Positions 1 to 64,000 of a DNA stretch of 64,000 nt are shown in pieces. How positions within the stretch are numbered: position 1 is the first letter of the stretch; every line of letters begins with the position of its first letter. This stretch comes from a bacterium (lineage in GTDB: Bacteria > Fibrobacterota > Fibrobacteria > UBA11236): positions 1 through 64,000 of the forward strand of contig OMJM01000022.1 of the NCBI GenBank assembly GCA_900299345.1. The letters are read 5' to 3'. Below the pieces are notes generated by a model. It did no database searches. It was not told the DNA's origin and saw nothing but the letters and a program-made list of their open reading frames with translations. The translations under genes were made by a program, and so were the position numbers.

Positions 1-1060
1 CATTGATATCCTTTCCCGCTGGAAGCTGGATGCGATGGGCTTCGATGTCCTGATCGGCAAACAGTGCGAGAGCCCGATCGGTCCCGGCTTCGCCCGCCGC
101 ATCGGCGTCGAACACCACATACACCGACTTGTTCCGGAATAGCGGGATCCACCCCGGTTTCAGGTTGGCTGCGCCCGGAATGCCCACGGAGGGAAATCCA
201 GCCTCGATCAAGGTCAGGCAATCCACCACGCCTTCGCACAGGTACAGCAAGCCGGGTTCACCGTCGAGAATGCGGGCGTTGTAGGGACAGGGAATGGCCC
301 CGGCCAGTGAAAGTTCCTTGGGCTTAACATCGGTTTCTAAAGCGCGGGCCTGCAGATATACCGCACGGCCTTCGCGATCGAAGTAGGGGAGAACGAGGGG
401 ATGACGATAAAAACGGAGATGGCCTTCGGCGTTGAACAGGCCACTGTCTCTCAGATCCGACGATGAAAATCCGGCGGCGAGTTCATCGCTGATGCGTCCA
501 TAATTTTCGACGACCCGTAATTTCTGTCCATCCCATGTTTTCTTGAAGATGCGCCGGCCCTTCAGCCACGTTACGGCTTTTCCGCTTCCGCGCACCGGAT
601 GGCAAAGCTCGAGAAACGCAGCAATCAGTTCGAGGCGGCGATCGGGAGGTGCCGTGGTTGTTGTGGGTTGTGGCGGACGGCCATCCGTTCGTACGGAAGA
701 GGGTGATGCCTGAAAAAGTTCCACCTGTGATTGCGAGTTCGTGTGCGGAAGATGGTGTTTCACCGGGCCGGGATGCGGAGAATATCCCGAATGTTTTTCC
801 AGAAATGCGATAGCTCCTGTGAAGTCGGTGTTGCGGACAATACGGACGAGATCGATGACGTCGCCTTTCACATCCGGGCAGACCCAGCATTTGAACGCAC
901 CTTTGTCAGGCCACAGGCTGACAGACGGGGTGCGGTCGCCGTGCGAGTGCCGTTCATTGCGCGGACAGCGGAAGCGGTTGTGGTTCACTTCCAGACCGAG
1001 ATCCCGCGCCACTTCGAGAATGGGATGACGGGCTTTCAGCGCTTCTATGTCCACGACCAT
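1..1060 (-). CDS. CHC2 zinc-finger / TOPRIM primase (3' end outside window)
   Basis: The frame is open from ATG at 1060 to the left edge (at least 353 residues), so the ORF track misses it. Residues 30-62 form a CHC2-type zinc finger (FRCPRNERH, then CWVC; candidate ligands C32, H38 or H40, C58, C61), as in DNA primases that synthesise RNA primers for replication. From about residue 272 a TOPRIM core is visible: YLCEGVVDCLTLIEAG with the catalytic Glu, then VVFDADAAG with the metal-binding D-x-D. Between them lies a proline- and threonine-rich linker and a stretch ending LPYFDREGR that resembles the DnaG RNA-polymerase subdomain but is short. The compact linker and weak resemblance to housekeeping DnaG make an accessory, phage- or element-type primase as likely as the chromosomal enzyme. 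The C-terminal helicase-binding region cannot be seen. Confidence 0.85.
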   Translation of the reverse strand, partial: MVVDIEALKARHPILEVARDLGLEVNHNRFRCPRNERHSHGDRTPSVSLWPDKGAFKCWVCPDVKGDVIDLVRIVRNTDFTGAIAFLEKHSGYSPHPGPVKHHLPHTNSQSQVELFQASPSSVRTDGRPPQPTTTTAPPDRRLELIAAFLELCHPVRGSGKAVTWLKGRRIFKKTWDGQKLRVVENYGRISDELAAGFSSSDLRDSGLFNAEGHLRFYRHPLVLPYFDREGRAVYLQARALETDVKPKELSLAGAIPCPYNARILDGEPGLLYLCEGVVDCLTLIEAGFPSVGIPGAANLKPGWIPLFRNKSVYVVFDADAAGEAGTDRALALFADQDIEAHRIQLPAGKDIN

Positions 1061-1081
1061 AAGGTAAATGTCCCTGTGAGG

Positions 1082-1089
1082 TATCTTTG
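1082..1089 (+). promoter_or_regulatory. TAnnTTTG promoter element of murB
   Basis: TATCTTTG lies 6 nt before the murB ATG at 1096, matching the Bacteroidota-type -7 consensus TAnnTTTG. Transcription would begin at or very near the start codon, giving a leaderless mRNA. The TTG start in the ORF track lies inside this element. Confidence 0.55.
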
Positions 1090-1095
1090 CAGGCG

Positions 1096-1989
1096 ATGGC
1101 TTTGAGAATCCAGAAACATATTCCACTGGCCCCCTACGTTTCCTTTAAGGTCGGAGGTCCTGCCCGGTATTTCTGTCAGCCTGCGTCTCCTGAAGAATTC
1201 GCCGAAGCCCTGCGTTTTGCACACAATAAGGGGCTGAAATATTTCGTGTTGGGGAAAGGCACCAACCTCGTGTTTTCGGACATGGGTTACCCTGGCCTCG
1301 TGATTGAAACCGAAAATTTCAATCGTGTCCAGTGGGATGGGGCCAAGGTTACGACGGAATGCGGTGTGCTCTTGATGGATGTGGTAACGCAATCCGTGGA
1401 ACGCGGCATGGTCGGAATGCAAAACCTCGCGGGAATTCCCGGAACCATGGGTGGTGGCGTGTACATCAACGCCGGAGCATTCGATCAAGAACTCAAGGAC
1501 CTGGTCGTTTCTGTGTTGTCGCTCAAACCGGATGGTACCTTGGTGCGTCGTTCCAACTCCGAGTGCGGTTTTGTGTATCGCCGCTCGGTGTTTTGCGGGG
1601 CGGGGGAGATTGTGCTGGAAAGTTCCATGGAGTTGCAGCCCGGTGGCGATCCCGCGGCGTTACGGACCGAGATGGAAGCAACCTTGAAGCGGCGCAGCGA
1701 CAAGCAGCCGTTGGAGTATCCCAATGCCGGGAGCATGTTCAAGCGTCCGCCCGGGAATTACGCCGGAGCCTTGATTCAAGCTGCGGGGCTGAAGGGTTTT
1801 CGCATGGGCAACGCGGCCATTTCGGACAAGCACGCCAACTTCACCATCAATCTGGGCTGTGCAACCGCGCAGGAGATTTGGGATTTGACCAGCGAGGTGA
1901 TTCTCCGCGTCCGCGATCACAGCGGGATTACCCTGGAGCGCGAGCCGATTTTTGCAGGTGAATTTTTACCGTGGCCCCGGCCCCTGTAG
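1096..1989 (+). CDS. murB: UDP-N-acetylenolpyruvoylglucosamine reductase MurB
   Basis: This is the NADPH-dependent cytoplasmic flavoenzyme that reduces UDP-GlcNAc-enolpyruvate to UDP-MurNAc for peptidoglycan synthesis. The 297-residue length is normal for a short type II MurB. Visible motifs are the FAD-binding loop LGKGTNLV (about 52-59), the IPGTMGGGVYINAGAF segment (about 115-130), the AGSMFKRP motif that carries the proton-donor Ser, and the C-terminal REPIFAGEF with the catalytic Glu. I prefer ATG 1096 to the TTG at 1087 because the TTG is part of the TATCTTTG promoter element. The stop codon TAG lies inside a perfect 22-bp palindrome shared with the convergent gene, so the last residues (RPL) are encoded by the repeat. 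Confidence 0.95.
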   Translation: MALRIQKHIPLAPYVSFKVGGPARYFCQPASPEEFAEALRFAHNKGLKYFVLGKGTNLVFSDMGYPGLVIETENFNRVQWDGAKVTTECGVLLMDVVTQSVERGMVGMQNLAGIPGTMGGGVYINAGAFDQELKDLVVSVLSLKPDGTLVRRSNSECGFVYRRSVFCGAGEIVLESSMELQPGGDPAALRTEMEATLKRRSDKQPLEYPNAGSMFKRPPGNYAGALIQAAGLKGFRMGNAAISDKHANFTINLGCATAQEIWDLTSEVILRVRDHSGITLEREPIFAGEFLPWPRPL

Positions 1990-2022
1990 GGGCGGATTTT
2001 AAATCCGCCCCTACAGGGGCCG
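1978..2022. repeat. Perfect 22-bp inverted repeat carrying both convergent stop codons
   Basis: Left arm 1978-1999 and right arm 2001-2022 are exact reverse complements around a single T, with core GTAGGGGCGGATTT. CCCCTGTAG occurs on both strands, so murB (+) and the 90-residue gene (-) both end in Arg-Pro-Leu-stop inside it. It shares GTAGGGGCG/CGCCCCTAC with the palindrome at 23660-23703. It could act as a bidirectional terminator, although no U-tract follows; a REP-like mobile palindrome is the alternative. Confidence 0.85.
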
Positions 2023-2283
2023 AAATCCCTCTTCGTCCGGCGTAATGCCATCCTTGCGGCGATCCAGCTTGGTCAGTACCCAGTTTCCGTCCTTGCGCTT
2101 GCATTGCATCACAATGCCCTTGAACGGCGGTGATTCGATGACACCACCCCAGTGAAATCGCCGTCCATCCCATTCGGTTTCGGGAATATCCGCTTCGCGA
2201 AGATATTGTTCCGCCAGCACCGTCAGGTCGGCCGGCTGGAAGTGTTCGCATTTGCCGTGGTCGCGGGGATCGGGAGCTTGCAT
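2011..2283 (-). CDS. Small hypothetical protein, 90 aa
   Basis: I do not recognise this family. The product is soluble, with no signal peptide or membrane segment. It has an acidic N-terminal helix-like part (EQYLREADIPE), a central WDGRRFHWGGVIESPP segment and a short strand-rich end. The C-terminus FRPL is encoded by the palindromic repeat, so the native end may once have differed. The start ATG at 2283 is preceded by TATTTTAA four bases upstream, a weaker form of the promoter element seen elsewhere, and no Shine-Dalgarno is visible. It is divergent from the DinB-family gene with 41 nt between the starts. The clean frame and promoter-like element argue that it is real, but this is less certain than for its neighbours. 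Confidence 0.6.
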   Translation of the reverse strand: MQAPDPRDHGKCEHFQPADLTVLAEQYLREADIPETEWDGRRFHWGGVIESPPFKGIVMQCKRKDGNWVLTKLDRRKDGITPDEEGFRPL

Positions 2284-2311
2284 GGGGTTAAAATAGAAAT
2301 GGCCAAGTAGC

Positions 2312-2319
2312 TATCTTCA
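2312..2319 (+). promoter_or_regulatory. TATCTTCA promoter-like element of the DinB-family gene
   Basis: TATCTTCA lies 5 nt before ATG 2325. It matches the TAnnTTTG element of this window at six of eight positions, with the same spacing to the start codon. Confidence 0.4.
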
Positions 2320-2324
2320 CACTC

Positions 2325-2831
2325 ATGTCGGCGAGTGCGTTGCCTCATTGGACGAATTATCTGGATGCGGTCTCTGTGGATGGATTGGATGAACGCTTGT
2401 CCAAGCATCTGGATCAGGCGTCCGCCATTCTCTCCGGCATTCCAGCGGACAGGGTGGATTATGCCTATGCGCCGGGAAAATGGACGGTGCGGCAGTTGAT
2501 GGGACACATCCTGATGTCGCACCGCATTTTCATCACCCGAGCCGTGTGCATCGCGCGCGGGGAAGAAAAATCGTTTCCGGGATATGACGAGAATGCTTAT
2601 GCGGAGAATTGGCCGCATCAAAGCATTGGCGTCAAGGAGCTGGCTTCCGCCTATGCGGACGAGTCGCGTGCCACGCGAAACTGGATCCGTTGGATGACGC
2701 CGGAGGAGAGGGCTCGCGAGGGTGTGGCTAACAATCTGATCGTGCGTCCGGAATATATGATTCGGGCCTTGATCGGCCACGAACAACATCATCTGAACGT
2801 TCTGCGGGAACGCTATGGAGTGGGCTTGTGA
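2325..2831 (+). CDS. DinB/DUF664-family four-helix-bundle protein
   Basis: The 168-residue protein has the layout of the DinB/YfiT superfamily of metal-binding four-helix bundles, many of which are thiol-dependent transferases. Visible signatures are GKWTVRQLMGHILMSH near residues 50-65, giving the first metal-ligand His, and GHEQHHLNVLRERY at the C-terminus, giving the paired His ligands. The substrate cannot be told from sequence. The stop codon overlaps the GTG start of hisD (GTGA), so the two are translationally coupled. No functional link to histidine synthesis is known, and the coupling may only reflect compact gene packing. Confidence 0.85.
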   Translation: MSASALPHWTNYLDAVSVDGLDERLSKHLDQASAILSGIPADRVDYAYAPGKWTVRQLMGHILMSHRIFITRAVCIARGEEKSFPGYDENAYAENWPHQSIGVKELASAYADESRATRNWIRWMTPEERAREGVANNLIVRPEYMIRALIGHEQHHLNVLRERYGVGL

Positions 2832-4099
2832 AAAACGTTTCCCTGAAATCGCTCAAACACCCGGAGATCACGGTCCTGCGCTCGCGTGAGCCGAGTCCGT
2901 CGCCGGCCATTCAAAAGACGGTGACGGATATTTTGCGCCGCGTCCGCAAGGAAGGCCACAAGGCTGTGCTGGATTATGCCAAACGGTTTGACGGTCTGAA
3001 AGGCAATCTTCAGGTTTCGAATACCGAGCTGCGACGCGAAGCGGGGAAGACGAACGCAACCGTGCGTGCGGCTATTCGCAAGGCCATCGCCAACGTGCGG
3101 AAATTTCATCTTCGGCAACGCGAGACGTCGTGGCGTCTCAAGGGTTCCCACGGTGAAACATTGGGGCAGATTATTCGTCCCTTGGATCGCGTGGGTATTT
3201 ATGTGCCTGGCGGCGCAGGAGTATATCCCTCGACCTTGATCATGAACTCCGTTCCTGCGCAAGTGGCGGGGGTTTCGGAGATTGTTGTCGTCACACCTTG
3301 TGCGCGCGGTTTGAATCCGGCGGTGGCTTGCGCTGCATTGGAACTGGGCATTTCGGAGATTTACAAGATCGGTGGCGCGCAGTCCGTGGCCATGCTGGCG
3401 TTCGGCACGGAAAAGGTTCGGGCTGTGGACAAGATTGTCGGGCCTGGAAACGTCTATGCTGCGCTGGCGAAGAAGGAAGTGTTCGGTACGGTGGATATCG
3501 ATATGATCGCCGGACCTTCCGAAGTGCTTGTGCTGTTCGACGAAAGTGCGGACCCGGATTGGGTGGCGGCGGATCTGCTGTCGCAAGCCGAGCATGGTTC
3601 GGGTTATGAGGCCGTGGTGGGCATTACCACCTCGAAACAGGCTGCCGTCTGGGTGGCGGAATGTGTGAAGGTGCAGGTTGAAAGCTCGCCGAAGCGCGCC
3701 ATCCTTGAGAAAGCCTTGAAACAATATGGCCGCATCTTCGTGGTCCCGGATTGGAAACTCGGCTGTGATGTAGCCAATGCACTGGCTCCGGAGCATCTTG
3801 AAGTGATGACGAAAAACCCACGCGCCCTGCTGCCCAAGCTGCGCAATGCCGGGGCGATTTTCCTTGGGCCGTATTCTTCCGAGCCGGTGGGGGATTATTT
3901 TGCGGGACCGAATCACGTGCTTCCGACCAATGGTTCGGCGCGGTTCTTCTCGCCGCTGGGCGTCTACGATTTCTACAAGCGCACGAGCTTGATCGAATAC
4001 AATCAAAAGGCTTTGCGCAAGGAAGGCAAATTGATCGCTGCCTTAGCGGATGCAGAGGGTTTCATCCACCACGCGGCGGCGGTCAGAAAGCGTATGTGA
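2828..4099 (+). CDS. hisD: Histidinol dehydrogenase HisD
   Basis: HisD catalyses the last two oxidations of histidine biosynthesis (L-histidinol to L-histidine, NAD- and Zn-dependent). The 423-residue length is normal. Family signatures are obvious: IYVPGGAGVYPSTLIMN around residue 125, KIVGPGNVYAALAKK, IDMIAGPSEVLV, the LLSQAEHGSG segment with a zinc/catalytic region His, and the C-terminal DYFAGPNHVLPTNG motif. The GTG start overlaps the previous gene by 4 nt. No other his gene is visible, so the his pathway is dispersed in this genome. The 3' end is 9 nt from the convergent SGNH esterase gene. Confidence 0.96.
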   Translation: MKNVSLKSLKHPEITVLRSREPSPSPAIQKTVTDILRRVRKEGHKAVLDYAKRFDGLKGNLQVSNTELRREAGKTNATVRAAIRKAIANVRKFHLRQRETSWRLKGSHGETLGQIIRPLDRVGIYVPGGAGVYPSTLIMNSVPAQVAGVSEIVVVTPCARGLNPAVACAALELGISEIYKIGGAQSVAMLAFGTEKVRAVDKIVGPGNVYAALAKKEVFGTVDIDMIAGPSEVLVLFDESADPDWVAADLLSQAEHGSGYEAVVGITTSKQAAVWVAECVKVQVESSPKRAILEKALKQYGRIFVVPDWKLGCDVANALAPEHLEVMTKNPRALLPKLRNAGAIFLGPYSSEPVGDYFAGPNHVLPTNGSARFFSPLGVYDFYKRTSLIEYNQKALRKEGKLIAALADAEGFIHHAAAVRKRM

Positions 4100-4108
4100 C
4101 AGCCGATT

Positions 4109-5647
4109 TTACGGTTGTCTTCTTTCCACGGCTTTCTCCAAGTAAATCCCCGCTCCGATCTTTTGTCCGACCAGAGGGACGGATTTTCCATCCAGCGAAT
4201 ACAGCCGGGTAGAACCATTGGGTGTTCCCGAGAACAGCATTGGCACCAAACGAGTCTTGGCGGGATTGGCGGCACGGAATGTATTGCGCCCCGAAATGCC
4301 GGTCACCGTGAGCAGTCCCCGGTAAACGACATGCGCCAGCGTATCGTGTCCCAGTTCGCGGGGATGCACACCGTCGGGGACCCAGGATGGTGTCACGTTA
4401 TACACGTAAGGCTGGCCCATCAGCATCGGCGCGTACAGATCGATGGTGGGAAGACCTTTTTCCGAAGCTACTTGCGTGACCGCGGGAATCGTCGAATCCA
4501 CGATGAGCGTGTCGTTGATCCCGTTGCCTGCGATGCCGTTATCGTAACCCCACGCCATGCCATTCTGCGTCGCGACGGAGGAGTTGAGACTGGAGTTGGC
4601 CATCCAGGCCGGCATGGGTTTCAGCATCACAATCTGCGGCTTGGGGGAAATCGTGTTGGACAGCGTATCGATCATCGTGCGGTAATCCGTCTTGTATCGC
4701 GCTGCATTCCATTGCGTCCGGCGCGCATCGTTGGTGCCCAGCGCGATGGTGATGAGATTGGGTTTGAAATTGAAAACGTCGCGGAACTGCGCCGTGGTCC
4801 AGTACGGCGAGCGCCCCGCCTTTTGCATGTACGCCCCGGAAAGTCCCTCGTTCTTGACGTAGTAGTTACGCCCTAGCAGCATGTTCAGGCGGATGGGATA
4901 GGCGGTCTGTGCCGCGTTAGTCAAGGTGGAACCCGCCGTGATGCTGTTGCCGATACAGGCCACGCGGGTCACTTGTGAGATGAAGGAACGATACAGAATG
5001 GCGGAGAGAGAATCGGAACCGCGCGCAGTGAAGTGCACACCGTCGGAATAATAGGTGGTGGGGCTCGAAGTCGCGATGGCGCGCATGCGCGTGTTGGCGT
5101 CGAGCATTTTCAATCCCTTGGCCGCGGCCACCTGCTGAATTTTTGGGATCACTCCATTGGTCATGATGGAGTCATTGATGCCGTAGGTGTTGGTGTAAAT
5201 CGGCGGTGGCAGCATCAGCCAAATCTGCGGAGCGGGGGAGATGTTGTTGGTCAAAGTATCCACCATGGCGGTAAGATCAGCGACGAATTCCGAGTTGTAC
5301 TGCCAGTTCTGTGACTTGGTGTCGTTGGTACCGAGTTCAATGCTGATGATGTCGGGTTTGAAGGCAAAGACTGCCGCGAAAACATTGGTGCCGGAGATTG
5401 TCCGGGTCCAGTAAGGCACATCGCCTTTTTTCAACAGGGTGGAACTGGAGACACCGAAGTTCCGGATTGTGTCCTGATATCCAATCAAGCCGGAAAGCCG
5501 GGTTGTCCCATTCACGTAGGTCAGATTGGCTTGCGGGTAACCTGCGGTCAGACTGTTGCCGAGACATGCCCATTTGATGCGCTGAGGAACTTGGGCTTGG
5601 CATGCGAGCGCTGCCATGGAGACTATCGTGAGAATCCGTGTAATCAT
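4109..5647 (-). CDS. Secreted double-domain SGNH/GDSL esterase
   Basis: This is a 512-residue exported protein with a signal peptide (about 1-18, ending CQAQ). Two complete SGNH hydrolase domains follow in tandem. Domain 1 has GNSLTAG (nucleophile Ser), GTND and SDGVHF (Asp-His). Domain 2 starts near residue 230 with GNSITAG, GTND and PDGVHP. Both triads appear intact. The family removes acyl groups, often acetate, from polysaccharides; the exact substrate is not readable. The last 60 residues end with YSLDGKS and a GAGIYLEK strand, resembling Por/T9SS type A sorting modules. The start lies 3 nt after the stop of the paralogous gene upstream, and a GGAAG ribosome site sits inside that gene's end, so the two form an operon and arose by tandem duplication. 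Confidence 0.88.
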   Translation of the reverse strand: MITRILTIVSMAALACQAQVPQRIKWACLGNSLTAGYPQANLTYVNGTTRLSGLIGYQDTIRNFGVSSSTLLKKGDVPYWTRTISGTNVFAAVFAFKPDIISIELGTNDTKSQNWQYNSEFVADLTAMVDTLTNNISPAPQIWLMLPPPIYTNTYGINDSIMTNGVIPKIQQVAAAKGLKMLDANTRMRAIATSSPTTYYSDGVHFTARGSDSLSAILYRSFISQVTRVACIGNSITAGSTLTNAAQTAYPIRLNMLLGRNYYVKNEGLSGAYMQKAGRSPYWTTAQFRDVFNFKPNLITIALGTNDARRTQWNAARYKTDYRTMIDTLSNTISPKPQIVMLKPMPAWMANSSLNSSVATQNGMAWGYDNGIAGNGINDTLIVDSTIPAVTQVASEKGLPTIDLYAPMLMGQPYVYNVTPSWVPDGVHPRELGHDTLAHVVYRGLLTVTGISGRNTFRAANPAKTRLVPMLFSGTPNGSTRLYSLDGKSVPLVGQKIGAGIYLEKAVERRQP

Positions 5648-5650
5648 TCT

Positions 5651-7207
5651 TTACTTCCTTGAGTTGGATGGCTGTGGCGTTGTTTTGTCGCCTGGTTTTA
5701 CGATGTAAACTCCCGCGGGAATTTGCCCGCCGTCTTGCTGTGTGGATTTGCCGTCCAGGGAATAAACCTGTCCGTCCAGCCGCAATGGCGACAACACAGG
5801 AATGAGGCTGGCTTTGCTCGAGCGAACCGGATTCAGAAGAGACTGTTTCCCAGATTCAATCGACGTTACACTCGCAAGTGAGCGGTAAAAAATATGGGCG
5901 ATGGTATCGTGCCCCGTGCGGAAGGGATGGACACCGTCTCCGCTCATGAGTGGACTGGCGGGCTGAGGCAACGCGGAATTGAATGATGGATGATTATAGA
6001 GGTCGATGACAGGCAAACCTTTGGCGAGGGCGACTTGCTGGATGGCCGGGACCACCGAATCCCGGATGATGTCGCCATTGATCCCGTTGCTAGTGTCGCT
6101 GCTGGGATTCCCGAAGCCCCAATGTCCATTCACCTTCCACGCGCCGATGGGTTTCACCAGATAAATCTGTGGCTTGGGGGAGATGTTGTTGCTGAAGGTG
6201 TCGATCAAGGCTTTGTAGTCGTTGACGTAACGTGCGGTGTTCCAGGACTTCGGCCGCGAGTCGTTGGTGCCGAGCATGATCGTGATGACGTGCGGTTTCA
6301 GGTTGAACACGTTGGTGAGCTTGCCGCCGCTTTGTGTCCAGTACGACATGATGGCCGGAGTGATTCCTCCGGGTTTCTGCAGATAACATCCAGAGCGTCC
6401 GTCGTTCTCCGTGTAAACATTCCTTCCCAGCAGCATGTTCAACTTCATGGCATAAGCCTCTCCCGCCACGGCGCCGGAGACGCCGCTGTTGATGTATTCC
6501 GTGATGCTGTTGCCCACGACCGCGATGCGTGTGACCTTGGAGAGATAAGCGCGGAAGATGTATGCGGCGATGGAATCGTATCCGGGGGTGGTGGGGTGGA
6601 CGCCATCGGAACCGAACAGGTTGGAGCGGCCGAGGAACGGTGTGTGCGTGTCGATGGTATCGACACCTTTTTCAATCGCCACCTGCCGCAACCGTGGAAT
6701 GACGCCGTAGCGGATCACGGATTCACGGATGAGATCCGACGGTTCCGGTGTGACATTTTCGTTGTTGAACGTCGGGGTGGGGTAGATGAGGAAAATTCTC
6801 GGGTGCGAGGGCATGTTGGCCAATGTGTCGATCATGTCCCGAGTATCGCGGAGAAAATTGGCGCTGTCCTTCCAGTTGATTGGCTTGGAATCGTTTGTGC
6901 CCAGGTCGATTGACACGATGTCGGGTTGAAAGGCGAACACCTGCGCAAACCGGCCGTACTTCCAGTAGGTGGAGTCGCCGCTGCGCAGCATGGTTCTCCA
7001 TCCCACGCCCGCGTTGAGCACGGTGTCCATCAACAACCGCGTTCCCAGTCGCACGGGATAAGCGTTGGTCGCACCTGTGGTGCCCTGTGTGATGCTGTTA
7101 CCCACACAGGCCCACCGGATTTTAGTTGCCACTTGGGCGTTCAATATGCCCGCAAACACGAATACGGCAGCTCCCGCAAACGTCAACGTGTGGGCAATGT
7201 TTTTCAT
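5651..7207 (-). CDS. Secreted double-domain SGNH/GDSL esterase (paralogue)
   Basis: This 518-residue exported paralogue of the gene downstream has the same architecture. A signal peptide of about 24 residues ends NAQ. Domain 1 has GNSITQG, GTND and SDGVHP. Domain 2 has GNSITEY, GTND and GDGVHP. The C-terminal module ends with YSLDGKS and PAGVYIVK, like a T9SS/Por sorting signal. Both active sites look complete. Together with its neighbour it gives four SGNH domains encoded side by side, suggesting stepwise domain and then gene duplication, probably for deacylation of plant polysaccharides (inference). It is first in the transcription unit. TAACTTTC about 40 nt upstream is a possible promoter element. 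Confidence 0.88.
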   Translation of the reverse strand: MKNIAHTLTFAGAAVFVFAGILNAQVATKIRWACVGNSITQGTTGATNAYPVRLGTRLLMDTVLNAGVGWRTMLRSGDSTYWKYGRFAQVFAFQPDIVSIDLGTNDSKPINWKDSANFLRDTRDMIDTLANMPSHPRIFLIYPTPTFNNENVTPEPSDLIRESVIRYGVIPRLRQVAIEKGVDTIDTHTPFLGRSNLFGSDGVHPTTPGYDSIAAYIFRAYLSKVTRIAVVGNSITEYINSGVSGAVAGEAYAMKLNMLLGRNVYTENDGRSGCYLQKPGGITPAIMSYWTQSGGKLTNVFNLKPHVITIMLGTNDSRPKSWNTARYVNDYKALIDTFSNNISPKPQIYLVKPIGAWKVNGHWGFGNPSSDTSNGINGDIIRDSVVPAIQQVALAKGLPVIDLYNHPSFNSALPQPASPLMSGDGVHPFRTGHDTIAHIFYRSLASVTSIESGKQSLLNPVRSSKASLIPVLSPLRLDGQVYSLDGKSTQQDGGQIPAGVYIVKPGDKTTPQPSNSRK

Positions 7208-7354
7208 GGATTGGAAGCCTTTTGCAAAAAACAGTGATGAGGGGAAAGTTACAGGGGAAATTTATCGCCCATAGCAGTGAAACGGGGGACTTTTTTATTC
7301 AAAACAGCGCCCGAATTGCAGAATTTTCGGTCCTAAGCTAAGATTGCCTTCCCT

Positions 7355-7431
7355 CGGGACTTAGCTCAGCCTGGTAGAGCATCTGCTTTGGGAGCAGAGG
7401 GCCGCATGTTCGAATCATGTAGTCCCGACCA
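7355..7431 (+). tRNA. tRNA-Pro (anticodon UGG)
   Basis: A full cloverleaf can be drawn: acceptor CGGGACT pairs with AGTCCCG, D-arm GCTC/GAGC, anticodon arm TCTGC-TTTGGGA-GCAGA giving anticodon TGG, and T-arm GCATG-TTCGAAT-CATGT. The CCA end is encoded. TAAGATTG at 7339-7346, 8 nt upstream, is a probable promoter element. The tract ATTTTTAGCCGTTTTTTT follows the gene and may serve in termination. Confidence 0.97.
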
Positions 7432-7558
7432 TTTTCCAATTTTTAGCCGTTTTTTTAATGGCCCTCACCCTAAATTCCTTAATTTGAGTTGTTCATCTAT
7501 CGAAAAGTGGACTTCCTGAAAACTCCATCGGGGATCGCGAAGGAAAGGGTATCGCACC

Positions 7559-10500
7559 ATGCTTAAAACCGGATTGTGGAGCTTTCTTGCAGTGTCAGTC
7601 ACAGTCTTTGGGGCGGAAAATTATGCGCAGTGGAAGTACGCCCGTGACATCACCGTAAATACCACGGACTCCGGCGCCGGTGTGGGAGTTACCCAATACC
7701 GTTTCCCTCTTTTGGTGCGTCTCAATTCCGGAAACTTCGATTTTACCAAGGCGCTATCCAACGCCTCGGACATCCGTTTCACCAAGGCCAATGGAACGAC
7801 CCGATTGCCACATCAGGTCGAGCGTTGGGACAGTGCCGGACAGGCGGCGGAAGTTTGGGTGCTGGCGGATACGGTATTCGGGCACAGCAGCACCACGGTG
7901 AAGATGTACTTCGGGAAGACCGGGGTGGCCGACAGTTCCAGCGCCACTGCGGTGTTTATGACGGCGGATGTCGCCAATGGAGGCAACAACTTTCAAGCCG
8001 TGTTTCATTTGAACGAAGCGGCCAACGACACTATCCGCGACGTTACGGCCAACGGATTCAAAGGCATTCCCAAAAATCGCGGGGGGGTGAATCCGGCGGA
8101 TGTCACGGGCGTGATCGGCAAAGCCAAAAATTTCCTGGGATCCAACTCCAACAACAACGGGGGCTCCTACCGCATTGTGACATCCACGGGGGGAAATACC
8201 TATACCAATAACCCCCTGAACTTCCAGAACGATTCTTCCACTGTGGGCGGATTGCCTCGCTATACGATTTCCGCGTGGATTAAAACCTCGTCGTTTCCGG
8301 ACAGTATTGTCCATCGGAAAGCCATCATCGCCAAGTCGATCGGTCAGAACGTCTCCGGCGGCAGCGGCGGCCGGCAATATCACATGCGCCTGATGGAGCC
8401 CACGCAGACCAATCCCGTGTTGGACACCAACCGTGTGGAATTCTCGGATGGCGTGGCGGCGATTGGCAGGGAAGGATCTGATAAGTTTGACACAACGACC
8501 TGGGTGCACATTGCCGCGGTCCGCAACTTTGTGCGCGGCGTCAGCGGCAGTTCCATGGTTTTTGTCAACGGCCGCGCAGCGATCTCCGGCAACAGCGTGG
8601 CGAGTACGGAGCGATCGGATTACGACGTCTACATCGGCAGTTTTTCCAATGATTCCGGATATTTCACCGGCAAAATCGACGAGGTGGAATTCTCAAACCG
8701 CGATCGCGATTCGGACTGGGTGCGCCTGAGCTATCACACGCAGAAGCCTGGTGTGAACGCGCTGGGGGTCGGTGTGCAGCAACAATTGTTTCCCTCCAAC
8801 CTCGCCTATCCGGCGAACCCCGCCATTTACGCGGTGGGCATTCCCATTTCTCCCAATGTGAGGACGCAATTGGGATTGGCCACGCATTATTCCATCAGCC
8901 CTGCGCTGCCCGCGGGCCTGACATTGGACAGCGTGACCGGAATCATCTTCGGGACGCCGCTGGTGATTTCTTCCCCCACGAATTACACAGTGACTGCCAC
9001 CAGTCAAGCAGGCAGCGCCACTGCTATTGTGAATATCCGTGTGCTCACTCCGCCTTCCAATCTTTCTTACACGAAGCTCACGCCGGTTTATGGAGTGAAT
9101 GTGGCGATCACGAGCAATATTCCCACTGTTTCCGGGGATGTCACCAGTTATTCCGTGACACCGGCTCTTCCAACGGGATTGAGCTTGGACACGCTGACGG
9201 GTGTAATCGCCGGAACACCGACCGTGGTCATTCCCTCCGCCAATTACATCGTCACCGCCAGCAATCCCGCGGCATCGACCACCAAGACGATCAACATCAC
9301 CGTGCTTGCGCCACCTTCAAGCCTTTCCTATGCGCCCGGTTCCGGCATTTATGGCGTAGGGTTGACGTTGACGGAAACTCCCACGGTCACGGGAACGGTG
9401 CAGCATTATTCCGTGAGCCCTGCGCTGCCCACAGGGCTTTCATTGGATACGTTGACCGGATTGATTTCCGGTGCTCCGACCACGGTGAGCACAGCGACCA
9501 ATTATACCGTGACCGCATCAAACGTGGCGGGTTCCACAAATGCCATCCTCAATCTCACCACCATGCTGGTGCCTTCCAATCTGGCCTACCGCCGAGATAC
9601 AGTGGAGTTTGCAGCGACCGTTGCGATTACACCGGATAGCCCCTTCGTCACGGGAGCGATTTCCCATTACTCGCTTTCCGCCACACTTCCACCCGGATTG
9701 ACGATGGACACGTTGACCGGTATTCTGTCTGGAACGCCAACCTCCGAAGCCCCCACCACCAGTTTTGTGGTCACTGCCACCAATCCCGTGGGTTCCACCA
9801 TGGATACGTTGTGGATTACCGTCACCATCGCACCTCCTTCCAACCTTCACTACACTCTGAACAATGCGGTCTATGGAACTGGGGTGACCATAAACTCCAA
9901 TGAGCCCACAGTGACCGGGACAGCCACGCATTATTCGGTGTCTCCCGCTTTGCCTGCGGGACTGTCGATGGATGCTTTTACTGGCATTATCACCGGTACG
10001 CCCTCCGCCGCAATCCCCACCACCAACTTTGTGGTGACCGCCAGCAATTTCGTGGGCTCCACCCAGGATACGTTGGTGTTGACGGTGCTGGCGGCGCCCA
10101 CGGGTTTCAGCTATCCCGCAAATCCCGCCGTGTTCGGAGTGAACGTGACCATTCCCAACGATAGTCCCTCCGTGACGGGAACCGTGACGGGATATTCGGT
10201 GAGTCCCGCGCTGCCTGCAGGATTGTCGATCAATTCTTTCACGGGGGTTATTTCCGGAACTACAACCGTGGTTCAGGCTGCGGCGAATTACACGATTAAA
10301 GCTTTCAATGGTCCTGCTTTTGCCACGACGGTGCTGAGCATTACCGTGTTGGCGCCACCTTCCGGGCTTTCATATTCAAAAAACCCCGCAACCTATGGCA
10401 CAAACGTGGCGATCACCGCCAATACACCCAGTGTGATCGGCACAGTAACCCATTACTCTGTGATTCCCGCGCTTCCTTCCGGTCTCTTGATCGATTCAAT

Positions 10501-12448
10501 CACCGGCGTGATTTCAGGATCTCCAAATGCAGCGCAAGCAGCTGCAAGCTATCAAGTCAAAACGGAAAATGTTGCTGGCTTTGACACGGAAACGATTGTC
10601 ATCACCGTTTTGAATGCGCCGTCCGGTCTGTCCTATCCTTCCGTCAAACACTGGCGAGGCGTGGCGTCGTCTCCGGCGTCTCCCACGGTGACGGGAGTTG
10701 TGAGCCGTTATTCCATCAGTCCTGCGCTGCCGACGGGTTTGACACTTGACACCATTACCGGTGTGATTTCCGGAACACCTTCCGTTGCCTCACCGGCAAC
10801 CAATTATACAGTGACCGCTTCCAATGTGGGAGGTTCGGCCACGGCTACCGTCAACATTCGGGTTTATCCACCACCATCGGCTTTGTCCTACTCTGCCAGT
10901 CCGGCCACCTACGGCGTGAACGTGGTGATTACCCCCAATACCCCCAACGTCACCGACACCGTCACTCGTTATTCTGTGACTTTGTTGCCGGCGGGATTGA
11001 CGCTCGACACCATCACCGGTGTGATTTCAGGTACACCGACCGTGGTGTCAGGCTTCGCGGTTTACACCGTGACCGCCTCCAACCCGGCCGGTTCCACCAA
11101 TTCGGGAGTCAGCATTCGTGTGCTCGCCGCGCCCAGCTCCCTGTCTTATGCCACAAGCACGGCGACATACGGTGTGAATGTGACTATTCCCAACGACAGT
11201 TCCACGGTGACGGGAGTCGTCACCCGGTATTCTGTCGCTCCGGCATTGCCCTCCGGTCTGTTGCTGGATAGTGTTACCGGTGTCATCTCAGGTGCCGCCA
11301 CGGCTTCTTCGGCGGCCGCGAATTACACCATTACGGCATCCAACATCGCCGGATCGACTACGACCATCGTCAACATTCGCGTGCTGGCGCCTCCTTCTTC
11401 ACTGTCCTACTCCCAGAATCCCGCGACGTATGGGGTGAACGTTTCCATCACGGACAACGTTGCCGCAGTGACCGGAGTCGTCGCGCGTTATTCAGTGAGT
11501 CCGGCTCTTCCGACGGGCCTTGTGCTCGATACGGTCACGGGAAAGATTTCCGGAACACCCACAGTTTCCGCAGCGGCTGCGAATTACACGGTCACAGCGA
11601 GCAATGTCGGAGGTTTTACAACAACAACATTGAATCTTCGTGTGCTGGCAGCTCCCTCGGCATTGTCGTATTCCCAGAACCCCGCTGTCTATGGGGTGAA
11701 CGTGGCGATTACGAACAATGTTCCGACACTGACCGGCGTCGCCACGCATTATTCTGTAAGTCCCGCACTCCCCACGGGCTTGATTTTGGATACGAACACC
11801 GGAATCCTTTCCGGAACTTCGACAGTGGTTCGCAGCGGAACGAATTACACGGTGACGGCCTCCAACCTCGCAGGCTCCACGACCGCGACATTGAACATCC
11901 GTGTGCTGGCCCCGCCGACCAACTTCTCTTACGCCGATGATCCAGTGGTTTATGTGCTTGGTGTCGCCATCAACCCACCGGATATCCCCACGGTCACGGG
12001 ATTTGTGAGCCGATACACCGCCAGCCCTGCGTTACCTCCGGGTGTGATTCTTGACAGCGTCACGGGTTACATCGCTGGAACGCCGACGACGCGTCAGTCC
12101 TTTGCAACGACCTATACCATCACAGCCGCGAATGTTGCGGGTTCAACACAGACGACGGTGAACATCACCATCGTCGGCCCGCCGTCGAATCTTTCCTACG
12201 CAGATGACGTTCCGACTTATGCCCGTAACCAGGTGATTACTCCTCCCAACACCCCGACGATACAGGGCATTGTCACGCAATATACCGTGACACCCACGCT
12301 TCCGACGGGCATCGTGCTGGACGCCACCACGGGTTACATCCTGGGAACGCCTACCGTGGTTTCAGCCAGCAGAAGCTACACCATCACGGGAAGCAATCCC
12401 GGAGGCTCTTCCACGACCATCATCAATCTCGGCGTCGCAGGCCCGTAG
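7559..12448 (+). CDS. Giant secreted DUF2341/LamG protein with 14 putative Ig (He_PIG) repeats
   Basis: The 1629-residue product has a signal peptide (about 1-19, ending VFGA). Residues about 25-140 resemble DUF2341, and about 145-400 a LamG/concanavalin-like module (AVFHLNEAAND, then TISAWIKTSS and IGSFSNDSGYFTGKIDEVEFSN), typical of carbohydrate- or surface-binding proteins. From residue about 412 to the end there are 14 tandem repeats of about 87 residues, each built on PSxLSY...YSVSPALPTGLxLDTxTGVISGTPT...NYTVTASN, the He_PIG putative Ig fold. Copies have diverged in DNA sequence. There is no catalytic domain and no obvious sorting signal or membrane anchor. A surface stalk or adhesin role is an inference. 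An AAGGAAAG ribosome site precedes ATG 7559. Confidence 0.9.
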   Translation: MLKTGLWSFLAVSVTVFGAENYAQWKYARDITVNTTDSGAGVGVTQYRFPLLVRLNSGNFDFTKALSNASDIRFTKANGTTRLPHQVERWDSAGQAAEVWVLADTVFGHSSTTVKMYFGKTGVADSSSATAVFMTADVANGGNNFQAVFHLNEAANDTIRDVTANGFKGIPKNRGGVNPADVTGVIGKAKNFLGSNSNNNGGSYRIVTSTGGNTYTNNPLNFQNDSSTVGGLPRYTISAWIKTSSFPDSIVHRKAIIAKSIGQNVSGGSGGRQYHMRLMEPTQTNPVLDTNRVEFSDGVAAIGREGSDKFDTTTWVHIAAVRNFVRGVSGSSMVFVNGRAAISGNSVASTERSDYDVYIGSFSNDSGYFTGKIDEVEFSNRDRDSDWVRLSYHTQKPGVNALGVGVQQQLFPSNLAYPANPAIYAVGIPISPNVRTQLGLATHYSISPALPAGLTLDSVTGIIFGTPLVISSPTNYTVTATSQAGSATAIVNIRVLTPPSNLSYTKLTPVYGVNVAITSNIPTVSGDVTSYSVTPALPTGLSLDTLTGVIAGTPTVVIPSANYIVTASNPAASTTKTINITVLAPPSSLSYAPGSGIYGVGLTLTETPTVTGTVQHYSVSPALPTGLSLDTLTGLISGAPTTVSTATNYTVTASNVAGSTNAILNLTTMLVPSNLAYRRDTVEFAATVAITPDSPFVTGAISHYSLSATLPPGLTMDTLTGILSGTPTSEAPTTSFVVTATNPVGSTMDTLWITVTIAPPSNLHYTLNNAVYGTGVTINSNEPTVTGTATHYSVSPALPAGLSMDAFTGIITGTPSAAIPTTNFVVTASNFVGSTQDTLVLTVLAAPTGFSYPANPAVFGVNVTIPNDSPSVTGTVTGYSVSPALPAGLSINSFTGVISGTTTVVQAAANYTIKAFNGPAFATTVLSITVLAPPSGLSYSKNPATYGTNVAITANTPSVIGTVTHYSVIPALPSGLLIDSITGVISGSPNAAQAAASYQVKTENVAGFDTETIVITVLNAPSGLSYPSVKHWRGVASSPASPTVTGVVSRYSISPALPTGLTLDTITGVISGTPSVASPATNYTVTASNVGGSATATVNIRVYPPPSALSYSASPATYGVNVVITPNTPNVTDTVTRYSVTLLPAGLTLDTITGVISGTPTVVSGFAVYTVTASNPAGSTNSGVSIRVLAAPSSLSYATSTATYGVNVTIPNDSSTVTGVVTRYSVAPALPSGLLLDSVTGVISGAATASSAAANYTITASNIAGSTTTIVNIRVLAPPSSLSYSQNPATYGVNVSITDNVAAVTGVVARYSVSPALPTGLVLDTVTGKISGTPTVSAAAANYTVTASNVGGFTTTTLNLRVLAAPSALSYSQNPAVYGVNVAITNNVPTLTGVATHYSVSPALPTGLILDTNTGILSGTSTVVRSGTNYTVTASNLAGSTTATLNIRVLAPPTNFSYADDPVVYVLGVAINPPDIPTVTGFVSRYTASPALPPGVILDSVTGYIAGTPTTRQSFATTYTITAANVAGSTQTTVNITIVGPPSNLSYADDVPTYARNQVITPPNTPTIQGIVTQYTVTPTLPTGIVLDATTGYILGTPTVVSASRSYTITGSNPGGSSTTIINLGVAGP
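8792..12445 (+). repeat. Fourteen tandem repeats of about 261 bp encoding Ig-like domains
   Basis: I counted fourteen copies by the recurring PSxLSY start and the GTPT/ISGTPT centre. The average unit is 261 nt (87 codons). The period is regular, with copies 8 and 9 shortened by 1-2 residues. The last two copies share a diverged YADD opening and GYI in place of GVI. Confidence 0.9.
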
Positions 12449-12469
12449 TCTGCCGCAGAACGGTTCTCC

Positions 12470-13255
12470 TTGAGGTTCAAACAGCTCATCTCAATTGCGT
12501 TTGGTGTGGCGGCGATGGCTGCGTCCTTGACACACGCCATTACCGTTCGCTATAAGGAGGTCTATTTCGGTACCGACATACGGGAAGCTTATGGCAGTCT
12601 CTATTTGATGCCGGAAGATACGACGATGCTGAGGCAGCAGTGGGACTCGTTGCTGGCCGATAGTCCATGCAGCCAGCGTTCCACCGTTCGCACCATGGAT
12701 TGCCCCATCGGCAAGGATTACTGGAACATGACGCAGCAGCAGTGCTGCGTGGCACGCACCAAGGGGAAAAAGGGCGTGGATGTCGCCACGCGTTTGATGG
12801 AGGCGAGGGCGCAGAACGCCGATCTCAAGGTGGCGATCGAGAGCGGACATATCACGGAGCACGTGGAAATCCGTGAGTGCACTTATCGGGGCGATCTTTT
12901 TTTCGATGTGTCCAAGCGTTTCTGGAAATACGAGGTGACAGGGAATCGATATCCACGCGCCCGCATGCCGATGGTGTTCGCGGAGACGGACTCCTTATTG
13001 CGCTTCATGTCCGCGAAATACGGGCGTCCCTCGTGGAAGGCCAAGCGCGGCAAACTGACCTTCAATCCGAATGACGAGACCTATTATGCCAATTGGGAGT
13101 TCAAGGACTTCATCATGTATCTGGTGATCAACGGCAGCCAGGGAATGTTTGCGGCCAAGGAAGTGGTGATGGATCGCAAACTGGCCAAGGAATATGAGAA
13201 CTGGGTACTGAACCAAGGGAAAACCCCTCAGACTCTCACCGCAACGCCGAAGTAA
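12470..13255 (+). CDS. Secreted protein of unknown family, 261 aa
   Basis: I do not recognise this family. An N-terminal signal peptide is clear (FKQLISIAFGVAAMAASLTHA). The mature part is charged and contains six cysteines, among them SPCSQ, MDCP and an adjacent QQCC, which suggests disulfide bonds in the periplasm or outside the cell. The middle part has a KRFWKYEVTG strand and later YYANWEFKDFIMYLVIN. The start is TTG at 12470 with no good ribosome site; no better in-frame start preserves the signal peptide. It begins only 21 nt after the giant Ig-repeat gene and is probably co-transcribed with it, so a partner or accessory role is possible (inference only). Confidence 0.65.
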   Translation: MRFKQLISIAFGVAAMAASLTHAITVRYKEVYFGTDIREAYGSLYLMPEDTTMLRQQWDSLLADSPCSQRSTVRTMDCPIGKDYWNMTQQQCCVARTKGKKGVDVATRLMEARAQNADLKVAIESGHITEHVEIRECTYRGDLFFDVSKRFWKYEVTGNRYPRARMPMVFAETDSLLRFMSAKYGRPSWKAKRGKLTFNPNDETYYANWEFKDFIMYLVINGSQGMFAAKEVVMDRKLAKEYENWVLNQGKTPQTLTATPK

Positions 13256-13261
13256 ACAAAC

Positions 13262-14095
13262 TCACCCAACCGTATTCCGTATCGTCCCAATTCCCTCGAT
13301 CTCACATTCCACCACGTCCCCCGGTTTCAGGAACTCGGGAGGCGTTCGCGAAAATCCGACGCCCGATGGCGTGCCGGTGGAGATGACGTCACCGGGTTCC
13401 AGCGTCATGCCGCGCGAAAGCTCGGCGATGAGCCGGGGAATGCGGAAAATCATGTCGCGCGAATTGCCGTCCTGCTTCACCACGCCATTCACGCGGCAAT
13501 GCAAGGTGAGATTTTGCGGATCGGGAATTTCATCGGCGGTTACGATCCACGGTCCCACGGGGCAGGTTCCATCGAGGCTCTTGCCCTTGAAGAATTGCTG
13601 ATGCCGCGCCTGCAGGTCTCGCGCGCTCACGTCGTTGACGATCGTGTAGCCGAAGACATGCTGGAAGGCGTCTTCCTCGCGAATGTTCTTGCCACGTCTG
13701 CCGATGATGACTCCCAGTTCCACCTCCCAATCCAATTGGGTTGAAGCGGCCGGGTCGAAGGGAATGCCGGAGTAAGGACCATTGACGGCGCCGGGCGCCT
13801 TGGTGAAGAAGACAGGCGCTTCGGGCAGCTTCCTTCCGGGCCGGCTGAATTCATGCACATGCTCGGCATAGTTAAGGCCGACACACAGGATGGGGCGGTA
13901 AGGGAGGGGGAGGGGCGCGAAGAGTTCGACCTGATGGAGGGGGAGGGCTTCACCCGCCATTCCCTTCAACAAATCCAGCGCCAAAGAATTTTCAAGAACC
14001 TCGCGCAGGGAAACATTGGGAACAGGGAGAATTCCCGGTTCCCGGACAATCCCAAGAGTTGGTTTTTGTTGGTGCTGAAAAACGGCTAGGCGCAT
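13262..14095 (-). CDS. Fumarylacetoacetate hydrolase (FAH) family protein
   Basis: The 277-residue enzyme belongs to the FAH superfamily, which cleaves or decarboxylates 2-oxo acid intermediates using Mg or Mn. Visible are ILCVGLNYAEHVHE (about 70-83), the metal-binding acidic triad region LDWEVELGVIIGRRGKNI (about 123-140), GYTIVNDVSARDLQ, KSLDGTCPVGPWIV and DVISTGTPSGVGF. The N-terminus is short, as in bacterial YcgM-type acylpyruvases or oxaloacetate tautomerase-like members; the exact substrate is not readable. The start lies 5 nt after the gltD stop without a clear ribosome site, so expression is likely coupled to gltBD. A role in removing enol-oxaloacetate-type by-products near 2-oxo acid metabolism would fit but is an inference. 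Confidence 0.88.
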   Translation of the reverse strand: MRLAVFQHQQKPTLGIVREPGILPVPNVSLREVLENSLALDLLKGMAGEALPLHQVELFAPLPLPYRPILCVGLNYAEHVHEFSRPGRKLPEAPVFFTKAPGAVNGPYSGIPFDPAASTQLDWEVELGVIIGRRGKNIREEDAFQHVFGYTIVNDVSARDLQARHQQFFKGKSLDGTCPVGPWIVTADEIPDPQNLTLHCRVNGVVKQDGNSRDMIFRIPRLIAELSRGMTLEPGDVISTGTPSGVGFSRTPPEFLKPGDVVECEIEGIGTIRNTVG

Positions 14096-14100
14096 GACGC

Positions 14101-15570
14101 CTATGCCACTGTTTCTTCACACAGCGAATGATTCTTCGATTCCAGCCGCGTCGCATGTCCCGTGAGGAACTCATCCACGCTGCGCGCGCATTCACGGCCC
14201 TCGGAGATGGCCCAGACCACCAGCGATTGGCCGCGACGCATGTCGCCCGCGGAGAAGATGCCGTCCACGGACGTGCGGTAGGACGCGTCACACTTCACGT
14301 TGCCGCGCTCGTCCTTGTCCACGCCGAGTTGCTCCAGCATGCCCTTGTGTTCGGGATGCACGAAGCCCATGGCGAGCAAGACCAGATCTGCGGGCATTTC
14401 GAATTCGCTGCCCGGAACTTCCGTGAACTTGGGACCGTTCCACTCCAGACGCACGGCCTTGATGGCGCGCACGTTGCCTTTGTCGTCCTTGAGGAATTCC
14501 TTGGACAGCACGGACCAGTCGCGCGTGCAACCTTCTGCTTGCGAGCTCGAGGTCGAAAGCATGCGCGGACCCGGATGCACGGGCCACGGCGTTTCCGCGG
14601 TGCGTGTTCCGGGGGGCTTGGGAAGAAGTTCAATTTGCGTCACCGACTTTGCGCCGTGACGGATGGAGGTGCCCACGCAGTCGGAGCCGGTGTCGCCGCC
14701 GCCGATCACCACCACGTGTTTGCCCGTGGCCATGATGGATTCAGCCTCGGGAATCTTGTCGCCGGCCACGCGCTTGTTGTTCTGCGTCAGGAATTGCATG
14801 GCAGGATAAACTCCTACGCCATCGCGTCCCGGAATGGGAAGCTCACGTGCCAATGTGGAACCGCCGGCCAGCACAATGGCGTCGAAATCTTTGCGCAGAT
14901 CCGCAACGGAAACGTTCACACCCACGTTGGCGTTGGTTTTGAACGTCACACCCTCGTCTTCCATCAACTTGACTCGCCGGGCCACGACCTTCTTGGAAAG
15001 CTTGAAGTCCGGAATACCGTAGCGGAGAAGGCCACCGATGCGATCGGAGCGCTCGAATACGGTGACAGAATGTCCAGCCTTGTTCAACTGATCCGCCGCT
15101 GCGAGTCCCGCAGGGCCGGAGCCGACCACGGCCACCTTTTTGCCGGTGCGTTCCGGAGGCGGCTGAGGCTTGATCCAACCTTGTGAAAAGGCGTAGTCGA
15201 TAATCGAGACTTCGATGTTCTTGATGGTCACGGGCGGCTTGTTGATGCCGAGCACGCAGGCGGATTCACACGGAGCCGGGCAGATACGGCCCGTGAACTC
15301 CGGAAAATTGTTGGTGGAGAGCAGCGACTTGAGCGCGGCCTGCCACTTGCCGTTGTACACGTGATCGTTGAAGTCCGGGATGATGTTACCCAGCGGACAA
15401 CCGGTGTGGCAGAAGGGTATGCCGCAGTCCATGCAGCGCGCACCCTGCGTCTCCATCTCCTCCTTGGACATTTGCACCACGAACTCGTCGTAGTTCTTGG
15501 TGCGCTCCTCGACCGGGAGATACTTGGGAGTCTTGCGTTCGAACTCCTTGAAACCTGTTGGCTTGCCCAT
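14101..15570 (-). CDS. gltD: Glutamate synthase small (beta) subunit GltD
   Basis: The 489-residue subunit takes electrons from NAD(P)H through FAD to the large subunit, which makes glutamate from glutamine and 2-oxoglutarate. N-terminal cysteines for two [4Fe-4S] clusters are seen in [17 protein letters not shown] and CPAPCESAC. The FAD dinucleotide fold is [17 protein letters not shown] (about 147-163) and the NAD(P) fold is [14 protein letters not shown]. The C-terminal [19 protein letters not shown] closes the FAD site. It starts 2 nt after the gltB stop. Confidence 0.96.
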
Positions 15571-15572
15571 GA

Positions 15573-20102
<4,530 letters not shown>

Positions 20103-20141
20103 GGCAAAACCTCTCCGAAGGCGCTCTTTAGCGCGGGAAGA

Positions 20142-20149
20142 CAAAAGTA
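20142..20149 (-). promoter_or_regulatory. TAnnTTTG promoter element of gltB
   Basis: TACTTTTG on the minus strand lies 39 nt upstream of ATG 20102. Unlike the leaderless cases, it leaves a short 5' UTR that contains the GGAGAGG ribosome site. Confidence 0.45.
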
Positions 20150-20156
20150 GAAAGGA

Positions 20157-20675
20157 TTAGAGCGTTGCGATAAACCGTTTGAAGGGGTCGGCACCGCCGA
20201 ACCACGCATCTTCCGGGCTCAATAAAAGTGCTTGAAGATCGGTTTGAAAAACTTCCCAAGCGCCAAGTTCGATCTCACGTTTCAACTGGCCACCTCCCCA
20301 ACCGGAATAGCCGAGGAAAAGACGCAAATTTTTTGGATCAACGGAGAGGATTTCCTCCAAAGTCGTCCATGCGCCTCCCAAATAAACTCCAGGAGACACT
20401 TCCTGCGAGCCTGGGGCGGGTTCCAAACCGACTTGCAGGATTTGTAATTCACCTTCTTGCACCGGGCCACCCATGTAAACCTTGCGGTTTTTGGGCGCTG
20501 AAGGCATCTCGGGAGGGTTTTCGAACAGTTCGACTAATGGCATATGAGCGGGACGGTTCAGCACAAATCCGTAAGATCCTTCTGAACCATGCTGGCAAAG
20601 GACCACGATGGTCGAGTCGAAATTGGGGTCGCTAAGTTCCTCGCGAGCGGCCAGCAAGGTACCAGGTCCCAGCAT
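20157..20675 (-). CDS. YqgE/AlgH (UPF0301) family protein
   Basis: The 172-residue protein matches the UPF0301 family: MLGPGTLLAAREELSDPNFDSTIVVLC at the N-terminus, GSYGFVLNRPAHMPL, a VYMGGPVQEGELQILQ segment, and LFLGYSGWGGGQLKREI near residue 120. The family is cytoplasmic with an unresolved role; AlgH in pseudomonads affects alginate regulation. Length and start agree with the family. The start has TAATATTG five bases upstream and no ribosome site, so it may be leaderless. The gene lies 54 nt upstream of gltB and could partly read through into it. Confidence 0.92.
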   Translation of the reverse strand: MLGPGTLLAAREELSDPNFDSTIVVLCQHGSEGSYGFVLNRPAHMPLVELFENPPEMPSAPKNRKVYMGGPVQEGELQILQVGLEPAPGSQEVSPGVYLGGAWTTLEEILSVDPKNLRLFLGYSGWGGGQLKREIELGAWEVFQTDLQALLLSPEDAWFGGADPFKRFIATL

Positions 20676-20680
20676 GGATT

Positions 20681-20688
20681 CAATATTA
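20681..20688 (-). promoter_or_regulatory. TAATATTG promoter-like element of the YqgE-family gene
   Basis: TAATATTG on the minus strand ends 5 nt before ATG 20675. It differs from TAnnTTTG at one position and has the leaderless spacing. Confidence 0.4.
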
Positions 20689-20829
20689 AGAAACCCGGAA
20701 CCCCCCCTCCGGTTTTGTCGAAAACCCCCATAGACGTCAAAAAAGGATAATGTTCGAGAGGTGTACGAAATTTCAAGAATATTCTAAAATTACCGCCGTA
20801 AAATTGACAATCACTTGGACACGTTGCAC

Positions 20830-20869
20830 GGATGCCGAAAACCCGCAATACCCGTTTGGCGAGTCATCC
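20830..20869 (+). promoter_or_regulatory. Bulged hairpin in the glycosyltransferase leader
   Basis: GGATGCC (20830-20836) can pair with GGC and CATCC (20858-20869), with AAAC/GTTT pairing inside, leaving a loop of about 11 nt and a CGAGT bulge. It lies 31 nt before the start codon of the glycosyltransferase gene. No known riboswitch motif is recognised. Confidence 0.3.
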
Positions 20870-20899
20870 GGGGTGCTAAACCCGTTGGGATTTGAATAA

Positions 20900-22408
20900 A
20901 TGGCGACCTTGACGGCCCTTTACCTCCTTTTTGGCTTGTATGCAGTGGCCTCTGTCGGCCTGTTTACCTATGGCATCAACTGCTACTGGCTCCTGTACAT
21001 CTTCCTTCGTAATCGTCGCCGTGAGGTCATTCACGACCGTCGCCGCTTGCGTCAGTTCTATGCGCAAAAGGGCATGGATCGCCTTCCTGTCGTCACCACG
21101 CAGTTGCCTGTGTTCAACGAGGGTAATGTCATTGAGCGTTTGATTCGTTCCGTGTGCGCCATGGAATATCCCGCGGGTCGCCACGAGATTCAAATTCTCG
21201 ACGACTCCACGGACGGTTCGGAAAAGATCGCCGCAAAGCTGGTCGAAGAGATGCGCGCTGAAGGGCATGATGTCGTTCTGATTCACCGCACGCATCGCAA
21301 GGACTATAAGGCTGGAGCCTTGAACGAAGGCATGGAAGTGGCCAAGGGCCAGTACCTCGCCATCTTCGACGCCGACTTTGTTCCGCCGAAGGATTATCTG
21401 CTCAATACTGTTCCGTTCCTGTGCATGGACGACGGTGTTGGTTTGGTGCAGGCCCGCTGGGGTCATTTGAATTCGCAGGAGTCCTCGTTGACGCTGGCGC
21501 AGAGCATTGGCATCGACGGACATTTCGTGATCGAACAGTCCGCGCGTTCTTGGGGTCGTCTGTTCATGAACTTCAACGGCACTGCCGGAGTGTGGCGCAA
21601 GACCGCCATTCAAACCTCCGGCGGTTGGGAAGGCGACACGCTGACCGAAGACATGGATTTGTCCTATCGTGCGCAGCTCGAAGGTTGGAAGATGAAATTT
21701 GCCTACGACGTCGTCGTTCCGGCCGAACTTCCCGCCGACATCAACGCCTTCAAGTCGCAGCAGTTCCGGTGGGCCAAGGGTTCCATCCAGACTGCCATGA
21801 AGCTGCTGCCGCAGGTGATGGCTTCCAAGGAAAGCTGGCGCGTGAAGTTGCAGAGTGTATTGCACACCACGCACTACATGATTCACCCTCTCATGCTCGT
21901 GACGGCGTTGCTGGCTTTGCCCCTCCTTTATTGGTTCCCCTTCAAAGTCAGCACAGGCGCATTCGCCGCCCTGTGCGTTTTGATCGTGACCTCCTCGCTT
22001 GCTCCTTCCATCCTGTACTTGGTGGCGCAACGCGTGTCGCGCAAGAACTGGAAGAGCCGCGTGCTTTCTCTGCCGACCCTGATGGCGGTGGGAGTGGGCA
22101 TCGCGTTCAACAATACCCGCGCCGTGTTCTCCGCCATTACCGGCCAGAAAGGCTCCTTCGTCCGCACGCCCAAGGCTGGCGACAAGGCAACATTCGTCTA
22201 TCGCACCAAGTTTCCCTACGCAGCGGCCGTGGAGCTCGCGTTGTCCGCGTATTGCTTCATGGGTTTCCTGCATTACACTTCCGCGCAGAAATACCTGGTC
22301 GGTCCGTTTCTCGGTCTGTATGCCGTCGGATTTCTCGTGGTGGGATGCATGTCGTTATTCCATCACATGAGGAAACAATTCCTCCTGCGCTCCCTCGACG
22401 CGGCGTAA
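20900..22408 (+). CDS. Family 2 glycosyltransferase, cellulose/mannan synthase-like
   Basis: The 502-residue inner-membrane protein starts with a transmembrane helix (about 4-36). A processive GT2 domain follows, with QLPVFNE, ILDDSTDGS, the DxD motif FDADF, the TEDMDLSYR acceptor-site motif and the QQFRWAKGS product-binding motif. Four hydrophobic helices close the protein. The order and spacing are those of CslA-type glucomannan synthases and bacterial cellulose synthase-like enzymes, which build a beta-linked glycan from a nucleotide sugar and pass it through the membrane. There is no PilZ domain and no partner exporter next to it, so the product is unknown. The 224-nt upstream region contains a hairpin that may regulate it. 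Confidence 0.88.
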   Translation: MATLTALYLLFGLYAVASVGLFTYGINCYWLLYIFLRNRRREVIHDRRRLRQFYAQKGMDRLPVVTTQLPVFNEGNVIERLIRSVCAMEYPAGRHEIQILDDSTDGSEKIAAKLVEEMRAEGHDVVLIHRTHRKDYKAGALNEGMEVAKGQYLAIFDADFVPPKDYLLNTVPFLCMDDGVGLVQARWGHLNSQESSLTLAQSIGIDGHFVIEQSARSWGRLFMNFNGTAGVWRKTAIQTSGGWEGDTLTEDMDLSYRAQLEGWKMKFAYDVVVPAELPADINAFKSQQFRWAKGSIQTAMKLLPQVMASKESWRVKLQSVLHTTHYMIHPLMLVTALLALPLLYWFPFKVSTGAFAALCVLIVTSSLAPSILYLVAQRVSRKNWKSRVLSLPTLMAVGVGIAFNNTRAVFSAITGQKGSFVRTPKAGDKATFVYRTKFPYAAAVELALSAYCFMGFLHYTSAQKYLVGPFLGLYAVGFLVVGCMSLFHHMRKQFLLRSLDAA

Positions 22409-22439
22409 TCCTTTGAACGATTCCCCCCGCTCCGGGGTG

Positions 22440-23681
22440 ATGCGTTTTTACCCCCTCGAACTCGATCTCCGCGACAAACCCGTCCTCATGGTGGGCGGTG
22501 GTTCTGTTGCGGCACGAAAGTTACCGGAGCTTCTGGCCTGCGGCGCCAAGGTCGCTATAGTTTCTCCAGCATTGTCTCCCACGCTTCGTCATTTGTTGCC
22601 TGCGCTTCAATGGCATGAGCGTCCGTTTCAAGCCAAAGACGTTCAGGGTCAATCGTTGGTTTTCGCCTGCACCAATGATGCGAAAGTAAACGAAGCTGTC
22701 TCAGCGGCCTGTCGCGCTGCGAGTGTTCCGTGCAATCGCGCGGATGCAGCATCCGAAGGTGATTTCATCGTCCCCGGTGTGATCCGGCGTGGCGTTGTGA
22801 CGGTGTCGGTGAGCACCAGTGGTCAGGTGCCGGCATTGACGCGGGAATTGAAGCGCAAACTGGATGCTTTTCTGGGACCCGAATGGGCGGACATTGCGAT
22901 ACGCATGGCGAATGTGCGACAAGGACAGGGCGTCCGGCTGGACGCTTCCACGAATAATTCTGTCGACGTCCACCCAGTATTTTTGGTTGGTGCAGGACCT
23001 GGTGATCGTTCGTTGCTGACTTTGGGTGCGGTGGATGCACTGAAGAGCGCCGAGGTGGTGATCCACGATCGACTGGTGTCTCCTGCGATACTGGAGTTGT
23101 TGCCCGAAACCTGCGAACGGATTTCAGCCGAAAAGCGCGGACATTTCGAGTCGCAACGACAGGAGCACATCAACGAACAGATCCTTGCGCATGCGCGGGC
23201 CGGAAAGCGCGTGGTGAGATTGAAGGGTGGCGATCCCTTCGTGTTCGGCCGGGGTTTCGAGGAAGCGTTGGCCTTGGAAGCCGCAGGCATTCCGTGGTGG
23301 GTGATTCCCGGTGTCAGCTCGGCCACTGCGGTCCCCGCCTTGGCGGGGATTCCCGTGACGCATCGCGGCGTGGCACGCTCGTTTGCCGTAGTGTCCGGGA
23401 TGGCCGGCGGCGAAACAAATCAAATTTTTCCCAAAGCGGACACGCTGGTGTTACTCATGGGGTTGTATCGGCTGGAGGAAATCGTTCCCGCACTCGTGCG
23501 TTCGGGCTATTCTCTGGAAACGCCTGCGGCTGCGATTCAGGACGGTGGTTTGCCGGAGCAGCGGGTGTGCCGCACGACCTTGGGCAAACTGCGAGAGGAT
23601 ACAGCACGACAGGGATTCGATTCGCCGGTGTTGATTGTCATTGGAGATGTGGTGAATTTGGGTGGCGGTAGGGGCGAATAA
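22440..23681 (+). CDS. cysG: Siroheme synthase CysG (trifunctional fusion)
   Basis: The enzyme makes siroheme, the cofactor of sulfite and nitrite reductases, from uroporphyrinogen III. Residues 1-150 are the precorrin-2 dehydrogenase/ferrochelatase part, with the NAD site VLMVGGGSVAARK and the ACTNDAKVN segment. From about 175 the SUMT methyltransferase part has VFLVGAGPGDRSLLTL, VRLKGGDPFVFGRG and VIPGVSSATAVPALAGIP. The first part is somewhat short. I place the start at ATG 22440, where the family alignment begins; the track's TTG at 22413 adds nine residues. The TAA stop lies within a 20-bp palindrome. No partner sulfur-assimilation gene is in the window. Confidence 0.93.
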   Translation: MRFYPLELDLRDKPVLMVGGGSVAARKLPELLACGAKVAIVSPALSPTLRHLLPALQWHERPFQAKDVQGQSLVFACTNDAKVNEAVSAACRAASVPCNRADAASEGDFIVPGVIRRGVVTVSVSTSGQVPALTRELKRKLDAFLGPEWADIAIRMANVRQGQGVRLDASTNNSVDVHPVFLVGAGPGDRSLLTLGAVDALKSAEVVIHDRLVSPAILELLPETCERISAEKRGHFESQRQEHINEQILAHARAGKRVVRLKGGDPFVFGRGFEEALALEAAGIPWWVIPGVSSATAVPALAGIPVTHRGVARSFAVVSGMAGGETNQIFPKADTLVLLMGLYRLEEIVPALVRSGYSLETPAAAIQDGGLPEQRVCRTTLGKLREDTARQGFDSPVLIVIGDVVNLGGGRGE

Positions 23682-23703
23682 TCATTCGCCCCTACCGCCA
23701 CCC
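23660..23703. repeat. 20-bp inverted repeat at the end of cysG
   Basis: Arms 23660-23679 and 23684-23703 are exact reverse complements around AATC, with core GTAGGGGCGAAT. The cysG stop TAA uses the inner GAATAA. It shares GTAGGGGCG/CGCCCCTAC with the repeat at 1978-2022. It lies 21 nt before the metG start and may terminate cysG transcripts or be a REP-like element. Confidence 0.8.
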
Positions 23704-23724
23704 CAACGGTTAATTTTAATCCCC

Positions 23725-25773
23725 ATGTCCCGCAAAACATTTTACGTCACCACGCCCATCTACTACGTCAATGACGCGCCACACATTGGCCATGCCTATA
23801 CCACGGTGTTGGCGGACGTGCTTGCCCGCTATCACAAGCTGCTGGGCGACGACACGTTTTTCCTCACGGGAACGGATGAGCACGGACAGAAGGTTCAGCA
23901 GGCCGCGGAAAAACGAGGCGTGAGTCCGCAGGCGCATTGCGACGAGTACTCGGAACGTTTCAAGGCGGCGTGGAAAGATCTGAACATTGGGTTCGATGAT
24001 TTCATCCGCACCACGGATTCCAAGCACAAGGACTATGTCCGGAAGCAGTTGCAAAAGCTTTGGGAAAAGCGTTTGCCCGACGGCAGGACGATGATTTATC
24101 CGCAGGAGTACGCCGGTTGGTATTCGACTTCGGAAGAGCGGTTCTTTGCCGAAGATGAGTTGGTGGACGGAAAAGATCCCATCAGCGGACGGGCGGTGGA
24201 GTGGATCACGGAGAAGAATTATTTCTTCCGGATGTCGGCGTTTCAGGAACAACTGATCCGGCACGTCGAAGGCACCGATTTTATTCTGCCCGACTTCCGC
24301 CGCAATGAAGTCCTTGGATTTTTGCGACAGCCATTGAAAGACCTGTGTATCAGCCGTCCCAAGTCCCGTTTGAGCTGGGGCATTCCGCTGCCGTTCGACG
24401 AGGATTACGTGGCTTATGTATGGGTCGATGCGCTGCTGAATTATGCATCAGCGGTGGATGGAAAGGAATTCCCCAACGGCGCAGATGTCTGGCCTGCCGA
24501 TTTTCATTTGATCGGTAAAGACATCCTGACGACACATGCCATTTACTGGTCGACGTTGCTGATGGCATTGGATATGCCGCTGCCGAAGCACATCCTGGCG
24601 CACGGTTGGTGGCTCATTGATAATGCGAGGATGAGCAAGACGACGGGGAATGTCGTCAGTCCGTTGGCGATGAAGGATAAGTACGGGGTAGACGCATTCC
24701 GGTTCTTTTTGATACGTGAGATGATCGTCGGCTCCGATGCGTCGTTCAGTGAAGAGGCATTTGTCGGTAGATTGAACGCGGATCTTGCGAACGATGTGGG
24801 GAATGGGTTGAGTCGTGTCATCAAACTCGGTGAAGTCGTAGGGTCAACTCTATCTCTGGCAGGATCCGGCCTAACGGATTTTGTGGATCACACAGACCTT
24901 CTCGTTGCGGAAACTAAACGTGTACTGGATCTCTTGAAGAAACGTCTCGGCGAGATCCAGCTTAGCCAACTGGTCGATGATTCGCTAACGATTTTTAGGT
25001 TCGTGAACCGATACTTCGAAGCAACTGCACCGTGGAAACTCGCCAAAGGAGCAGACGCAGACAAGGAGCGCCTTCAGGTTGTTCTGTGGCACGCTGCCGA
25101 GGCTCTGCGTATTGGTTTCACCTTGCTTCATCCCGTGATGCCAGGGAAGATGACGGAGGCTTTGAATGCTTTGGGTTTTACACCTGAAGCGAGTCCTCTA
25201 GAATGGCGCGAGTCCGGAGCTTTTTCTCTTAAACCCATGTCCCCACTATTCCCCCGTATCGAAACAAAACCTGTTGCTGCGGCTCCTGCAAAAGAAGTTG
25301 AAGATCCTTTCTCCTCCGTAGAACTCCGCGCTGTCAAGATCCTTTCCGTTGAAGAACACCCCAACGCTGAAGCGTTGTATGTCCTCAAGGTTGATGCGGG
25401 CGAAGCCGAACCCCGTACAGTCTGCGCTGGTCTGCGCAAGCATCTGTCCAAGGAAGAGTTGACCGGTAAGCACGGTGTTCTTGTTGCCAACCTGAAGCCT
25501 GCCATGTTGCGCGGTGTCGCAAGCATGGGTATGATGTTGGCGGCTGACGGCGAAGGAAAACTTTCGCTGGCAAATCCTGAAGGTGCGAAACCGGGGGATG
25601 CTGTGACCGCCGAAGGATTGGAAAGTAAACCCAAGCCGCAAATCACGATCAAGGACTTCGAAAAATGTCCACTGACTGTCCGCAACGGACAAGTCTGTTA
25701 CAAGGACAAACCCCTGCGCACGCCGCATGGCCCTGTGCTCGCGCATGCTCCAGATGGGGCCGAAGTCAGATAA
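23725..25773 (+). CDS. metG: Methionyl-tRNA synthetase MetG
   Basis: The 682-residue class I synthetase charges tRNA-Met. The HIGH motif appears as PHIGHAYTT and KMSKS as ARMSKTTGN. The connective peptide region WYSTSEERFF lacks the cysteines of the zinc knuckle, so this is a zinc-free form. The C-terminal OB-fold tRNA-binding domain starts at VELRAVKILSVEEHPNAE, about residue 535, followed by an extra tail of about 50 residues. I start at ATG 23725; the track frame extends upstream through the palindromic repeat without support. The stretch about 24830-25330 is visibly less GC-rich than its flanks. Confidence 0.95.
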   Translation: MSRKTFYVTTPIYYVNDAPHIGHAYTTVLADVLARYHKLLGDDTFFLTGTDEHGQKVQQAAEKRGVSPQAHCDEYSERFKAAWKDLNIGFDDFIRTTDSKHKDYVRKQLQKLWEKRLPDGRTMIYPQEYAGWYSTSEERFFAEDELVDGKDPISGRAVEWITEKNYFFRMSAFQEQLIRHVEGTDFILPDFRRNEVLGFLRQPLKDLCISRPKSRLSWGIPLPFDEDYVAYVWVDALLNYASAVDGKEFPNGADVWPADFHLIGKDILTTHAIYWSTLLMALDMPLPKHILAHGWWLIDNARMSKTTGNVVSPLAMKDKYGVDAFRFFLIREMIVGSDASFSEEAFVGRLNADLANDVGNGLSRVIKLGEVVGSTLSLAGSGLTDFVDHTDLLVAETKRVLDLLKKRLGEIQLSQLVDDSLTIFRFVNRYFEATAPWKLAKGADADKERLQVVLWHAAEALRIGFTLLHPVMPGKMTEALNALGFTPEASPLEWRESGAFSLKPMSPLFPRIETKPVAAAPAKEVEDPFSSVELRAVKILSVEEHPNAEALYVLKVDAGEAEPRTVCAGLRKHLSKEELTGKHGVLVANLKPAMLRGVASMGMMLAADGEGKLSLANPEGAKPGDAVTAEGLESKPKPQITIKDFEKCPLTVRNGQVCYKDKPLRTPHGPVLAHAPDGAEVR

Positions 25774-25775
25774 GG

Positions 25776-25783
25776 TATCTTTG
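25776..25783 (+). promoter_or_regulatory. TAnnTTTG promoter element of the DEAD-box helicase gene
   Basis: TATCTTTG lies 4 nt before ATG 25788 and just after the metG stop at 25773. No ribosome site is present, so the mRNA would be leaderless. Confidence 0.55.
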
Positions 25784-25787
25784 ATTC

Positions 25788-27242
25788 ATGAGCGATATTA
25801 TTGAAACTACCGAAGCCGCGCCATATAAGGGCGAAGCGCCGATGACCATCGTCGAGCCGCAGCCCCCGCTGCCGGATCATTCCATCGAAAAATTCTCCCC
25901 GGCGATTCAGGAGATCATCCGTAAGAATGGTTGGGACGACCTGATGCTCGTGCAGAAAAAGGCCGTGCCGTATCTGGTCAACGCCATGGATCTTATCGTC
26001 CAATCCAAGACCGGATCAGGCAAGACCGGCGCGTTCATCCTGCCGCTGCTGCAAGTCATCGAGAAGAGCCACCTCAAACCGCAGGCGCTCATCATGGCGC
26101 CCACGCGCGAATTGGCCATGCAGGTGTTTGAGGAAGCCAAACGCTTCGGGGAACCCCTCGGTATCCGTTCGGTGGCCGTGTATGGCGGTGTGGCGTATCA
26201 GCCGCAGCTCGACGCTTTCAAAAGCGGTGTGCATATCGTGGTGGGAACGCCTGGGCGCCTGCTCGACCATATCCTGAACGGAAACCTCAAACTGGATTCC
26301 GTCCGTGATCTCGTGCTCGATGAAGCCGACGAAATGCTGTCCATGGGTTTCTACCCGGACATGAAGCGCATTCAGCAGTTCCTGCCCAAGGAGCGCTGCA
26401 CGTATCTGTTCTCCGCCACCATTCCTGTGAACGTGAAGCGGCTGGCGCAGGAATTCATGCGCAAGCCCAAGTTCCTGAGCCTGTGCCCGACCGAGGTTTC
26501 GGTGTCCAGCATGGAGCACGTTTATTACGTGGTCGATCCGCAGGACAAGGACAAAGCGCTGCTCCAGATCATTGAGTTCGAGAATCCCGAATCCGCCATC
26601 ATCTTTTGTAATACCCGCCGGGACACCGGCTATATCCACGAATATCTCAAGGCGCGGGGACTGCGTGTGGGCGTCATCTCCGGCGACGTGGAACAAAAGG
26701 CGCGGCAGAAGGTAATACGAGATTTGAAAACCGGCTCCATCCGTTTTCTCGTGGCTACGGACGTGGCTGCGCGTGGCATCGATATTCAAGGCCTGACGCA
26801 CGTGTTCATGTACGATCACCCGGACGATCCGGAAGTTTACGTGCATCGCGCCGGACGCACGGCGCGCGCCGGAAACTCGGGGCTTGCGATTTCACTCGTG
26901 GGTCTGGTCGAGGAATTGGCGCTCAAGAATACGGCGCGGCAATTCGGTATTCCCTTCGTCAAGAAGAGTTTGCGGAGCGAGAAGGAACTGGAAGACGTGA
27001 TTCGTGAACGCACGACTGTCTATCTCGAACAAGCTTATCGCGGTCTGCGGCCCGCCGAAAAAAACGGCGCCCAGCGCATGATCCCGCTCATCGACGCCTT
27101 GATCAAATCGGATGATGAGAAGCGCGTGCTCGGATCCATTCTGCACCAGTTCTACTGGAAGACATTCACGGGCAATGATGGGGCCGACCATACCGCTGAA
27201 GCCCCTGCGGAAGGGGAAACTCCTCCGGCTTCAGCGACCTGA
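25788..27242 (+). CDS. DEAD-box ATP-dependent RNA helicase
   Basis: The 484-residue protein has every core motif: a Q-motif-like FSPAIQEIIRKNGWDD with the Gln in LVQKKAVP, motif I SKTGSGKT, Ia APTRELA, GTPGR, motif II DEAD, motif III SAT, motif IV IIFCNTRR, V TDVAARGID and VI HRAGRTARAG. The core spans about 35-400 and the C-terminal part is a short basic-acidic tail, as in RhlE/CshA-type helicases that remodel mRNA or ribosomal RNA. An acidic N-terminal extension of about 30 residues is not typical of minimal forms. The 3' end overlaps the convergent small lipoprotein gene by 12 nt. Confidence 0.94.
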   Translation: MSDIIETTEAAPYKGEAPMTIVEPQPPLPDHSIEKFSPAIQEIIRKNGWDDLMLVQKKAVPYLVNAMDLIVQSKTGSGKTGAFILPLLQVIEKSHLKPQALIMAPTRELAMQVFEEAKRFGEPLGIRSVAVYGGVAYQPQLDAFKSGVHIVVGTPGRLLDHILNGNLKLDSVRDLVLDEADEMLSMGFYPDMKRIQQFLPKERCTYLFSATIPVNVKRLAQEFMRKPKFLSLCPTEVSVSSMEHVYYVVDPQDKDKALLQIIEFENPESAIIFCNTRRDTGYIHEYLKARGLRVGVISGDVEQKARQKVIRDLKTGSIRFLVATDVAARGIDIQGLTHVFMYDHPDDPEVYVHRAGRTARAGNSGLAISLVGLVEELALKNTARQFGIPFVKKSLRSEKELEDVIRERTTVYLEQAYRGLRPAEKNGAQRMIPLIDALIKSDDEKRVLGSILHQFYWKTFTGNDGADHTAEAPAEGETPPASAT

Positions 27243-27452
27243 GGGTTTCAAAAATTCTCTGGTCTGTTCCAGCTTCGCCTTGACTTCCGGGCAGCCTGTG
27301 GAATCCTTGGCCCAAGCTTGTTCATACAGTTTGATGGCTCGCTCGTAATTCCGTTGCGAGAATTCGAAATCGGCCAATTGCGCCGTCTCCCGGCAATTCG
27401 GGCCACAGGCCAGTAGTCCACCGGCCAACGCCAGAATCCAGAAAGCTTTCAT
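27231..27452 (-). CDS. Small lipoprotein with a TPR-like helix pair
   Basis: The 73-residue product has a lipoprotein signal peptide with lipobox LLAC (lipidated Cys at about residue 16). The mature part is one helix-turn-helix unit (FSQRNYERAIKLYEQAW...CPEVKAKLEQT) resembling a single TPR. Four cysteines are present in all. The start at 27452 is one base after the stop of the CE15 esterase gene, so the two are co-transcribed. The track start at 27482 would place extra residues ahead of the signal peptide and is rejected. The function is unknown. Confidence 0.75.
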   Translation of the reverse strand: MKAFWILALAGGLLACGPNCRETAQLADFEFSQRNYERAIKLYEQAWAKDSTGCPEVKAKLEQTREFLKPSGR

Positions 27453-27453
27453 C

Positions 27454-29214
27454 TTATTGAAGAGTGGGTGTGGTCCAGTCAACCCAGCGCGCTTCGTCGA
27501 ACGTCAGACTCTGGTCGTTCTCGATCTTGGACGCCTCTCCGGTTCCACCCAACAGGAATTTGGTCACGTAGGAATCCACCCAATGTTTCTGGCTGGTGGT
27601 GGGGAAGGAACAGTGGTTGTGCTTCCCGACCTCGGAATAGGTGATGGCATCCGGTACGCCAAGCGCGTCGAAGATCCGCTTCCCGGCCACGGCGCTGCTG
27701 AAGGAACTCATGGGGCCCAGCCACAAGATGTCGTTCTCGATCACGAGCAGTCCGCGAGGCGCCACCAGACCCATCAGCATGTGATGATCAAAAGGAAGCT
27801 GACCCACCTTGCCGCTGAACGCGTTGAACGCCGGGCCGAACCACGGTTCTTCGCCGACGATTTCCTTCAGATCCTGCGTGCTTTGTTTCAAGGTGTTCAG
27901 CATGTAGTCGGAGACGCGCCAGTTACCGGAGCCACCGGAGCCGGACTCCTGCGGAATGACAAGTGAGATGCGCTCGTCGAACGCACCCGCAATCAAAGCG
28001 CCTTTGCCGTTGCGCGAGCAACCGGTCACGGCGATACGCATGGGATCCAGATTGGTTCCAGGTGTTGTTTCCAAAGCGTCGATGATGCGACTCACAGCCC
28101 ACGCCCATGCCATCATGGCCCCGGCCGAATGACCGGCTCCGAACATGTTGTAGAACAGACCTTTACCGCGGTCGGCGGTTGTGGAGCCGCCGGTGTTCTT
28201 GGCCATTTCATCGTTGTTGAAATTCAAGGTCGCTACTCCCAGCGGGAGCACATCGCTGATGGAGGAACTTCCATAGGCAATCAACACGGGGAAGGGGCCG
28301 GCGCCGGTGGTGGGTTTTTTGATGACGACGTTGAAGGACAGCGTCTTCCCGCTGTCCGTCACGGAGATGTTCAGAGTGTCGCCGCGCAACGTTCCCGTGA
28401 CCGAGCGGGGCCGCGGAGGTTTGAACCCCAGTTCATAGTTCTGAAATTGTTTGCTGATTTCCGCGCGACGGCAACCCCAGTCATCTTTGGATGCGATGCG
28501 GGAGCCGCCCATCATTTTGAAGGGATCCGGCATCTTGGCATTTGTCGGCAATGAGGCCACCGCAGGCATCGTGGGGATGGTGCACAGGGGATACATCACC
28601 ACTTGCAAAGTCCCCTGCGAATTGACAGACACTTTCGCGTCCTCGTATCCGGTCTTGGCTGCCAGCAACGTGTCTACAATCGCGGCCGACTTCGCCAAGG
28701 CACGTCTGGCGTTGGGTGTGGAAGCAACCTCCTCGCGGCGCGACATGTCCAGAAGATTGCCGTCAATGTTCAGTAGTCGATGCGTATAGGAGGAGCCGTC
28801 CAACTCAACACGGAGGAAATACACTCCCGGGCCCAAGCGAGGCAAGCCCAATGTGTGGCTCCCGGACTCCATATCGTTGAGGGAAAGGGACGCTTCCACC
28901 TTTCCGTTCCAAGCCAGAAATTCCGCTCGGCCGTGGGCCACTTTTCGCGACAATGAAAGCAAGATGCCATTCTTCAAAACGTTGAAGGAATATCCGGAGA
29001 CAATTCCGTTCCACGGCATGATAGCCGTGGTCGACAATGTGAAGTATCCGTTGGCATCGGAGGTCGTCGTCAATTGAGACGCTCCCATAAGCTTTACGGT
29101 GGCTCCGGACACATATCCGCCGCCACTTCGCAACACGCGGCCGCTCAATGAAAAGGTTTGGGCGTTGACCGACAACAGTCCCGCCACCAAGCAAAAAATC
29201 ATGGCTTTCAACAT
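27454..29214 (-). CDS. Secreted glucuronoyl esterase (CE15) with N-terminal regulatory and sorting-like modules
   Basis: CE15 enzymes cleave the ester between lignin alcohols and glucuronic acid on xylan. This 586-residue protein has a signal peptide (1-18), a carboxypeptidase-regulatory-like beta domain (about 20-75) and then the catalytic domain from about residue 210. The CE15 nucleophile motif GCSRNGKGA lies near residue 398, and the catalytic His is in GKHNHCSFP near 530. The stretch about 93-150 (FLAWNGK...GPGVYFLRVELDG) resembles a Por/T9SS sorting module but sits inside the protein instead of at its end. A GGAGG site precedes ATG 29214. It heads an operon with the small lipoprotein. 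Confidence 0.9.
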   Translation of the reverse strand: MLKAMIFCLVAGLLSVNAQTFSLSGRVLRSGGGYVSGATVKLMGASQLTTTSDANGYFTLSTTAIMPWNGIVSGYSFNVLKNGILLSLSRKVAHGRAEFLAWNGKVEASLSLNDMESGSHTLGLPRLGPGVYFLRVELDGSSYTHRLLNIDGNLLDMSRREEVASTPNARRALAKSAAIVDTLLAAKTGYEDAKVSVNSQGTLQVVMYPLCTIPTMPAVASLPTNAKMPDPFKMMGGSRIASKDDWGCRRAEISKQFQNYELGFKPPRPRSVTGTLRGDTLNISVTDSGKTLSFNVVIKKPTTGAGPFPVLIAYGSSSISDVLPLGVATLNFNNDEMAKNTGGSTTADRGKGLFYNMFGAGHSAGAMMAWAWAVSRIIDALETTPGTNLDPMRIAVTGCSRNGKGALIAGAFDERISLVIPQESGSGGSGNWRVSDYMLNTLKQSTQDLKEIVGEEPWFGPAFNAFSGKVGQLPFDHHMLMGLVAPRGLLVIENDILWLGPMSSFSSAVAGKRIFDALGVPDAITYSEVGKHNHCSFPTTSQKHWVDSYVTKFLLGGTGEASKIENDQSLTFDEARWVDWTTPTLQ

Positions 29215-29368
29215 GAGACCTCCGTGCGCTTGTAGCGTAATCTAACGCAGCCTTTTGGCTTCAACACAAGATATCCCAGTGACACATTCGATTTTGCGTA
29301 TTCTTGTAGTAATTCGACCCCAGAAGGTTTTTGGAAACCAGTGGAATTAGTACCTTCACCCCCTTGTT

Positions 29369-30121
29369 ATGTCCATCAAGATCAAATCCGACCGTGAAAT
29401 CGCGCTGATTCGAGACGCCTGCCGTTTGGCAGCTGAGATTCTGGAGCGATCGGCGGAATTGGCCAAACCTGGCGTGACCACGGACGAGATCAATACCTTC
29501 GTTCACGAGGCGACAATTAAAGCCGGAGCCTACCCGTCTCCGCTCAACTATCACGGATTTCCAAAATCAGTGTGTACGTCGGTGAACAACGTGGTGTGCC
29601 ACGGTATTCCAAGCGACCAAGTTCTCAAGGATGGGGACATCGTCAACATCGACGTGACGTGTCTGTTGCATGGATATCACGGCGACACTTCGAGAACATT
29701 CATCGTGGGCAAGGTGGCTCCCAATGTCCGCAAGCTGGTGGATGCAGCGGAGCGGTGTCTTGAAGAAGGCGTTGCGGCCGCCTATCCCGGCTCGCATTTC
29801 GGTGACATTGGCGGCGCAATACAGGATCTCGCCGATGAATTCGGCTACGGTGTGGTGCGTGAGTTTTGCGGTCACGGCATCGGTCGGAATTTTCATGAAG
29901 ATCCGATGGTGTTGCACTACCGCACCCGGAACCGTGGCGATCGCATTCAGGAAGGCATGGTGTTCACGGTGGAACCCATGTTGAACGAAGGCGCTCCGGG
30001 AGTTTACGTGGCCGCCGACGGCTGGACGGTGTTCACCAAGGACGGCTCCTTGTCAGCCCAGTTCGAGCATACGCTGGCGATGACCCGCAATGGGCCCGAA
30101 GTGCTGACCCGGCTGGATTGA
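29369..30121 (+). CDS. map: Methionine aminopeptidase type I
   Basis: Map removes the initiator Met from new proteins. The 250-residue length and all five metal ligands fit type Ia: NIDVTCLLHGYHGDTS carries the two Asp residues, FCGHGIGRNFHEDP the His, FTVEPML one Glu and AQFEHTLAMT the other. No N-terminal zinc-finger extension is present. TACCTTCA lies 10 nt before the ATG and no ribosome site is seen. The stop overlaps the upstream end of the queE frame. Confidence 0.96.
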   Translation: MSIKIKSDREIALIRDACRLAAEILERSAELAKPGVTTDEINTFVHEATIKAGAYPSPLNYHGFPKSVCTSVNNVVCHGIPSDQVLKDGDIVNIDVTCLLHGYHGDTSRTFIVGKVAPNVRKLVDAAERCLEEGVAAAYPGSHFGDIGGAIQDLADEFGYGVVREFCGHGIGRNFHEDPMVLHYRTRNRGDRIQEGMVFTVEPMLNEGAPGVYVAADGWTVFTKDGSLSAQFEHTLAMTRNGPEVLTRLD

Positions 30122-30147
30122 TTCCTTGGTCTGAACGGGCGGTTCTC

Positions 30148-30765
30148 ATGCCTTCCGATACTCTTCGTATTTCTGAAATCTTTTACTCCATCCAAGGCGA
30201 GGGGTTTCACGCCGGAACGCCTGCGGTGTTCGTGCGTGGTGCTGGATGCAATCTCGCTTGCGTGTTTTGTGATACGGATTTTTCGCTGAAAGAAAAATTG
30301 TCTCCGGAACAGATCGTCGATCGTATCGCCGAATATCCCTCGAGGTTTGTCGTGCTGACCGGGGGAGATCCCACGATTCAGCCCGAAGCTTTTCGAAAGC
30401 TGGTGGAGTTGCTGCACGATCGAGGCTACTACGTCACGATGGAGACCAATGGAACGTCGGAAGATGATTTGGGCGTGGACTGGATCACCGTCAGTCCCAA
30501 GTTGAGTCAGGGTGGGGAATGGCGGTTGCGAACCGGCGACGAACTGAAGTTGGTGTACGAAGGTCAAGACTTGAGATTTTTTGAAAATTCCAATTTCTCG
30601 CATTACTTCCTCCAACCTAAGGAAATCCGGACAGGAAGTTTTGGAAAAGGGGAGAGGGATCTTGCTGCCACACGGGCTGAGTGGGAAAAGACGGTCGCGG
30701 CTTTGCTAGCCAATCCCCGCTGGAAGCTGTCTTTTCAACTGCACAAGGAACTCGGATTGCGTTAG
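30148..30765 (+). CDS. queE: 7-carboxy-7-deazaguanine synthase QueE
   Basis: QueE is a radical-SAM enzyme converting 6-carboxytetrahydropterin to 7-carboxy-7-deazaguanine on the way to preQ0 and queuosine. The cluster motif is GCNLACVFC (C-x3-C-x2-C), as in the canonical radical-SAM loop. SIQGEGFHAGTPAVFVR and LTGGDPTIQP are family signatures. I start at ATG 30148; the track's TTG at 30118 overlaps map and adds ten residues. queC lies about 1.1 kb downstream, separated by a cytochrome gene. Confidence 0.94.
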   Translation: MPSDTLRISEIFYSIQGEGFHAGTPAVFVRGAGCNLACVFCDTDFSLKEKLSPEQIVDRIAEYPSRFVVLTGGDPTIQPEAFRKLVELLHDRGYYVTMETNGTSEDDLGVDWITVSPKLSQGGEWRLRTGDELKLVYEGQDLRFFENSNFSHYFLQPKEIRTGSFGKGERDLAATRAEWEKTVAALLANPRWKLSFQLHKELGLR

Positions 30766-30804
30766 TTTTTCTCCGTTGTCGCACGTTATTGCAAAGGAGT
30801 CCGG

Positions 30805-31834
30805 ATGAAAGTCGTGAAACTCTTGCTGAAGATTCTCGGTGTGATTGTCCTCCTGCTCGTGCTGGCTGTGGCCGGCTTTTACATCTACATCAACGCCACG
30901 TGGGACAAGAGCTACGCGGATTCCCCGCGACCCGAGATCAAGGCCAGTACAGATTCGGCCGTGATCGCCCGCGGTGACTACATCGTGCATGCATTATCAC
31001 ACTGCTCCATCTGCCATCAGGGAGTCCCGTCAGGTAAAACAGAAAAGTGGTTGATGGAGAATCGCAAAAACGGTGTGGACACGGACATGGCGGGAGGTCA
31101 TGAATGGGAAATCCCCATGTTCGGTAGATTCGTGGCGGCCAATCTGACTTCGGACAAGGAAACCGGTATCGGCGGCAACAGCGATGGTAACATCGCGCGG
31201 GTAATTCGCAATGGCGTGAAGCGCGATGGACATATGGGCGCGTTCATGTCGATGGTGGTCGGTTCCATGGCGGATGAGGATCTCATCGCCGTCATTTCCT
31301 ATTTGCGCACGTTGCGGCCTGTGAACAATGCAACCACACCTGAAGCCCCGGGATTTTTGGGCAAATGGGTGCTCAAGAACATGAAGCCGAAAAATGAAGC
31401 GCCGATGAAGTGGGTTCCGGAAGGCGGCATTAGCGTGGAGCGCGGCCAATATCTGGCTAATGGCCCGGCGGCCTGCTATACCTGCCACAGCGCCGCAGAT
31501 CCGATGAAAGGCTTCGCCATTTCCGGCCCGCGTTTTCAGGGGGAGGCGCACGCTGAACCGGACATGGTCGATGCCGCTTATGAGATTGTCACACCGAATC
31601 TGACGCCGGATGCGGAGACAGGACACGTCACACAGTGGTCCGAAGAAAATTTCGTCGCGCGCTTCAAACAAGGGCCTTTGTACAAAGGATCCAAGATGCC
31701 GTGGGAGAATTTCGCCCTGATGACGGAGGGATGATGTCCGCAGCATTTATCGGTATCTCCGTACTCTCGCACCGGTGAAACACGACGTGGGTCCGATTCG
31801 TCGCAAGGCGGGATGGAAGCCAGAGAAGGCCTGA
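30805..31834 (+). pseudogene. Membrane-anchored di-heme cytochrome c, one-base frameshift near the 3' end
   Basis: The protein has an N-terminal membrane anchor (about 4-28) and two c-type heme sites, C67-SIC-H71 and CYTCH at 224-228, so it works in periplasmic electron transfer. The frame stops early at MTEG* (31732-31734). Removing one G from the run GGG at 31728-31730 restores the reading MTEDDVRSIYRYLRTLAP and continues to TGA 31832-31834. That ending is typical of the family (acidic turn, then IYRYLRTL), so the true product is about 343 residues. A sequencing error, a real mutation or slippage are all possible; losing only the last helix may leave a partly functional protein. An AAGGAG ribosome site precedes the ATG. 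Confidence 0.85.
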
Positions 31835-31856
31835 CGAGTTCGAATCCTCGCGGAGC

Positions 31857-31864
31857 TATCTTTG
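31857..31864 (+). promoter_or_regulatory. TAnnTTTG promoter element of queC
   Basis: TATCTTTG lies 6 nt before GTG 31871. A small hairpin (CGAG/CTCG) sits just upstream at about 31835-31850. The TTG start listed in the track is inside the element. Confidence 0.5.
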
Positions 31865-31870
31865 CCTCGC

Positions 31871-32566
31871 GTGGATTCCCCTAAGACAAAATTAAACCGG
31901 CCTTCCCTCGTGGTGTTTTCCGGGGGGCAGGATTCCACGACGTGCCTGCATTGGGCGTTGCGGACATTCACCGCTGTGGAGGCTGTTTTTTTCGACTACG
32001 GCCAGCGTCACAAATCCGAAGTGATGGCCGCCCAAAACATCGCCTGGAAAGTGAAAATTCCCCTGCGGATTTTCCGCCTGGATTTCTTCCGTGAGATGAA
32101 GGGGAACGCGCTGACCGATGCAACGATTCCCATCAACGCAGCGTCAGGTGGTGCCCTGCCCAACACCTTCGTGCCGGGCCGTAATCTGTTGTTTCTCACG
32201 CAAGCTGCGGCGTATGCTTATACCAAGGGAATCAAGGATATTGTGACGGGTGTCTGTCAGACGGATTACAGTGGTTATCCCGATTGCCGTTCGGACACGT
32301 TGCGGGCCTTGCAGAAATCGCTCCATCTGGGTTTGGGATGGCCGGAACGCGGTGGCGTGTTTCGCATTCACACGCCTTTGATGTTCAAAACCAAGGCCGA
32401 GAGCATTCAGATGGCTCAAAAATGGGGCGCGATGGAATCCCTGGCGCTTAGCCATACCTGTTACGAGGGCGTATCGCCTCCATGCGGAAAATGTCCGGCG
32501 TGTATTTTGCGTGCGAAAGGTTTTGCCGAGGCGGGGGTTGTGGATCCGCTGCTGGCAGGAGGGTAA
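31871..32566 (+). CDS. queC: 7-cyano-7-deazaguanine synthase QueC
   Basis: QueC uses ATP and ammonia to turn 7-carboxy-7-deazaguanine into preQ0. The PP-loop is VVFSGGQDSTTC (SGGxDS). The substrate and zinc region at the C-terminus is CYEGVSPPCGKCPACILR with four Cys ligands. VTGVCQTDYSGYPDCR is another signature. Length is 231 residues with the GTG start, which I prefer because the alternative TTG at 31862 overlaps the promoter element. It works with QueE upstream. The TAA stop is 1 nt from the next start. Confidence 0.94.
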   Translation: MDSPKTKLNRPSLVVFSGGQDSTTCLHWALRTFTAVEAVFFDYGQRHKSEVMAAQNIAWKVKIPLRIFRLDFFREMKGNALTDATIPINAASGGALPNTFVPGRNLLFLTQAAAYAYTKGIKDIVTGVCQTDYSGYPDCRSDTLRALQKSLHLGLGWPERGGVFRIHTPLMFKTKAESIQMAQKWGAMESLALSHTCYEGVSPPCGKCPACILRAKGFAEAGVVDPLLAGG

Positions 32567-32567
32567 T

Positions 32568-34073
32568 GTGGAGAAGTACGATGTTTGCGTGATCGGCTGC
32601 GGACCCGGTGGGTTTGCGGCGGCCATGCGCGCCTTTGATTTTGGAAAGCACGTCTGCCTAATTGAGGGCGGGAACATCGGCGGTGCAGGTATCATGCACG
32701 GCGCGCTCACCAGCAAGACCTTGTGGGAATTGGCCAAGGATTATGCCATCGCCGCCGGTGTCGATCGCGGATATCGCGTGGCGGGTTTGATGGTGGACTA
32801 TCAAACCGTGCGGAGTACCGTGATTCAGGCGGCCAAGGAAAAGCAGTATCAGATTCTTTCCCAGATCGAGACGTTTTCTCCACCGCGCTGGAAGGGGCCC
32901 GGTTCCATCACCTTGAAGCGCGGCTATGCAAAGTTCGTGGACGAACATACAGTGAGCCTTGCCGTGCAGGGCGGTCCTGAGGAGCTGGTCAAGTCGGACA
33001 ACTTCGTCATTGCGACCGGTTCCAAGCCCAGGGATTTTCCCGGTATTCACATCGACAACGATCGCATCATCAACTCCGACGGCATCCTTTCGTTCCGCGA
33101 GTTTCCCAAGCGCCTGCTGATTCTGGGCGCGGGCATCATCGGTTGCGAATACGCCAGCATCTTTTCCAATTTCGGACAGACCAAGGTGCATCTGCTGGAT
33201 CGTCAGCCGCGTATCATCCCGTTCGAGGACGAGGACATCAGCACCTTTGTTAACAAGAATCTTGAACAGAAGAACGTTACCGTTCACCACAACGCCATCC
33301 TGCGTGCCATTCACAAACATCCGGAGTTTCTGGAGGTGGTGGTGGACTACGAGGATGGCCGCAGTCAGGTACTTGAGGTGGACGCCGTGCTGGTTTCGGT
33401 GGGCCGAATTCCCAATCTAAGCCTGTTGGGTCTGGATCGGATCGGCCTTGTTCCGAACGCGCGTGGGGCGCTGGACACCGATGCAAGCTGCCGCGTCCGC
33501 GACCATATTTACGCCATCGGTGATGTCACCCAGCATTCGGCTCTTTACAATGTGGCCGAGATGGAAGGCAGGTACGCCGTCAAGTCCATGTTTGGAAAGA
33601 ACAAGTATCCACTGCGCTATCACAACATGTCCACCATCATGTTCTTCAATCCCGAGGTGGCGGTGGTGGGGCTCAATGAGCAGCAATGCCAGGCCCAGAA
33701 AATCTCGTACCGGGTTGCGTATTACTCCAATGCGCTGGTGAACCGCGCCATCGCCATGCGCCGTACAGACGGGTTTGTGAAAATCATCGTGTCCGAAGAC
33801 GGGCGTAATCGCATCCTCGGCATGCGCGCCGCCGGGCCGCAGGCTTCCAGCACCATCATGGTCATCGCGCATTTGATGGATCAGGACAAGGGTTTGGAGG
33901 AAATCATGAAGTCCATCCATCCGCATCCGTCCATCACGGAGGGGATTCAGGAAGGCTTACGCCTGATGACCGGGAAGTCGATTTACAAGCCGTTGGTGTT
34001 TCCGGACTACATGCATATCCGCGCATGGCATCCCGAGCACGGATATTCCGAAATCGCCGCGATGCCGGGTTGA
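32568..34073 (+). CDS. FAD-dependent class I pyridine nucleotide oxidoreductase lacking the redox disulfide (SthA-like)
   Basis: The 501-residue protein has the fold of lipoamide dehydrogenase and soluble transhydrogenase: FAD site VCVIGCGPGGFAAAMRA, NAD site LLILGAGIIGCEYASIF, and the second FAD motif YAIGDVT. The C-terminal dimerisation domain is complete and carries HPHPSITEGIQE. In place of the active-site CxxxxC, it reads GGAGIMHGALTSKTL, so both cysteines are missing. That resembles SthA, which lacks one of them, more than disulfide reductases; direct NAD(P)H transhydrogenase or quinone-type activity is possible. The GTG start is set by GGAGG six to seven bases upstream. Confidence 0.8.
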   Translation: MEKYDVCVIGCGPGGFAAAMRAFDFGKHVCLIEGGNIGGAGIMHGALTSKTLWELAKDYAIAAGVDRGYRVAGLMVDYQTVRSTVIQAAKEKQYQILSQIETFSPPRWKGPGSITLKRGYAKFVDEHTVSLAVQGGPEELVKSDNFVIATGSKPRDFPGIHIDNDRIINSDGILSFREFPKRLLILGAGIIGCEYASIFSNFGQTKVHLLDRQPRIIPFEDEDISTFVNKNLEQKNVTVHHNAILRAIHKHPEFLEVVVDYEDGRSQVLEVDAVLVSVGRIPNLSLLGLDRIGLVPNARGALDTDASCRVRDHIYAIGDVTQHSALYNVAEMEGRYAVKSMFGKNKYPLRYHNMSTIMFFNPEVAVVGLNEQQCQAQKISYRVAYYSNALVNRAIAMRRTDGFVKIIVSEDGRNRILGMRAAGPQASSTIMVIAHLMDQDKGLEEIMKSIHPHPSITEGIQEGLRLMTGKSIYKPLVFPDYMHIRAWHPEHGYSEIAAMPG

Positions 34074-34090
34074 ATTTTTGAAAATGGCCC

Positions 34091-34687
34091 TCACAGCCCA
34101 AGGCCAAATTCCGAGTCGGAAATCACCGAAAGTACGAGGACAGAAAAAACAATAACTGCAACCGATGGGGCTACGCATATCCATGTTGCCACAACATTGA
34201 GGTCACGGCGATTGATGTGATCGATGGATTCCCAAGGCAGAAAAATACTGCGGCTGGCCGTTCTGGTGTCTGTTTTGTTGAATAGCGAATCGATGGGAGT
34301 GTTTTTGTCTTTGAGAAAGAGATCCATTCGGTTTGATTGAGGGGGCATTTGATTATGCCAAATCACGTTCCTGGAACTGAATGCACCCAACATATTGGAA
34401 GTGGTATCTGAAACAAGCAGGAAAGGATTGTGAAGGGTTCCTTCCAATCCATATTCAGTCCAACGGGGATGTGTCAAGATCCCGGCTTTCTCGCCACTCC
34501 AGATGACAATGGCTCTGCCCTTGAAAACAGACAGCGAGTCGAGCGTACGGTTTGGGTCTTCACCCGCTGTGCGGATTCGATCTACTGGAATCATGGCGGT
34601 GTTGTAGCAGCCGTTGAGATGAAGGCAGAAGGTGGCAAGCAGGAGCCAGCCCATGCAAATTCGGAATGGATATTTGAATTCTGCCAT
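34091..34687 (-). CDS. Putative lipoprotein with a C-terminal membrane segment
   Basis: The 198-residue protein begins with a hydrophobic signal (MGWLLLATFCLHLNGC), a probable lipoprotein signal with a slightly unusual LNGC box. The middle holds FKGRAIVIWSGEKAG and later SRSIFLPWESIDHINRRDL, a pattern of strands ending in a DIxxI-type element like that in other genes of this cluster. A strongly hydrophobic helix (about 168-190) precedes the end. I do not recognise a named family. The start at 34687 is 11 nt after the preceding gene. The region is AT-richer than the flanking housekeeping genes. Confidence 0.65.
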   Translation of the reverse strand: MAEFKYPFRICMGWLLLATFCLHLNGCYNTAMIPVDRIRTAGEDPNRTLDSLSVFKGRAIVIWSGEKAGILTHPRWTEYGLEGTLHNPFLLVSDTTSNMLGAFSSRNVIWHNQMPPQSNRMDLFLKDKNTPIDSLFNKTDTRTASRSIFLPWESIDHINRRDLNVVATWICVAPSVAVIVFSVLVLSVISDSEFGLGL

Positions 34688-34698
34688 GGGTGTTCTTC

Positions 34699-35256
34699 TC
34701 AGAATTTTGCCCAAGCAATTGCGCCTGGTTTCAATCCGTCAGAAGTGGGCAGCAAGGTCGGAGCGAAACCGATCTGCATTGCGTTATGTGTTTCATTGGC
34801 CCGTCTTACGGCGTAATGTGTGTCAATGAGGCTGTAAATTGTGCCGGCGGCATAGAACCCGCTCAGGATGTAATGAACCGTGTAATCCTCACCCTCATGG
34901 CCGCCATCCAGTTTGCTCAGAACGATGTAAGAGAAAGAGCCTGCACCTACGGCGCGAATTAATATCCCTCCAAACCCCGTTCCAATGGAACCCGCATAAA
35001 ATTGGCCCAATGACGGGCCAATGAGGGCTCCTCCAAAAAAACCGAGATTGTCTTTAAAAGTCCTGTAGCCTTCCCCCTTATCGGATGAAATGATTTCTCC
35101 TATCCCAAAAACGAAGGGCAGAGTTCCAATAGTTGCCCAAGTATAGGCCCAACCTTCGCTTTTCTTGGGAGTGGAATTCGAGGTGTCGGTTTGCGCTGCT
35201 GCAGCCAAGCATGATAAGCAAACAAGCAGGGCTGATGTTTTAAATAGGTGACGCAT
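34699..35256 (-). CDS. Exported membrane protein, paralogue of 38214-38921
   Basis: The 185-residue protein has a signal peptide (about 1-21, ending AAAAQ) and hydrophobic segments around GTLPFVFGIGEII, FFGGALIGPSLGQFYAGS and FGGILIRAVGAG. It shares with the gene at 38214-38921 the blocks AYTWA.GTL, GPSLGQFYAGS, IYSLIDTH.AV.RANE and the ending GLKPGA.AW, so the two are clear paralogues. The GPSLGQFYAG block resembles the loop of DUF5683/TM2-like envelope proteins, but I do not assign a function. It lies in the seven-gene minus-strand cluster. Confidence 0.75.
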   Translation of the reverse strand: MRHLFKTSALLVCLSCLAAAAQTDTSNSTPKKSEGWAYTWATIGTLPFVFGIGEIISSDKGEGYRTFKDNLGFFGGALIGPSLGQFYAGSIGTGFGGILIRAVGAGSFSYIVLSKLDGGHEGEDYTVHYILSGFYAAGTIYSLIDTHYAVRRANETHNAMQIGFAPTLLPTSDGLKPGAIAWAKF

Positions 35257-35318
35257 ACTACCCTCCCAAGATATTCGGAAATTTGGCGTCGGAAGTGTGA
35301 AAAGCTTAACCTACGCGT

Positions 35319-36155
35319 TTAGTCCCCGCTTAATCGGAGGGCGTTATCCTTGTCGAACATGATGTTTCGCGGAACCGAAATTCCGGATGTTTCCAACCTG
35401 AGGATTTTGGAGATCTCCAAATCGTGCAGTACTCCGTCCTTCTCGTAAGTAATCCATCCCTCGCGGATTTCCCGGATGAGGCATGATTTCCTTGTCGTGC
35501 CATCCTTAAGGACGATTCGGATGCGGCCTAGCTGATTCAGGTTGATGGGGGTATCCGATACGGTGGGTGTCGTGGGAGTTGCCGAAATGTCTTTCGCGCC
35601 ATCGTTAATCGTTGTCACCACAGCGCTGTCGGTATGGGTCAATGGCACAGGAATGGGAGTAGATGGCGCATGGTTTTCAGATAATTGATATTCCACGTTT
35701 GCCCCGCCGATGGCGCCGATCAAGAGACCTACGAGCCCTCCATCAATGCAGCCGCCTAGAATAACTGGGGCAGATGCGGCTCCACTCAAACTGACAACCG
35801 TGCCGATGCCGCATCCTCACAGAAGGCCAAGTGTCAATCCGTGAACAGAACCGATTCCATGGTCCATGACGCCGATGCTGGAAATCCGTGACAGGGGGAT
35901 TCTGGAATAGGCATTCATAGTCAAAAAACCAATTGTATCCTCTCCTGCCGATGAAATTTTTCCGGAATATTCTGCGCCATCTTGCATGACGACATGAACC
36001 TTGTCTCTCGATTTCAAATCCTTCATCGTGGAGGAATAGGCTGATGGGTCGCGGATATCCAACGGGCGTGTAATTGTCGCCGCGCAATGGATCAGAGCCA
36101 GCGATGACAGCACCGCCGTGATGCGCAACCGGTTCATTCCGTTGAACAGGTGCAT
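35319..36155 (-). pseudogene. Envelope protein with two DG-type beta domains, interrupted by an in-frame TGA
   Basis: Two track ORFs (112 and 156 residues) lie in the same frame and are separated by one TGA at 35817-35819. Read through, they make a single protein of about 277 residues: a signal region (about 7-25), a small beta domain (VHVVMQDGAEYSGKI...IGFLT...ISSIGV), a glycine-rich membrane-like stretch (GGLVGLLIGAIGG) and a second beta domain (IRIVLKDGTTRKS...WITYEKDGVLHD...ILRLET). The second domain is paralogous to the neighbouring gene at 36595-36981. The stop therefore looks like a point mutation or sequencing error. Each half still has a plausible reading, and the first could be made as a truncated exported protein. 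Confidence 0.75.
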
Positions 36156-36159
36156 GACA

Positions 36160-36594
36160 TCACTCCACCCGCTTCCATTGCTGCGAGCGTCCCAGCAATG
36201 AGAATCCGATGAATCCGCGCACGGTCAGGGTTTTTCCGTCCTGGCTGATGGTCAGCTTGCAGCGATAAATTTTTCCATTGCCCGGGTCGAGGATACGGCC
36301 ATCTTCCCATGAGGAACCGTGTGATTTCATTCCCCAAAGCACCGTCATTCCCCGTATGGGTTTTCCTTTCCGTTCGTCCGAACATTCTTCGCAGACACGA
36401 TCCGGGCTTTTCCCGGGCCACGGAAGCAGAGAATCTACTGCACCCTTGAGTTCTCCCTTTTCCACGTACAGACGGATGATGGATTTGGCTTTGCCAGTTT
36501 CATCGTCGAAAGTTTCCCAACGTCCCTTTACGTTTTCGTCGCCGGCAAAAACGGCGAGAGCAACAAGTTGCAGAAACAGAAGTGTACGGAACAT
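36160..36594 (-). CDS. DUF2147 family exported protein
   Basis: The 144-residue protein has a signal peptide (1-17, ending VFAG) and the full DUF2147 pattern: GRWETFDDETGKAKSIIRLY, a CEECSDERKGKPIRGM segment, DGRILDPGNGKIYRCKL, and VRGFIGFSLLGRSQQWKR at the end. The family is periplasmic or outer-membrane-associated, beta-rich and of unknown role. Its ATG directly follows the stop of the upstream gene (TGAATG), and it is 4 nt from the next gene, so it is embedded in the cluster transcript. Confidence 0.9.
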   Translation of the reverse strand: MFRTLLFLQLVALAVFAGDENVKGRWETFDDETGKAKSIIRLYVEKGELKGAVDSLLPWPGKSPDRVCEECSDERKGKPIRGMTVLWGMKSHGSSWEDGRILDPGNGKIYRCKLTISQDGKTLTVRGFIGFSLLGRSQQWKRVE

Positions 36595-36981
36595 TCATTC
36601 TCCTTTCCCGGCGATGAGCCGGGGTTTGTTGTGGTCGTCGAACTCGATCGTCCACGCGGCACCCGCGGGTGTTTCCAATCGCAGGATGCGGTCGATCATC
36701 TCGTCATGCAGGACGCCGTTCTTTTCGTACACGATCCAGTTGTCGTGGATCTCCTTGATCAGGCAGGACCTTTTCATCGTTCCATCCTTCAGCACCATCA
36801 AGACCCTTCCGAGATGTTTGATCACGAGCAGTTCGGGATCCTCGTTTTTTGGTGAGTGTGCCGCCGTGCTGTCACCCGGCGTCAGTGCTTTGGCCGTGTC
36901 GAGCGGTGTTTGCGGAGCCGGCTGAGCATAAGCCGGGGCAAGCAGGCTTGCGGCCAGTGCCGGAGGGAACAGCGGATTCAT
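36595..36981 (-). CDS. Exported small beta-domain protein (shares the KDGT...EKxGVLHD module)
   Basis: The 128-residue product has a signal peptide ending AYAQ, a proline/threonine-rich linker and one beta module: LGRVLMVLKDGTMKRSCLI, then DNWIVYEKNGVLHD and IDRILRLETP. The same module is the C-terminal domain of the interrupted gene at 35319-36155. The pattern of a strand, a DGT turn and a closing I..I.RLE strand recalls SH3/Sm-like small barrels, but this is inference. No ribosome site is strong; the start is 3 nt after the upstream stop. Confidence 0.75.
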   Translation of the reverse strand: MNPLFPPALAASLLAPAYAQPAPQTPLDTAKALTPGDSTAAHSPKNEDPELLVIKHLGRVLMVLKDGTMKRSCLIKEIHDNWIVYEKNGVLHDEMIDRILRLETPAGAAWTIEFDDHNKPRLIAGKGE

Positions 36982-36984
36982 GGA

Positions 36985-38085
36985 TTACTCGACGGCTTTT
37001 TTCTTGTGCACGTTGAAACCGAAGGAAAATCCCACCACCGAGGCATCCTTGCGCGGCGAGAAATACACGTTCAGAGGGATGTTGAGATAACCCGAGTGAA
37101 TCGTGAGCCCACCCACGAACAGCAAGCTGGTCACAATCTTGAGATCGCCGCTTTTATCCGGCAAGGTTTTCGTGGTGAATCCCGATCCGGCAGGGGCGTC
37201 GCCTAGATGCCAGGTACCGGCGTTGTCGAAGTAACCGTCCGCCAGTTGCACGAGCCGGAAGGTGGGGCCGAGTGCGAACTCCAAGCCAAGCTTGCCAAAC
37301 CGGAATCCCTGCAGAGTCGAAAGCGAGGGAATGAGCAGTCCGCTTTCCAATCCACCGATGGACGGCACGAATTCGACCAGCGCCTGGAAATTGCCCGCGC
37401 TGATGTAAGAGATTTCCTGTTGCCAGCCGAACTGGAACATCAAGGGCCACATGCCAAATCCACCTTGATCCTTGGGCGCCTGCATCCGTTTGGCGGCATC
37501 GCCCATGGTATAGGAGAATCCCATGCGCGGCCCGTTGTTGGTGAAGGAGGTATTGGGGCTTTCAATGGGCGTGTTGTAGTCGATCAGCATGGAGACCAAC
37601 GTGGGATCGGGCGGGAGGCCCGCCATTTTTTCCACCGAGATCTGCACCATCTTCTGCACTTCGGGCAGGTTCAGGTATTCGGTGGCCTCGCTCTTCTCGA
37701 TCGTTCCCGAGGCCACGTCGATCAGACGCAACGTAATGACGATCTTTTCCCCGAAACGCTCGGCGCTGCCGCTCATCATTTTTGCGACGCCAAGGTGGCG
37801 CCCGATGTCCACCAGACAGGTTTTGGAAAAACAGCTGTCCACTGAAAAAGGTGCCTTGGCCACCACATCGGCGACTTCATATCGATCCATCACGGAATAA
37901 ACGCCGGTTTTTTCCAGCTCCAGCCTGACCAGATATCCCATGGCCTGTGCGTCCTGAACCAGACCTTTGGTGGCGATGTTCAGGACGGCGATGGTTGGTT
38001 TTCCTTGGGCGAAAGCGCCGGTGGAAAGCAACATCGTGGCGGCGAGGAAAGCTGTTTTGCGGAATATGTTTTGAATCGCTGGCAT
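36985..38085 (-). CDS. Exported CsgG/TolB-N-like protein with a C-terminal beta-rich domain
   Basis: The 366-residue protein has a signal peptide (about 1-27, ending AFAQ). Residues about 28-150 (KPTIAVLNIATKG..., LVRLELEKTGVYSVMDRYEV, ...GEKIVITLRLIDVASGTIEKS) form the alpha/beta fold shared by CsgG and TolB N-terminal-type domains that assemble at the inner face of the outer membrane. A CFSKTC pair lies in the loop. The C-terminal part alternates hydrophobic and glycine-rich strands and ends VVGFSFGFNVHKK, like an outer-membrane barrel. The start at 38085 is set by AAAGGAG; the track's TTG start adds 29 basic residues. Confidence 0.75.
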   Translation of the reverse strand: MPAIQNIFRKTAFLAATMLLSTGAFAQGKPTIAVLNIATKGLVQDAQAMGYLVRLELEKTGVYSVMDRYEVADVVAKAPFSVDSCFSKTCLVDIGRHLGVAKMMSGSAERFGEKIVITLRLIDVASGTIEKSEATEYLNLPEVQKMVQISVEKMAGLPPDPTLVSMLIDYNTPIESPNTSFTNNGPRMGFSYTMGDAAKRMQAPKDQGGFGMWPLMFQFGWQQEISYISAGNFQALVEFVPSIGGLESGLLIPSLSTLQGFRFGKLGLEFALGPTFRLVQLADGYFDNAGTWHLGDAPAGSGFTTKTLPDKSGDLKIVTSLLFVGGLTIHSGYLNIPLNVYFSPRKDASVVGFSFGFNVHKKKAVE

Positions 38086-38213
38086 GTTGGCTCCTTTCGA
38101 GAGGTGTTTGGCGATTGCACCTCTTCGACGGAGCGATTGTTTGCTTGGTAACCTTTTGCGCAGTGTGCGCAAAGTCTGGAGGATTCGGAAAATTCAGCGG
38201 TGTTTAAATGGCT

Positions 38214-38921
38214 TCAAAACCTCACCCACGCCACCGCGCCGGGTTTCAATCCGCCGCTTGAGGATGGAAAAAGTTCGGGAGCAAAACCAAAGTGTTGAGC
38301 AGTCGCTTTCTCATTGGCCCTCTTCACAGCGTCATGTGTGTCTATGAGGCTGTACAATGTCCCGATAGTATAGCATACGATACCGCCGGCAATCAGACCG
38401 CCACCACCAGCACCTTCTTCCGAAAACATGCTGTTAGCCAATTGCTCTACCCCGAACGCAAAAACCGAGAGCCCAACGGCGCGAAACCCTATGCCTGACA
38501 TTGCTTGGGAAGCGGAACCGGCATAGAATTGTCCCAAGGAAGGACCCACTAATCCAACTATTGCAAGAGGAATGATCTCACCTGCCATTGGGTGACCTTC
38601 TTGAACGAGGCTTTTGGCCCAAATCAGGGGCACCAAAGTGCCACCAAGTGCCCATGTATAGGCCACTCCTTCATCTTTTGACGTCAAGATTTTTTCAGGA
38701 ATGGATTTAGTCGGGGCTGTCACGGCCCTGAGTGAGGAATCCGGCAGATGGTATTCAACGGTACTTCCATCGTTCCTATATTCGATAATCTTTCCGTCGG
38801 GAAGCGTGTCGATCCATGTCTTTGAAACGTCGTGGGCTTCTGGAAAGGATTGTGCCGAAACAGAAATGACAAGGGACAGGATAAAAGGCAAAGCTGTCAG
38901 CAACCTGTGGCAGGACTTCAT
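38214..38921 (-). CDS. Exported membrane protein, paralogue of 34699-35256
   Basis: The 235-residue product has a signal peptide (about 1-23, ending VSAQ), an extra hydrophilic N-terminal segment (DGKIIEYRNDGSTVEYH) and then the paralogous region shared with 34699-35256: AYTWALGGTL, GPSLGQFYAGSA, YSLIDTHDAVKRANE and the GLKPGAVAWVRF terminus. Several hydrophobic stretches could span or line a membrane. A clean AGGAG ribosome site precedes ATG 38921. It is the first gene of the minus-strand envelope cluster, and 128 nt separate it from the next gene. Confidence 0.75.
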   Translation of the reverse strand: MKSCHRLLTALPFILSLVISVSAQSFPEAHDVSKTWIDTLPDGKIIEYRNDGSTVEYHLPDSSLRAVTAPTKSIPEKILTSKDEGVAYTWALGGTLVPLIWAKSLVQEGHPMAGEIIPLAIVGLVGPSLGQFYAGSASQAMSGIGFRAVGLSVFAFGVEQLANSMFSEEGAGGGGLIAGGIVCYTIGTLYSLIDTHDAVKRANEKATAQHFGFAPELFPSSSGGLKPGAVAWVRF

Positions 38922-39008
38922 ACCCAGCTCCTGTTGAATACCGAGAATTGGACGCGACCTTGGTCAAAATGGTAACCATTGAGGCCGGGATGAAACCGGG
39001 CCGGGTGC

Positions 39009-39016
39009 TATATTTG
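39009..39016 (+). promoter_or_regulatory. TAnnTTTG promoter element of icd
   Basis: TATATTTG lies 53 nt before the icd start. The predicted leader contains a perfect hairpin, CCCTTG-AAAT-CAAGGG, at about 39031-39046. Confidence 0.45.
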
Positions 39017-39069
39017 CTCCTCCATCCCGTCCCTTGAAATCAAGGGATTCAAGGCTTTTTCGGAGAATC

Positions 39070-40407
39070 ATGTCCTACCAGCACATCAAAATCCCCGCAC
39101 GCGGTGAACGCATTCAAATCGACTCTCACGGCAAGCTCCAAGTTCCGGACGAGCCCATCATTCCCTTCATCGAAGGTGATGGAACCGGGCCGGACATCTG
39201 GAAGTCTTCTCAATATCTGCTCGACGAAGCGGTGCGCAAGGTGTACGGCGGAAAAAAGAAAATCGCGTGGATGGAAGTCTACGCAGGAGAAAAGTCCACG
39301 AAGGTTTATGGCGAGGGCCAATGGCTTCCCGATGAAACCATCGACGCCTTCAAGGAATACCTCGTCGGCATCAAGGGCCCGTTGACCACGCCGGTGGGGA
39401 AGGGTATCCGCTCCTTGAATGTGGCATTGCGTCAGATTCTCGATCTCTACGTGTGCCTCCGGCCGGTGCGTTGGTTCCAGGGTGTACCTTCTCCGGTCAA
39501 GCATCCCGAAAAAGTGGACATGGTGATCTTCCGGGAAAACACTGAAGACATTTATGCCGGCATCGAGTGGGCAGGCGGTTCGGCCGAGGCCAACAAGGTT
39601 CTCGCGTTTCTGCAGAAGGAATTCCCGAAAGAGTTTTCCAAGATCCGTTTTGGAACCGAAGAAGCTTCGCAAGGCTGGCAGAAGAAACTGGAATCCATCG
39701 GCGCTCCGTCGCGTACGGTTGCCGTGGACGTGGGTGTGGGCATCAAGCCCGTGAGTTATCTCGGCACGGAGCGTTTGGTGCACAGCGCCATCTCCTACGC
39801 CATTGCGCACAAGCGCAAGAGCGTGACTTTGGTGCACAAAGGCAACATCATGAAGTTCACCGAAGGCGGCTTCCGCGACTGGGGCTACAAGGTGGCCAAA
39901 GACTTTTTCGGCGCCGTGGAAATCGACGGTGGCCCGTGGTGCAAGATCCCCGAGGGCAAACCTGGCGCAGGATTGGTCATCAAGGATTCCATTGCCGACA
40001 TTGCGTTGCAGCAGGTGCTGACACGTCCCGAGGATTTCGACGTGATCGCCACGCTCAACCTGAACGGGGATTATCTCTCCGACGCTTTGGCTGCGCAAGT
40101 GGGTGGCATCGGTATTGCGCCCGGTGGCAATCTGAATTACCTCACCGGCCACGCGATCTTCGAGGCCACGCACGGCACTGCGCCCAAGTACGCGAATCTG
40201 GATAAAGTGAATCCGGGTTCGGTGGTGCTGTCCGGCGTGATGATGTTGGAGCATCTCGGCTGGCAGGAAGCAGCCGATCGCATCGTGAAAGCCATGGAAA
40301 CGGTGATTTCTCGCAAGGAAGTCACTTATGATTTCGCACGATTGATGGAAGGCGCGCGGGAAGTGAAATGTTCGGAGTTCGGGCGGTTGGTGGCGGAAGC
40401 CATTTGA
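39070..40407 (+). CDS. icd: Isocitrate dehydrogenase (NADP-type)
   Basis: This TCA-cycle enzyme decarboxylates isocitrate to 2-oxoglutarate. The 445 residues match the long bacterial NADP form. [12 protein letters not shown] opens the fold, [22 protein letters not shown] carries the substrate Ser and Arg residues, and [19 protein letters not shown] contains the Lys-Tyr pair that selects NADP in the E. coli enzyme. CGGAGAATC precedes ATG 39070; the track start at 39034 falls in the leader. It is followed by citrate synthase after 22 nt, forming a two-gene unit. Confidence 0.96.
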
Positions 40408-40429
40408 CTTTCAGATAAGGCGGGACGCT

Positions 40430-41602
40430 ATGTCGGGCGGCGAAGAAGTTCTTTTCAGCATTACGCGAGCGCATCTGGATACCGGCATGCGCGGTTTCCC
40501 CGTGGGCACCTGTCCATTGAGCGACGTGGACCCGGTCAAGGGATTGAGTTATGGCGGATATCCCATCGCCCAGCTCGCGGAGCGTCAACCCGAGGAAGTC
40601 ATCTATCTGCTGCTGAACAAGCAACTGCCCGACGCGGCGCAACTCGCGGCGTTCCGACAGGAGTTGATCAAGAACTCACGCCTCCATCCTGAAATGCTGG
40701 AGAAATTGAGCGCTTTGCCGCGTCATGGACACCCCATGAAATGGCTGATGTCTGCCATCGTGCTCATGGGCATGTATTCTGGAACGGGAGATTACCGCAA
40801 AGATTGCTTGCAGGTGATTGCACAGCTTCCGGAAGCAGTGGCCGCCATTTTCCGCATCCGTTCCGGTTGGGGAGAATTGATTCCTTCCAAGCCAGAGCTG
40901 GGTTACATGGAGAACTTCGCCCACATGCTCGGTGCACCGGGTGCGGGTCCTGAACTCATTCATCTTTTGCGTGTATTCAACATCCTGCACATGGATCACG
41001 GTGGCGGAAATCTTTCCACCTTCGTGGGCAAGGCCATCGCTTCCGGACATGAGGACATGTATGGTTCGCTTGCGGGAGCCATGGCGGGGTTGGCTGGCCC
41101 ATTGCACGGAATGGCTAATCAGGAGTGTTTGCGCTTTCTGAAGACCGTGGCTAAGGATATCAAAGATCCTTCCAATGAAACTCAGGTCGCTGAGTATGTG
41201 GAGAACCTTCTGAACTCCGGCGGGGTTCTGTATGGATTTGGACATGCGGTATTACGCGTCGAAGATCCTCGCGCCACGGTCCAATATGCCCTGGGTGAAA
41301 AAATTGCCGCCAAGGATCCCCTGTTCCGGTTGGCCGTGACTTTGCGCAAGGTGGGGAGCGAAGCGCTCAAGAAACGCGGCAAGGTGAGTGACCCTTATCC
41401 GAATGTCGATGCCGTCTCCGGATGTTTGTTGAGCGCCTGCGGTTTGGCGGATGAGAGCTATTACACAGTGCTATTCGGTCTGGCGCGCTGCGTGGGTATT
41501 GCGGCCCAGATCGCATGGGAACGCACTGAGGCCCGCGGAGGCAAGGGCACCCCAATTGTGCGCCCATCCTATCTATATACCGGCCCTGAAATAAAGGCTT
41601 GA
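40430..41602 (+). CDS. gltA: Citrate synthase
   Basis: The 390-residue enzyme condenses acetyl-CoA and oxaloacetate. Catalytic residues are visible: His in ILHMDHGGGNLST, His in YGFGHAVLRVEDPR and Asp in PYPNVDAVSG. AGLAGPLHGMANQECL is the family loop. The N-terminus is compact and lacks the beta-domain of the E. coli allosteric hexameric form, so a dimeric type resembling the mitochondrial enzyme is likely. It is co-directional with icd and close to it, which would couple entry and oxidation steps of the TCA cycle feeding gltBD. Confidence 0.94.
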   Translation: MSGGEEVLFSITRAHLDTGMRGFPVGTCPLSDVDPVKGLSYGGYPIAQLAERQPEEVIYLLLNKQLPDAAQLAAFRQELIKNSRLHPEMLEKLSALPRHGHPMKWLMSAIVLMGMYSGTGDYRKDCLQVIAQLPEAVAAIFRIRSGWGELIPSKPELGYMENFAHMLGAPGAGPELIHLLRVFNILHMDHGGGNLSTFVGKAIASGHEDMYGSLAGAMAGLAGPLHGMANQECLRFLKTVAKDIKDPSNETQVAEYVENLLNSGGVLYGFGHAVLRVEDPRATVQYALGEKIAAKDPLFRLAVTLRKVGSEALKKRGKVSDPYPNVDAVSGCLLSACGLADESYYTVLFGLARCVGIAAQIAWERTEARGGKGTPIVRPSYLYTGPEIKA

Positions 41603-41726
41603 AGTCGTTTCTAGGTAGCCCCAATCCGTCTAACTTCCGGTGGCGTTTTCGGTTAGAAGGTCCGCACCCTCAAGGGGGCGACGCCCCTATTTTCCTCAAG
41701 ACGAGACAGGGAAGAGGGGGTAAAAG

Positions 41727-41840
41727 ATGCCGAAAAATCATATTTCTGTTACCTTAAACGCCCACGATCCTTGCTGGGAGGTCCGTTCGGGATTTTTCAT
41801 CGGGGATTTTTTAACCAGCAACGAGAAGGATGAGACATGA
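41727..41840 (+). CDS. Short upstream ORF (37 aa) before the RRM gene
   Basis: ATG 41727 follows AGAGGGGG at good spacing, and the frame runs 37 codons to TGA at 41838-41840, overlapping the ATG of the RRM gene (ATGA). The peptide (MPKNHISVTL... to ...NEKDET) has no signal or known motif. The ORF is too short for the track. Translational coupling or a leader-peptide control of the RRM gene is possible. Chance cannot be excluded without comparison to relatives. Confidence 0.4.
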   Translation: MPKNHISVTLNAHDPCWEVRSGFFIGDFLTSNEKDET

Positions 41841-42109
41841 ATTTATTCGTAGGAAATTTGTCCTGGGGCGTCACTCAGGATGAATTGCACGCAGCCTTTG
41901 CCGCTTTCGGCCAGGTTGGATCCGCCAAGATCATGATGGATCGCGAGACGGGAAAGCCGCGCGGCTTTGCCTTCGTGGATATGCCCAATGACGGCGAGGC
42001 CCAGAAGGCCATCGAAGCGCTGAACGGCAAGGATTTCAAGGGCCGCCCCTTGAACGTCAATGAAGCCCGTCCGCGCGAGAACCGCCCCCGTCCTCAGAAT
42101 CGCTGGTAA
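41837..42109 (+). CDS. RRM-domain RNA-binding protein
   Basis: The 90-residue protein is almost wholly a single RNA recognition motif, with RNP2 LFVGNL at residues 3-8 and RNP1 KPRGFAFVDM at about 39-48. A short Arg/Pro/Asn tail (RPRENRPRPQNRW) follows. Such small RRM proteins in bacteria (cyanobacterial Rbp-like) are often cold- or stress-induced RNA chaperones. A GAAGGA site precedes the ATG. The leader of more than 200 nt contains the overlapping uORF and a hairpin, suggesting post-transcriptional control. Confidence 0.93.
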   Translation: MNLFVGNLSWGVTQDELHAAFAAFGQVGSAKIMMDRETGKPRGFAFVDMPNDGEAQKAIEALNGKDFKGRPLNVNEARPRENRPRPQNRW

Positions 42110-42121
42110 GATCGAAACGAG

Positions 42122-42139
42122 AGCCGCTTCATCGCGGCT
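42122..42139 (+). terminator. Hairpin after the RRM gene
   Basis: AGCCGC-TTCATC-GCGGCT is a perfect 6-bp stem 13 nt after the RRM stop. A second stem, CTCCG/CGGAG, follows at about 42155-42170. There is no long U-tract, so termination is only probable. Confidence 0.45.
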
Positions 42140-42187
42140 TACTCCTTCCCATCTCCGCTTGACCGGAGAGGGAATCGCATCATCCCA

Positions 42188-43399
42188 TTGAAACGTCATC
42201 CTTCCACAGGCTTGGGTTCCCTCAGGGGCCCGAGCCTTGTGATGTTTTTGGGTTTTGTCGGTCTCTCGGCCGGACAGTTCCACGGATATCTGTTTGAGAG
42301 GATGGGCTTTTTTCCGCTCCAGATTGGCATCCTTCTGTTTTCCGGGTACGCAGCCGGCATTGTGGCTCCCATCGTGCAAGTGCGTGCCATCCGGTGGCTG
42401 CGTGGTCCCCGTCGTCCGTTGATGCTCATCCTCGCCGGCGCAGGGCTTGGCATGGCGTTTTTACCGCATGTTCATGGATTCTTCGCAGTGGCCATGATTT
42501 TTTTCATGGCGCTTTTCTGCACGGCCAGCATCTCCACGTTGATTACCGCCTGCTCCCTCGAAGTGACGCGGGATCGTGGTCGTTGGCTGTACTTCGTCAT
42601 ACGGACCCTGGGAACGATCGGATATCTCGTGGGGTGCGTGGCCAGTTATTTCCGTTCCACTCCGGAGTCGCTTCCGTTTCTCTATCTCGGTTTCGGTGGG
42701 GCGTTCATTGCCGCCCTGGCCGTGGCGACAGTTGATCTCCGGCCCGCAGACCCCCGACAGGCGCCGGAGGATGCGGAGGTGGTGGAACATCCCCGCGCAG
42801 CTCCGGGGTTTCGCCGCGCGCTGCAGCTGTTTTCCGATCCACTGACCGCGCGTTTGTTATGGACGCTGGGTGTGATGAATTTTGCCAATGCGATGGTGAC
42901 TCTCGCGCAGGGAAATTATCTGGCCTCGCGATTTTCCGGCGGACAGAGCGTGATCAGTGAAGCGTGGATCGTGGCGACCTTTTGCGAGATTCCCCTCATG
43001 CTGTTTTGTGCATGGTTGATGCGCCGCCACGGCCTGCGCGCAGTAATCACCTTTGGATTGCTGGGAACGGTTTTGAAACTGGTATTGACGGGAATCGCCG
43101 GATCACGGGGCGTCTATTTTCTTGGCCTCATGGTTCACGGGTGTTTCTTTTCCGGGGCACTGGTGGGTTTTAACCTCTATGTGGATCAACGCTTTCCGGT
43201 GGCTGATAGGCCGTCGTTGCAGGCTCTGGGGACATTATTCTATCAGGGAATTCCCACTGCGCTCGCGGGTTTGGCTGTTGGCACTGTCTGGCACTTTTGG
43301 GGTCTGCGCTCCGTCTTTTGGATCGCGGGAATGATCGCTATGATGACAGGGGTTACGGCTTTCAAGCTGCTGCCCCGGCTGTCCTCATCGCGCGCCTAG
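42188..43399 (+). CDS. Major facilitator superfamily permease (MFS_1-like)
   Basis: The 403-residue integral membrane protein shows about 12 hydrophobic segments in two halves split by a charged loop (DPRQAPEDAEVVEHPRA, about 185-205). The pattern RDRGRWLYFVIRTLGTIGY and the second half (FFSGALVGFNLYVDQRF) match the LacY/NupG-type MFS_1-like group that moves sugars or nucleosides with protons. The substrate is unknown. The TTG start at 42188 gives a polar N-terminus before helix 1; ATG 42242 would cut into it. No strong ribosome site is visible. Confidence 0.8.
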   Translation: MKRHPSTGLGSLRGPSLVMFLGFVGLSAGQFHGYLFERMGFFPLQIGILLFSGYAAGIVAPIVQVRAIRWLRGPRRPLMLILAGAGLGMAFLPHVHGFFAVAMIFFMALFCTASISTLITACSLEVTRDRGRWLYFVIRTLGTIGYLVGCVASYFRSTPESLPFLYLGFGGAFIAALAVATVDLRPADPRQAPEDAEVVEHPRAAPGFRRALQLFSDPLTARLLWTLGVMNFANAMVTLAQGNYLASRFSGGQSVISEAWIVATFCEIPLMLFCAWLMRRHGLRAVITFGLLGTVLKLVLTGIAGSRGVYFLGLMVHGCFFSGALVGFNLYVDQRFPVADRPSLQALGTLFYQGIPTALAGLAVGTVWHFWGLRSVFWIAGMIAMMTGVTAFKLLPRLSSSRA

Positions 43400-43411
43400 C
43401 CTCGTCGGGCG

Positions 43412-43419
43412 TATATTTA
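43412..43419 (+). promoter_or_regulatory. TATATTTA promoter-like element of the TSP3/OmpA gene
   Basis: TATATTTA matches TAnnTTTG except for the last base and lies 23 nt before ATG 43443. The short leader contains GGAGGG. Confidence 0.35.
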
Positions 43420-43442
43420 CACACGAGATTTCCGGAGGGTTC

Positions 43443-44471
43443 ATGCGCAAGCTTTCCTGGTTGTTCGCCGTGATGTTCTGGATGACGGCCCACGTTCCCG
43501 CCGTGGCCGGGGATTCGGATGATGACGGCATTCCGAACAAATACGATTTATGTCCCAAGGAACCCGAGGATATGGACGGGTTCGAGGACACGGACGGTTG
43601 TCCGGATCCTGACAACGACAAGGATGGAGTCTGCGATCCGTGGGTGGGGGAGAAAGGCCAGTCAGACAAATACGCCCCAATCTGCAAGGGCTCCGATCAA
43701 TGCGTCAATGATCCCGAGGATCGGGATGGTTTTCAGGACGATGATGGCTGCCCGGATTTGGACAACGACAACGATGCAGTGATCGACACCCATGACAAAT
43801 GTCCGAACATTCCTGAGGATATGGACGGGTTCGAGGATGAGGATGGCTGCCCGGATCCGGACAACGACAAGGACGGTTTGTGCGATCCGTGGGTGATGGA
43901 AAAAGGTCAGTCCGATAAATACGCCTCGATGTGCAAGAGCGTGGATGTTTGTGCAAATGATGCCGAAGACAAGGATGGGTTTGAGGACACGGACGGCTGC
44001 CCGGATCCGGACAATGACAAGGACGGAATTCCCGATGTGCAGGACAAATGCCCCAACCAGCCGGAAACGGTGAATGGCGTCGAGGATGAGGACGGATGTC
44101 CCGACAAGATGCATCCGCCGCTGCAACGATCGCAGTTGTTGCCTGTCGTAAAGTTCCGCACGGCCACCGCAGAGCTGACTGTTGAGGCGGAGTCGGCGTT
44201 GGAAGAGTTCGGCAAACAACTGGCGGAGTATCCGGACTCCACCGTTGAGATTCGTCTGGGAGCTGCATGGCACAGCAGCGAGAAGAAGGACAAATATTTG
44301 AACCTGATGCAGACGCGTTCCAAGGCGATTGTGGATTTCCTTGTGGGCAAAGGTGTCAAATTGCGCCAGTTGCGTGAGCTCGAATATACGCCGGATAACA
44401 TGAAAGTTCTCAAAGGGACGGATCAGGACTTCAACAAGGAGAAGCCTTTGGAGATATTCCTGCTCAATTAA
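43443..44471 (+). CDS. Thrombospondin type 3 repeat / OmpA-like outer membrane protein
   Basis: The 342-residue product has a signal peptide (1-22, ending AVAG). Residues 23-225 are Ca-binding TSP3 repeats (DxDxDGxxD units such as DTDGCPDPDNDKDG). From about 235 an OmpA C-terminal-like domain follows (LLPVVKFRTATAELTVEAESALEEFGKQLAEYP...), expected to bind peptidoglycan, although its last strands are atypical. An 83-residue block is duplicated in tandem. The protein probably anchors or spaces the outer membrane. A GGAGGG ribosome site precedes the ATG. The next gene begins 25 nt downstream. Confidence 0.88.
   Translation: MRKLSWLFAVMFWMTAHVPAVAGDSDDDGIPNKYDLCPKEPEDMDGFEDTDGCPDPDNDKDGVCDPWVGEKGQSDKYAPICKGSDQCVNDPEDRDGFQDDDGCPDLDNDNDAVIDTHDKCPNIPEDMDGFEDEDGCPDPDNDKDGLCDPWVMEKGQSDKYASMCKSVDVCANDAEDKDGFEDTDGCPDPDNDKDGIPDVQDKCPNQPETVNGVEDEDGCPDKMHPPLQRSQLLPVVKFRTATAELTVEAESALEEFGKQLAEYPDSTVEIRLGAAWHSSEKKDKYLNLMQTRSKAIVDFLVGKGVKLRQLRELEYTPDNMKVLKGTDQDFNKEKPLEIFLLN
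43566..44063 (+). repeat. Tandem 249-bp duplication within the TSP3 region
   Basis: Units at 43566-43814 and 43815-44063 both start GAGGATATGGACGGGTTCGA and encode 83 residues each, sharing the CDPWV.EKGQSDKYA segment with its extra Cys pair. Confidence 0.85.
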
Positions 44472-44496
44472 AGCAGGAAGTCTTCGGGAGGATGGT

Positions 44497-45291
44497 TTGC
44501 GTCGTTTCGTTTCACTGATTCTTGTGGTGGTCGCCTTTGGTGGAGCAGAGTTGCCCAAGGCCTGGCTTGGTATTTCGTTCGAGGACATCCCCGCAGCACA
44601 GGCTCCGAAGGAATATGCCCCCTTTGCGGAGGAAGGGCCGGTTCGTATCGTCAAGGTTTTCAAAGGCGCGTCCGCGGATCAGGCCGGGTTGAAGGCGGGG
44701 GACTACCTGCTGGGTATCAATGGAGTACTGTTGCACGGCCGCAAGACCTTGCTGGATACCATCCAAAGCAAGAGTGTCGGCGACATGGTGGATTTGAAGC
44801 TCGGCCGCAATGGCAAAATGCTCAAGCAGAAGCTTGCACTGTCGCCCCGGCCCGAGGATATGCGCACACTTACGCAAACTCTCGTTGGAAGTCCCGCGCC
44901 AGAATTGCGCGGCAAGTATTATCACCATCCAGCGGGCTTGCTGTCGAAATTGAAAGGGAAGGCGGTATTGCTCGACTTTTGGGCCACGTGGTGTGGTCCT
45001 TGCCGCATGACTTTGCCCGGGTTGCAGGCCGTATACGAGCGATACAAGGACAAAGGTTTGGTCGTGATTGGAATCAGCTCCGAGGACAGCGGAACTTTGA
45101 ATGCGTTCCAATCCCAGAACAAGCTGGCCTATTCCCTGATGCAGGACGCCGGAGGGTTGGGCATGCGGGATTATGCGGCGTTTGCGTATCCGACTTTGGT
45201 GCTCATCGATCGCAAGGGAATTGTGCAGCGGGTCGAAGTGGGGGGCCACGACGAGGAGAGCATCGATCGTTGGGTCCGCGAGTTGCTTTGA
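44497..45291 (+). CDS. Exported PDZ-thioredoxin (TlpA-like) fusion
   Basis: The 264-residue protein has a signal peptide (about 1-17). A PDZ domain follows (about 40-112: AWLGISFEDI..., GASADQAGLKAGDYLLGINGV), then a TlpA/ResA-type thioredoxin domain with active site C166-GPC-169 in FWATWCGPCRM and the cis-Pro loop FAYPTLVLID. TlpA proteins reduce periplasmic disulfides, for example in apocytochrome c maturation; the PDZ domain would recruit a partner or substrate. This combination is uncommon. The start is TTG 44497, set by GGGAGGA upstream; an ATG at 44492 is out of frame. Confidence 0.88.
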   Translation: MRRFVSLILVVVAFGGAELPKAWLGISFEDIPAAQAPKEYAPFAEEGPVRIVKVFKGASADQAGLKAGDYLLGINGVLLHGRKTLLDTIQSKSVGDMVDLKLGRNGKMLKQKLALSPRPEDMRTLTQTLVGSPAPELRGKYYHHPAGLLSKLKGKAVLLDFWATWCGPCRMTLPGLQAVYERYKDKGLVVIGISSEDSGTLNAFQSQNKLAYSLMQDAGGLGMRDYAAFAYPTLVLIDRKGIVQRVEVGGHDEESIDRWVRELL

Positions 45292-45295
45292 TCGC

Positions 45296-45997
45296 TCAAC
45301 GCTTCGGCGGTTCGAAGTAGTCTGGAAACCGTTCCCGCAGGGAGGAAAATCCTTCCGCTCCTACTATCAGGTGATCGATCAACGGGATGCCTAGCAATCG
45401 TCCCGAATCGGAAAGTCGGCGCGTGATCGAAAGATCATCCGTGGAGGGCTCCAGGGAACCGCTGGGATGGTTGTGCGCCACCAGAATACTTACCGCCCGA
45501 TCTTCGAGGGCACAGGCGAATGTTTCGCGTGGATGCACCTGACTTTGGTTCGCCAATCCCACCGTGATTTCGTGCATCTTGATGGCCTGATGTGCTCCAT
45601 CCAGCGTGACGACCACGAAGCATTCCTGTTTCCGTCCCCGTAAGGTTCCCAGTAACGGCAAAGCGTCTTGAGGCTTGCGGACGCGAACGCGGCGGCGAGG
45701 AGTGAGAAATCTTCGTGACAGTTCCAACGCCGCGAGAAGCTGTCCGCCTTTTCCCGGACCCATTCCGCTGATGCGGCAGAGTTCCCCTAACGTGGGTTCA
45801 TCCATGACGGAGGACAGATATGCCGCGACTTCATGTGCGAGTGCCAGCACATCCTTGCCACTTTGGCCGCGCCCAAACAGCACAGCCAGAAGTTCCTCGT
45901 TGGTGAGCGCACTGGCACCTTCCCGGTTCAGCCGTTCACGAGGGCGTTGTTCATGGGAGAGCTCCTTCAGCGAGATTCTGTGATCCATGCGCCTCAT
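45296..45997 (-). CDS. radC: RadC family (JAB1/MPN metalloprotease-like) protein
   Basis: The 233-residue protein has an N-terminal helix-hairpin-helix-like part (ISGMGPGKGGQLLAALEL, about 76-93) and the RadC/MPN core with the JAMM motif HNHPSGSLEPSTDD, including both His and the Asp metal ligands. The upstream Glu is in VGLANQSQVHPRE. The role is unsettled; DNA repair was originally proposed and is disputed. The length is normal. The ATG at 45997 and the one at 45988 are both possible starts. The 3' end is 4 nt from the convergent PDZ-thioredoxin gene. Confidence 0.93.
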   Translation of the reverse strand: MRRMDHRISLKELSHEQRPRERLNREGASALTNEELLAVLFGRGQSGKDVLALAHEVAAYLSSVMDEPTLGELCRISGMGPGKGGQLLAALELSRRFLTPRRRVRVRKPQDALPLLGTLRGRKQECFVVVTLDGAHQAIKMHEITVGLANQSQVHPRETFACALEDRAVSILVAHNHPSGSLEPSTDDLSITRRLSDSGRLLGIPLIDHLIVGAEGFSSLRERFPDYFEPPKR

Positions 45998-46020
45998 GGT
46001 AGAGAAATGGCACTGTCGTA

Positions 46021-46040
46021 GGAGTGACGGCGGTCACGCC
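46021..46040. repeat. Palindrome GGAGTGAC-N4-GTCACGCC, copy 1
   Basis: GGAGTGACGGCGGTCACGCC lies between radC and the polytopic membrane protein gene. It has the same arms and spacing as the copy at 47305-47324, so the two flank the membrane protein gene. Confidence 0.6.
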
Positions 46041-46063
46041 GGGTTGATATAAATTTCAGGGAA

Positions 46064-47311
46064 ATGAGCGCTAGAGTTTCATTCTTGCCGGAAAAAAGGG
46101 GGCCTGTTTTTTTTGAATGTGTGATGGCGCTGGCCGTTGCCATTTTTCTTGTAGCCGGCATTGATTTCTTCACCAATGTGATGCCTCCAAAGTGGGATAC
46201 GGTCGAGTACATGGATATGGCACGTTCTGGAATTTTCGGAAACGATCATTTAATGGCTCCGTTTGCCTACCGGCCTGGCATGCCCTTGCTGGCGCGTCTT
46301 GTTTCCGATGTGGCGGCCATCCCCCTTGAAGATGGATTTCTATGGATCACCCGTTGTTCAGCCATCGCTTTTCTGTTTCTTTGTTTTCTGTTGTCAAGAT
46401 GCTTCACGCATTCCGCAGTCAGGGCGATGGGCCCCGTCCTCCTGATCAGCCTTTCGGCCATGCACGTCAAGGTCCCCTTGTTTGCGCCCACAGCCGTGGA
46501 CGTTGCCGCTTACCCGCTCATGGTGCTTGCCTTCCTGTTCTTCATCCGTGGTCGTTTATGGGGGTGCTTTTGGACGGCGTGCATCGGCCTCTTCTTCAAG
46601 GAGTTTCTGGCCATTCCACTTTTTCTGGCGTTGTGGAGAATGATATTGGACCATCGGAAGGAACCGCCCGGCAGAAATCGTTTGATGCTTTCGCTCGCGA
46701 TCCTTCTGGCCCTGAGTGTCATTCTGACTCCCCGATTATTCCTTCATGTGGCGGGAACGGTCCAGGAAATAGATCCTCTGCATCGTCCCCGTTCCCTCGG
46801 ACGTCTTGTCCTGAATCCCCTCAATCCGTTGCGCAACGTCAATATCCTGTTGGATCTATGCAGTTATTGGTTGCCATGTCTGCTGCTTGCGACCTCGCAG
46901 CGTATGCGGGAGGTGCGTGAGTTCCTGCGGCCGCTGGAAAAATTTGTCATCGGTTTTCTGGCCTTGAATCTTTTGCTGGTGATGTACGGGGGCACCAATA
47001 TTTTGATCTTCATCTCTTATTCGGCTCCGATACAGATTATGATTCTTGCGATCTGGGCGGAAAAGGAGAGGCATCCGGTCGAATGGATTATTGCCTTGAT
47101 GTGCATGGGATTGTACAACCGGGTGTTTTCCGCCATCCCGTTGCCGGACGAAAACTTTGCTGCCTTTATCGATTTCTATGAGGGATGGGGTTCTCGGGTC
47201 AATCTTTCCACCCTGAAGCATTTTCTCGAAATAGCCATGTACTTGGGGGTGATGTGGGGGGCGCGGAGCATATTACGACGCCATACGAAAACAGTGTTGC
47301 CGCAGGAGTGA
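46064..47311 (+). CDS. Polytopic membrane protein, possibly GT-C-like
   Basis: The 415-residue protein has about nine to ten hydrophobic helices. The first extracytoplasmic loop after helix 1 carries PPKWDTVEYMDMARSG, an acidic motif of the kind seen in GT-C glycosyltransferases (PMT/ArnT-like), and the loop after helix 3 reads KVPLFAPTAVD. No family is certain. It is flanked by two copies of the palindrome GGAGTGAC-N4-GTCACGCC, and its TGA stop lies inside the second one, which may point to insertion as a unit. GGGAA precedes the ATG. Confidence 0.65.
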   Translation: MSARVSFLPEKRGPVFFECVMALAVAIFLVAGIDFFTNVMPPKWDTVEYMDMARSGIFGNDHLMAPFAYRPGMPLLARLVSDVAAIPLEDGFLWITRCSAIAFLFLCFLLSRCFTHSAVRAMGPVLLISLSAMHVKVPLFAPTAVDVAAYPLMVLAFLFFIRGRLWGCFWTACIGLFFKEFLAIPLFLALWRMILDHRKEPPGRNRLMLSLAILLALSVILTPRLFLHVAGTVQEIDPLHRPRSLGRLVLNPLNPLRNVNILLDLCSYWLPCLLLATSQRMREVREFLRPLEKFVIGFLALNLLLVMYGGTNILIFISYSAPIQIMILAIWAEKERHPVEWIIALMCMGLYNRVFSAIPLPDENFAAFIDFYEGWGSRVNLSTLKHFLEIAMYLGVMWGARSILRRHTKTVLPQE

Positions 47312-47324
47312 CGTTTGTCACGCC
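47305..47324. repeat. Palindrome GGAGTGAC-N4-GTCACGCC, copy 2, supplying both convergent stops
   Basis: GGAGTGACGTTTGTCACGCC contains TGA on the plus strand (47309-47311, end of the membrane protein) and TGA on the minus strand (47320-47318, end of the LOG gene). Confidence 0.65.
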
Positions 47325-48193
47325 TCCAGATTCAGGCGGAACTTTTTCCGGTTGCGAGGCAAATGATGGGTCATGTATGCAAAAGCCTCATCCACAGAGT
47401 CGCACAACTGGAACAGCCGGAGATCCTCCGGGCTGATAACCCCTTGCGCGACCAGATACTTGAAGTCGATGACCCGTGTCCAGAATTCCCGGCCATAGAG
47501 CACCACCACCATTTTCTTGGTGATGCGATGTGTCTGTACGAGAGTCAGCAGTTCCATCATTTCGTCGATGGTCCCGAAACCTCCGGGAAACATGACGATG
47601 GCCTTGGCCGTGTAGACGAACCAGAATTTGCGCATGAAAAAATAGCGGAACTCGAAGGATAGCTGTGGATCGATGTAGGAATTGGGTTGCTGTTCGAAAG
47701 GCAACAGGATATTGAGGCCGACAGAAGGAGCCTTTCCGGCCTGTGCCCCTTTGTTGGCCGCTTCCATGATGCCAGGGCCGCCGCCGGAGGCGATGGCATA
47801 GCCGTAGCGATTCGTGTTGCTCCATTCCGCAAGCCGTCGACTCAGTTCGGCGCACTCTTCATAGTAACGTGACATCTGCAGATCGCGTTCCGCCGCATGG
47901 ACCGATTTGGAATCCCGCGTGCTTTTGGCTTTCGCCTTGCGAAGGTTTGCGAGAGCGATTTTCCTCGGGAGGATGCGGGCGGATCCGAAGAACACCAAGG
48001 TATCCCGGATGTTGAAACGTTCGAGGCGATGCTCCGGTTCAAGGAACTCCGCCAGAATGCGCACCGCGCGGCCATCGCGGCCCAACAGGAAATCCGAATT
48101 CAGAAAAGAAGCATGAAGCCGATCTTTTTTGCCGGATGCGATGGCCGATCCGGGCTGCCGGTTCGTGCGCTTTTGCCTGATCCGTTTATTCAT
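47318..48193 (-). CDS. LOG-family nucleoside 5'-monophosphate phosphoribohydrolase-like protein
   Basis: The 291-residue protein contains the LOG/lysine-decarboxylase-like signatures [15 protein letters not shown] and [19 protein letters not shown], the latter with the catalytic Glu. Family members cleave cytokinin or purine nucleoside monophosphates to the base. The N-terminal 60 residues are longer and more basic than in minimal LOG proteins, as in type II LOGs. ATG 48193 overlaps the end of mgsA by 8 nt. The track's start (48250) lies deeper in mgsA and is rejected. The stop is within the 47305-47324 palindrome. Confidence 0.88.
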
Positions 48194-48653
48194 CAATGGG
48201 GCGATTTCTATAGGAGTCGTAATCTGGAATGAGGCGATCGTAGGTCTCATCCATCAGCGGGGAAGAGATGATGAAGTCCGCCGAGGCACGATTGCAGGCC
48301 ATCGGAATATTCCACACCACGGCCATGCGGAGCAGGGCTTTTACGTCGGGATCATGCGGCACCGGCTCGAGAGGATCCCAGAAGAAGATGAGGAAATCGA
48401 TTTCCCCGTCCACGATTTTGGAACCGATTTGCTGGTCGCCACCGAGCGGGCCGCTTTGAAGCTTGTGGATTCGGATGCCGAGTTCGTTCTCCAGAAGCCC
48501 GCCCGTGGTACCCGTGGCGAAGACGGTGTGATGCGCCAGGAGCACCTTGTTAAACTTCGCCCATTCGATCAGATCGCGTTTCTTGTTGTCGTGCGCCACC
48601 AGCGCGATTTTTTTGTCCTTGGTGACCAGCATCTTTTTGTAGGCGATTTTCAT
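48186..48653 (-). CDS. mgsA: Methylglyoxal synthase MgsA
   Basis: MgsA converts dihydroxyacetone phosphate to methylglyoxal, a bypass that relieves phosphate-starved glycolysis. The 155-residue enzyme has [16 protein letters not shown], the phosphate-binding [26 protein letters not shown] with the catalytic Asp, and [20 protein letters not shown]. It has GGAAGG before ATG 48653. The overlap with the LOG-family gene suggests joint expression. Confidence 0.96.
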
Positions 48654-48681
48654 GGTGTCCTTCCCTTGCTGACACTACAAC

Positions 48682-49491
48682 CTAATTAACGCGTCCTTCG
48701 AAACCCGCTTTCACTTCGTAACCGCCGTGTTTCCGGATGTTCAACACACCCGAATCGAAAATCAGATATTGCCCCTTGATGCCCAAGAGTGTCCCTGAAA
48801 GATCGGGTTGTTTCTCCGGATTCAGGGAGACAACCTTGGTGGGATAACGCAAGACCGGATAACTAAAACGTACGGGTTCCATCGCGGAGAGCTTTTCGCC
48901 CGGGAAACTATCCTGCCAAAGCGCAAACACTTTCTCCCGCTCCGCGTGCAAATCCACCGGCTTTTCGACGCCGCTCAACATGTGCCGCCAGTTGGTGCGA
49001 TCGGGAATATGCTGACTCAGCGCGTATTCGATGATGCCGGAATCCCTGCGGCTGCACACCGAGGCGATGGGCAGCGCCTCAATGGCACCTTGATCCATCC
49101 ATCGAGTCGTGGCGTACTGGGAACGTGTGATGCCGACCTTGAGTCCCGAGGAATTGGCGAGATACACGGTGTGGGGAATGAAGCAGTGAGCCTCACCCCA
49201 CGCCGGTTCACGACACGTTCCCAGATGGTGATGACACGTGTGGGGCCTCACGATGCACAGGTCGCATTGCGCCAGGGTCTGGCAGCATTTGAAGCAATAG
49301 CCCTGGCTGTAGCTGGTCGCGGTTCGATCACCGCATTCGAGGCAGAAAATACGGCCCGTGAAACGCAGGTTCAGGCGCTGACCAAGTCCTTCGTTCAGAG
49401 GAAGCGATTCCCTGCCCACCGGAAGTGCATAGCCCACGGGCGTTCCGGGAGTGGTGTCCATTTTGCGCAGGATTCCGAGTAACGCCGGCAT
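48682..49491 (-). CDS. DUF2797 family zinc-binding protein
   Basis: The 269-residue protein matches DUF2797: a cysteine-rich N-terminal region (RIFCLECGDRT, GYCFKCC, CDLCIVRPHTCHHHLGTC) that should bind two or more zinc ions, and a middle part HTVYLANSSGLKVGITR that resembles the GIY-YIG core. The function of the family is unknown. I start at ATG 49491, five bases after TATATTTC, with no ribosome site. It is divergent from the ArsC-like gene, sharing a 22-nt intergenic region. Confidence 0.85.
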   Translation of the reverse strand: MPALLGILRKMDTTPGTPVGYALPVGRESLPLNEGLGQRLNLRFTGRIFCLECGDRTATSYSQGYCFKCCQTLAQCDLCIVRPHTCHHHLGTCREPAWGEAHCFIPHTVYLANSSGLKVGITRSQYATTRWMDQGAIEALPIASVCSRRDSGIIEYALSQHIPDRTNWRHMLSGVEKPVDLHAEREKVFALWQDSFPGEKLSAMEPVRFSYPVLRYPTKVVSLNPEKQPDLSGTLLGIKGQYLIFDSGVLNIRKHGGYEVKAGFEGRVN

Positions 49492-49496
49492 GTCTG

Positions 49497-49508
49497 GAAA
49501 TATATTTG
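49497..49508. promoter_or_regulatory. Bidirectional overlapping promoter element between two leaderless genes
   Basis: GAAATATATTTG reads TATATTTG on the plus strand (5 nt before ATG 49514) and TATATTTC on the minus strand (5 nt before ATG 49491). The whole intergenic region is 22 nt, leaving no room for ribosome sites. Confidence 0.6.
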
Positions 49509-49513
49509 CCGCC

Positions 49514-49867
49514 ATGAACACTTTTTACGGATACAAGAAATGTTCCACCTGCCGCAAGGCTGAAAAGGCCTTGGAAAAAGCCGGATGCGATTACACCTTC
49601 GTGGATATCACGCTCCAGCCTCCTTCCAAAGCGGAACTGAAACGCATTCAAACGCAGTCCGGGTTGCCGCTGCGGAAGTTGTTCAACACCAGCGGCGAGC
49701 TGTACAAGCTGTTGAGGATTAAGGACAAGGTCGGTACGATGAGCGACGAGCAGATTTTCGACATGCTCTCACAAAACGGCCGGCTGATCAAGCGTCCGCT
49801 GGTGACGGATGGAAAACACAGCACCGTCGGCTTTGACGACGCAGTTTTCCGGGCTGCCTGGATGTAA
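49514..49867 (+). CDS. ArsC/Spx-family thioredoxin-fold protein
   Basis: The 117-residue protein has the ArsC/Spx-like fold, with N-terminal FYGYKKCSTCRKAEKAL holding a CxxC motif, DITLQPPSKAELKRI, and the RP-containing strand GRLIKRPLVTDG. This pattern fits the YffB/MgsR-like uncharacterised reductase group more than the RNA-polymerase-binding Spx regulator of Firmicutes. Thiol chemistry, such as arsenate or disulfide reduction, is likely; the substrate is unknown. ATG 49514 follows TATATTTG by 5 nt. The track's longer start runs into the divergent gene. Confidence 0.88.
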   Translation: MNTFYGYKKCSTCRKAEKALEKAGCDYTFVDITLQPPSKAELKRIQTQSGLPLRKLFNTSGELYKLLRIKDKVGTMSDEQIFDMLSQNGRLIKRPLVTDGKHSTVGFDDAVFRAAWM

Positions 49868-49870
49868 ACT

Positions 49871-51181
49871 TCAGGGCAAGACGACCTGAAAAAGCCCCCG
49901 TAAATTCTCGCTCGACGAAATCAAACCTTGCACGTTTGCCTGTGCGTCATTGTCTGCATACACCTTCCACGTATAAATCCCGCCCGCTTTAAGCGGAGAT
50001 GTTGCCGAGTTGTCGAAGTTGTAAACGACGCTATCCGCAGAGGCGGGGATGGACGGATGTAAAATGGCTCCTGTGGCACTGAAGCCTCCCCAGATCCGCT
50101 TCCCATTCGCGTCGAAAACCTCCACGATGTATTCCTTGGTTGAGGGGTATTTGACCCACTTGAAGGCGGGTGTTCGGGTGTGAATGATCCGGGGGTAAAC
50201 CGTGTCCGCGGCGTTCGTGGGGGAAACAACAGTAACCGCCCCGGTTACGTCGAAATCAACATTTTTCGCGGTGTCCGTGGCAGAAAATGAAACTTTCGGA
50301 AATCCAAACTTCCGTATGGCGTCGGGATCCATGACGTATCCATCGTTACGGTAACTGGCCCAAACGGTGTAATCACCCGGTGGGATGCCGCGCAGGATAA
50401 AGCTGTTGCTGGAATCGTTTTTCACACTGAGGCCGGGAATGGCTTCACGCGTCCACGGGTTGACCAGGGTGATGTCGACGGTGGAATTCGAGGAGGCGAG
50501 GAAACGGATTTTGCCGCGCAAGATTTTCCCGGCGTTGACCGACATTCGGAGGACGGTATTCGCGCTCAAGCTGTCGGTCCGGATCGCCACCTTGACTGTT
50601 GTGGTATCCTGCACCAAGCTATCGCGATAGCCACGCAAAGTGTAATTACCCGGAGGAAGGTTGTAGATCGCGAAGTAGCCGTCCGGTCCAGTGGTGGAGG
50701 AATATGCGGTGGAGTCGGCCGCCTGGGCCACGATCAAAATGCCTGCGGCAGGAACATTCCCCGTGACGGTCACACTGCCGGAAAGCCCTCCGGTGTTGGT
50801 GGTGGCCGTATCGCGTTCGAGAAAGACGTTGCGTGTAAATGTTTTACCGGAGTCGGCGTGAAATGGAAGCGGTTGGCCTCCTTTGGGGGGCGAAGGAATT
50901 CTTCCCTGGGCCGCCACAGTGAGGTAATAATCGCCCGCTGGTGCTTCGAAAGCAAAATTTCCCGTTGCATCTGACAACACTCGTGCGACAGGAGCGTTTG
51001 CATTGGCATCGTACAGAATGACGTTCGTATTCGCAAGCGTCGTACTGTCTTCCATCTTGAGCGTTTTGCCGGCGATTTTTGCCGGTTGATCGGCAGGGTC
51101 GGTGCTTTTTGATGAACAAGCTGTGATTCCCAAGAGGGCTGAAACGAGAACTCCGAGCTTTGTTGCAATGTGTGTTTTCAT
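49871..51181 (-). CDS. Lipoprotein with carboxypeptidase-regulatory-like domains
   Basis: The 436-residue product has a lipoprotein signal with box ITAC (Cys22). Beta-sandwich repeats follow: AKIAGKTLKMEDSTTLANTNVILYDANANAPVARVLSDATGNFAFEAPAG is the first carboxypeptidase-regulatory-like unit, with further units containing TGPDGYFAIYNLPPGNYTLRGY and NSFILRGIPPGDYTVWASY. The C-terminal about 110 residues (PAFKWVKYPSTKEYIVEVFD) resemble a fibronectin/Ig-like module. Such lipoproteins usually sit on the cell surface, but the role is unknown. A GGAGGG site precedes ATG 51181. Confidence 0.8.
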   Translation of the reverse strand: MKTHIATKLGVLVSALLGITACSSKSTDPADQPAKIAGKTLKMEDSTTLANTNVILYDANANAPVARVLSDATGNFAFEAPAGDYYLTVAAQGRIPSPPKGGQPLPFHADSGKTFTRNVFLERDTATTNTGGLSGSVTVTGNVPAAGILIVAQAADSTAYSSTTGPDGYFAIYNLPPGNYTLRGYRDSLVQDTTTVKVAIRTDSLSANTVLRMSVNAGKILRGKIRFLASSNSTVDITLVNPWTREAIPGLSVKNDSSNSFILRGIPPGDYTVWASYRNDGYVMDPDAIRKFGFPKVSFSATDTAKNVDFDVTGAVTVVSPTNAADTVYPRIIHTRTPAFKWVKYPSTKEYIVEVFDANGKRIWGGFSATGAILHPSIPASADSVVYNFDNSATSPLKAGGIYTWKVYADNDAQANVQGLISSSENLRGLFQVVLP

Positions 51182-51277
51182 GGCGCCCTCCGATGAAGAG
51201 ACGAGTTGTAAAGTGATTTTCGGGACATGTAATTGGAGTGGGCAAGAGCCGCTCCGTGGCTATTTTGGCGTGTCGTC

Positions 51278-51589
51278 TTATCGCCCGTCAGGATTGACTT
51301 CGTTGAACCATGCCAGGATTCCCCCGCCCACGTTGAATCCGTTGGTATAGCCTTGTTTTTTAAGGAATTCGAGGGCAACCCTTGAACGGCGTCCAGAACG
51401 GCAATAGAGGTAAACTGGAACATCCTGGGGAATTTCCTGCCAGCGGGACTGAAACTCGCTCATGGGGATCAGTTTTCCAGAGAGGTTGGCTTCATCGAAT
51501 TCATCCTGTTCCCTGACGTCGATAAGGACAGTATCCGGTTTTTTTTCGAGAATTTCGCTTAATTCAAGGACTGAGATTTCATCGTTCAT
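51278..51589 (-). CDS. Single-domain rhodanese-like sulfurtransferase
   Basis: The 103-residue protein is one rhodanese domain: VLIDVREQDEFDEANLSGKLIPMSEF and the active-site loop YLYCRSGRRSRVALEFL with the persulfide Cys. The ending GFNVGGGILAWFNEVNP is typical. It is like GlpE-type single-domain sulfurtransferases. AAGGAA precedes ATG 51589; the track's longer start adds 46 non-homologous residues. TATATTTC at 51619-51626 may be its promoter element. Confidence 0.9.
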   Translation of the reverse strand: MNDEISVLELSEILEKKPDTVLIDVREQDEFDEANLSGKLIPMSEFQSRWQEIPQDVPVYLYCRSGRRSRVALEFLKKQGYTNGFNVGGGILAWFNEVNPDGR

Positions 51590-51618
51590 GGGCAAGATTC
51601 CTTTGTCACAGGCTCTGC

Positions 51619-51626
51619 GAAATATA
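51619..51626 (-). promoter_or_regulatory. TATATTTC promoter-like element of the rhodanese gene
   Basis: TATATTTC on the minus strand is 29 nt before ATG 51589, leaving a short leader with an AAGGAA site. Confidence 0.35.
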
Positions 51627-51711
51627 CGAAGGAGAGGGATTTGCGGTTGAAATCCGGGGCTTGGGTAGCTAACTTCTGTGGCCCTAAAAACGGATTTACT
51701 GAGGACAGAAC

Positions 51712-52317
51712 ATGCCAGCAGGACCAAAGGTCAAAATTTCACGGGCTCTGGGAATTGCCATTACCCCCAAGGCGGCCCGCATCATGGAGCGCCGCTCCTT
51801 CACTCCGGGTCAGCATGGCTTGGCCCGCAAGAAGAGCCCCTCCACGTTCAAGATGCAGTTGATGGAAAAGCAACGTCTCAAGGCCATGTACAATGTGCCC
51901 GAGAATCAGTTGCGTTATTACTACGAGAAGGCCACCCACAGCCATGAGTCCACGGGTACCGCATTGCTCGCGCTTTTGGAGACTCGCGCGGATGCCGCGG
52001 TGTATCGCATGGGCTTTGCCCGTACCATCTACGCAGCGCGTCAGTACATTGCCCATGGTCATTTCAGCATTAATGGCCGTCGAGTCTACACGCCGAGCCA
52101 CCCCCTGAAGGTGGGCACGGTCATCTCCGTGAACGAGAAATCCAAGAACCATCCCCAGATTGTCGAAGCGCTCACGCACTCCGGCAGCGTGGTGGTTCCG
52201 GAGTACTACGAGGTCAACAAGGTCAAGATGGAAGGCCGCCTGATTGCCAAGCCCTTGCGCGACCAGATTCCGGTCAAGCTGGCTGAGCAGCACATCGTCG
52301 AATATTACTCCAGATAA
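51712..52317 (+). CDS. rpsD: 30S ribosomal protein S4 (cysteine-less form)
   Basis: S4 nucleates assembly of the small ribosomal subunit. The 201-residue protein has the S4 domain (ARTIYAARQYIAHGHFSINGRRVYTPSHPLKVG, about 98-135), and the N-terminal part starts MPAGPKVKISR. The zinc-binding Cys residues of the C+ form are absent; the sequence has no cysteine at all. It stands alone, not next to rpsK, rpoA or rplQ, and ends with a strong terminator. It may be the only copy or a zinc-independent second copy. A Fur-family gene lies 1.1 kb away. Confidence 0.93.
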   Translation: MPAGPKVKISRALGIAITPKAARIMERRSFTPGQHGLARKKSPSTFKMQLMEKQRLKAMYNVPENQLRYYYEKATHSHESTGTALLALLETRADAAVYRMGFARTIYAARQYIAHGHFSINGRRVYTPSHPLKVGTVISVNEKSKNHPQIVEALTHSGSVVVPEYYEVNKVKMEGRLIAKPLRDQIPVKLAEQHIVEYYSR

Positions 52318-52326
52318 TTTCCCTGT

Positions 52327-52373
52327 GCAGAAAACAAAAAGGCCCGGCATTGCCGGGCCTTTTTGTTTTCTGC
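52327..52373 (+). terminator. Strong rho-independent terminator of rpsD
   Basis: A perfect 22-bp stem: GCAGAAAACAAAAAGGCCCGGC and its reverse complement around an ATT loop. The GC-rich top (GGCCCGGC) is followed by CTTTTTGTTTTC, so the plus-strand transcript ends in a U-rich tract. The A-rich side makes it bidirectional. Confidence 0.9.
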
Positions 52374-52527
52374 AGTGTCGATTCAGCCAATTTGCCTAAA
52401 AAGTAAAGGCTCTGCCCGTAAAATATGGCCTAGGCATGAATACTTGAAAACGCTGTGGTGACCTTACGATAGAAGGTGTAAAATGGATGAGCATTTGCTA
52501 GGAGCTTCAGAATTTAGTGACCAATCG

Positions 52528-52758
52528 TTATCCTATTTCTCCTAAAGTGCCCACATCCTTAGTTAACGAATCAATGTCGTAGACTTTCTCCTTTGGTACG
52601 CCACCCTTTGTTTGCCAAATACAAAGTGCACCTTTTTCGACGTTTTTATTTGGAAAATTTCCGACTTTTTTAGCAATCATCCAGACGGCCTTTATCCCAC
52701 CAGTTCTTAGACGAACATCGTCTCCTTCATTAATGTCCTCCCCGTAAAAGTTCTTCAT
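52528..52758 (-). CDS. DUF2158-like small protein
   Basis: The 76-residue protein starts MKNFYGEDINEGDDVRLRTGG and has a beta-rich pattern with KAVWMIAKK and GALCIWQTKG, similar to YodC/DUF2158 small SH3-like proteins of unknown role. Its ATG overlaps the stop of the upstream membrane protein (ATGA), so the pair is coupled. The DNA is AT-rich compared with its neighbours, which suggests transfer. Confidence 0.7.
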   Translation of the reverse strand: MKNFYGEDINEGDDVRLRTGGIKAVWMIAKKVGNFPNKNVEKGALCIWQTKGGVPKEKVYDIDSLTKDVGTLGEIG

Positions 52759-53150
52759 CTTCCGATGCCTTTCACTTTCTTCTTGTCTATCGTGATTTCA
52801 TGTTGGGATTTAGCTTTCGTGGGTTTTTCCGGCTCCTTGTGAAAAATCCATCTTCCCAAAAGATATAGGACCCCTGCCAGTAAGCAAAGGCCAACCGCGA
52901 TCCAGAAGTACTTCGCAACCTTGACACCAAGAAAAAATCCGGTTGCCGGGGCCACTAACGCACAAATTTTTCCAATCGGAGTACTAGCTCCTAGGTAATG
53001 ATAAGAGATCACGAAGAACACCACGGCAAACAGTAAGGCTGGCACTAAGTAAAAATTCTCTCTACGTTGCTCCGCTCTTTGTTCTGAAAGTTCCTCATCG
53101 CTTAAAACCGTTGAAGAGCCATCGTCGTGTCTTTGGATGTGATACGCCAT
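52755..53150 (-). CDS. Small membrane protein, 131 aa
   Basis: This has an acidic N-terminus (DDGSSTVLSDEELSEQRAEQRREN), three hydrophobic helices (about 33-52, 58-77 and 80-100) and a basic cytoplasmic tail (KPTKAKSQHEITIDKKKVKG). I do not recognise the family. It overlaps the DUF2158-like gene by 4 nt and follows a 34-residue membrane peptide gene. GGGGGG precedes its ATG. Confidence 0.6.
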   Translation of the reverse strand: MAYHIQRHDDGSSTVLSDEELSEQRAEQRRENFYLVPALLFAVVFFVISYHYLGASTPIGKICALVAPATGFFLGVKVAKYFWIAVGLCLLAGVLYLLGRWIFHKEPEKPTKAKSQHEITIDKKKVKGIGR

Positions 53151-53158
53151 ATACCCCC

Positions 53159-53263
53159 CTATCTCTTTTTAGAAGCCATGAGGATGAGTCGAAGGAGTAG
53201 GATGAATGGCAATAAAATCAATCCGACAAGCTTGAACTCGTTATCGAACATCCTCTTGGCCAT
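53159..53263 (-). CDS. Membrane micropeptide, 34 aa
   Basis: This ORF is too short for the track. ATG 53263 has GGGAG five bases upstream. The product starts MAKRMFDNEFKLVG, has one hydrophobic helix (LILLPFILLLRLILM) and ends with basic ASKKR. Its stop is 8 nt before the next gene's start, so it is the first gene of the AT-rich three-gene cassette. The ribosome site and helix support it as real. Confidence 0.55.
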   Translation of the reverse strand: MAKRMFDNEFKLVGLILLPFILLLRLILMASKKR

Positions 53264-53352
53264 CGATCTCCCAATTCAATACTTCAATTAGGTAGCCTAT
53301 GGGCTATCGTGCGTCAAGCGGCGGTTTTGGACTTTTGGAGTTATGGAATGAT

Positions 53353-53802
53353 TCAGCGTTTCTTTTCGAATGTTCCAAAGACCTGAATCTTGTAGCGCTT
53401 GATGGAAAACCCCTCCTTGCGCGCCATCTGGCGCAGGATTTTCTCCAATTGGGGATTGGCCACTTCCTTCACTTCGTCGCTGGTCTGGCTGACCAGGTGG
53501 ACGTGCGGCTTGCTGCCGAGGTCGATTTCGTAGTGAGTATGTCCGTGTCCAAAGTCGGATTCTGAAAGCACACCTGCTTCCACCAACTGATTCAAAGTTC
53601 GGTACAGGGTCGCCCGGGATACCTTGAGGCCTGTCCGTTGCATTTCAAAGAGCAACTCGTCGGCGCTGAAGTGTCCTGATTGGTCGAACAGGAATTTCAC
53701 CAGCGCGACGCGCTCCTTGGTCAGGAACATCTTGTTGCGCTTGAGAAATTCGGAATAGCGTGCTTGCGCCGAGGCCAGCTGCGCGCGGTTCGTGGTTTCC
53801 AC
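53353..53802 (-). CDS. Fur-family transcriptional regulator lacking CxxC zinc sites
   Basis: The 149-residue protein has the Fur winged-helix domain (LTKERVALVKFLFDQSGHFSADEL..., recognition helix VSRATLYRTLNQLVEAGVL) and the dimerisation domain with HTHYEID and KPHVHLVSQTSDEVKEV. The usual CxxC structural zinc motifs are absent. It therefore belongs to a Cys-poor Fur/PerR/Zur-like subgroup; the sensed metal or signal is unknown. I start at GTG 53802 because TATCTTAT lies 6 nt upstream. The track's start (54063) lies far inside the preceding gene. Confidence 0.85.
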   Translation of the reverse strand: METTNRAQLASAQARYSEFLKRNKMFLTKERVALVKFLFDQSGHFSADELLFEMQRTGLKVSRATLYRTLNQLVEAGVLSESDFGHGHTHYEIDLGSKPHVHLVSQTSDEVKEVANPQLEKILRQMARKEGFSIKRYKIQVFGTFEKKR

Positions 53803-53808
53803 GGCAGG

Positions 53809-53816
53809 ATAAGATA
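53809..53816 (-). promoter_or_regulatory. TATCTTAT promoter-like element of the Fur-family gene
   Basis: TATCTTAT on the minus strand lies 6 nt before GTG 53802, matching the window's leaderless layout except for the last two bases. Confidence 0.4.
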
Positions 53817-53825
53817 AGAACGGGT

Positions 53826-56018
53826 TTAACCGTTCGGCGGTGGTGGCGGCAGGAATTCGAAGAGCAGAATTCCCGCGCATTTTCCACGGCGGGTCTCCAG
53901 ATATTCCTTGAAATCCTGTTCCACCACCATTCCTTTGAGTTGTCCTGCATGCCGCAACATGGGTTTGCCGGATTCGGAATCGATGAAGCCGGTATGGGTC
54001 ACGTCCAATCCTTCGATGCCCGTCACAAAGGTGATGCCCAGCAGGCGTTTCCCCAGATTCCATTTTCCAGCCAATTGCAGAGCCTTTTCATAAGGGAGGT
54101 AGGGAATGTCTACGACAGGATCGCTGGCGGGAACGGTTAATCCCCTGGCCGCGAGCAGTTTTCCCTTGAGCAAGGTTTTGCGAACCACGGTGTCTCCGGG
54201 AACGCGCAGGATGCGGAAACGCCCGCGATTATTACCGAGCCAGTCGCTCACGAAGAAATGGTTCCTGTTCGCGTAGCCAATCGTGTCTCCATGGTAGCGA
54301 ATGGGCAGGATGGCGGGTTCCACACCCGATGCTTGATTCGACAGCGCGAGACCAATGGATGACTCGATGAAAGTGACACAATCGAAGCGGCTCATGTCCA
54401 TGATGGGCAGCGGTTCTATGGCGCCATAGCGGCCTTCGCCCGTAGGACCCAGGAAATAAGGCGTTCCCTCCAACGCTTTGGAGAAATAGCGCAATCGATC
54501 GATGAAGTCGGTCGGGAGGTTTGGGCGCGACAGCAGTTTATAGGCCGAGGCCATTGCGGGGCGTTCCTTGTTGTACCACAAGGTCGCGCGGGAGAAAAGA
54601 GAATCCATGAGGTGTGAGGCGGTTTCTGATGAGGCGCGAAAGTCGTTGAGGATCATGGCGGCGGCCAAAGTGTCGCCATCGGCTGCGAAGAGGAAACCGC
54701 ACAATCCCTGTACGTTGCGGATTGAACCTGTCTTGTAGCGGATGACGTTTTCGTCTGTAAAGCCGCGCAATCTGCGACCCGTGGCTCCGTCCAATCCCGG
54801 CATTGCCAGCGAGCCGACATAATCGCGGCCGTAAGGATGCCGCGCCATGCGCGCTAACAGCAACGCAAGGTCCCGCGTTTTGACGCGATTGTCACGCGAC
54901 AGTCCGCAACCGTCATGCAGATCGAACGCATTGGTGTCGAGTTGCATCCGGTTCAGAAAAGCTTTTTCTGCCCGAATGCCCGCTGCAGCGCTGCCCTCGC
55001 CATAAACACGCTTTCCAAGATGGCGGAGCAGGTGTTCCGCGTGCAGGTTCTGGCTGCGCTGGTTGGTTTCCTCCACCAGTCCCATCAATGGCGCGGTCGT
55101 GAATCGGAAGGTTTTGAAGACCGCGGTTGCGCGTGCGGAAGGAAAGTCACGGAACACGAGTCCGCGTTGCGCGAGAGCGGTCAGCAAAGCCGCCCGGAAA
55201 TACATCGGGGGATTGCGCACCGGTAACAGCCAGGCACGGCTCCCGGACTCGACACCCACGCGTCCGGTCACTGTCACGGTCGTGGTGTTCGCATGCAATG
55301 TGGCGCCAAGACCATTCCGCCGGCCTTTCACAGTACGGGCGCGGTTGATGACTCTCACATAGCCGACATCAGGAATCACGGAGATCACGGGTGGCGCGCC
55401 GGGTTTTTCCGCGGCCGATACGTTCAGGGCAAACGTATTGTCGTTGTAGGAAAGCGCCGAGATTTCAGCACCGTACCATGTGTCGAAATGATGGGGCTCC
55501 CATGCCTCCGGGCGCCGTGGCCCGGTGAAGAAGGAATCCGAAACGTCCATGGTACCCAGCACAGTGTCGATGCCCAGGGCTTTGATGGAATCTGCCCATG
55601 CGAGCAACGGTGAAAGCGCGTCTCCGAAAAATCGGTCTGAGATGTTCGGGTCGCCACCGCCAATGACGCGCAGACTTCCGCGCAGGGTCTTGCCGCGCAG
55701 GGTTCCGGCGACTTCCAATGTGGTTGTCGGATAATCGTTGACTGGAAACGCGTCGAGTGATGCTGCGGTCACAATCAACTTGAGGCAGGAGGCGGGGGTG
55801 TACCAATCCGTGTCATTCGCCCGCGCCTCGAAACGTTGGTGCCGCAGCGAATAAATGGCGATGGAGAGATTGCCGCCGACGCGACTGCTTTCAGCGTAAG
55901 CCTGCAGTTCGCGCAACAAAAGCGGGGACGGCTCGGTATGCCATTTTTCCCATGGGAAAGGGCTTGCCTCGGCGAACGTCGACAGTGTGAGAAGAAGCAG
56001 GGGAACGAATTTTTTCAT
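53826..56018 (-). CDS. Fusion of PBP4-type D-Ala-D-Ala carboxypeptidase (S13) and DUF1460
   Basis: The 730-residue exported protein has a signal peptide (1-18, ending AEAS). The S13/PBP4 half shows SxxK in PASCLKLIV (about residue 75), the Ser-x-x-Asn region GCGLSRDN and the KTG triad in RYKTGSIRNVQG. This part trims or cross-links peptidoglycan peptides. From about residue 500 a DUF1460 domain follows (MDMSRFDCVTFIESSIGLAL with the Cys nucleophile, YANRNHFFVSDWL with the His), an NlpC/P60-like amidase fold. Both halves act on the same polymer, so the fusion couples two cell-wall activities. Its ATG overlaps the aroA stop (ATGA). Confidence 0.9.
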   Translation of the reverse strand: MKKFVPLLLLTLSTFAEASPFPWEKWHTEPSPLLLRELQAYAESSRVGGNLSIAIYSLRHQRFEARANDTDWYTPASCLKLIVTAASLDAFPVNDYPTTTLEVAGTLRGKTLRGSLRVIGGGDPNISDRFFGDALSPLLAWADSIKALGIDTVLGTMDVSDSFFTGPRRPEAWEPHHFDTWYGAEISALSYNDNTFALNVSAAEKPGAPPVISVIPDVGYVRVINRARTVKGRRNGLGATLHANTTTVTVTGRVGVESGSRAWLLPVRNPPMYFRAALLTALAQRGLVFRDFPSARATAVFKTFRFTTAPLMGLVEETNQRSQNLHAEHLLRHLGKRVYGEGSAAAGIRAEKAFLNRMQLDTNAFDLHDGCGLSRDNRVKTRDLALLLARMARHPYGRDYVGSLAMPGLDGATGRRLRGFTDENVIRYKTGSIRNVQGLCGFLFAADGDTLAAAMILNDFRASSETASHLMDSLFSRATLWYNKERPAMASAYKLLSRPNLPTDFIDRLRYFSKALEGTPYFLGPTGEGRYGAIEPLPIMDMSRFDCVTFIESSIGLALSNQASGVEPAILPIRYHGDTIGYANRNHFFVSDWLGNNRGRFRILRVPGDTVVRKTLLKGKLLAARGLTVPASDPVVDIPYLPYEKALQLAGKWNLGKRLLGITFVTGIEGLDVTHTGFIDSESGKPMLRHAGQLKGMVVEQDFKEYLETRRGKCAGILLFEFLPPPPPNG

Positions 56019-57307
56019 GCTCCCGCTAGCTTCCTGAAGTCATCGAAGTAACCGGGATAGGTTTTGCGCACGCACCCGGGATCGCGAATCGTGATGGGGA
56101 TGCCACCCAGCGACACAAGAGAAAAACACATGGCCATGCGATGGTCCTCGTAGGTGTCGATTTCGGCGGGAAATAATTTTTGAGGAGGCTCAATGGAGAT
56201 CCAATCCGGACCTTCCTCGACCATCGCGCCAACCTTGCGTAATTCTGTGGCCATCGCCTTCAATCGATCCGTTTCTTTCAATCGCCAGTTTCCGACGTTA
56301 CGGATGGTGGTTTTCCCTTGGGCAAAGAGTGCGGTCATCGCCAGCGTCATTCCGGTATCTGACATTAAATCCATATCGGCGTCAATGCCGCGCAGCGCTC
56401 CGGATCCATGTACCGTGATTCGATCGCTGCCGTATTCAACCTTCGCGCCCATAAGCTCCAGCATGCGCGCAAACCCTGCCTCACCCTGCGCGGAATCCCG
56501 GCCAATGCCTGACACGGTAATCGGCCCGCCCGCGATGGCGGCGGCGGCAAGGAAGTATGAGGCGGAGGAGGCGTCAGGCTCAATCACAAAGGTGCCGGGA
56601 GATTGGTATCCCGAAGGGTTTTGGATCCGGAAACGCTTGAACGCTTCGCGTTCCACAGTTGCGTTGAAATCCCGCATGACTTTGAGCGTGAGATCGACAT
56701 AGGGCGCAGAGACCAATTTTCCCTCCACACCGACTTCCGAATCGCCACGACACAGAGGCAAGGTCAGAATTAATCCCGTGGTGAATTGACTGGAAAGGTC
56801 GCCTCGAATACGCGTGAGGCCTCCCGCGAGTCCACGTGCGTGAATCGTCAGCGGGGGAAAGCCGTCCTTATCGCCGTATTCGATTCGCGTGTTTCCGGAC
56901 AGAGGCTTGAGCGCGTCCACGAGATCGCCGATGGGGCGTTCGCGCATGCGTGGGATGCCGTCAATGCGAAATATCCCGTCCCCGGCGCATAGTAAGGCAG
57001 TCAGGATTCGCGTGGCGGTTCCAGAGTTTCCGAGGAACAGGGAAACATCACCGTTCGGAGCTTTTAATCCTTCCCCCTGGCCTTCGACTTTTACGTCTCC
57101 TGAAGAAGTGGAGGCGATTGGGATGCCGATTTTCGCCAATGCCTGTCGCATCAGTGTGACATCTTCGCCGTCCGGAAGATTCTCCAGTACGGTGGTTCCG
57201 CGGGCCACAGCAGCCAGCGGCAAAGCCCGGTTGGCGATGCTTTTGGATCCCGGCGGGCGGAGGGTTCCGGTGAAGCGGGAGATGGGTGGAAGAACCAGTT
57301 TTTCCAT
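56015..57307 (-). CDS. aroA: EPSP synthase AroA
   Basis: AroA joins shikimate-3-phosphate and PEP in the shikimate pathway. The 430 residues show GSKSIANRALPLAA, LFLGNSGTATR (with Ser instead of the common Ala), PRMRERPIGDLVDAL, RGDLSSQFTTGL, the DDH-type segment MDLMSDTGMTLAM, RLKETDRL and DTYEDHRMAMCFSL. The start is ATG 57307, six bases after TACGTTTG; the track's TTG at 57316 is part of that element. The downstream gene is coupled by a 4-nt overlap. Confidence 0.95.
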   Translation of the reverse strand: MEKLVLPPISRFTGTLRPPGSKSIANRALPLAAVARGTTVLENLPDGEDVTLMRQALAKIGIPIASTSSGDVKVEGQGEGLKAPNGDVSLFLGNSGTATRILTALLCAGDGIFRIDGIPRMRERPIGDLVDALKPLSGNTRIEYGDKDGFPPLTIHARGLAGGLTRIRGDLSSQFTTGLILTLPLCRGDSEVGVEGKLVSAPYVDLTLKVMRDFNATVEREAFKRFRIQNPSGYQSPGTFVIEPDASSASYFLAAAAIAGGPITVSGIGRDSAQGEAGFARMLELMGAKVEYGSDRITVHGSGALRGIDADMDLMSDTGMTLAMTALFAQGKTTIRNVGNWRLKETDRLKAMATELRKVGAMVEEGPDWISIEPPQKLFPAEIDTYEDHRMAMCFSLVSLGGIPITIRDPGCVRKTYPGYFDDFRKLAGA

Positions 57308-57313
57308 TGAAAT

Positions 57314-57321
57314 CAAACGTA
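57314..57321 (-). promoter_or_regulatory. TAnnTTTG promoter element of aroA
   Basis: TACGTTTG on the minus strand ends 6 nt before ATG 57307. No ribosome site is visible, so a leaderless mRNA is implied. Confidence 0.55.
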
Positions 57322-57438
57322 CAAAATGGGGGATTTGAAGAGCTCGCAGTTTGCGGCAGCAGGCTTTTAAATTAAATGCGAAGTGCTATACTGGAAGTTG
57401 ATTTTGCCGTATGGACTTCGTGAGAAATAAATTGCTTT

Positions 57439-58350
57439 ATGAATTCGATGCATTTCTCAAGTCAGATTAAAACCCTTCTCGGTGCTTCTCTTCTCACTTT
57501 GTCCGTCGTCTTCGCCGAACCCAAGGGTGTCGACGTCAATCTGTTCATGCAGCTCTCCAGGCCCGCCGTTTCCGTCAAAACCCCCGCTTACGGTTGGTTG
57601 GACTACGGAACGAACAATGAAGTGACCCCCGGCTTCGAAGTTCATTACCAGCGCTACGGACTCTCCATGTCTCCATCCTTGTGGGGAACTTCGCGAGAGC
57701 TTGCCCTTCACCCTCCGACGAAATTTTTTGACGCCAAAGGATTTTACTACGGCAAGAATTGGGGATTTGATCTTTACTATCAGTACTTCCGGGGCTTTTA
57801 CGTCATGCGCGATACCCAAAGCTTCGATAATTCCGGCTTGAATCTCGGTATGTTCACTTTCAACGTTTACCGCCCGCTCACGAAAGGGTCGCGTGTTTAC
57901 AACATGACCGACGGGATTTCAAAGAATGGGATCAAATGGAATTTCTATTACCTCTTGGGTGGGGCGTATCATAACATGGAAACTCATGTCACGTTGCTGC
58001 CGGGGTTGAACGACAGTGATGGTATGAGCCTGATCGATCTTCGCCACGCCAAGACCTACGACGTCTTTGGTGCTTTGGGAGTCATGCTCAATACTTGCTT
58101 TCACGGGTTCTATGTGGATGCAGGAGTGTTCGGGGGTTACGGCCCGCAGTATCGTGTTGTGAACACCAAGTTGGATCGATACGATGTGACCATCAAGGTG
58201 GGGTTGAGGGCCGATGCAGGATATCGAAACAATCGTTTCGGCGTGGGAATGGATGTTCAGGATGACGGCAACACCCTCGAGTTCGATGAGCGCCGCCGGA
58301 TCGGATATCAATCCGTTCTCGTCAGGATGTCCCTCGAGCTTTTTCTCTAA
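57439..58350 (+). CDS. DUF4421-like outer membrane protein
   Basis: The 303-residue product has a signal peptide (about 1-27, ending VFAE). The mature part alternates polar and aromatic residues in strands (GLSMSPSLWGTS, GFYYGKNWGFDLYYQYFRGFYV, IKWNFYYLLGG, FGVGMDV), as in an outer-membrane barrel of the DUF4421 type. It ends with SVLVRMSLELFL, a C-terminal strand close to the usual barrel signal. TATACTGG about 40 nt upstream may be a promoter element. The TAA stop overlaps the convergent ftsE stop. Confidence 0.75.
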   Translation: MNSMHFSSQIKTLLGASLLTLSVVFAEPKGVDVNLFMQLSRPAVSVKTPAYGWLDYGTNNEVTPGFEVHYQRYGLSMSPSLWGTSRELALHPPTKFFDAKGFYYGKNWGFDLYYQYFRGFYVMRDTQSFDNSGLNLGMFTFNVYRPLTKGSRVYNMTDGISKNGIKWNFYYLLGGAYHNMETHVTLLPGLNDSDGMSLIDLRHAKTYDVFGALGVMLNTCFHGFYVDAGVFGGYGPQYRVVNTKLDRYDVTIKVGLRADAGYRNNRFGVGMDVQDDGNTLEFDERRRIGYQSVLVRMSLELFL

Positions 58351-59042
58351 ACTGCGCTTCGACCAAATTCAGGTGATGTGACCGCGCCGCGTTCCAGTCG
58401 GATGCGGCGGTAGGGCAGATTCTGAATCAAAGGCTCATCATGTGTCGCCATGATGACAGTGGCTCCGAGCGCGTGAATGTCCTGGAACAACCTGAGGATT
58501 CCCTGCGATGTTTCCGGATCGAGATTCCCCGTGGGTTCGTCTGCCAGCAGGACGTAAGGTTCGTTGGCTACAGCTCGCGCGATGGCCACGCGCTGCTGTT
58601 CCCCTCCGGACAGTTCGTGAGGCAAACTGCGCTGACGGTGGGATAATCCGGTCAGGGCGAGTACTTCGACCACGCGCTCTTTCAGACGGGGCTCCGGCAC
58701 TCCGGAGACGCGCAAGGCAAGCGCCACATTCTCAAAGACGTCGCGATCTGGAAGCAGTTTGAAATCTTGAAAGACCACACCGAGATGACGGCGAAGCCAC
58801 TGCACGCGTTTGGGCGCAATACGCTCTCTCGAGTTGTAGACTTGATCGGGGCCGAAGGTCATGCTGATTTCACCTTCGTCGGGCTGTTCATCCAAATACA
58901 GGAGCTTCAGCACCGTGGACTTGCCCGCGCCGTTGGGGCCTGTGAGCAGGACAAACTCCGAGGGTTCCACGCGAAAATCCGCGGCATCCAGCGCCGTCAC
59001 GTTGCCGGAATATCTCTTGGTCACATGATGAAATTCAATCAT
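58347..59042 (-). CDS. ftsE: Cell division ATP-binding protein FtsE
   Basis: The 231-residue ABC ATPase starts MIEFHHVTKRYSGNVTAL, has Walker A GPNGAGKST, signature LSGGEQQRV, Walker B VLLADEPTG and switch His in MATHDE. FtsE pairs with the membrane protein FtsX to activate peptidoglycan hydrolases at the septum. No ftsX gene follows; the next gene downstream on this strand is far away. The ATG overlaps the methyltransferase stop (ATGA), so the two are coupled. A LolD-type role is a weaker alternative. Confidence 0.85.
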   Translation of the reverse strand: MIEFHHVTKRYSGNVTALDAADFRVEPSEFVLLTGPNGAGKSTVLKLLYLDEQPDEGEISMTFGPDQVYNSRERIAPKRVQWLRRHLGVVFQDFKLLPDRDVFENVALALRVSGVPEPRLKERVVEVLALTGLSHRQRSLPHELSGGEQQRVAIARAVANEPYVLLADEPTGNLDPETSQGILRLFQDIHALGATVIMATHDEPLIQNLPYRRIRLERGAVTSPEFGRSAV

Positions 59043-59788
59043 GGCTTCTGCAACACGAAATGCAGTCGTTCATTCTTGTCCGTCCCCGGCTTCAAGGTAA
59101 AATCCGCCAAGCAAGCCAGCGTCGAAAAGCCGGTTTGCCTGGCCAATTTCTTTACGGCCGCCGCAGGGTACACGCGTTGGCGGTGCACTTCTTCCCGCCG
59201 GTCGTAACGTCCATCAGATCCGGCCACAAACAGAGTGAAGAGGTTGAGCTGGGTTCTGCTCGGCGCATCATATTGACTTGTCCGCACGCTGACGCATCCT
59301 TCCAATTCCTCGAAGTCGATGGCATTGGCGAAGTGGGTCTTCGAACAGGCTTCAGTGGTCACGTCGAAGATGAACAGGCCTCCCGATCGCAATACGCGGT
59401 GGGCTTCTTGCATGGTGGAAAGAACGCCGTCCGGTTCTGTCAGGTAATTGAGACTGTCGTAGATCATGAGAACCAAATCGAATGGAGCCTTCACAGATAA
59501 TGCACGGGAATCGCAAGCGATTCGCAAGGGCGGGGCGTTCGCTCCAAAGGGCGCGCGACCCAGCATGGAAGGACTTAAATCCGAATAAACCGCAAAGGCT
59601 TTGGGAAACAGGGCGGGGGAAGCGAAGGGGCACGTCCCGGCTGCCAGCTCAAGAACCCGTTGTGGTGGCTTGATGCCGTGATAGGTTCGCCATAGTGCCC
59701 GGATATGGTGAGCCCAACCGGGATAGTCCACATGGGACATTACGCGGTTGTAGAACGGCGCAAGGGCTTGGTAAGGAGTGGCGCCCAT
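59039..59788 (-). CDS. Class I SAM-dependent methyltransferase
   Basis: The 249-residue protein has motif I VLELAAGTCPFA (about 44-55), motif II-like VYSDLSPSML, and IYDSLNYLTEPDG with VLRSGGLFIFDV (motif post-III). The layout is that of methyltransferase family 25/11-type enzymes for small molecules or sugars. The substrate is unknown. The ATG is 5 nt after the SurA-like gene stop and the end overlaps ftsE, so it belongs to the PpiC-SurA-MTase-ftsE operon. Confidence 0.87.
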   Translation of the reverse strand: MGATPYQALAPFYNRVMSHVDYPGWAHHIRALWRTYHGIKPPQRVLELAAGTCPFASPALFPKAFAVYSDLSPSMLGRAPFGANAPPLRIACDSRALSVKAPFDLVLMIYDSLNYLTEPDGVLSTMQEAHRVLRSGGLFIFDVTTEACSKTHFANAIDFEELEGCVSVRTSQYDAPSRTQLNLFTLFVAGSDGRYDRREEVHRQRVYPAAAVKKLARQTGFSTLACLADFTLKPGTDKNERLHFVLQKP

Positions 59789-59793
59789 CGCGC

Positions 59794-61152
59794 TTAGTGC
59801 GAGGAGTTGTCGCCTGCTTCGGCGTCGGGAGATTCTTCAGAACTCTTGAATTGAGCAATGCGGCTTTCGACGGAAACGCGATCGCGCCATTTTTCGAGGA
59901 GGCTGGAGAGCTTTTGCGAGATCAACAACTCCTTGGCGTATTGACTGATTGTGGCGTAGTCTTCTTCCAAAGTGAGATGCCGTTCGCTCACTTTGCGATC
60001 CAGTCGGAAAAGGTGGTAGCTGTCGCCGATAAGGACGGCGCCACTGATTCCCCCCTCCGGCAAAGAGTCCACGACTTCCTTGTAGGCTGAATTCAGTGAG
60101 TCGTGTTGGAACCAGCCAAGGTCACCGCCCATTTCGCGGGTCTGGCGATCTTCGGAAAAAGACCGTGCTGCGGAACGGAAGGCCTGCTCGGTTTTCAGCG
60201 CTTGTCCAACGGAGTCGAGAAAGTGATGCGCGCGCACGGTGTCTTCGGCGGAGGGGATGACTTTGATGAGAATATGCGAGGTGCGGATTTCGTTGTCCTT
60301 GCGCGCGGTGAGGCGTATGATATGGTAACCGAAACGGGTCTTGACGGGATGGGCCGTGTAATCGCCCGCGTCAAGGACATAGGCAGCCCGTTCATAATCC
60401 GGATCCAGAGTCCCACGTTTGGTGTACCCCAGATCCCCACCGTCTTTTCCGGAGAAATCATCGGAACGATCTTTCGCTAGTTCGGCAAAGCTTTCTCCCT
60501 TGTCCAGTCTGGTAATCAGAATTTGGGCCTGTGCTCTTGCCGTGGAATCAATGGCATTATTCGCCTTGATGCGCCATTGGATGTGGGACAGGCGCACTCC
60601 GTCGTGTTGCACGGGCAGGCTGTCACGATACTTTTCGAAAAATTCACGCACTTGAAGTTGTGAAGGATCGGGATCGCCCACGAATTTCATCTGCAGTTTC
60701 TGGCGGTACATCTGGTCGCGCGTCTGATCCTTGATGCGCGCCTTGAACTGGCCGAGCGACATGCCAGTGGCCTGCTTCAGGGCCAGTTCGAGCTGTTTTT
60801 CCCCGCCCTGTTGCTGCACGACCCGACCATACCATTCGTCGGCCTTGGCGTCCGCGTCTTTGTCCGAGACTTTGAGAGTCGTGTCCTGCTTGGCCCGGGC
60901 AACCAGAATCTTTTCGTCTATGAGCCTCGCGAGGACTTCCTTTCGTTGTTCAGAAACGGCTTGAGCCTCGAAGGCGGGGCGCTGGGAAGCCATGGCCTGC
61001 CGGAGTTCCTCGACATCGGAAAAGAGAATGGGAGTTCCATCCACCACCGCGGCAACGCCTTCGACGGGAGTGCGTGCGGCATGGCCCATTGCCACAAGCA
61101 CGGAAAGAACGAGTCCTGTAATGTTAATGGATTGCAGACGCGGAATCCGCAT
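59794..61152 (-). CDS. SurA-type periplasmic chaperone with two parvulin domains
   Basis: The 452-residue protein has a signal peptide (about 1-25). An N-terminal SurA-like helical part (ARTPVEGVAAVVDGTPILFSDVEELRQ) precedes two PpiC rotamase domains, the first around 190-265 (LSHIQWRIKANNA...GDLGYTKRGTLDP) and the second around 285-380 (RTSHILIKVIPSAEDT...GGDLGWFQHDSL). SurA escorts outer-membrane barrels. It overlaps the upstream PpiC lipoprotein gene by 29 nt, so the two are coupled. Confidence 0.92.
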   Translation of the reverse strand: MRIPRLQSINITGLVLSVLVAMGHAARTPVEGVAAVVDGTPILFSDVEELRQAMASQRPAFEAQAVSEQRKEVLARLIDEKILVARAKQDTTLKVSDKDADAKADEWYGRVVQQQGGEKQLELALKQATGMSLGQFKARIKDQTRDQMYRQKLQMKFVGDPDPSQLQVREFFEKYRDSLPVQHDGVRLSHIQWRIKANNAIDSTARAQAQILITRLDKGESFAELAKDRSDDFSGKDGGDLGYTKRGTLDPDYERAAYVLDAGDYTAHPVKTRFGYHIIRLTARKDNEIRTSHILIKVIPSAEDTVRAHHFLDSVGQALKTEQAFRSAARSFSEDRQTREMGGDLGWFQHDSLNSAYKEVVDSLPEGGISGAVLIGDSYHLFRLDRKVSERHLTLEEDYATISQYAKELLISQKLSSLLEKWRDRVSVESRIAQFKSSEESPDAEAGDNSSH

Positions 61153-62056
61153 GATTTTGTTCCTCCACCGGTGCGGAATCCTCGCCAGTTTTTTCCTGAG
61201 TGTTTTCCTGACCCGGGATGAGATCGAGGTTGACGTTTACCGCCACCCCTTCCTTGTACTGGCGGATTTTCGCCTCGCGCATCCGATCCTTTTGTTCCAT
61301 CACCAACTGGTTGTTGATGACTTCCTTGACTTCACTGAAGGGGGCGGGAATGCCGGCCTCCTGCCGTTCGAGTAGTTTCACGAGATACACGCCATCTGGA
61401 CAGCTGAGAGGAGCTGAAATCCATCCCGGTCTTGCTTCGCTCAGATCATGCAAAAGACAGGCCGGAATTTCCCCGGGTTTACGGAAAGGTACCGCAGCTT
61501 CGCCGGTGGAATCCAGCGAATTTCCCGATGCGATGGCACTAAAATTATCCCCTCTGACTTTTGAACGTAGGGCAAGCGCCTCTTTCAGTGAGTTGACGCG
61601 GATGTGGACATATCGGAATTGGGCCGATTTGCGCTTGAATTCGTCCTTGTGCATTTCGTAGTAGCGCGTCATGGCCGCTTCATCCGGCTCGAACTCCTGA
61701 TTGGCTCCTTCTCGGGCCAGAAATTCTTCGATAACGGCCTTGCGGCGGAGCTGTTCCAGTTTGCGGACGACTTTCGGGTCCTGATCCAGCTTCGACCGGA
61801 GAGCCTGCTGATAGACGACTTCATCATCGATCCAGCGCTGGATGAAATCGAGGTACTGTTCCCTCGGCAATACTTTTTCGTATTCGGGCGGAAAACTTTC
61901 CCGAACTTCTTCCAATGTCAATTTGGCCTGATCCACCTGTGCTAACACCACGGAGGGAGCTTCAGATTTTCGACAGCCTGAAAGTAACAGGGCCTGTAAT
62001 AAAAGCCACGCTGCCACGATCCCGGTAAATTGGGGGTAAAAAGAAACGGAAGGCAC
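61124..62056 (-). CDS. PpiC-type peptidyl-prolyl isomerase lipoprotein
   Basis: The 310-residue product has a lipoprotein signal with box LLSGC (Cys28). The middle is helical (EEVRESFPPEYEKVLPREQYLDFIQRWIDDEVVYQQA) like SurA/PrsA-type chaperone parts, and a PPIase-like domain follows (RYVHIRVNSLKEAL..., ...GWISAPLSCPDGVYLVKLLERQ), somewhat diverged. It is the first gene of the operon with the SurA-like protein, and both should work on outer-membrane protein folding. The start is GTG 62056, 4 nt after TATATTGC. Confidence 0.85.
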   Translation of the reverse strand: MPSVSFYPQFTGIVAAWLLLQALLLSGCRKSEAPSVVLAQVDQAKLTLEEVRESFPPEYEKVLPREQYLDFIQRWIDDEVVYQQALRSKLDQDPKVVRKLEQLRRKAVIEEFLAREGANQEFEPDEAAMTRYYEMHKDEFKRKSAQFRYVHIRVNSLKEALALRSKVRGDNFSAIASGNSLDSTGEAAVPFRKPGEIPACLLHDLSEARPGWISAPLSCPDGVYLVKLLERQEAGIPAPFSEVKEVINNQLVMEQKDRMREAKIRQYKEGVAVNVNLDLIPGQENTQEKTGEDSAPVEEQNHADSASAIH

Positions 62057-62060
62057 GGGG

Positions 62061-62068
62061 GCAATATA
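62061..62068 (-). promoter_or_regulatory. TATATTGC promoter-like element of the PpiC lipoprotein gene
   Basis: TATATTGC on the minus strand lies 4 nt before GTG 62056, another leaderless layout with a slightly altered element. Confidence 0.4.
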
Positions 62069-62259
62069 GATAAGGGGATGGTCTTGGGAAATGGTGTCCT
62101 AGCACACACCAATTCACCGTCTTACGCAGCAAGAAAAGGCAAATCGCCTTATTATTCCTTAACAATTCGCTTGCACAATCTGTACGTCTTGGGATCCCCA
62201 AGAGGGATGGTTCCTGCAAAAAGCGTCGCTCCGCAAAATTCGGAGCCGGAGGAGTTTTG

Positions 62260-64000
62260 GTGTTTTGTCGACAGGAAGGACGTAACGAAATATTCTCGTT
62301 ACCTGATTTTTCCAGAAGCGTAGCGGTTTTTGCGCTCTTTGCCGTCTGTTTGCATGCGCAAACACTGCGTTGCGATCTGGCCAGTAAAGACACTGTGATC
62401 AATGGCCAATCCGCCAAGCGGTGTTTGGATCTTGATTCACTGAAAGGCAAAACGGTCGTCGTTCCATCCAATGTCACGCGTCTCGATAATGATGGGTTCG
62501 CTTTGTGCCGCAAAGCAGTCGTTTCCGGCGGGAACGCCGATATCGTATTCATCCTAGATCAAAGCGGCAGCATGTGGGCAAACCAGGCATGGATTAATAC
62601 GGGAGTCACCCCTAACGACACACTGTATTATACCGGAACGGGCGGATGTAATTCTACCACCACATCGGGGACGGTGACGATTCCTGTCATTGAGACGGCC
62701 CGGAGTGTTCCCAAACTGAATTCGGGGACGGGATGCAACCAATATGCGGGAGATCCCTTGAATGCTCGCGGCGCAGCGGTCCGGCAGGCCATCGATTACA
62801 TCGCCGCAAATTCCACTGTTTCAACCGTGGGTTATTTGGGTTTCGCGGCCAGTGTCAGCCAAGTCCGGCGCCCGCTGCAAATGAGCAGTTCAAGCAATGT
62901 TACCACGGTCAAAGGCAGTGTCGTGCTCACGAATTCCAGCGGAACGACCTACCGCGGGCCTCTGGATACGGCGAAACGCTGGTTGAACGACACGAGCTTG
63001 AGGAAAAATCCGAAAGCCGCCATCGTGTTTATTTCAGATGGTGCCAACACAGGAGCATCTTATAGCGATCTCATCAACGCTTTAATGCCGCCTATCTACG
63101 GAATTTTTCTCGGGAAAAACGCCACTGCGGATACCGCCAATCTTGTGCAGCTCGCCAATCAAACAGGTGGAGCCTATTACCGTGTGCCACCCACGAAACC
63201 GGACAGCCTCGCCAGCGTGGTACGTATCATACTCAATCGCATCCTTCAGAATTACGATCCTGATTTGATGACGATCACCAACAGCACATTATCGCCTGCG
63301 CAAACCAGTACGGCGAATCTAGCCGGCCAGTTTGTGGATCAGGGGAACTCGAGCTGGCGGGTGACGTTGGACAGTTCGCTTGCCCTGCAAGCCTCGACAG
63401 CCAATGCCATTCGCGTCATCACGCGATTCAAGGAAGCAGGCACGAATTCGCTGCGTCTCGATACGTCGCAATTCAGTCTGAGCACTACGGGAACGGTCGC
63501 AACGGGAACCTCGACCGTCTTTTCCGGCATCGTCACCCAATGCTATGCTCCCTCCGAGCTGCGCTGGCTCAATGTGGCAGGCTCTCGGCCTAACCCGCTT
63601 TATTTCACGGAAGCAGACAGCTCGATCAAACTTCAGTTGCGTGGCTCCAATAGTGGCCTGACGGCAGTCCGCCCAACACTTTCCACACTCCAAAGTGTCG
63701 GACGCACGCCGGATGCGGAGACGGGAAGCCTGTCCCTAGCTTTTTCCAGCCAGGACTCCTCCCGTTTTTCAGGAACAGTTACGATGCGCCCGGCCGCGAC
63801 ACCCAATTTGAATTCGGGAGTATTGGAGCCTTACTTCACGGACTCATTGATTGCTTCTTGGGTGAATCCCCGCGACCCGCGCGACTTTGCGCGGGACACT
63901 CTTCGTGTCCGTGTGGCCAACAAAGCGGCCAGAGCCTATTTCTCCACCCGCAGTGATGGCGGGGATACTGCAACACAATTTGTTTCTGCTTCAACACAGG
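62260..64000 (+). CDS. Secreted VWA-domain protein (3' end outside window)
   Basis: The frame is open to the right edge (580 residues), so it is missing from the track. A GTG start at 62260 has GGAGGAG upstream. A signal peptide follows (about 1-29, core VAVFALFAVCLHA). After a beta-rich segment, a von Willebrand A domain begins at about residue 100 with the MIDAS motif DQSGSM, the Thr in GTTYRGPL and IVFISDGANTG. The rest is beta-rich (LSTTGTVATGTSTVFSG...), like the stalks of secreted surface proteins. Metal-dependent adhesion is the usual role; the ligand is unknown. The 200-nt leader contains stem-loops (CTTGGG/CCCAAG, GCTCCG/CGGAGC). Confidence 0.8.
   Translation, partial: MFCRQEGRNEIFSLPDFSRSVAVFALFAVCLHAQTLRCDLASKDTVINGQSAKRCLDLDSLKGKTVVVPSNVTRLDNDGFALCRKAVVSGGNADIVFILDQSGSMWANQAWINTGVTPNDTLYYTGTGGCNSTTTSGTVTIPVIETARSVPKLNSGTGCNQYAGDPLNARGAAVRQAIDYIAANSTVSTVGYLGFAASVSQVRRPLQMSSSSNVTTVKGSVVLTNSSGTTYRGPLDTAKRWLNDTSLRKNPKAAIVFISDGANTGASYSDLINALMPPIYGIFLGKNATADTANLVQLANQTGGAYYRVPPTKPDSLASVVRIILNRILQNYDPDLMTITNSTLSPAQTSTANLAGQFVDQGNSSWRVTLDSSLALQASTANAIRVITRFKEAGTNSLRLDTSQFSLSTTGTVATGTSTVFSGIVTQCYAPSELRWLNVAGSRPNPLYFTEADSSIKLQLRGSNSGLTAVRPTLSTLQSVGRTPDAETGSLSLAFSSQDSSRFSGTVTMRPAATPNLNSGVLEPYFTDSLIASWVNPRDPRDFARDTLRVRVANKAARAYFSTRSDGGDTATQFVSASTQ

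Follow-up and report, generated by a model that had tools for sequence, protein, structure and literature searches.

An accessory two-module locus of envelope proteins in Fibrobacterota contains a widely conserved, predicted outer-membrane barrel

Seven genes for exported proteins lie between lpd and icd

We analyzed a 64,000-nucleotide stretch of DNA (the window) on contig 22 of a 2.24-Mb draft genome of the Fibrobacterota, labeled G000. Seven minus-strand genes, which we named A to G in the order of their transcription, occupy positions 34091 to 38921, flanked by lpd (32511 to 34073, plus strand) and icd (39034 to 40407, plus strand). The genes and their features are as follows.

38214 to 38921, minus strand: gene A, 235 aa, paralogue 1 of the GPSLGQFYAGS family, with a signal peptide and an invariant C-terminal Phe
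38155 to 38173, no strand assigned: perfect 8+3+8 inverted repeat, TTTGCGCA-CAC-TGCGCAAA, in the A-B gap upstream of B
36985 to 38085, minus strand: gene B, 366 aa, a signal peptide, an LpoB/TolB_N-like periplasmic domain and then a predicted 8-stranded barrel; a natural fusion
37621 to 38007, minus strand: N-terminal LpoB/TolB_N/CsgG-like domain of B, about residues 27 to 155 (Foldseek match to LpoB 4q6l, TMt 0.66; PF04052)
36985 to 37620, minus strand: C-terminal "QFGW" barrel domain of B, homologous to stand-alone exported proteins of about 200 aa in many phyla
36595 to 36981, minus strand: gene C, 128 aa, exported, one predicted KDG (Sm/SH3-like) module
36160 to 36594, minus strand: gene D, 144 aa, DUF2147
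35319 to 36155, minus strand: gene E, 278 codons interrupted by an in-frame stop, with a predicted Sm-like module on each side of a glycine-rich transmembrane hairpin
35817 to 35819, minus strand: in-frame TGA, codon 113 of E
34699 to 35256, minus strand: gene F, 185 aa, paralogue 2 of the GPSLGQFYAGS family
34091 to 34687, minus strand: gene G, 198 aa, lipoprotein with lipobox LNGC and a C-terminal transmembrane segment

The intergenic gaps are short, at 128 nt (A-B), 3 nt (B-C), 0 nt (C-D), 4 nt (D-E), 62 nt (E-F), and 11 nt (F-G), and the inverted repeat in the longest of them is possibly a candidate operator. An earlier reading of this DNA, made without database searches (here, the sequence-only reading), had described seven closely spaced genes on one strand, and both its coordinates and its strand were right. 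It had also given every product a signal peptide, and by eye all seven do have a hydrophobic export-type N terminus. The list of open reading frames behind it split E in two at the in-frame TGA, where there is one gene, and we revised the start of G, most likely the ATG at 34687. The lipoprotein that it proposed is G, as the LNGC lipobox indicates; the G ortholog in a sister species, G002, is 41% identical.

G002 also has an intact E ortholog of 284 codons (locus L049, 9766 to 10620). Recoding of the TGA in the window copy is not favored, because A, C, D, F, and G all end in TGA; the stop may have arisen by nonsense mutation, or it may be an error made in assembling the draft genome. Gene D, which had been called a DUF2147 protein, is a clear member of that family (PF09917; 101 bits against a cut-off of 27) and is here linked to B and C. 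It is the only DUF2147 gene in G000, as its counterpart is in G002. Nine papers mention DUF2147, though never in the title or abstract, and we found none on this cluster.

The cluster joins two modules at an insertion site

We compared the lpd-icd junction across the genus. In two of the four congeners, G001 and G003, the insertion is absent and lpd and icd adjoin, about 0.2 to 0.3 kb apart. In G002, genes A, E, F, and G (module 2) lie between lpd and icd just as they do in G000, and B, C, and D (module 1: an LpoB/TolB_N-type domain with its barrel, a KDG module, and DUF2147) form a three-gene set in the same order on another contig. The B ortholog there is 70% identical to B overall and 75% identical in the barrel. 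B and C sit side by side in each of the two species. Both G000 and G002 have B, C, and D, and G001 and G003 lack all three, DUF2147 included. GC content divides the genes into the same two sets as the G002 synteny, being about 0.50 for A, E, F, and G versus 0.55 to 0.57 for B-C-D. The cluster thus joins two modules in an accessory insertion at the lpd-icd junction, and the separate loci in G002, together with the GC split, imply that module 1 was placed into module 2 here or that it left module 2 in the other lineage.

These comparisons do not support the single seven-gene system that the sequence-only reading had proposed: its orthologues sit in separate loci in G002, and G001 and G003 have nothing inserted at the junction. 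Gene order is conserved in G002 for B-C-D, but not for the seven genes together. What was borne out is a set of envelope proteins with a modular design and local duplication. Two further observations concern this region in relatives. The module-2 locus of G002 also carries a fatty-acid-hydroxylase gene (PF04116; L049, 9194 to 9766) and a small lipoprotein gene (8189 to 8548), both of which the window lacks. In genus g2 (G004, G005, and G006) each lpd match contains one TAG, the alignment probably overrunning the true stop.

Module 2 encodes envelope proteins that are specific to the lineage. Its two GPSLGQ genes, A and F, are paralogues, as had been proposed (44% identity, E value about 1e-28). 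The family occurs in 4 of 168 Fibrobacterota genomes and in 29 of the 133 that represent the phylum to which G168, a genome titled Zixiibacteriota, belongs; a search for it in phages found none. Tandem arrays of three to four such genes in Zixibacteria (L215, L220, L226, and L228) indicate that duplication is a habit of the A/F family. The aligned copies end in Phe, and several have alternating hydrophobic residues, as an outer-membrane beta-signal would. In Zixibacteria the family occurs without B or C, contrary to a single system. One Zixibacterium locus, L106, suggested a general link between A/F genes and the barrel, which the other 20 Zixibacteria neighborhoods, with no barrel gene near their A/F genes, ruled out. 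No neighbor of A/F genes recurs widely in Zixibacteria. In L106 a lipoprotein gene (2113 to 2613) separates the A/F pair from the barrel gene; its product has a DG motif and a C-terminal transmembrane segment, a layout like that of G.

The seven genes may be unrelated accessory genes for the envelope that gathered at the lpd-icd junction because this site tolerates insertions; the two modules would then share no function, and only B-C-D would form an operon. The separate loci in G002, the empty site in G001 and G003, the difference in GC between the modules, and the 20 Zixibacteria neighborhoods, which have neither a barrel nor a KDG gene near A/F and no widely recurring neighbor, all favor such an assortment; against it stand the conserved order of B-C-D, the module that E has in common with C, and the one Zixibacterium whose only two A/F homologs have a barrel gene about 1.9 kb away. 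We give it slightly less than an even chance. The cluster is more than chance, since module 1 is kept in G002 and the GPSLGQ and KDGT families are missing from nearly all of the 168 Fibrobacterota genomes.

Protein B carries an undescribed but widely conserved predicted barrel

The sequence-only reading had described B as CsgG/TolB-N-like with a barrel-like end, and both halves gained support. TolB_N (PF04052) was the best Pfam match of B and of its G002 ortholog, scoring 16.9 and 23.3 bits, respectively, against a cut-off of 22.4. CsgG (PF03783) did not match B and gave 12.0 bits for the ortholog (cut-off, 20.8); LpoB (PF13036) gave 15.9 bits for the ortholog (cut-off, 22.3), and B too was below the LpoB cut-offs. 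Foldseek matched the model of the N-terminal domain to LpoB (4q6l, TMt 0.66; 4hrv, TMt 0.59) and also to GNA1162 and TolB, although this is a low-confidence part of the model (pLDDT blocks of 39 to 83). B has no TolB-type beta-propeller, its C-terminal half being the predicted barrel. LpoB is an outer-membrane lipoprotein that activates PBP1B. B resembles it in predicted fold and is expected to be periplasmic at the outer membrane, but the anchor of B would be an 8-stranded barrel, either fused or adjacent, where LpoB has lipid; no lipobox Cys was found in the B signal peptide.

The C-terminal half of B is predicted to be an OmpX/Ail-like 8-stranded outer-membrane barrel. Its strands, at residues 185-195, 215-230, 233-244, 252-263, 268-280, 315-331, 334-344, and 348-356, were mostly modeled at pLDDT 88 to 96, and Foldseek matched them to Ail (TMt 0.61) and also to OmpX, OmpA, NspA, PagL, and PagP. 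The likeness to OmpX, Ail, and the OmpA transmembrane barrel is one of predicted fold: we found no sequence relationship, and the QFGW motifs define a family of their own. A scan of the genomes of 84,980 species with a 7-row alignment found 88 barrel loci, from Fibrobacterota, Bacteroidetes, Ignavibacteria, Zixibacteria, Krumholzibacteria, Cloacimonadota, Calditrichaeota, Gemmatimonadetes, Acidobacteria, and others. The family, which spans about nine phyla, has a near-invariant motif set (GPRxG / QFGWxxE / GGxE / GxR / ExGxGP) with invariant R, E, G, P, and W positions. No Pfam or NCBIfam model covers it, and its profile had no sequence match in the PDB; nor did the barrel, KDG, and A/F profiles yield a convincing solved relative. 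The QFGW barrel family is undescribed and unnamed, yet widely conserved. Since its profile matches no solved chain, the barrel is not evidently a subunit of the BAM complex in the Bacteroidota study PMC12611786.

By strand alternation, the invariant residues R187, Q218, E224, R262, and E269 fall on one strand face, and R187, E224, R262, and E269 should point into the barrel, as do the residues of the OmpA salt-bridge network. The same residues could be read as the mark of an enzyme of the outer membrane with lipid as its substrate, like PagL or PagP, both among the Foldseek matches, with the N-terminal domain or a KDG module regulating it. We consider such an enzyme unlikely: the nonenzymatic Ail and OmpX outrank PagL and PagP, no catalytic set is evident, and where QFGWHFE commonly has its His, the window copy has Gln. 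In OmpA, R/E pairs of this kind form internal salt bridges.

Searching with the C-terminal half of B, we found seven stand-alone barrels of about 200 aa in distant Fibrobacterota. In six of these seven genomes, a separate exported CsgG/LpoB-like gene lies directly upstream on the same strand, and the separate partners in Chitinivibrionales pass the Pfam CsgG cut-off; in G130 the barrel is present without a CsgG-like partner. B is a fusion of that Fibrobacterota gene pair, the gene order matching the domain order. The neighbor search ruled out a CsgG-like gene as a universal partner outside Fibrobacterota: none lay beside the barrel in about 75 non-Fibrobacterota loci, apart from one marginal match (E value 0.008), and no functionally characterized gene is consistently found next to the barrel unit. 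The CsgG-superfamily domain of B and its partners might suggest part of a curli-type or similar secretion channel, but this is very improbable, as B has no lipobox, its own barrel replaces the CsgG pore hairpins, no curli genes lie in the cluster, and, to our knowledge, a closed 8-stranded barrel offers no channel wide enough for protein export.

KDG modules are joined to the same barrel in Bacteroidota

A module (KDGT...YEKxGVLHD...RxE) that C and E had been reported to share proved to be common to both (E value 2e-20). In Adhaeribacter, Hymenobacter, and Flavobacteriales loci, an N-terminal KDG module is fused to the barrel; such fusions are frequent in Bacteroidota, and they are often adjoined by further KDG genes, which can carry one or two modules. 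The C/E module aligns in register with these modules, whose pattern is DxITxKNGxQxxxxxxExTPxxIKFKK..DGPxYSxNxSDVxSITYxNG. Against the Bacteroidota module, the C/E2 alignment outscored 200 of 200 column shuffles and the first module of E (E1) outscored 199 of 200; hhalign with the C/E module gave a P value of 0.002 with a probability of only 14%, the KDG modules being short. The window modules compared with each other, E1 against C/E2, were at chance in both hhalign and column shuffles. These alignments suggest that C is a KDG module of the barrel-fused Bacteroidota type.

The suggestion that the DG-turn modules are Sm-like gained support at the level of fold. In the model of protein E, a helical hairpin has a small five-stranded barrel on each side; the best Foldseek matches were to Hfq, at TMt 0.7 to 0.85 and an rmsd of about 1.1 Å over 55 to 60 residues; E values were 0.01 to 0.04, for a model built from only four sequences. 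The KDG module is like Hfq/LSm in its predicted helix and five-stranded small barrel with a DG turn, but it has no Pfam match, and E would sit in the membrane, its transmembrane hairpin lying between the two modules; RNA binding is not implied. The DUF903 lipoproteins (YgdI/YgdR) are exported, as are the KDG proteins here.

A predicted envelope unit of barrel, LpoB-like domain, and KDG module

Because two independent fusion links, to a CsgG/LpoB-like domain and to a KDG module, recur across phyla, the sequences support a real envelope unit made up of these three parts. The conserved association (B and C, with D) is smaller, but phylogenetically much wider, than the sequence-only reading had guessed. 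Our preferred explanation, which we hold to be somewhat more likely than not, is an accessory two-module locus whose functional core, B-C-D, pairs a barrel-anchored LpoB/TolB_N-type domain with a KDG module and most likely serves as an envelope scaffold or regulator. The barrel of B would tether the LpoB/TolB_N-type domain to the outer membrane on its periplasmic side, taking over the part that lipid plays for LpoB. The exported Sm-like KDG module of C would dock onto this barrel unit; Bacteroidota have such a module in one chain with the barrel. We infer that the unit forms a physical complex and couples the outer membrane to periplasmic machinery, for example that of peptidoglycan synthesis or of a Tol-like constriction. 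E, in module 2, has two more predicted Sm-like modules around its transmembrane hairpin and is interrupted in this genome.

More tentatively, and with the odds leaning a little against us, we suggest that the QFGW barrel is the anchor of an unrecognized outer-membrane module found across the FCB group and beyond. It would work with either a CsgG/LpoB-type or an Sm-like periplasmic domain, as a coupling device whose parts have been shuffled by fusion between phyla. A strongly conserved predicted barrel in about nine phyla, including the culturable Bacteroidota Adhaeribacter and Hymenobacter, is thus without a family model; two independent natural fusions name its periplasmic partner domains, so its role is directly testable.

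TolB_N/CsgG-like exported proteins are numerous in some relatives, with 21 matches in G010 and 17 in G012, and form an expanded family in Fibrobacterota.
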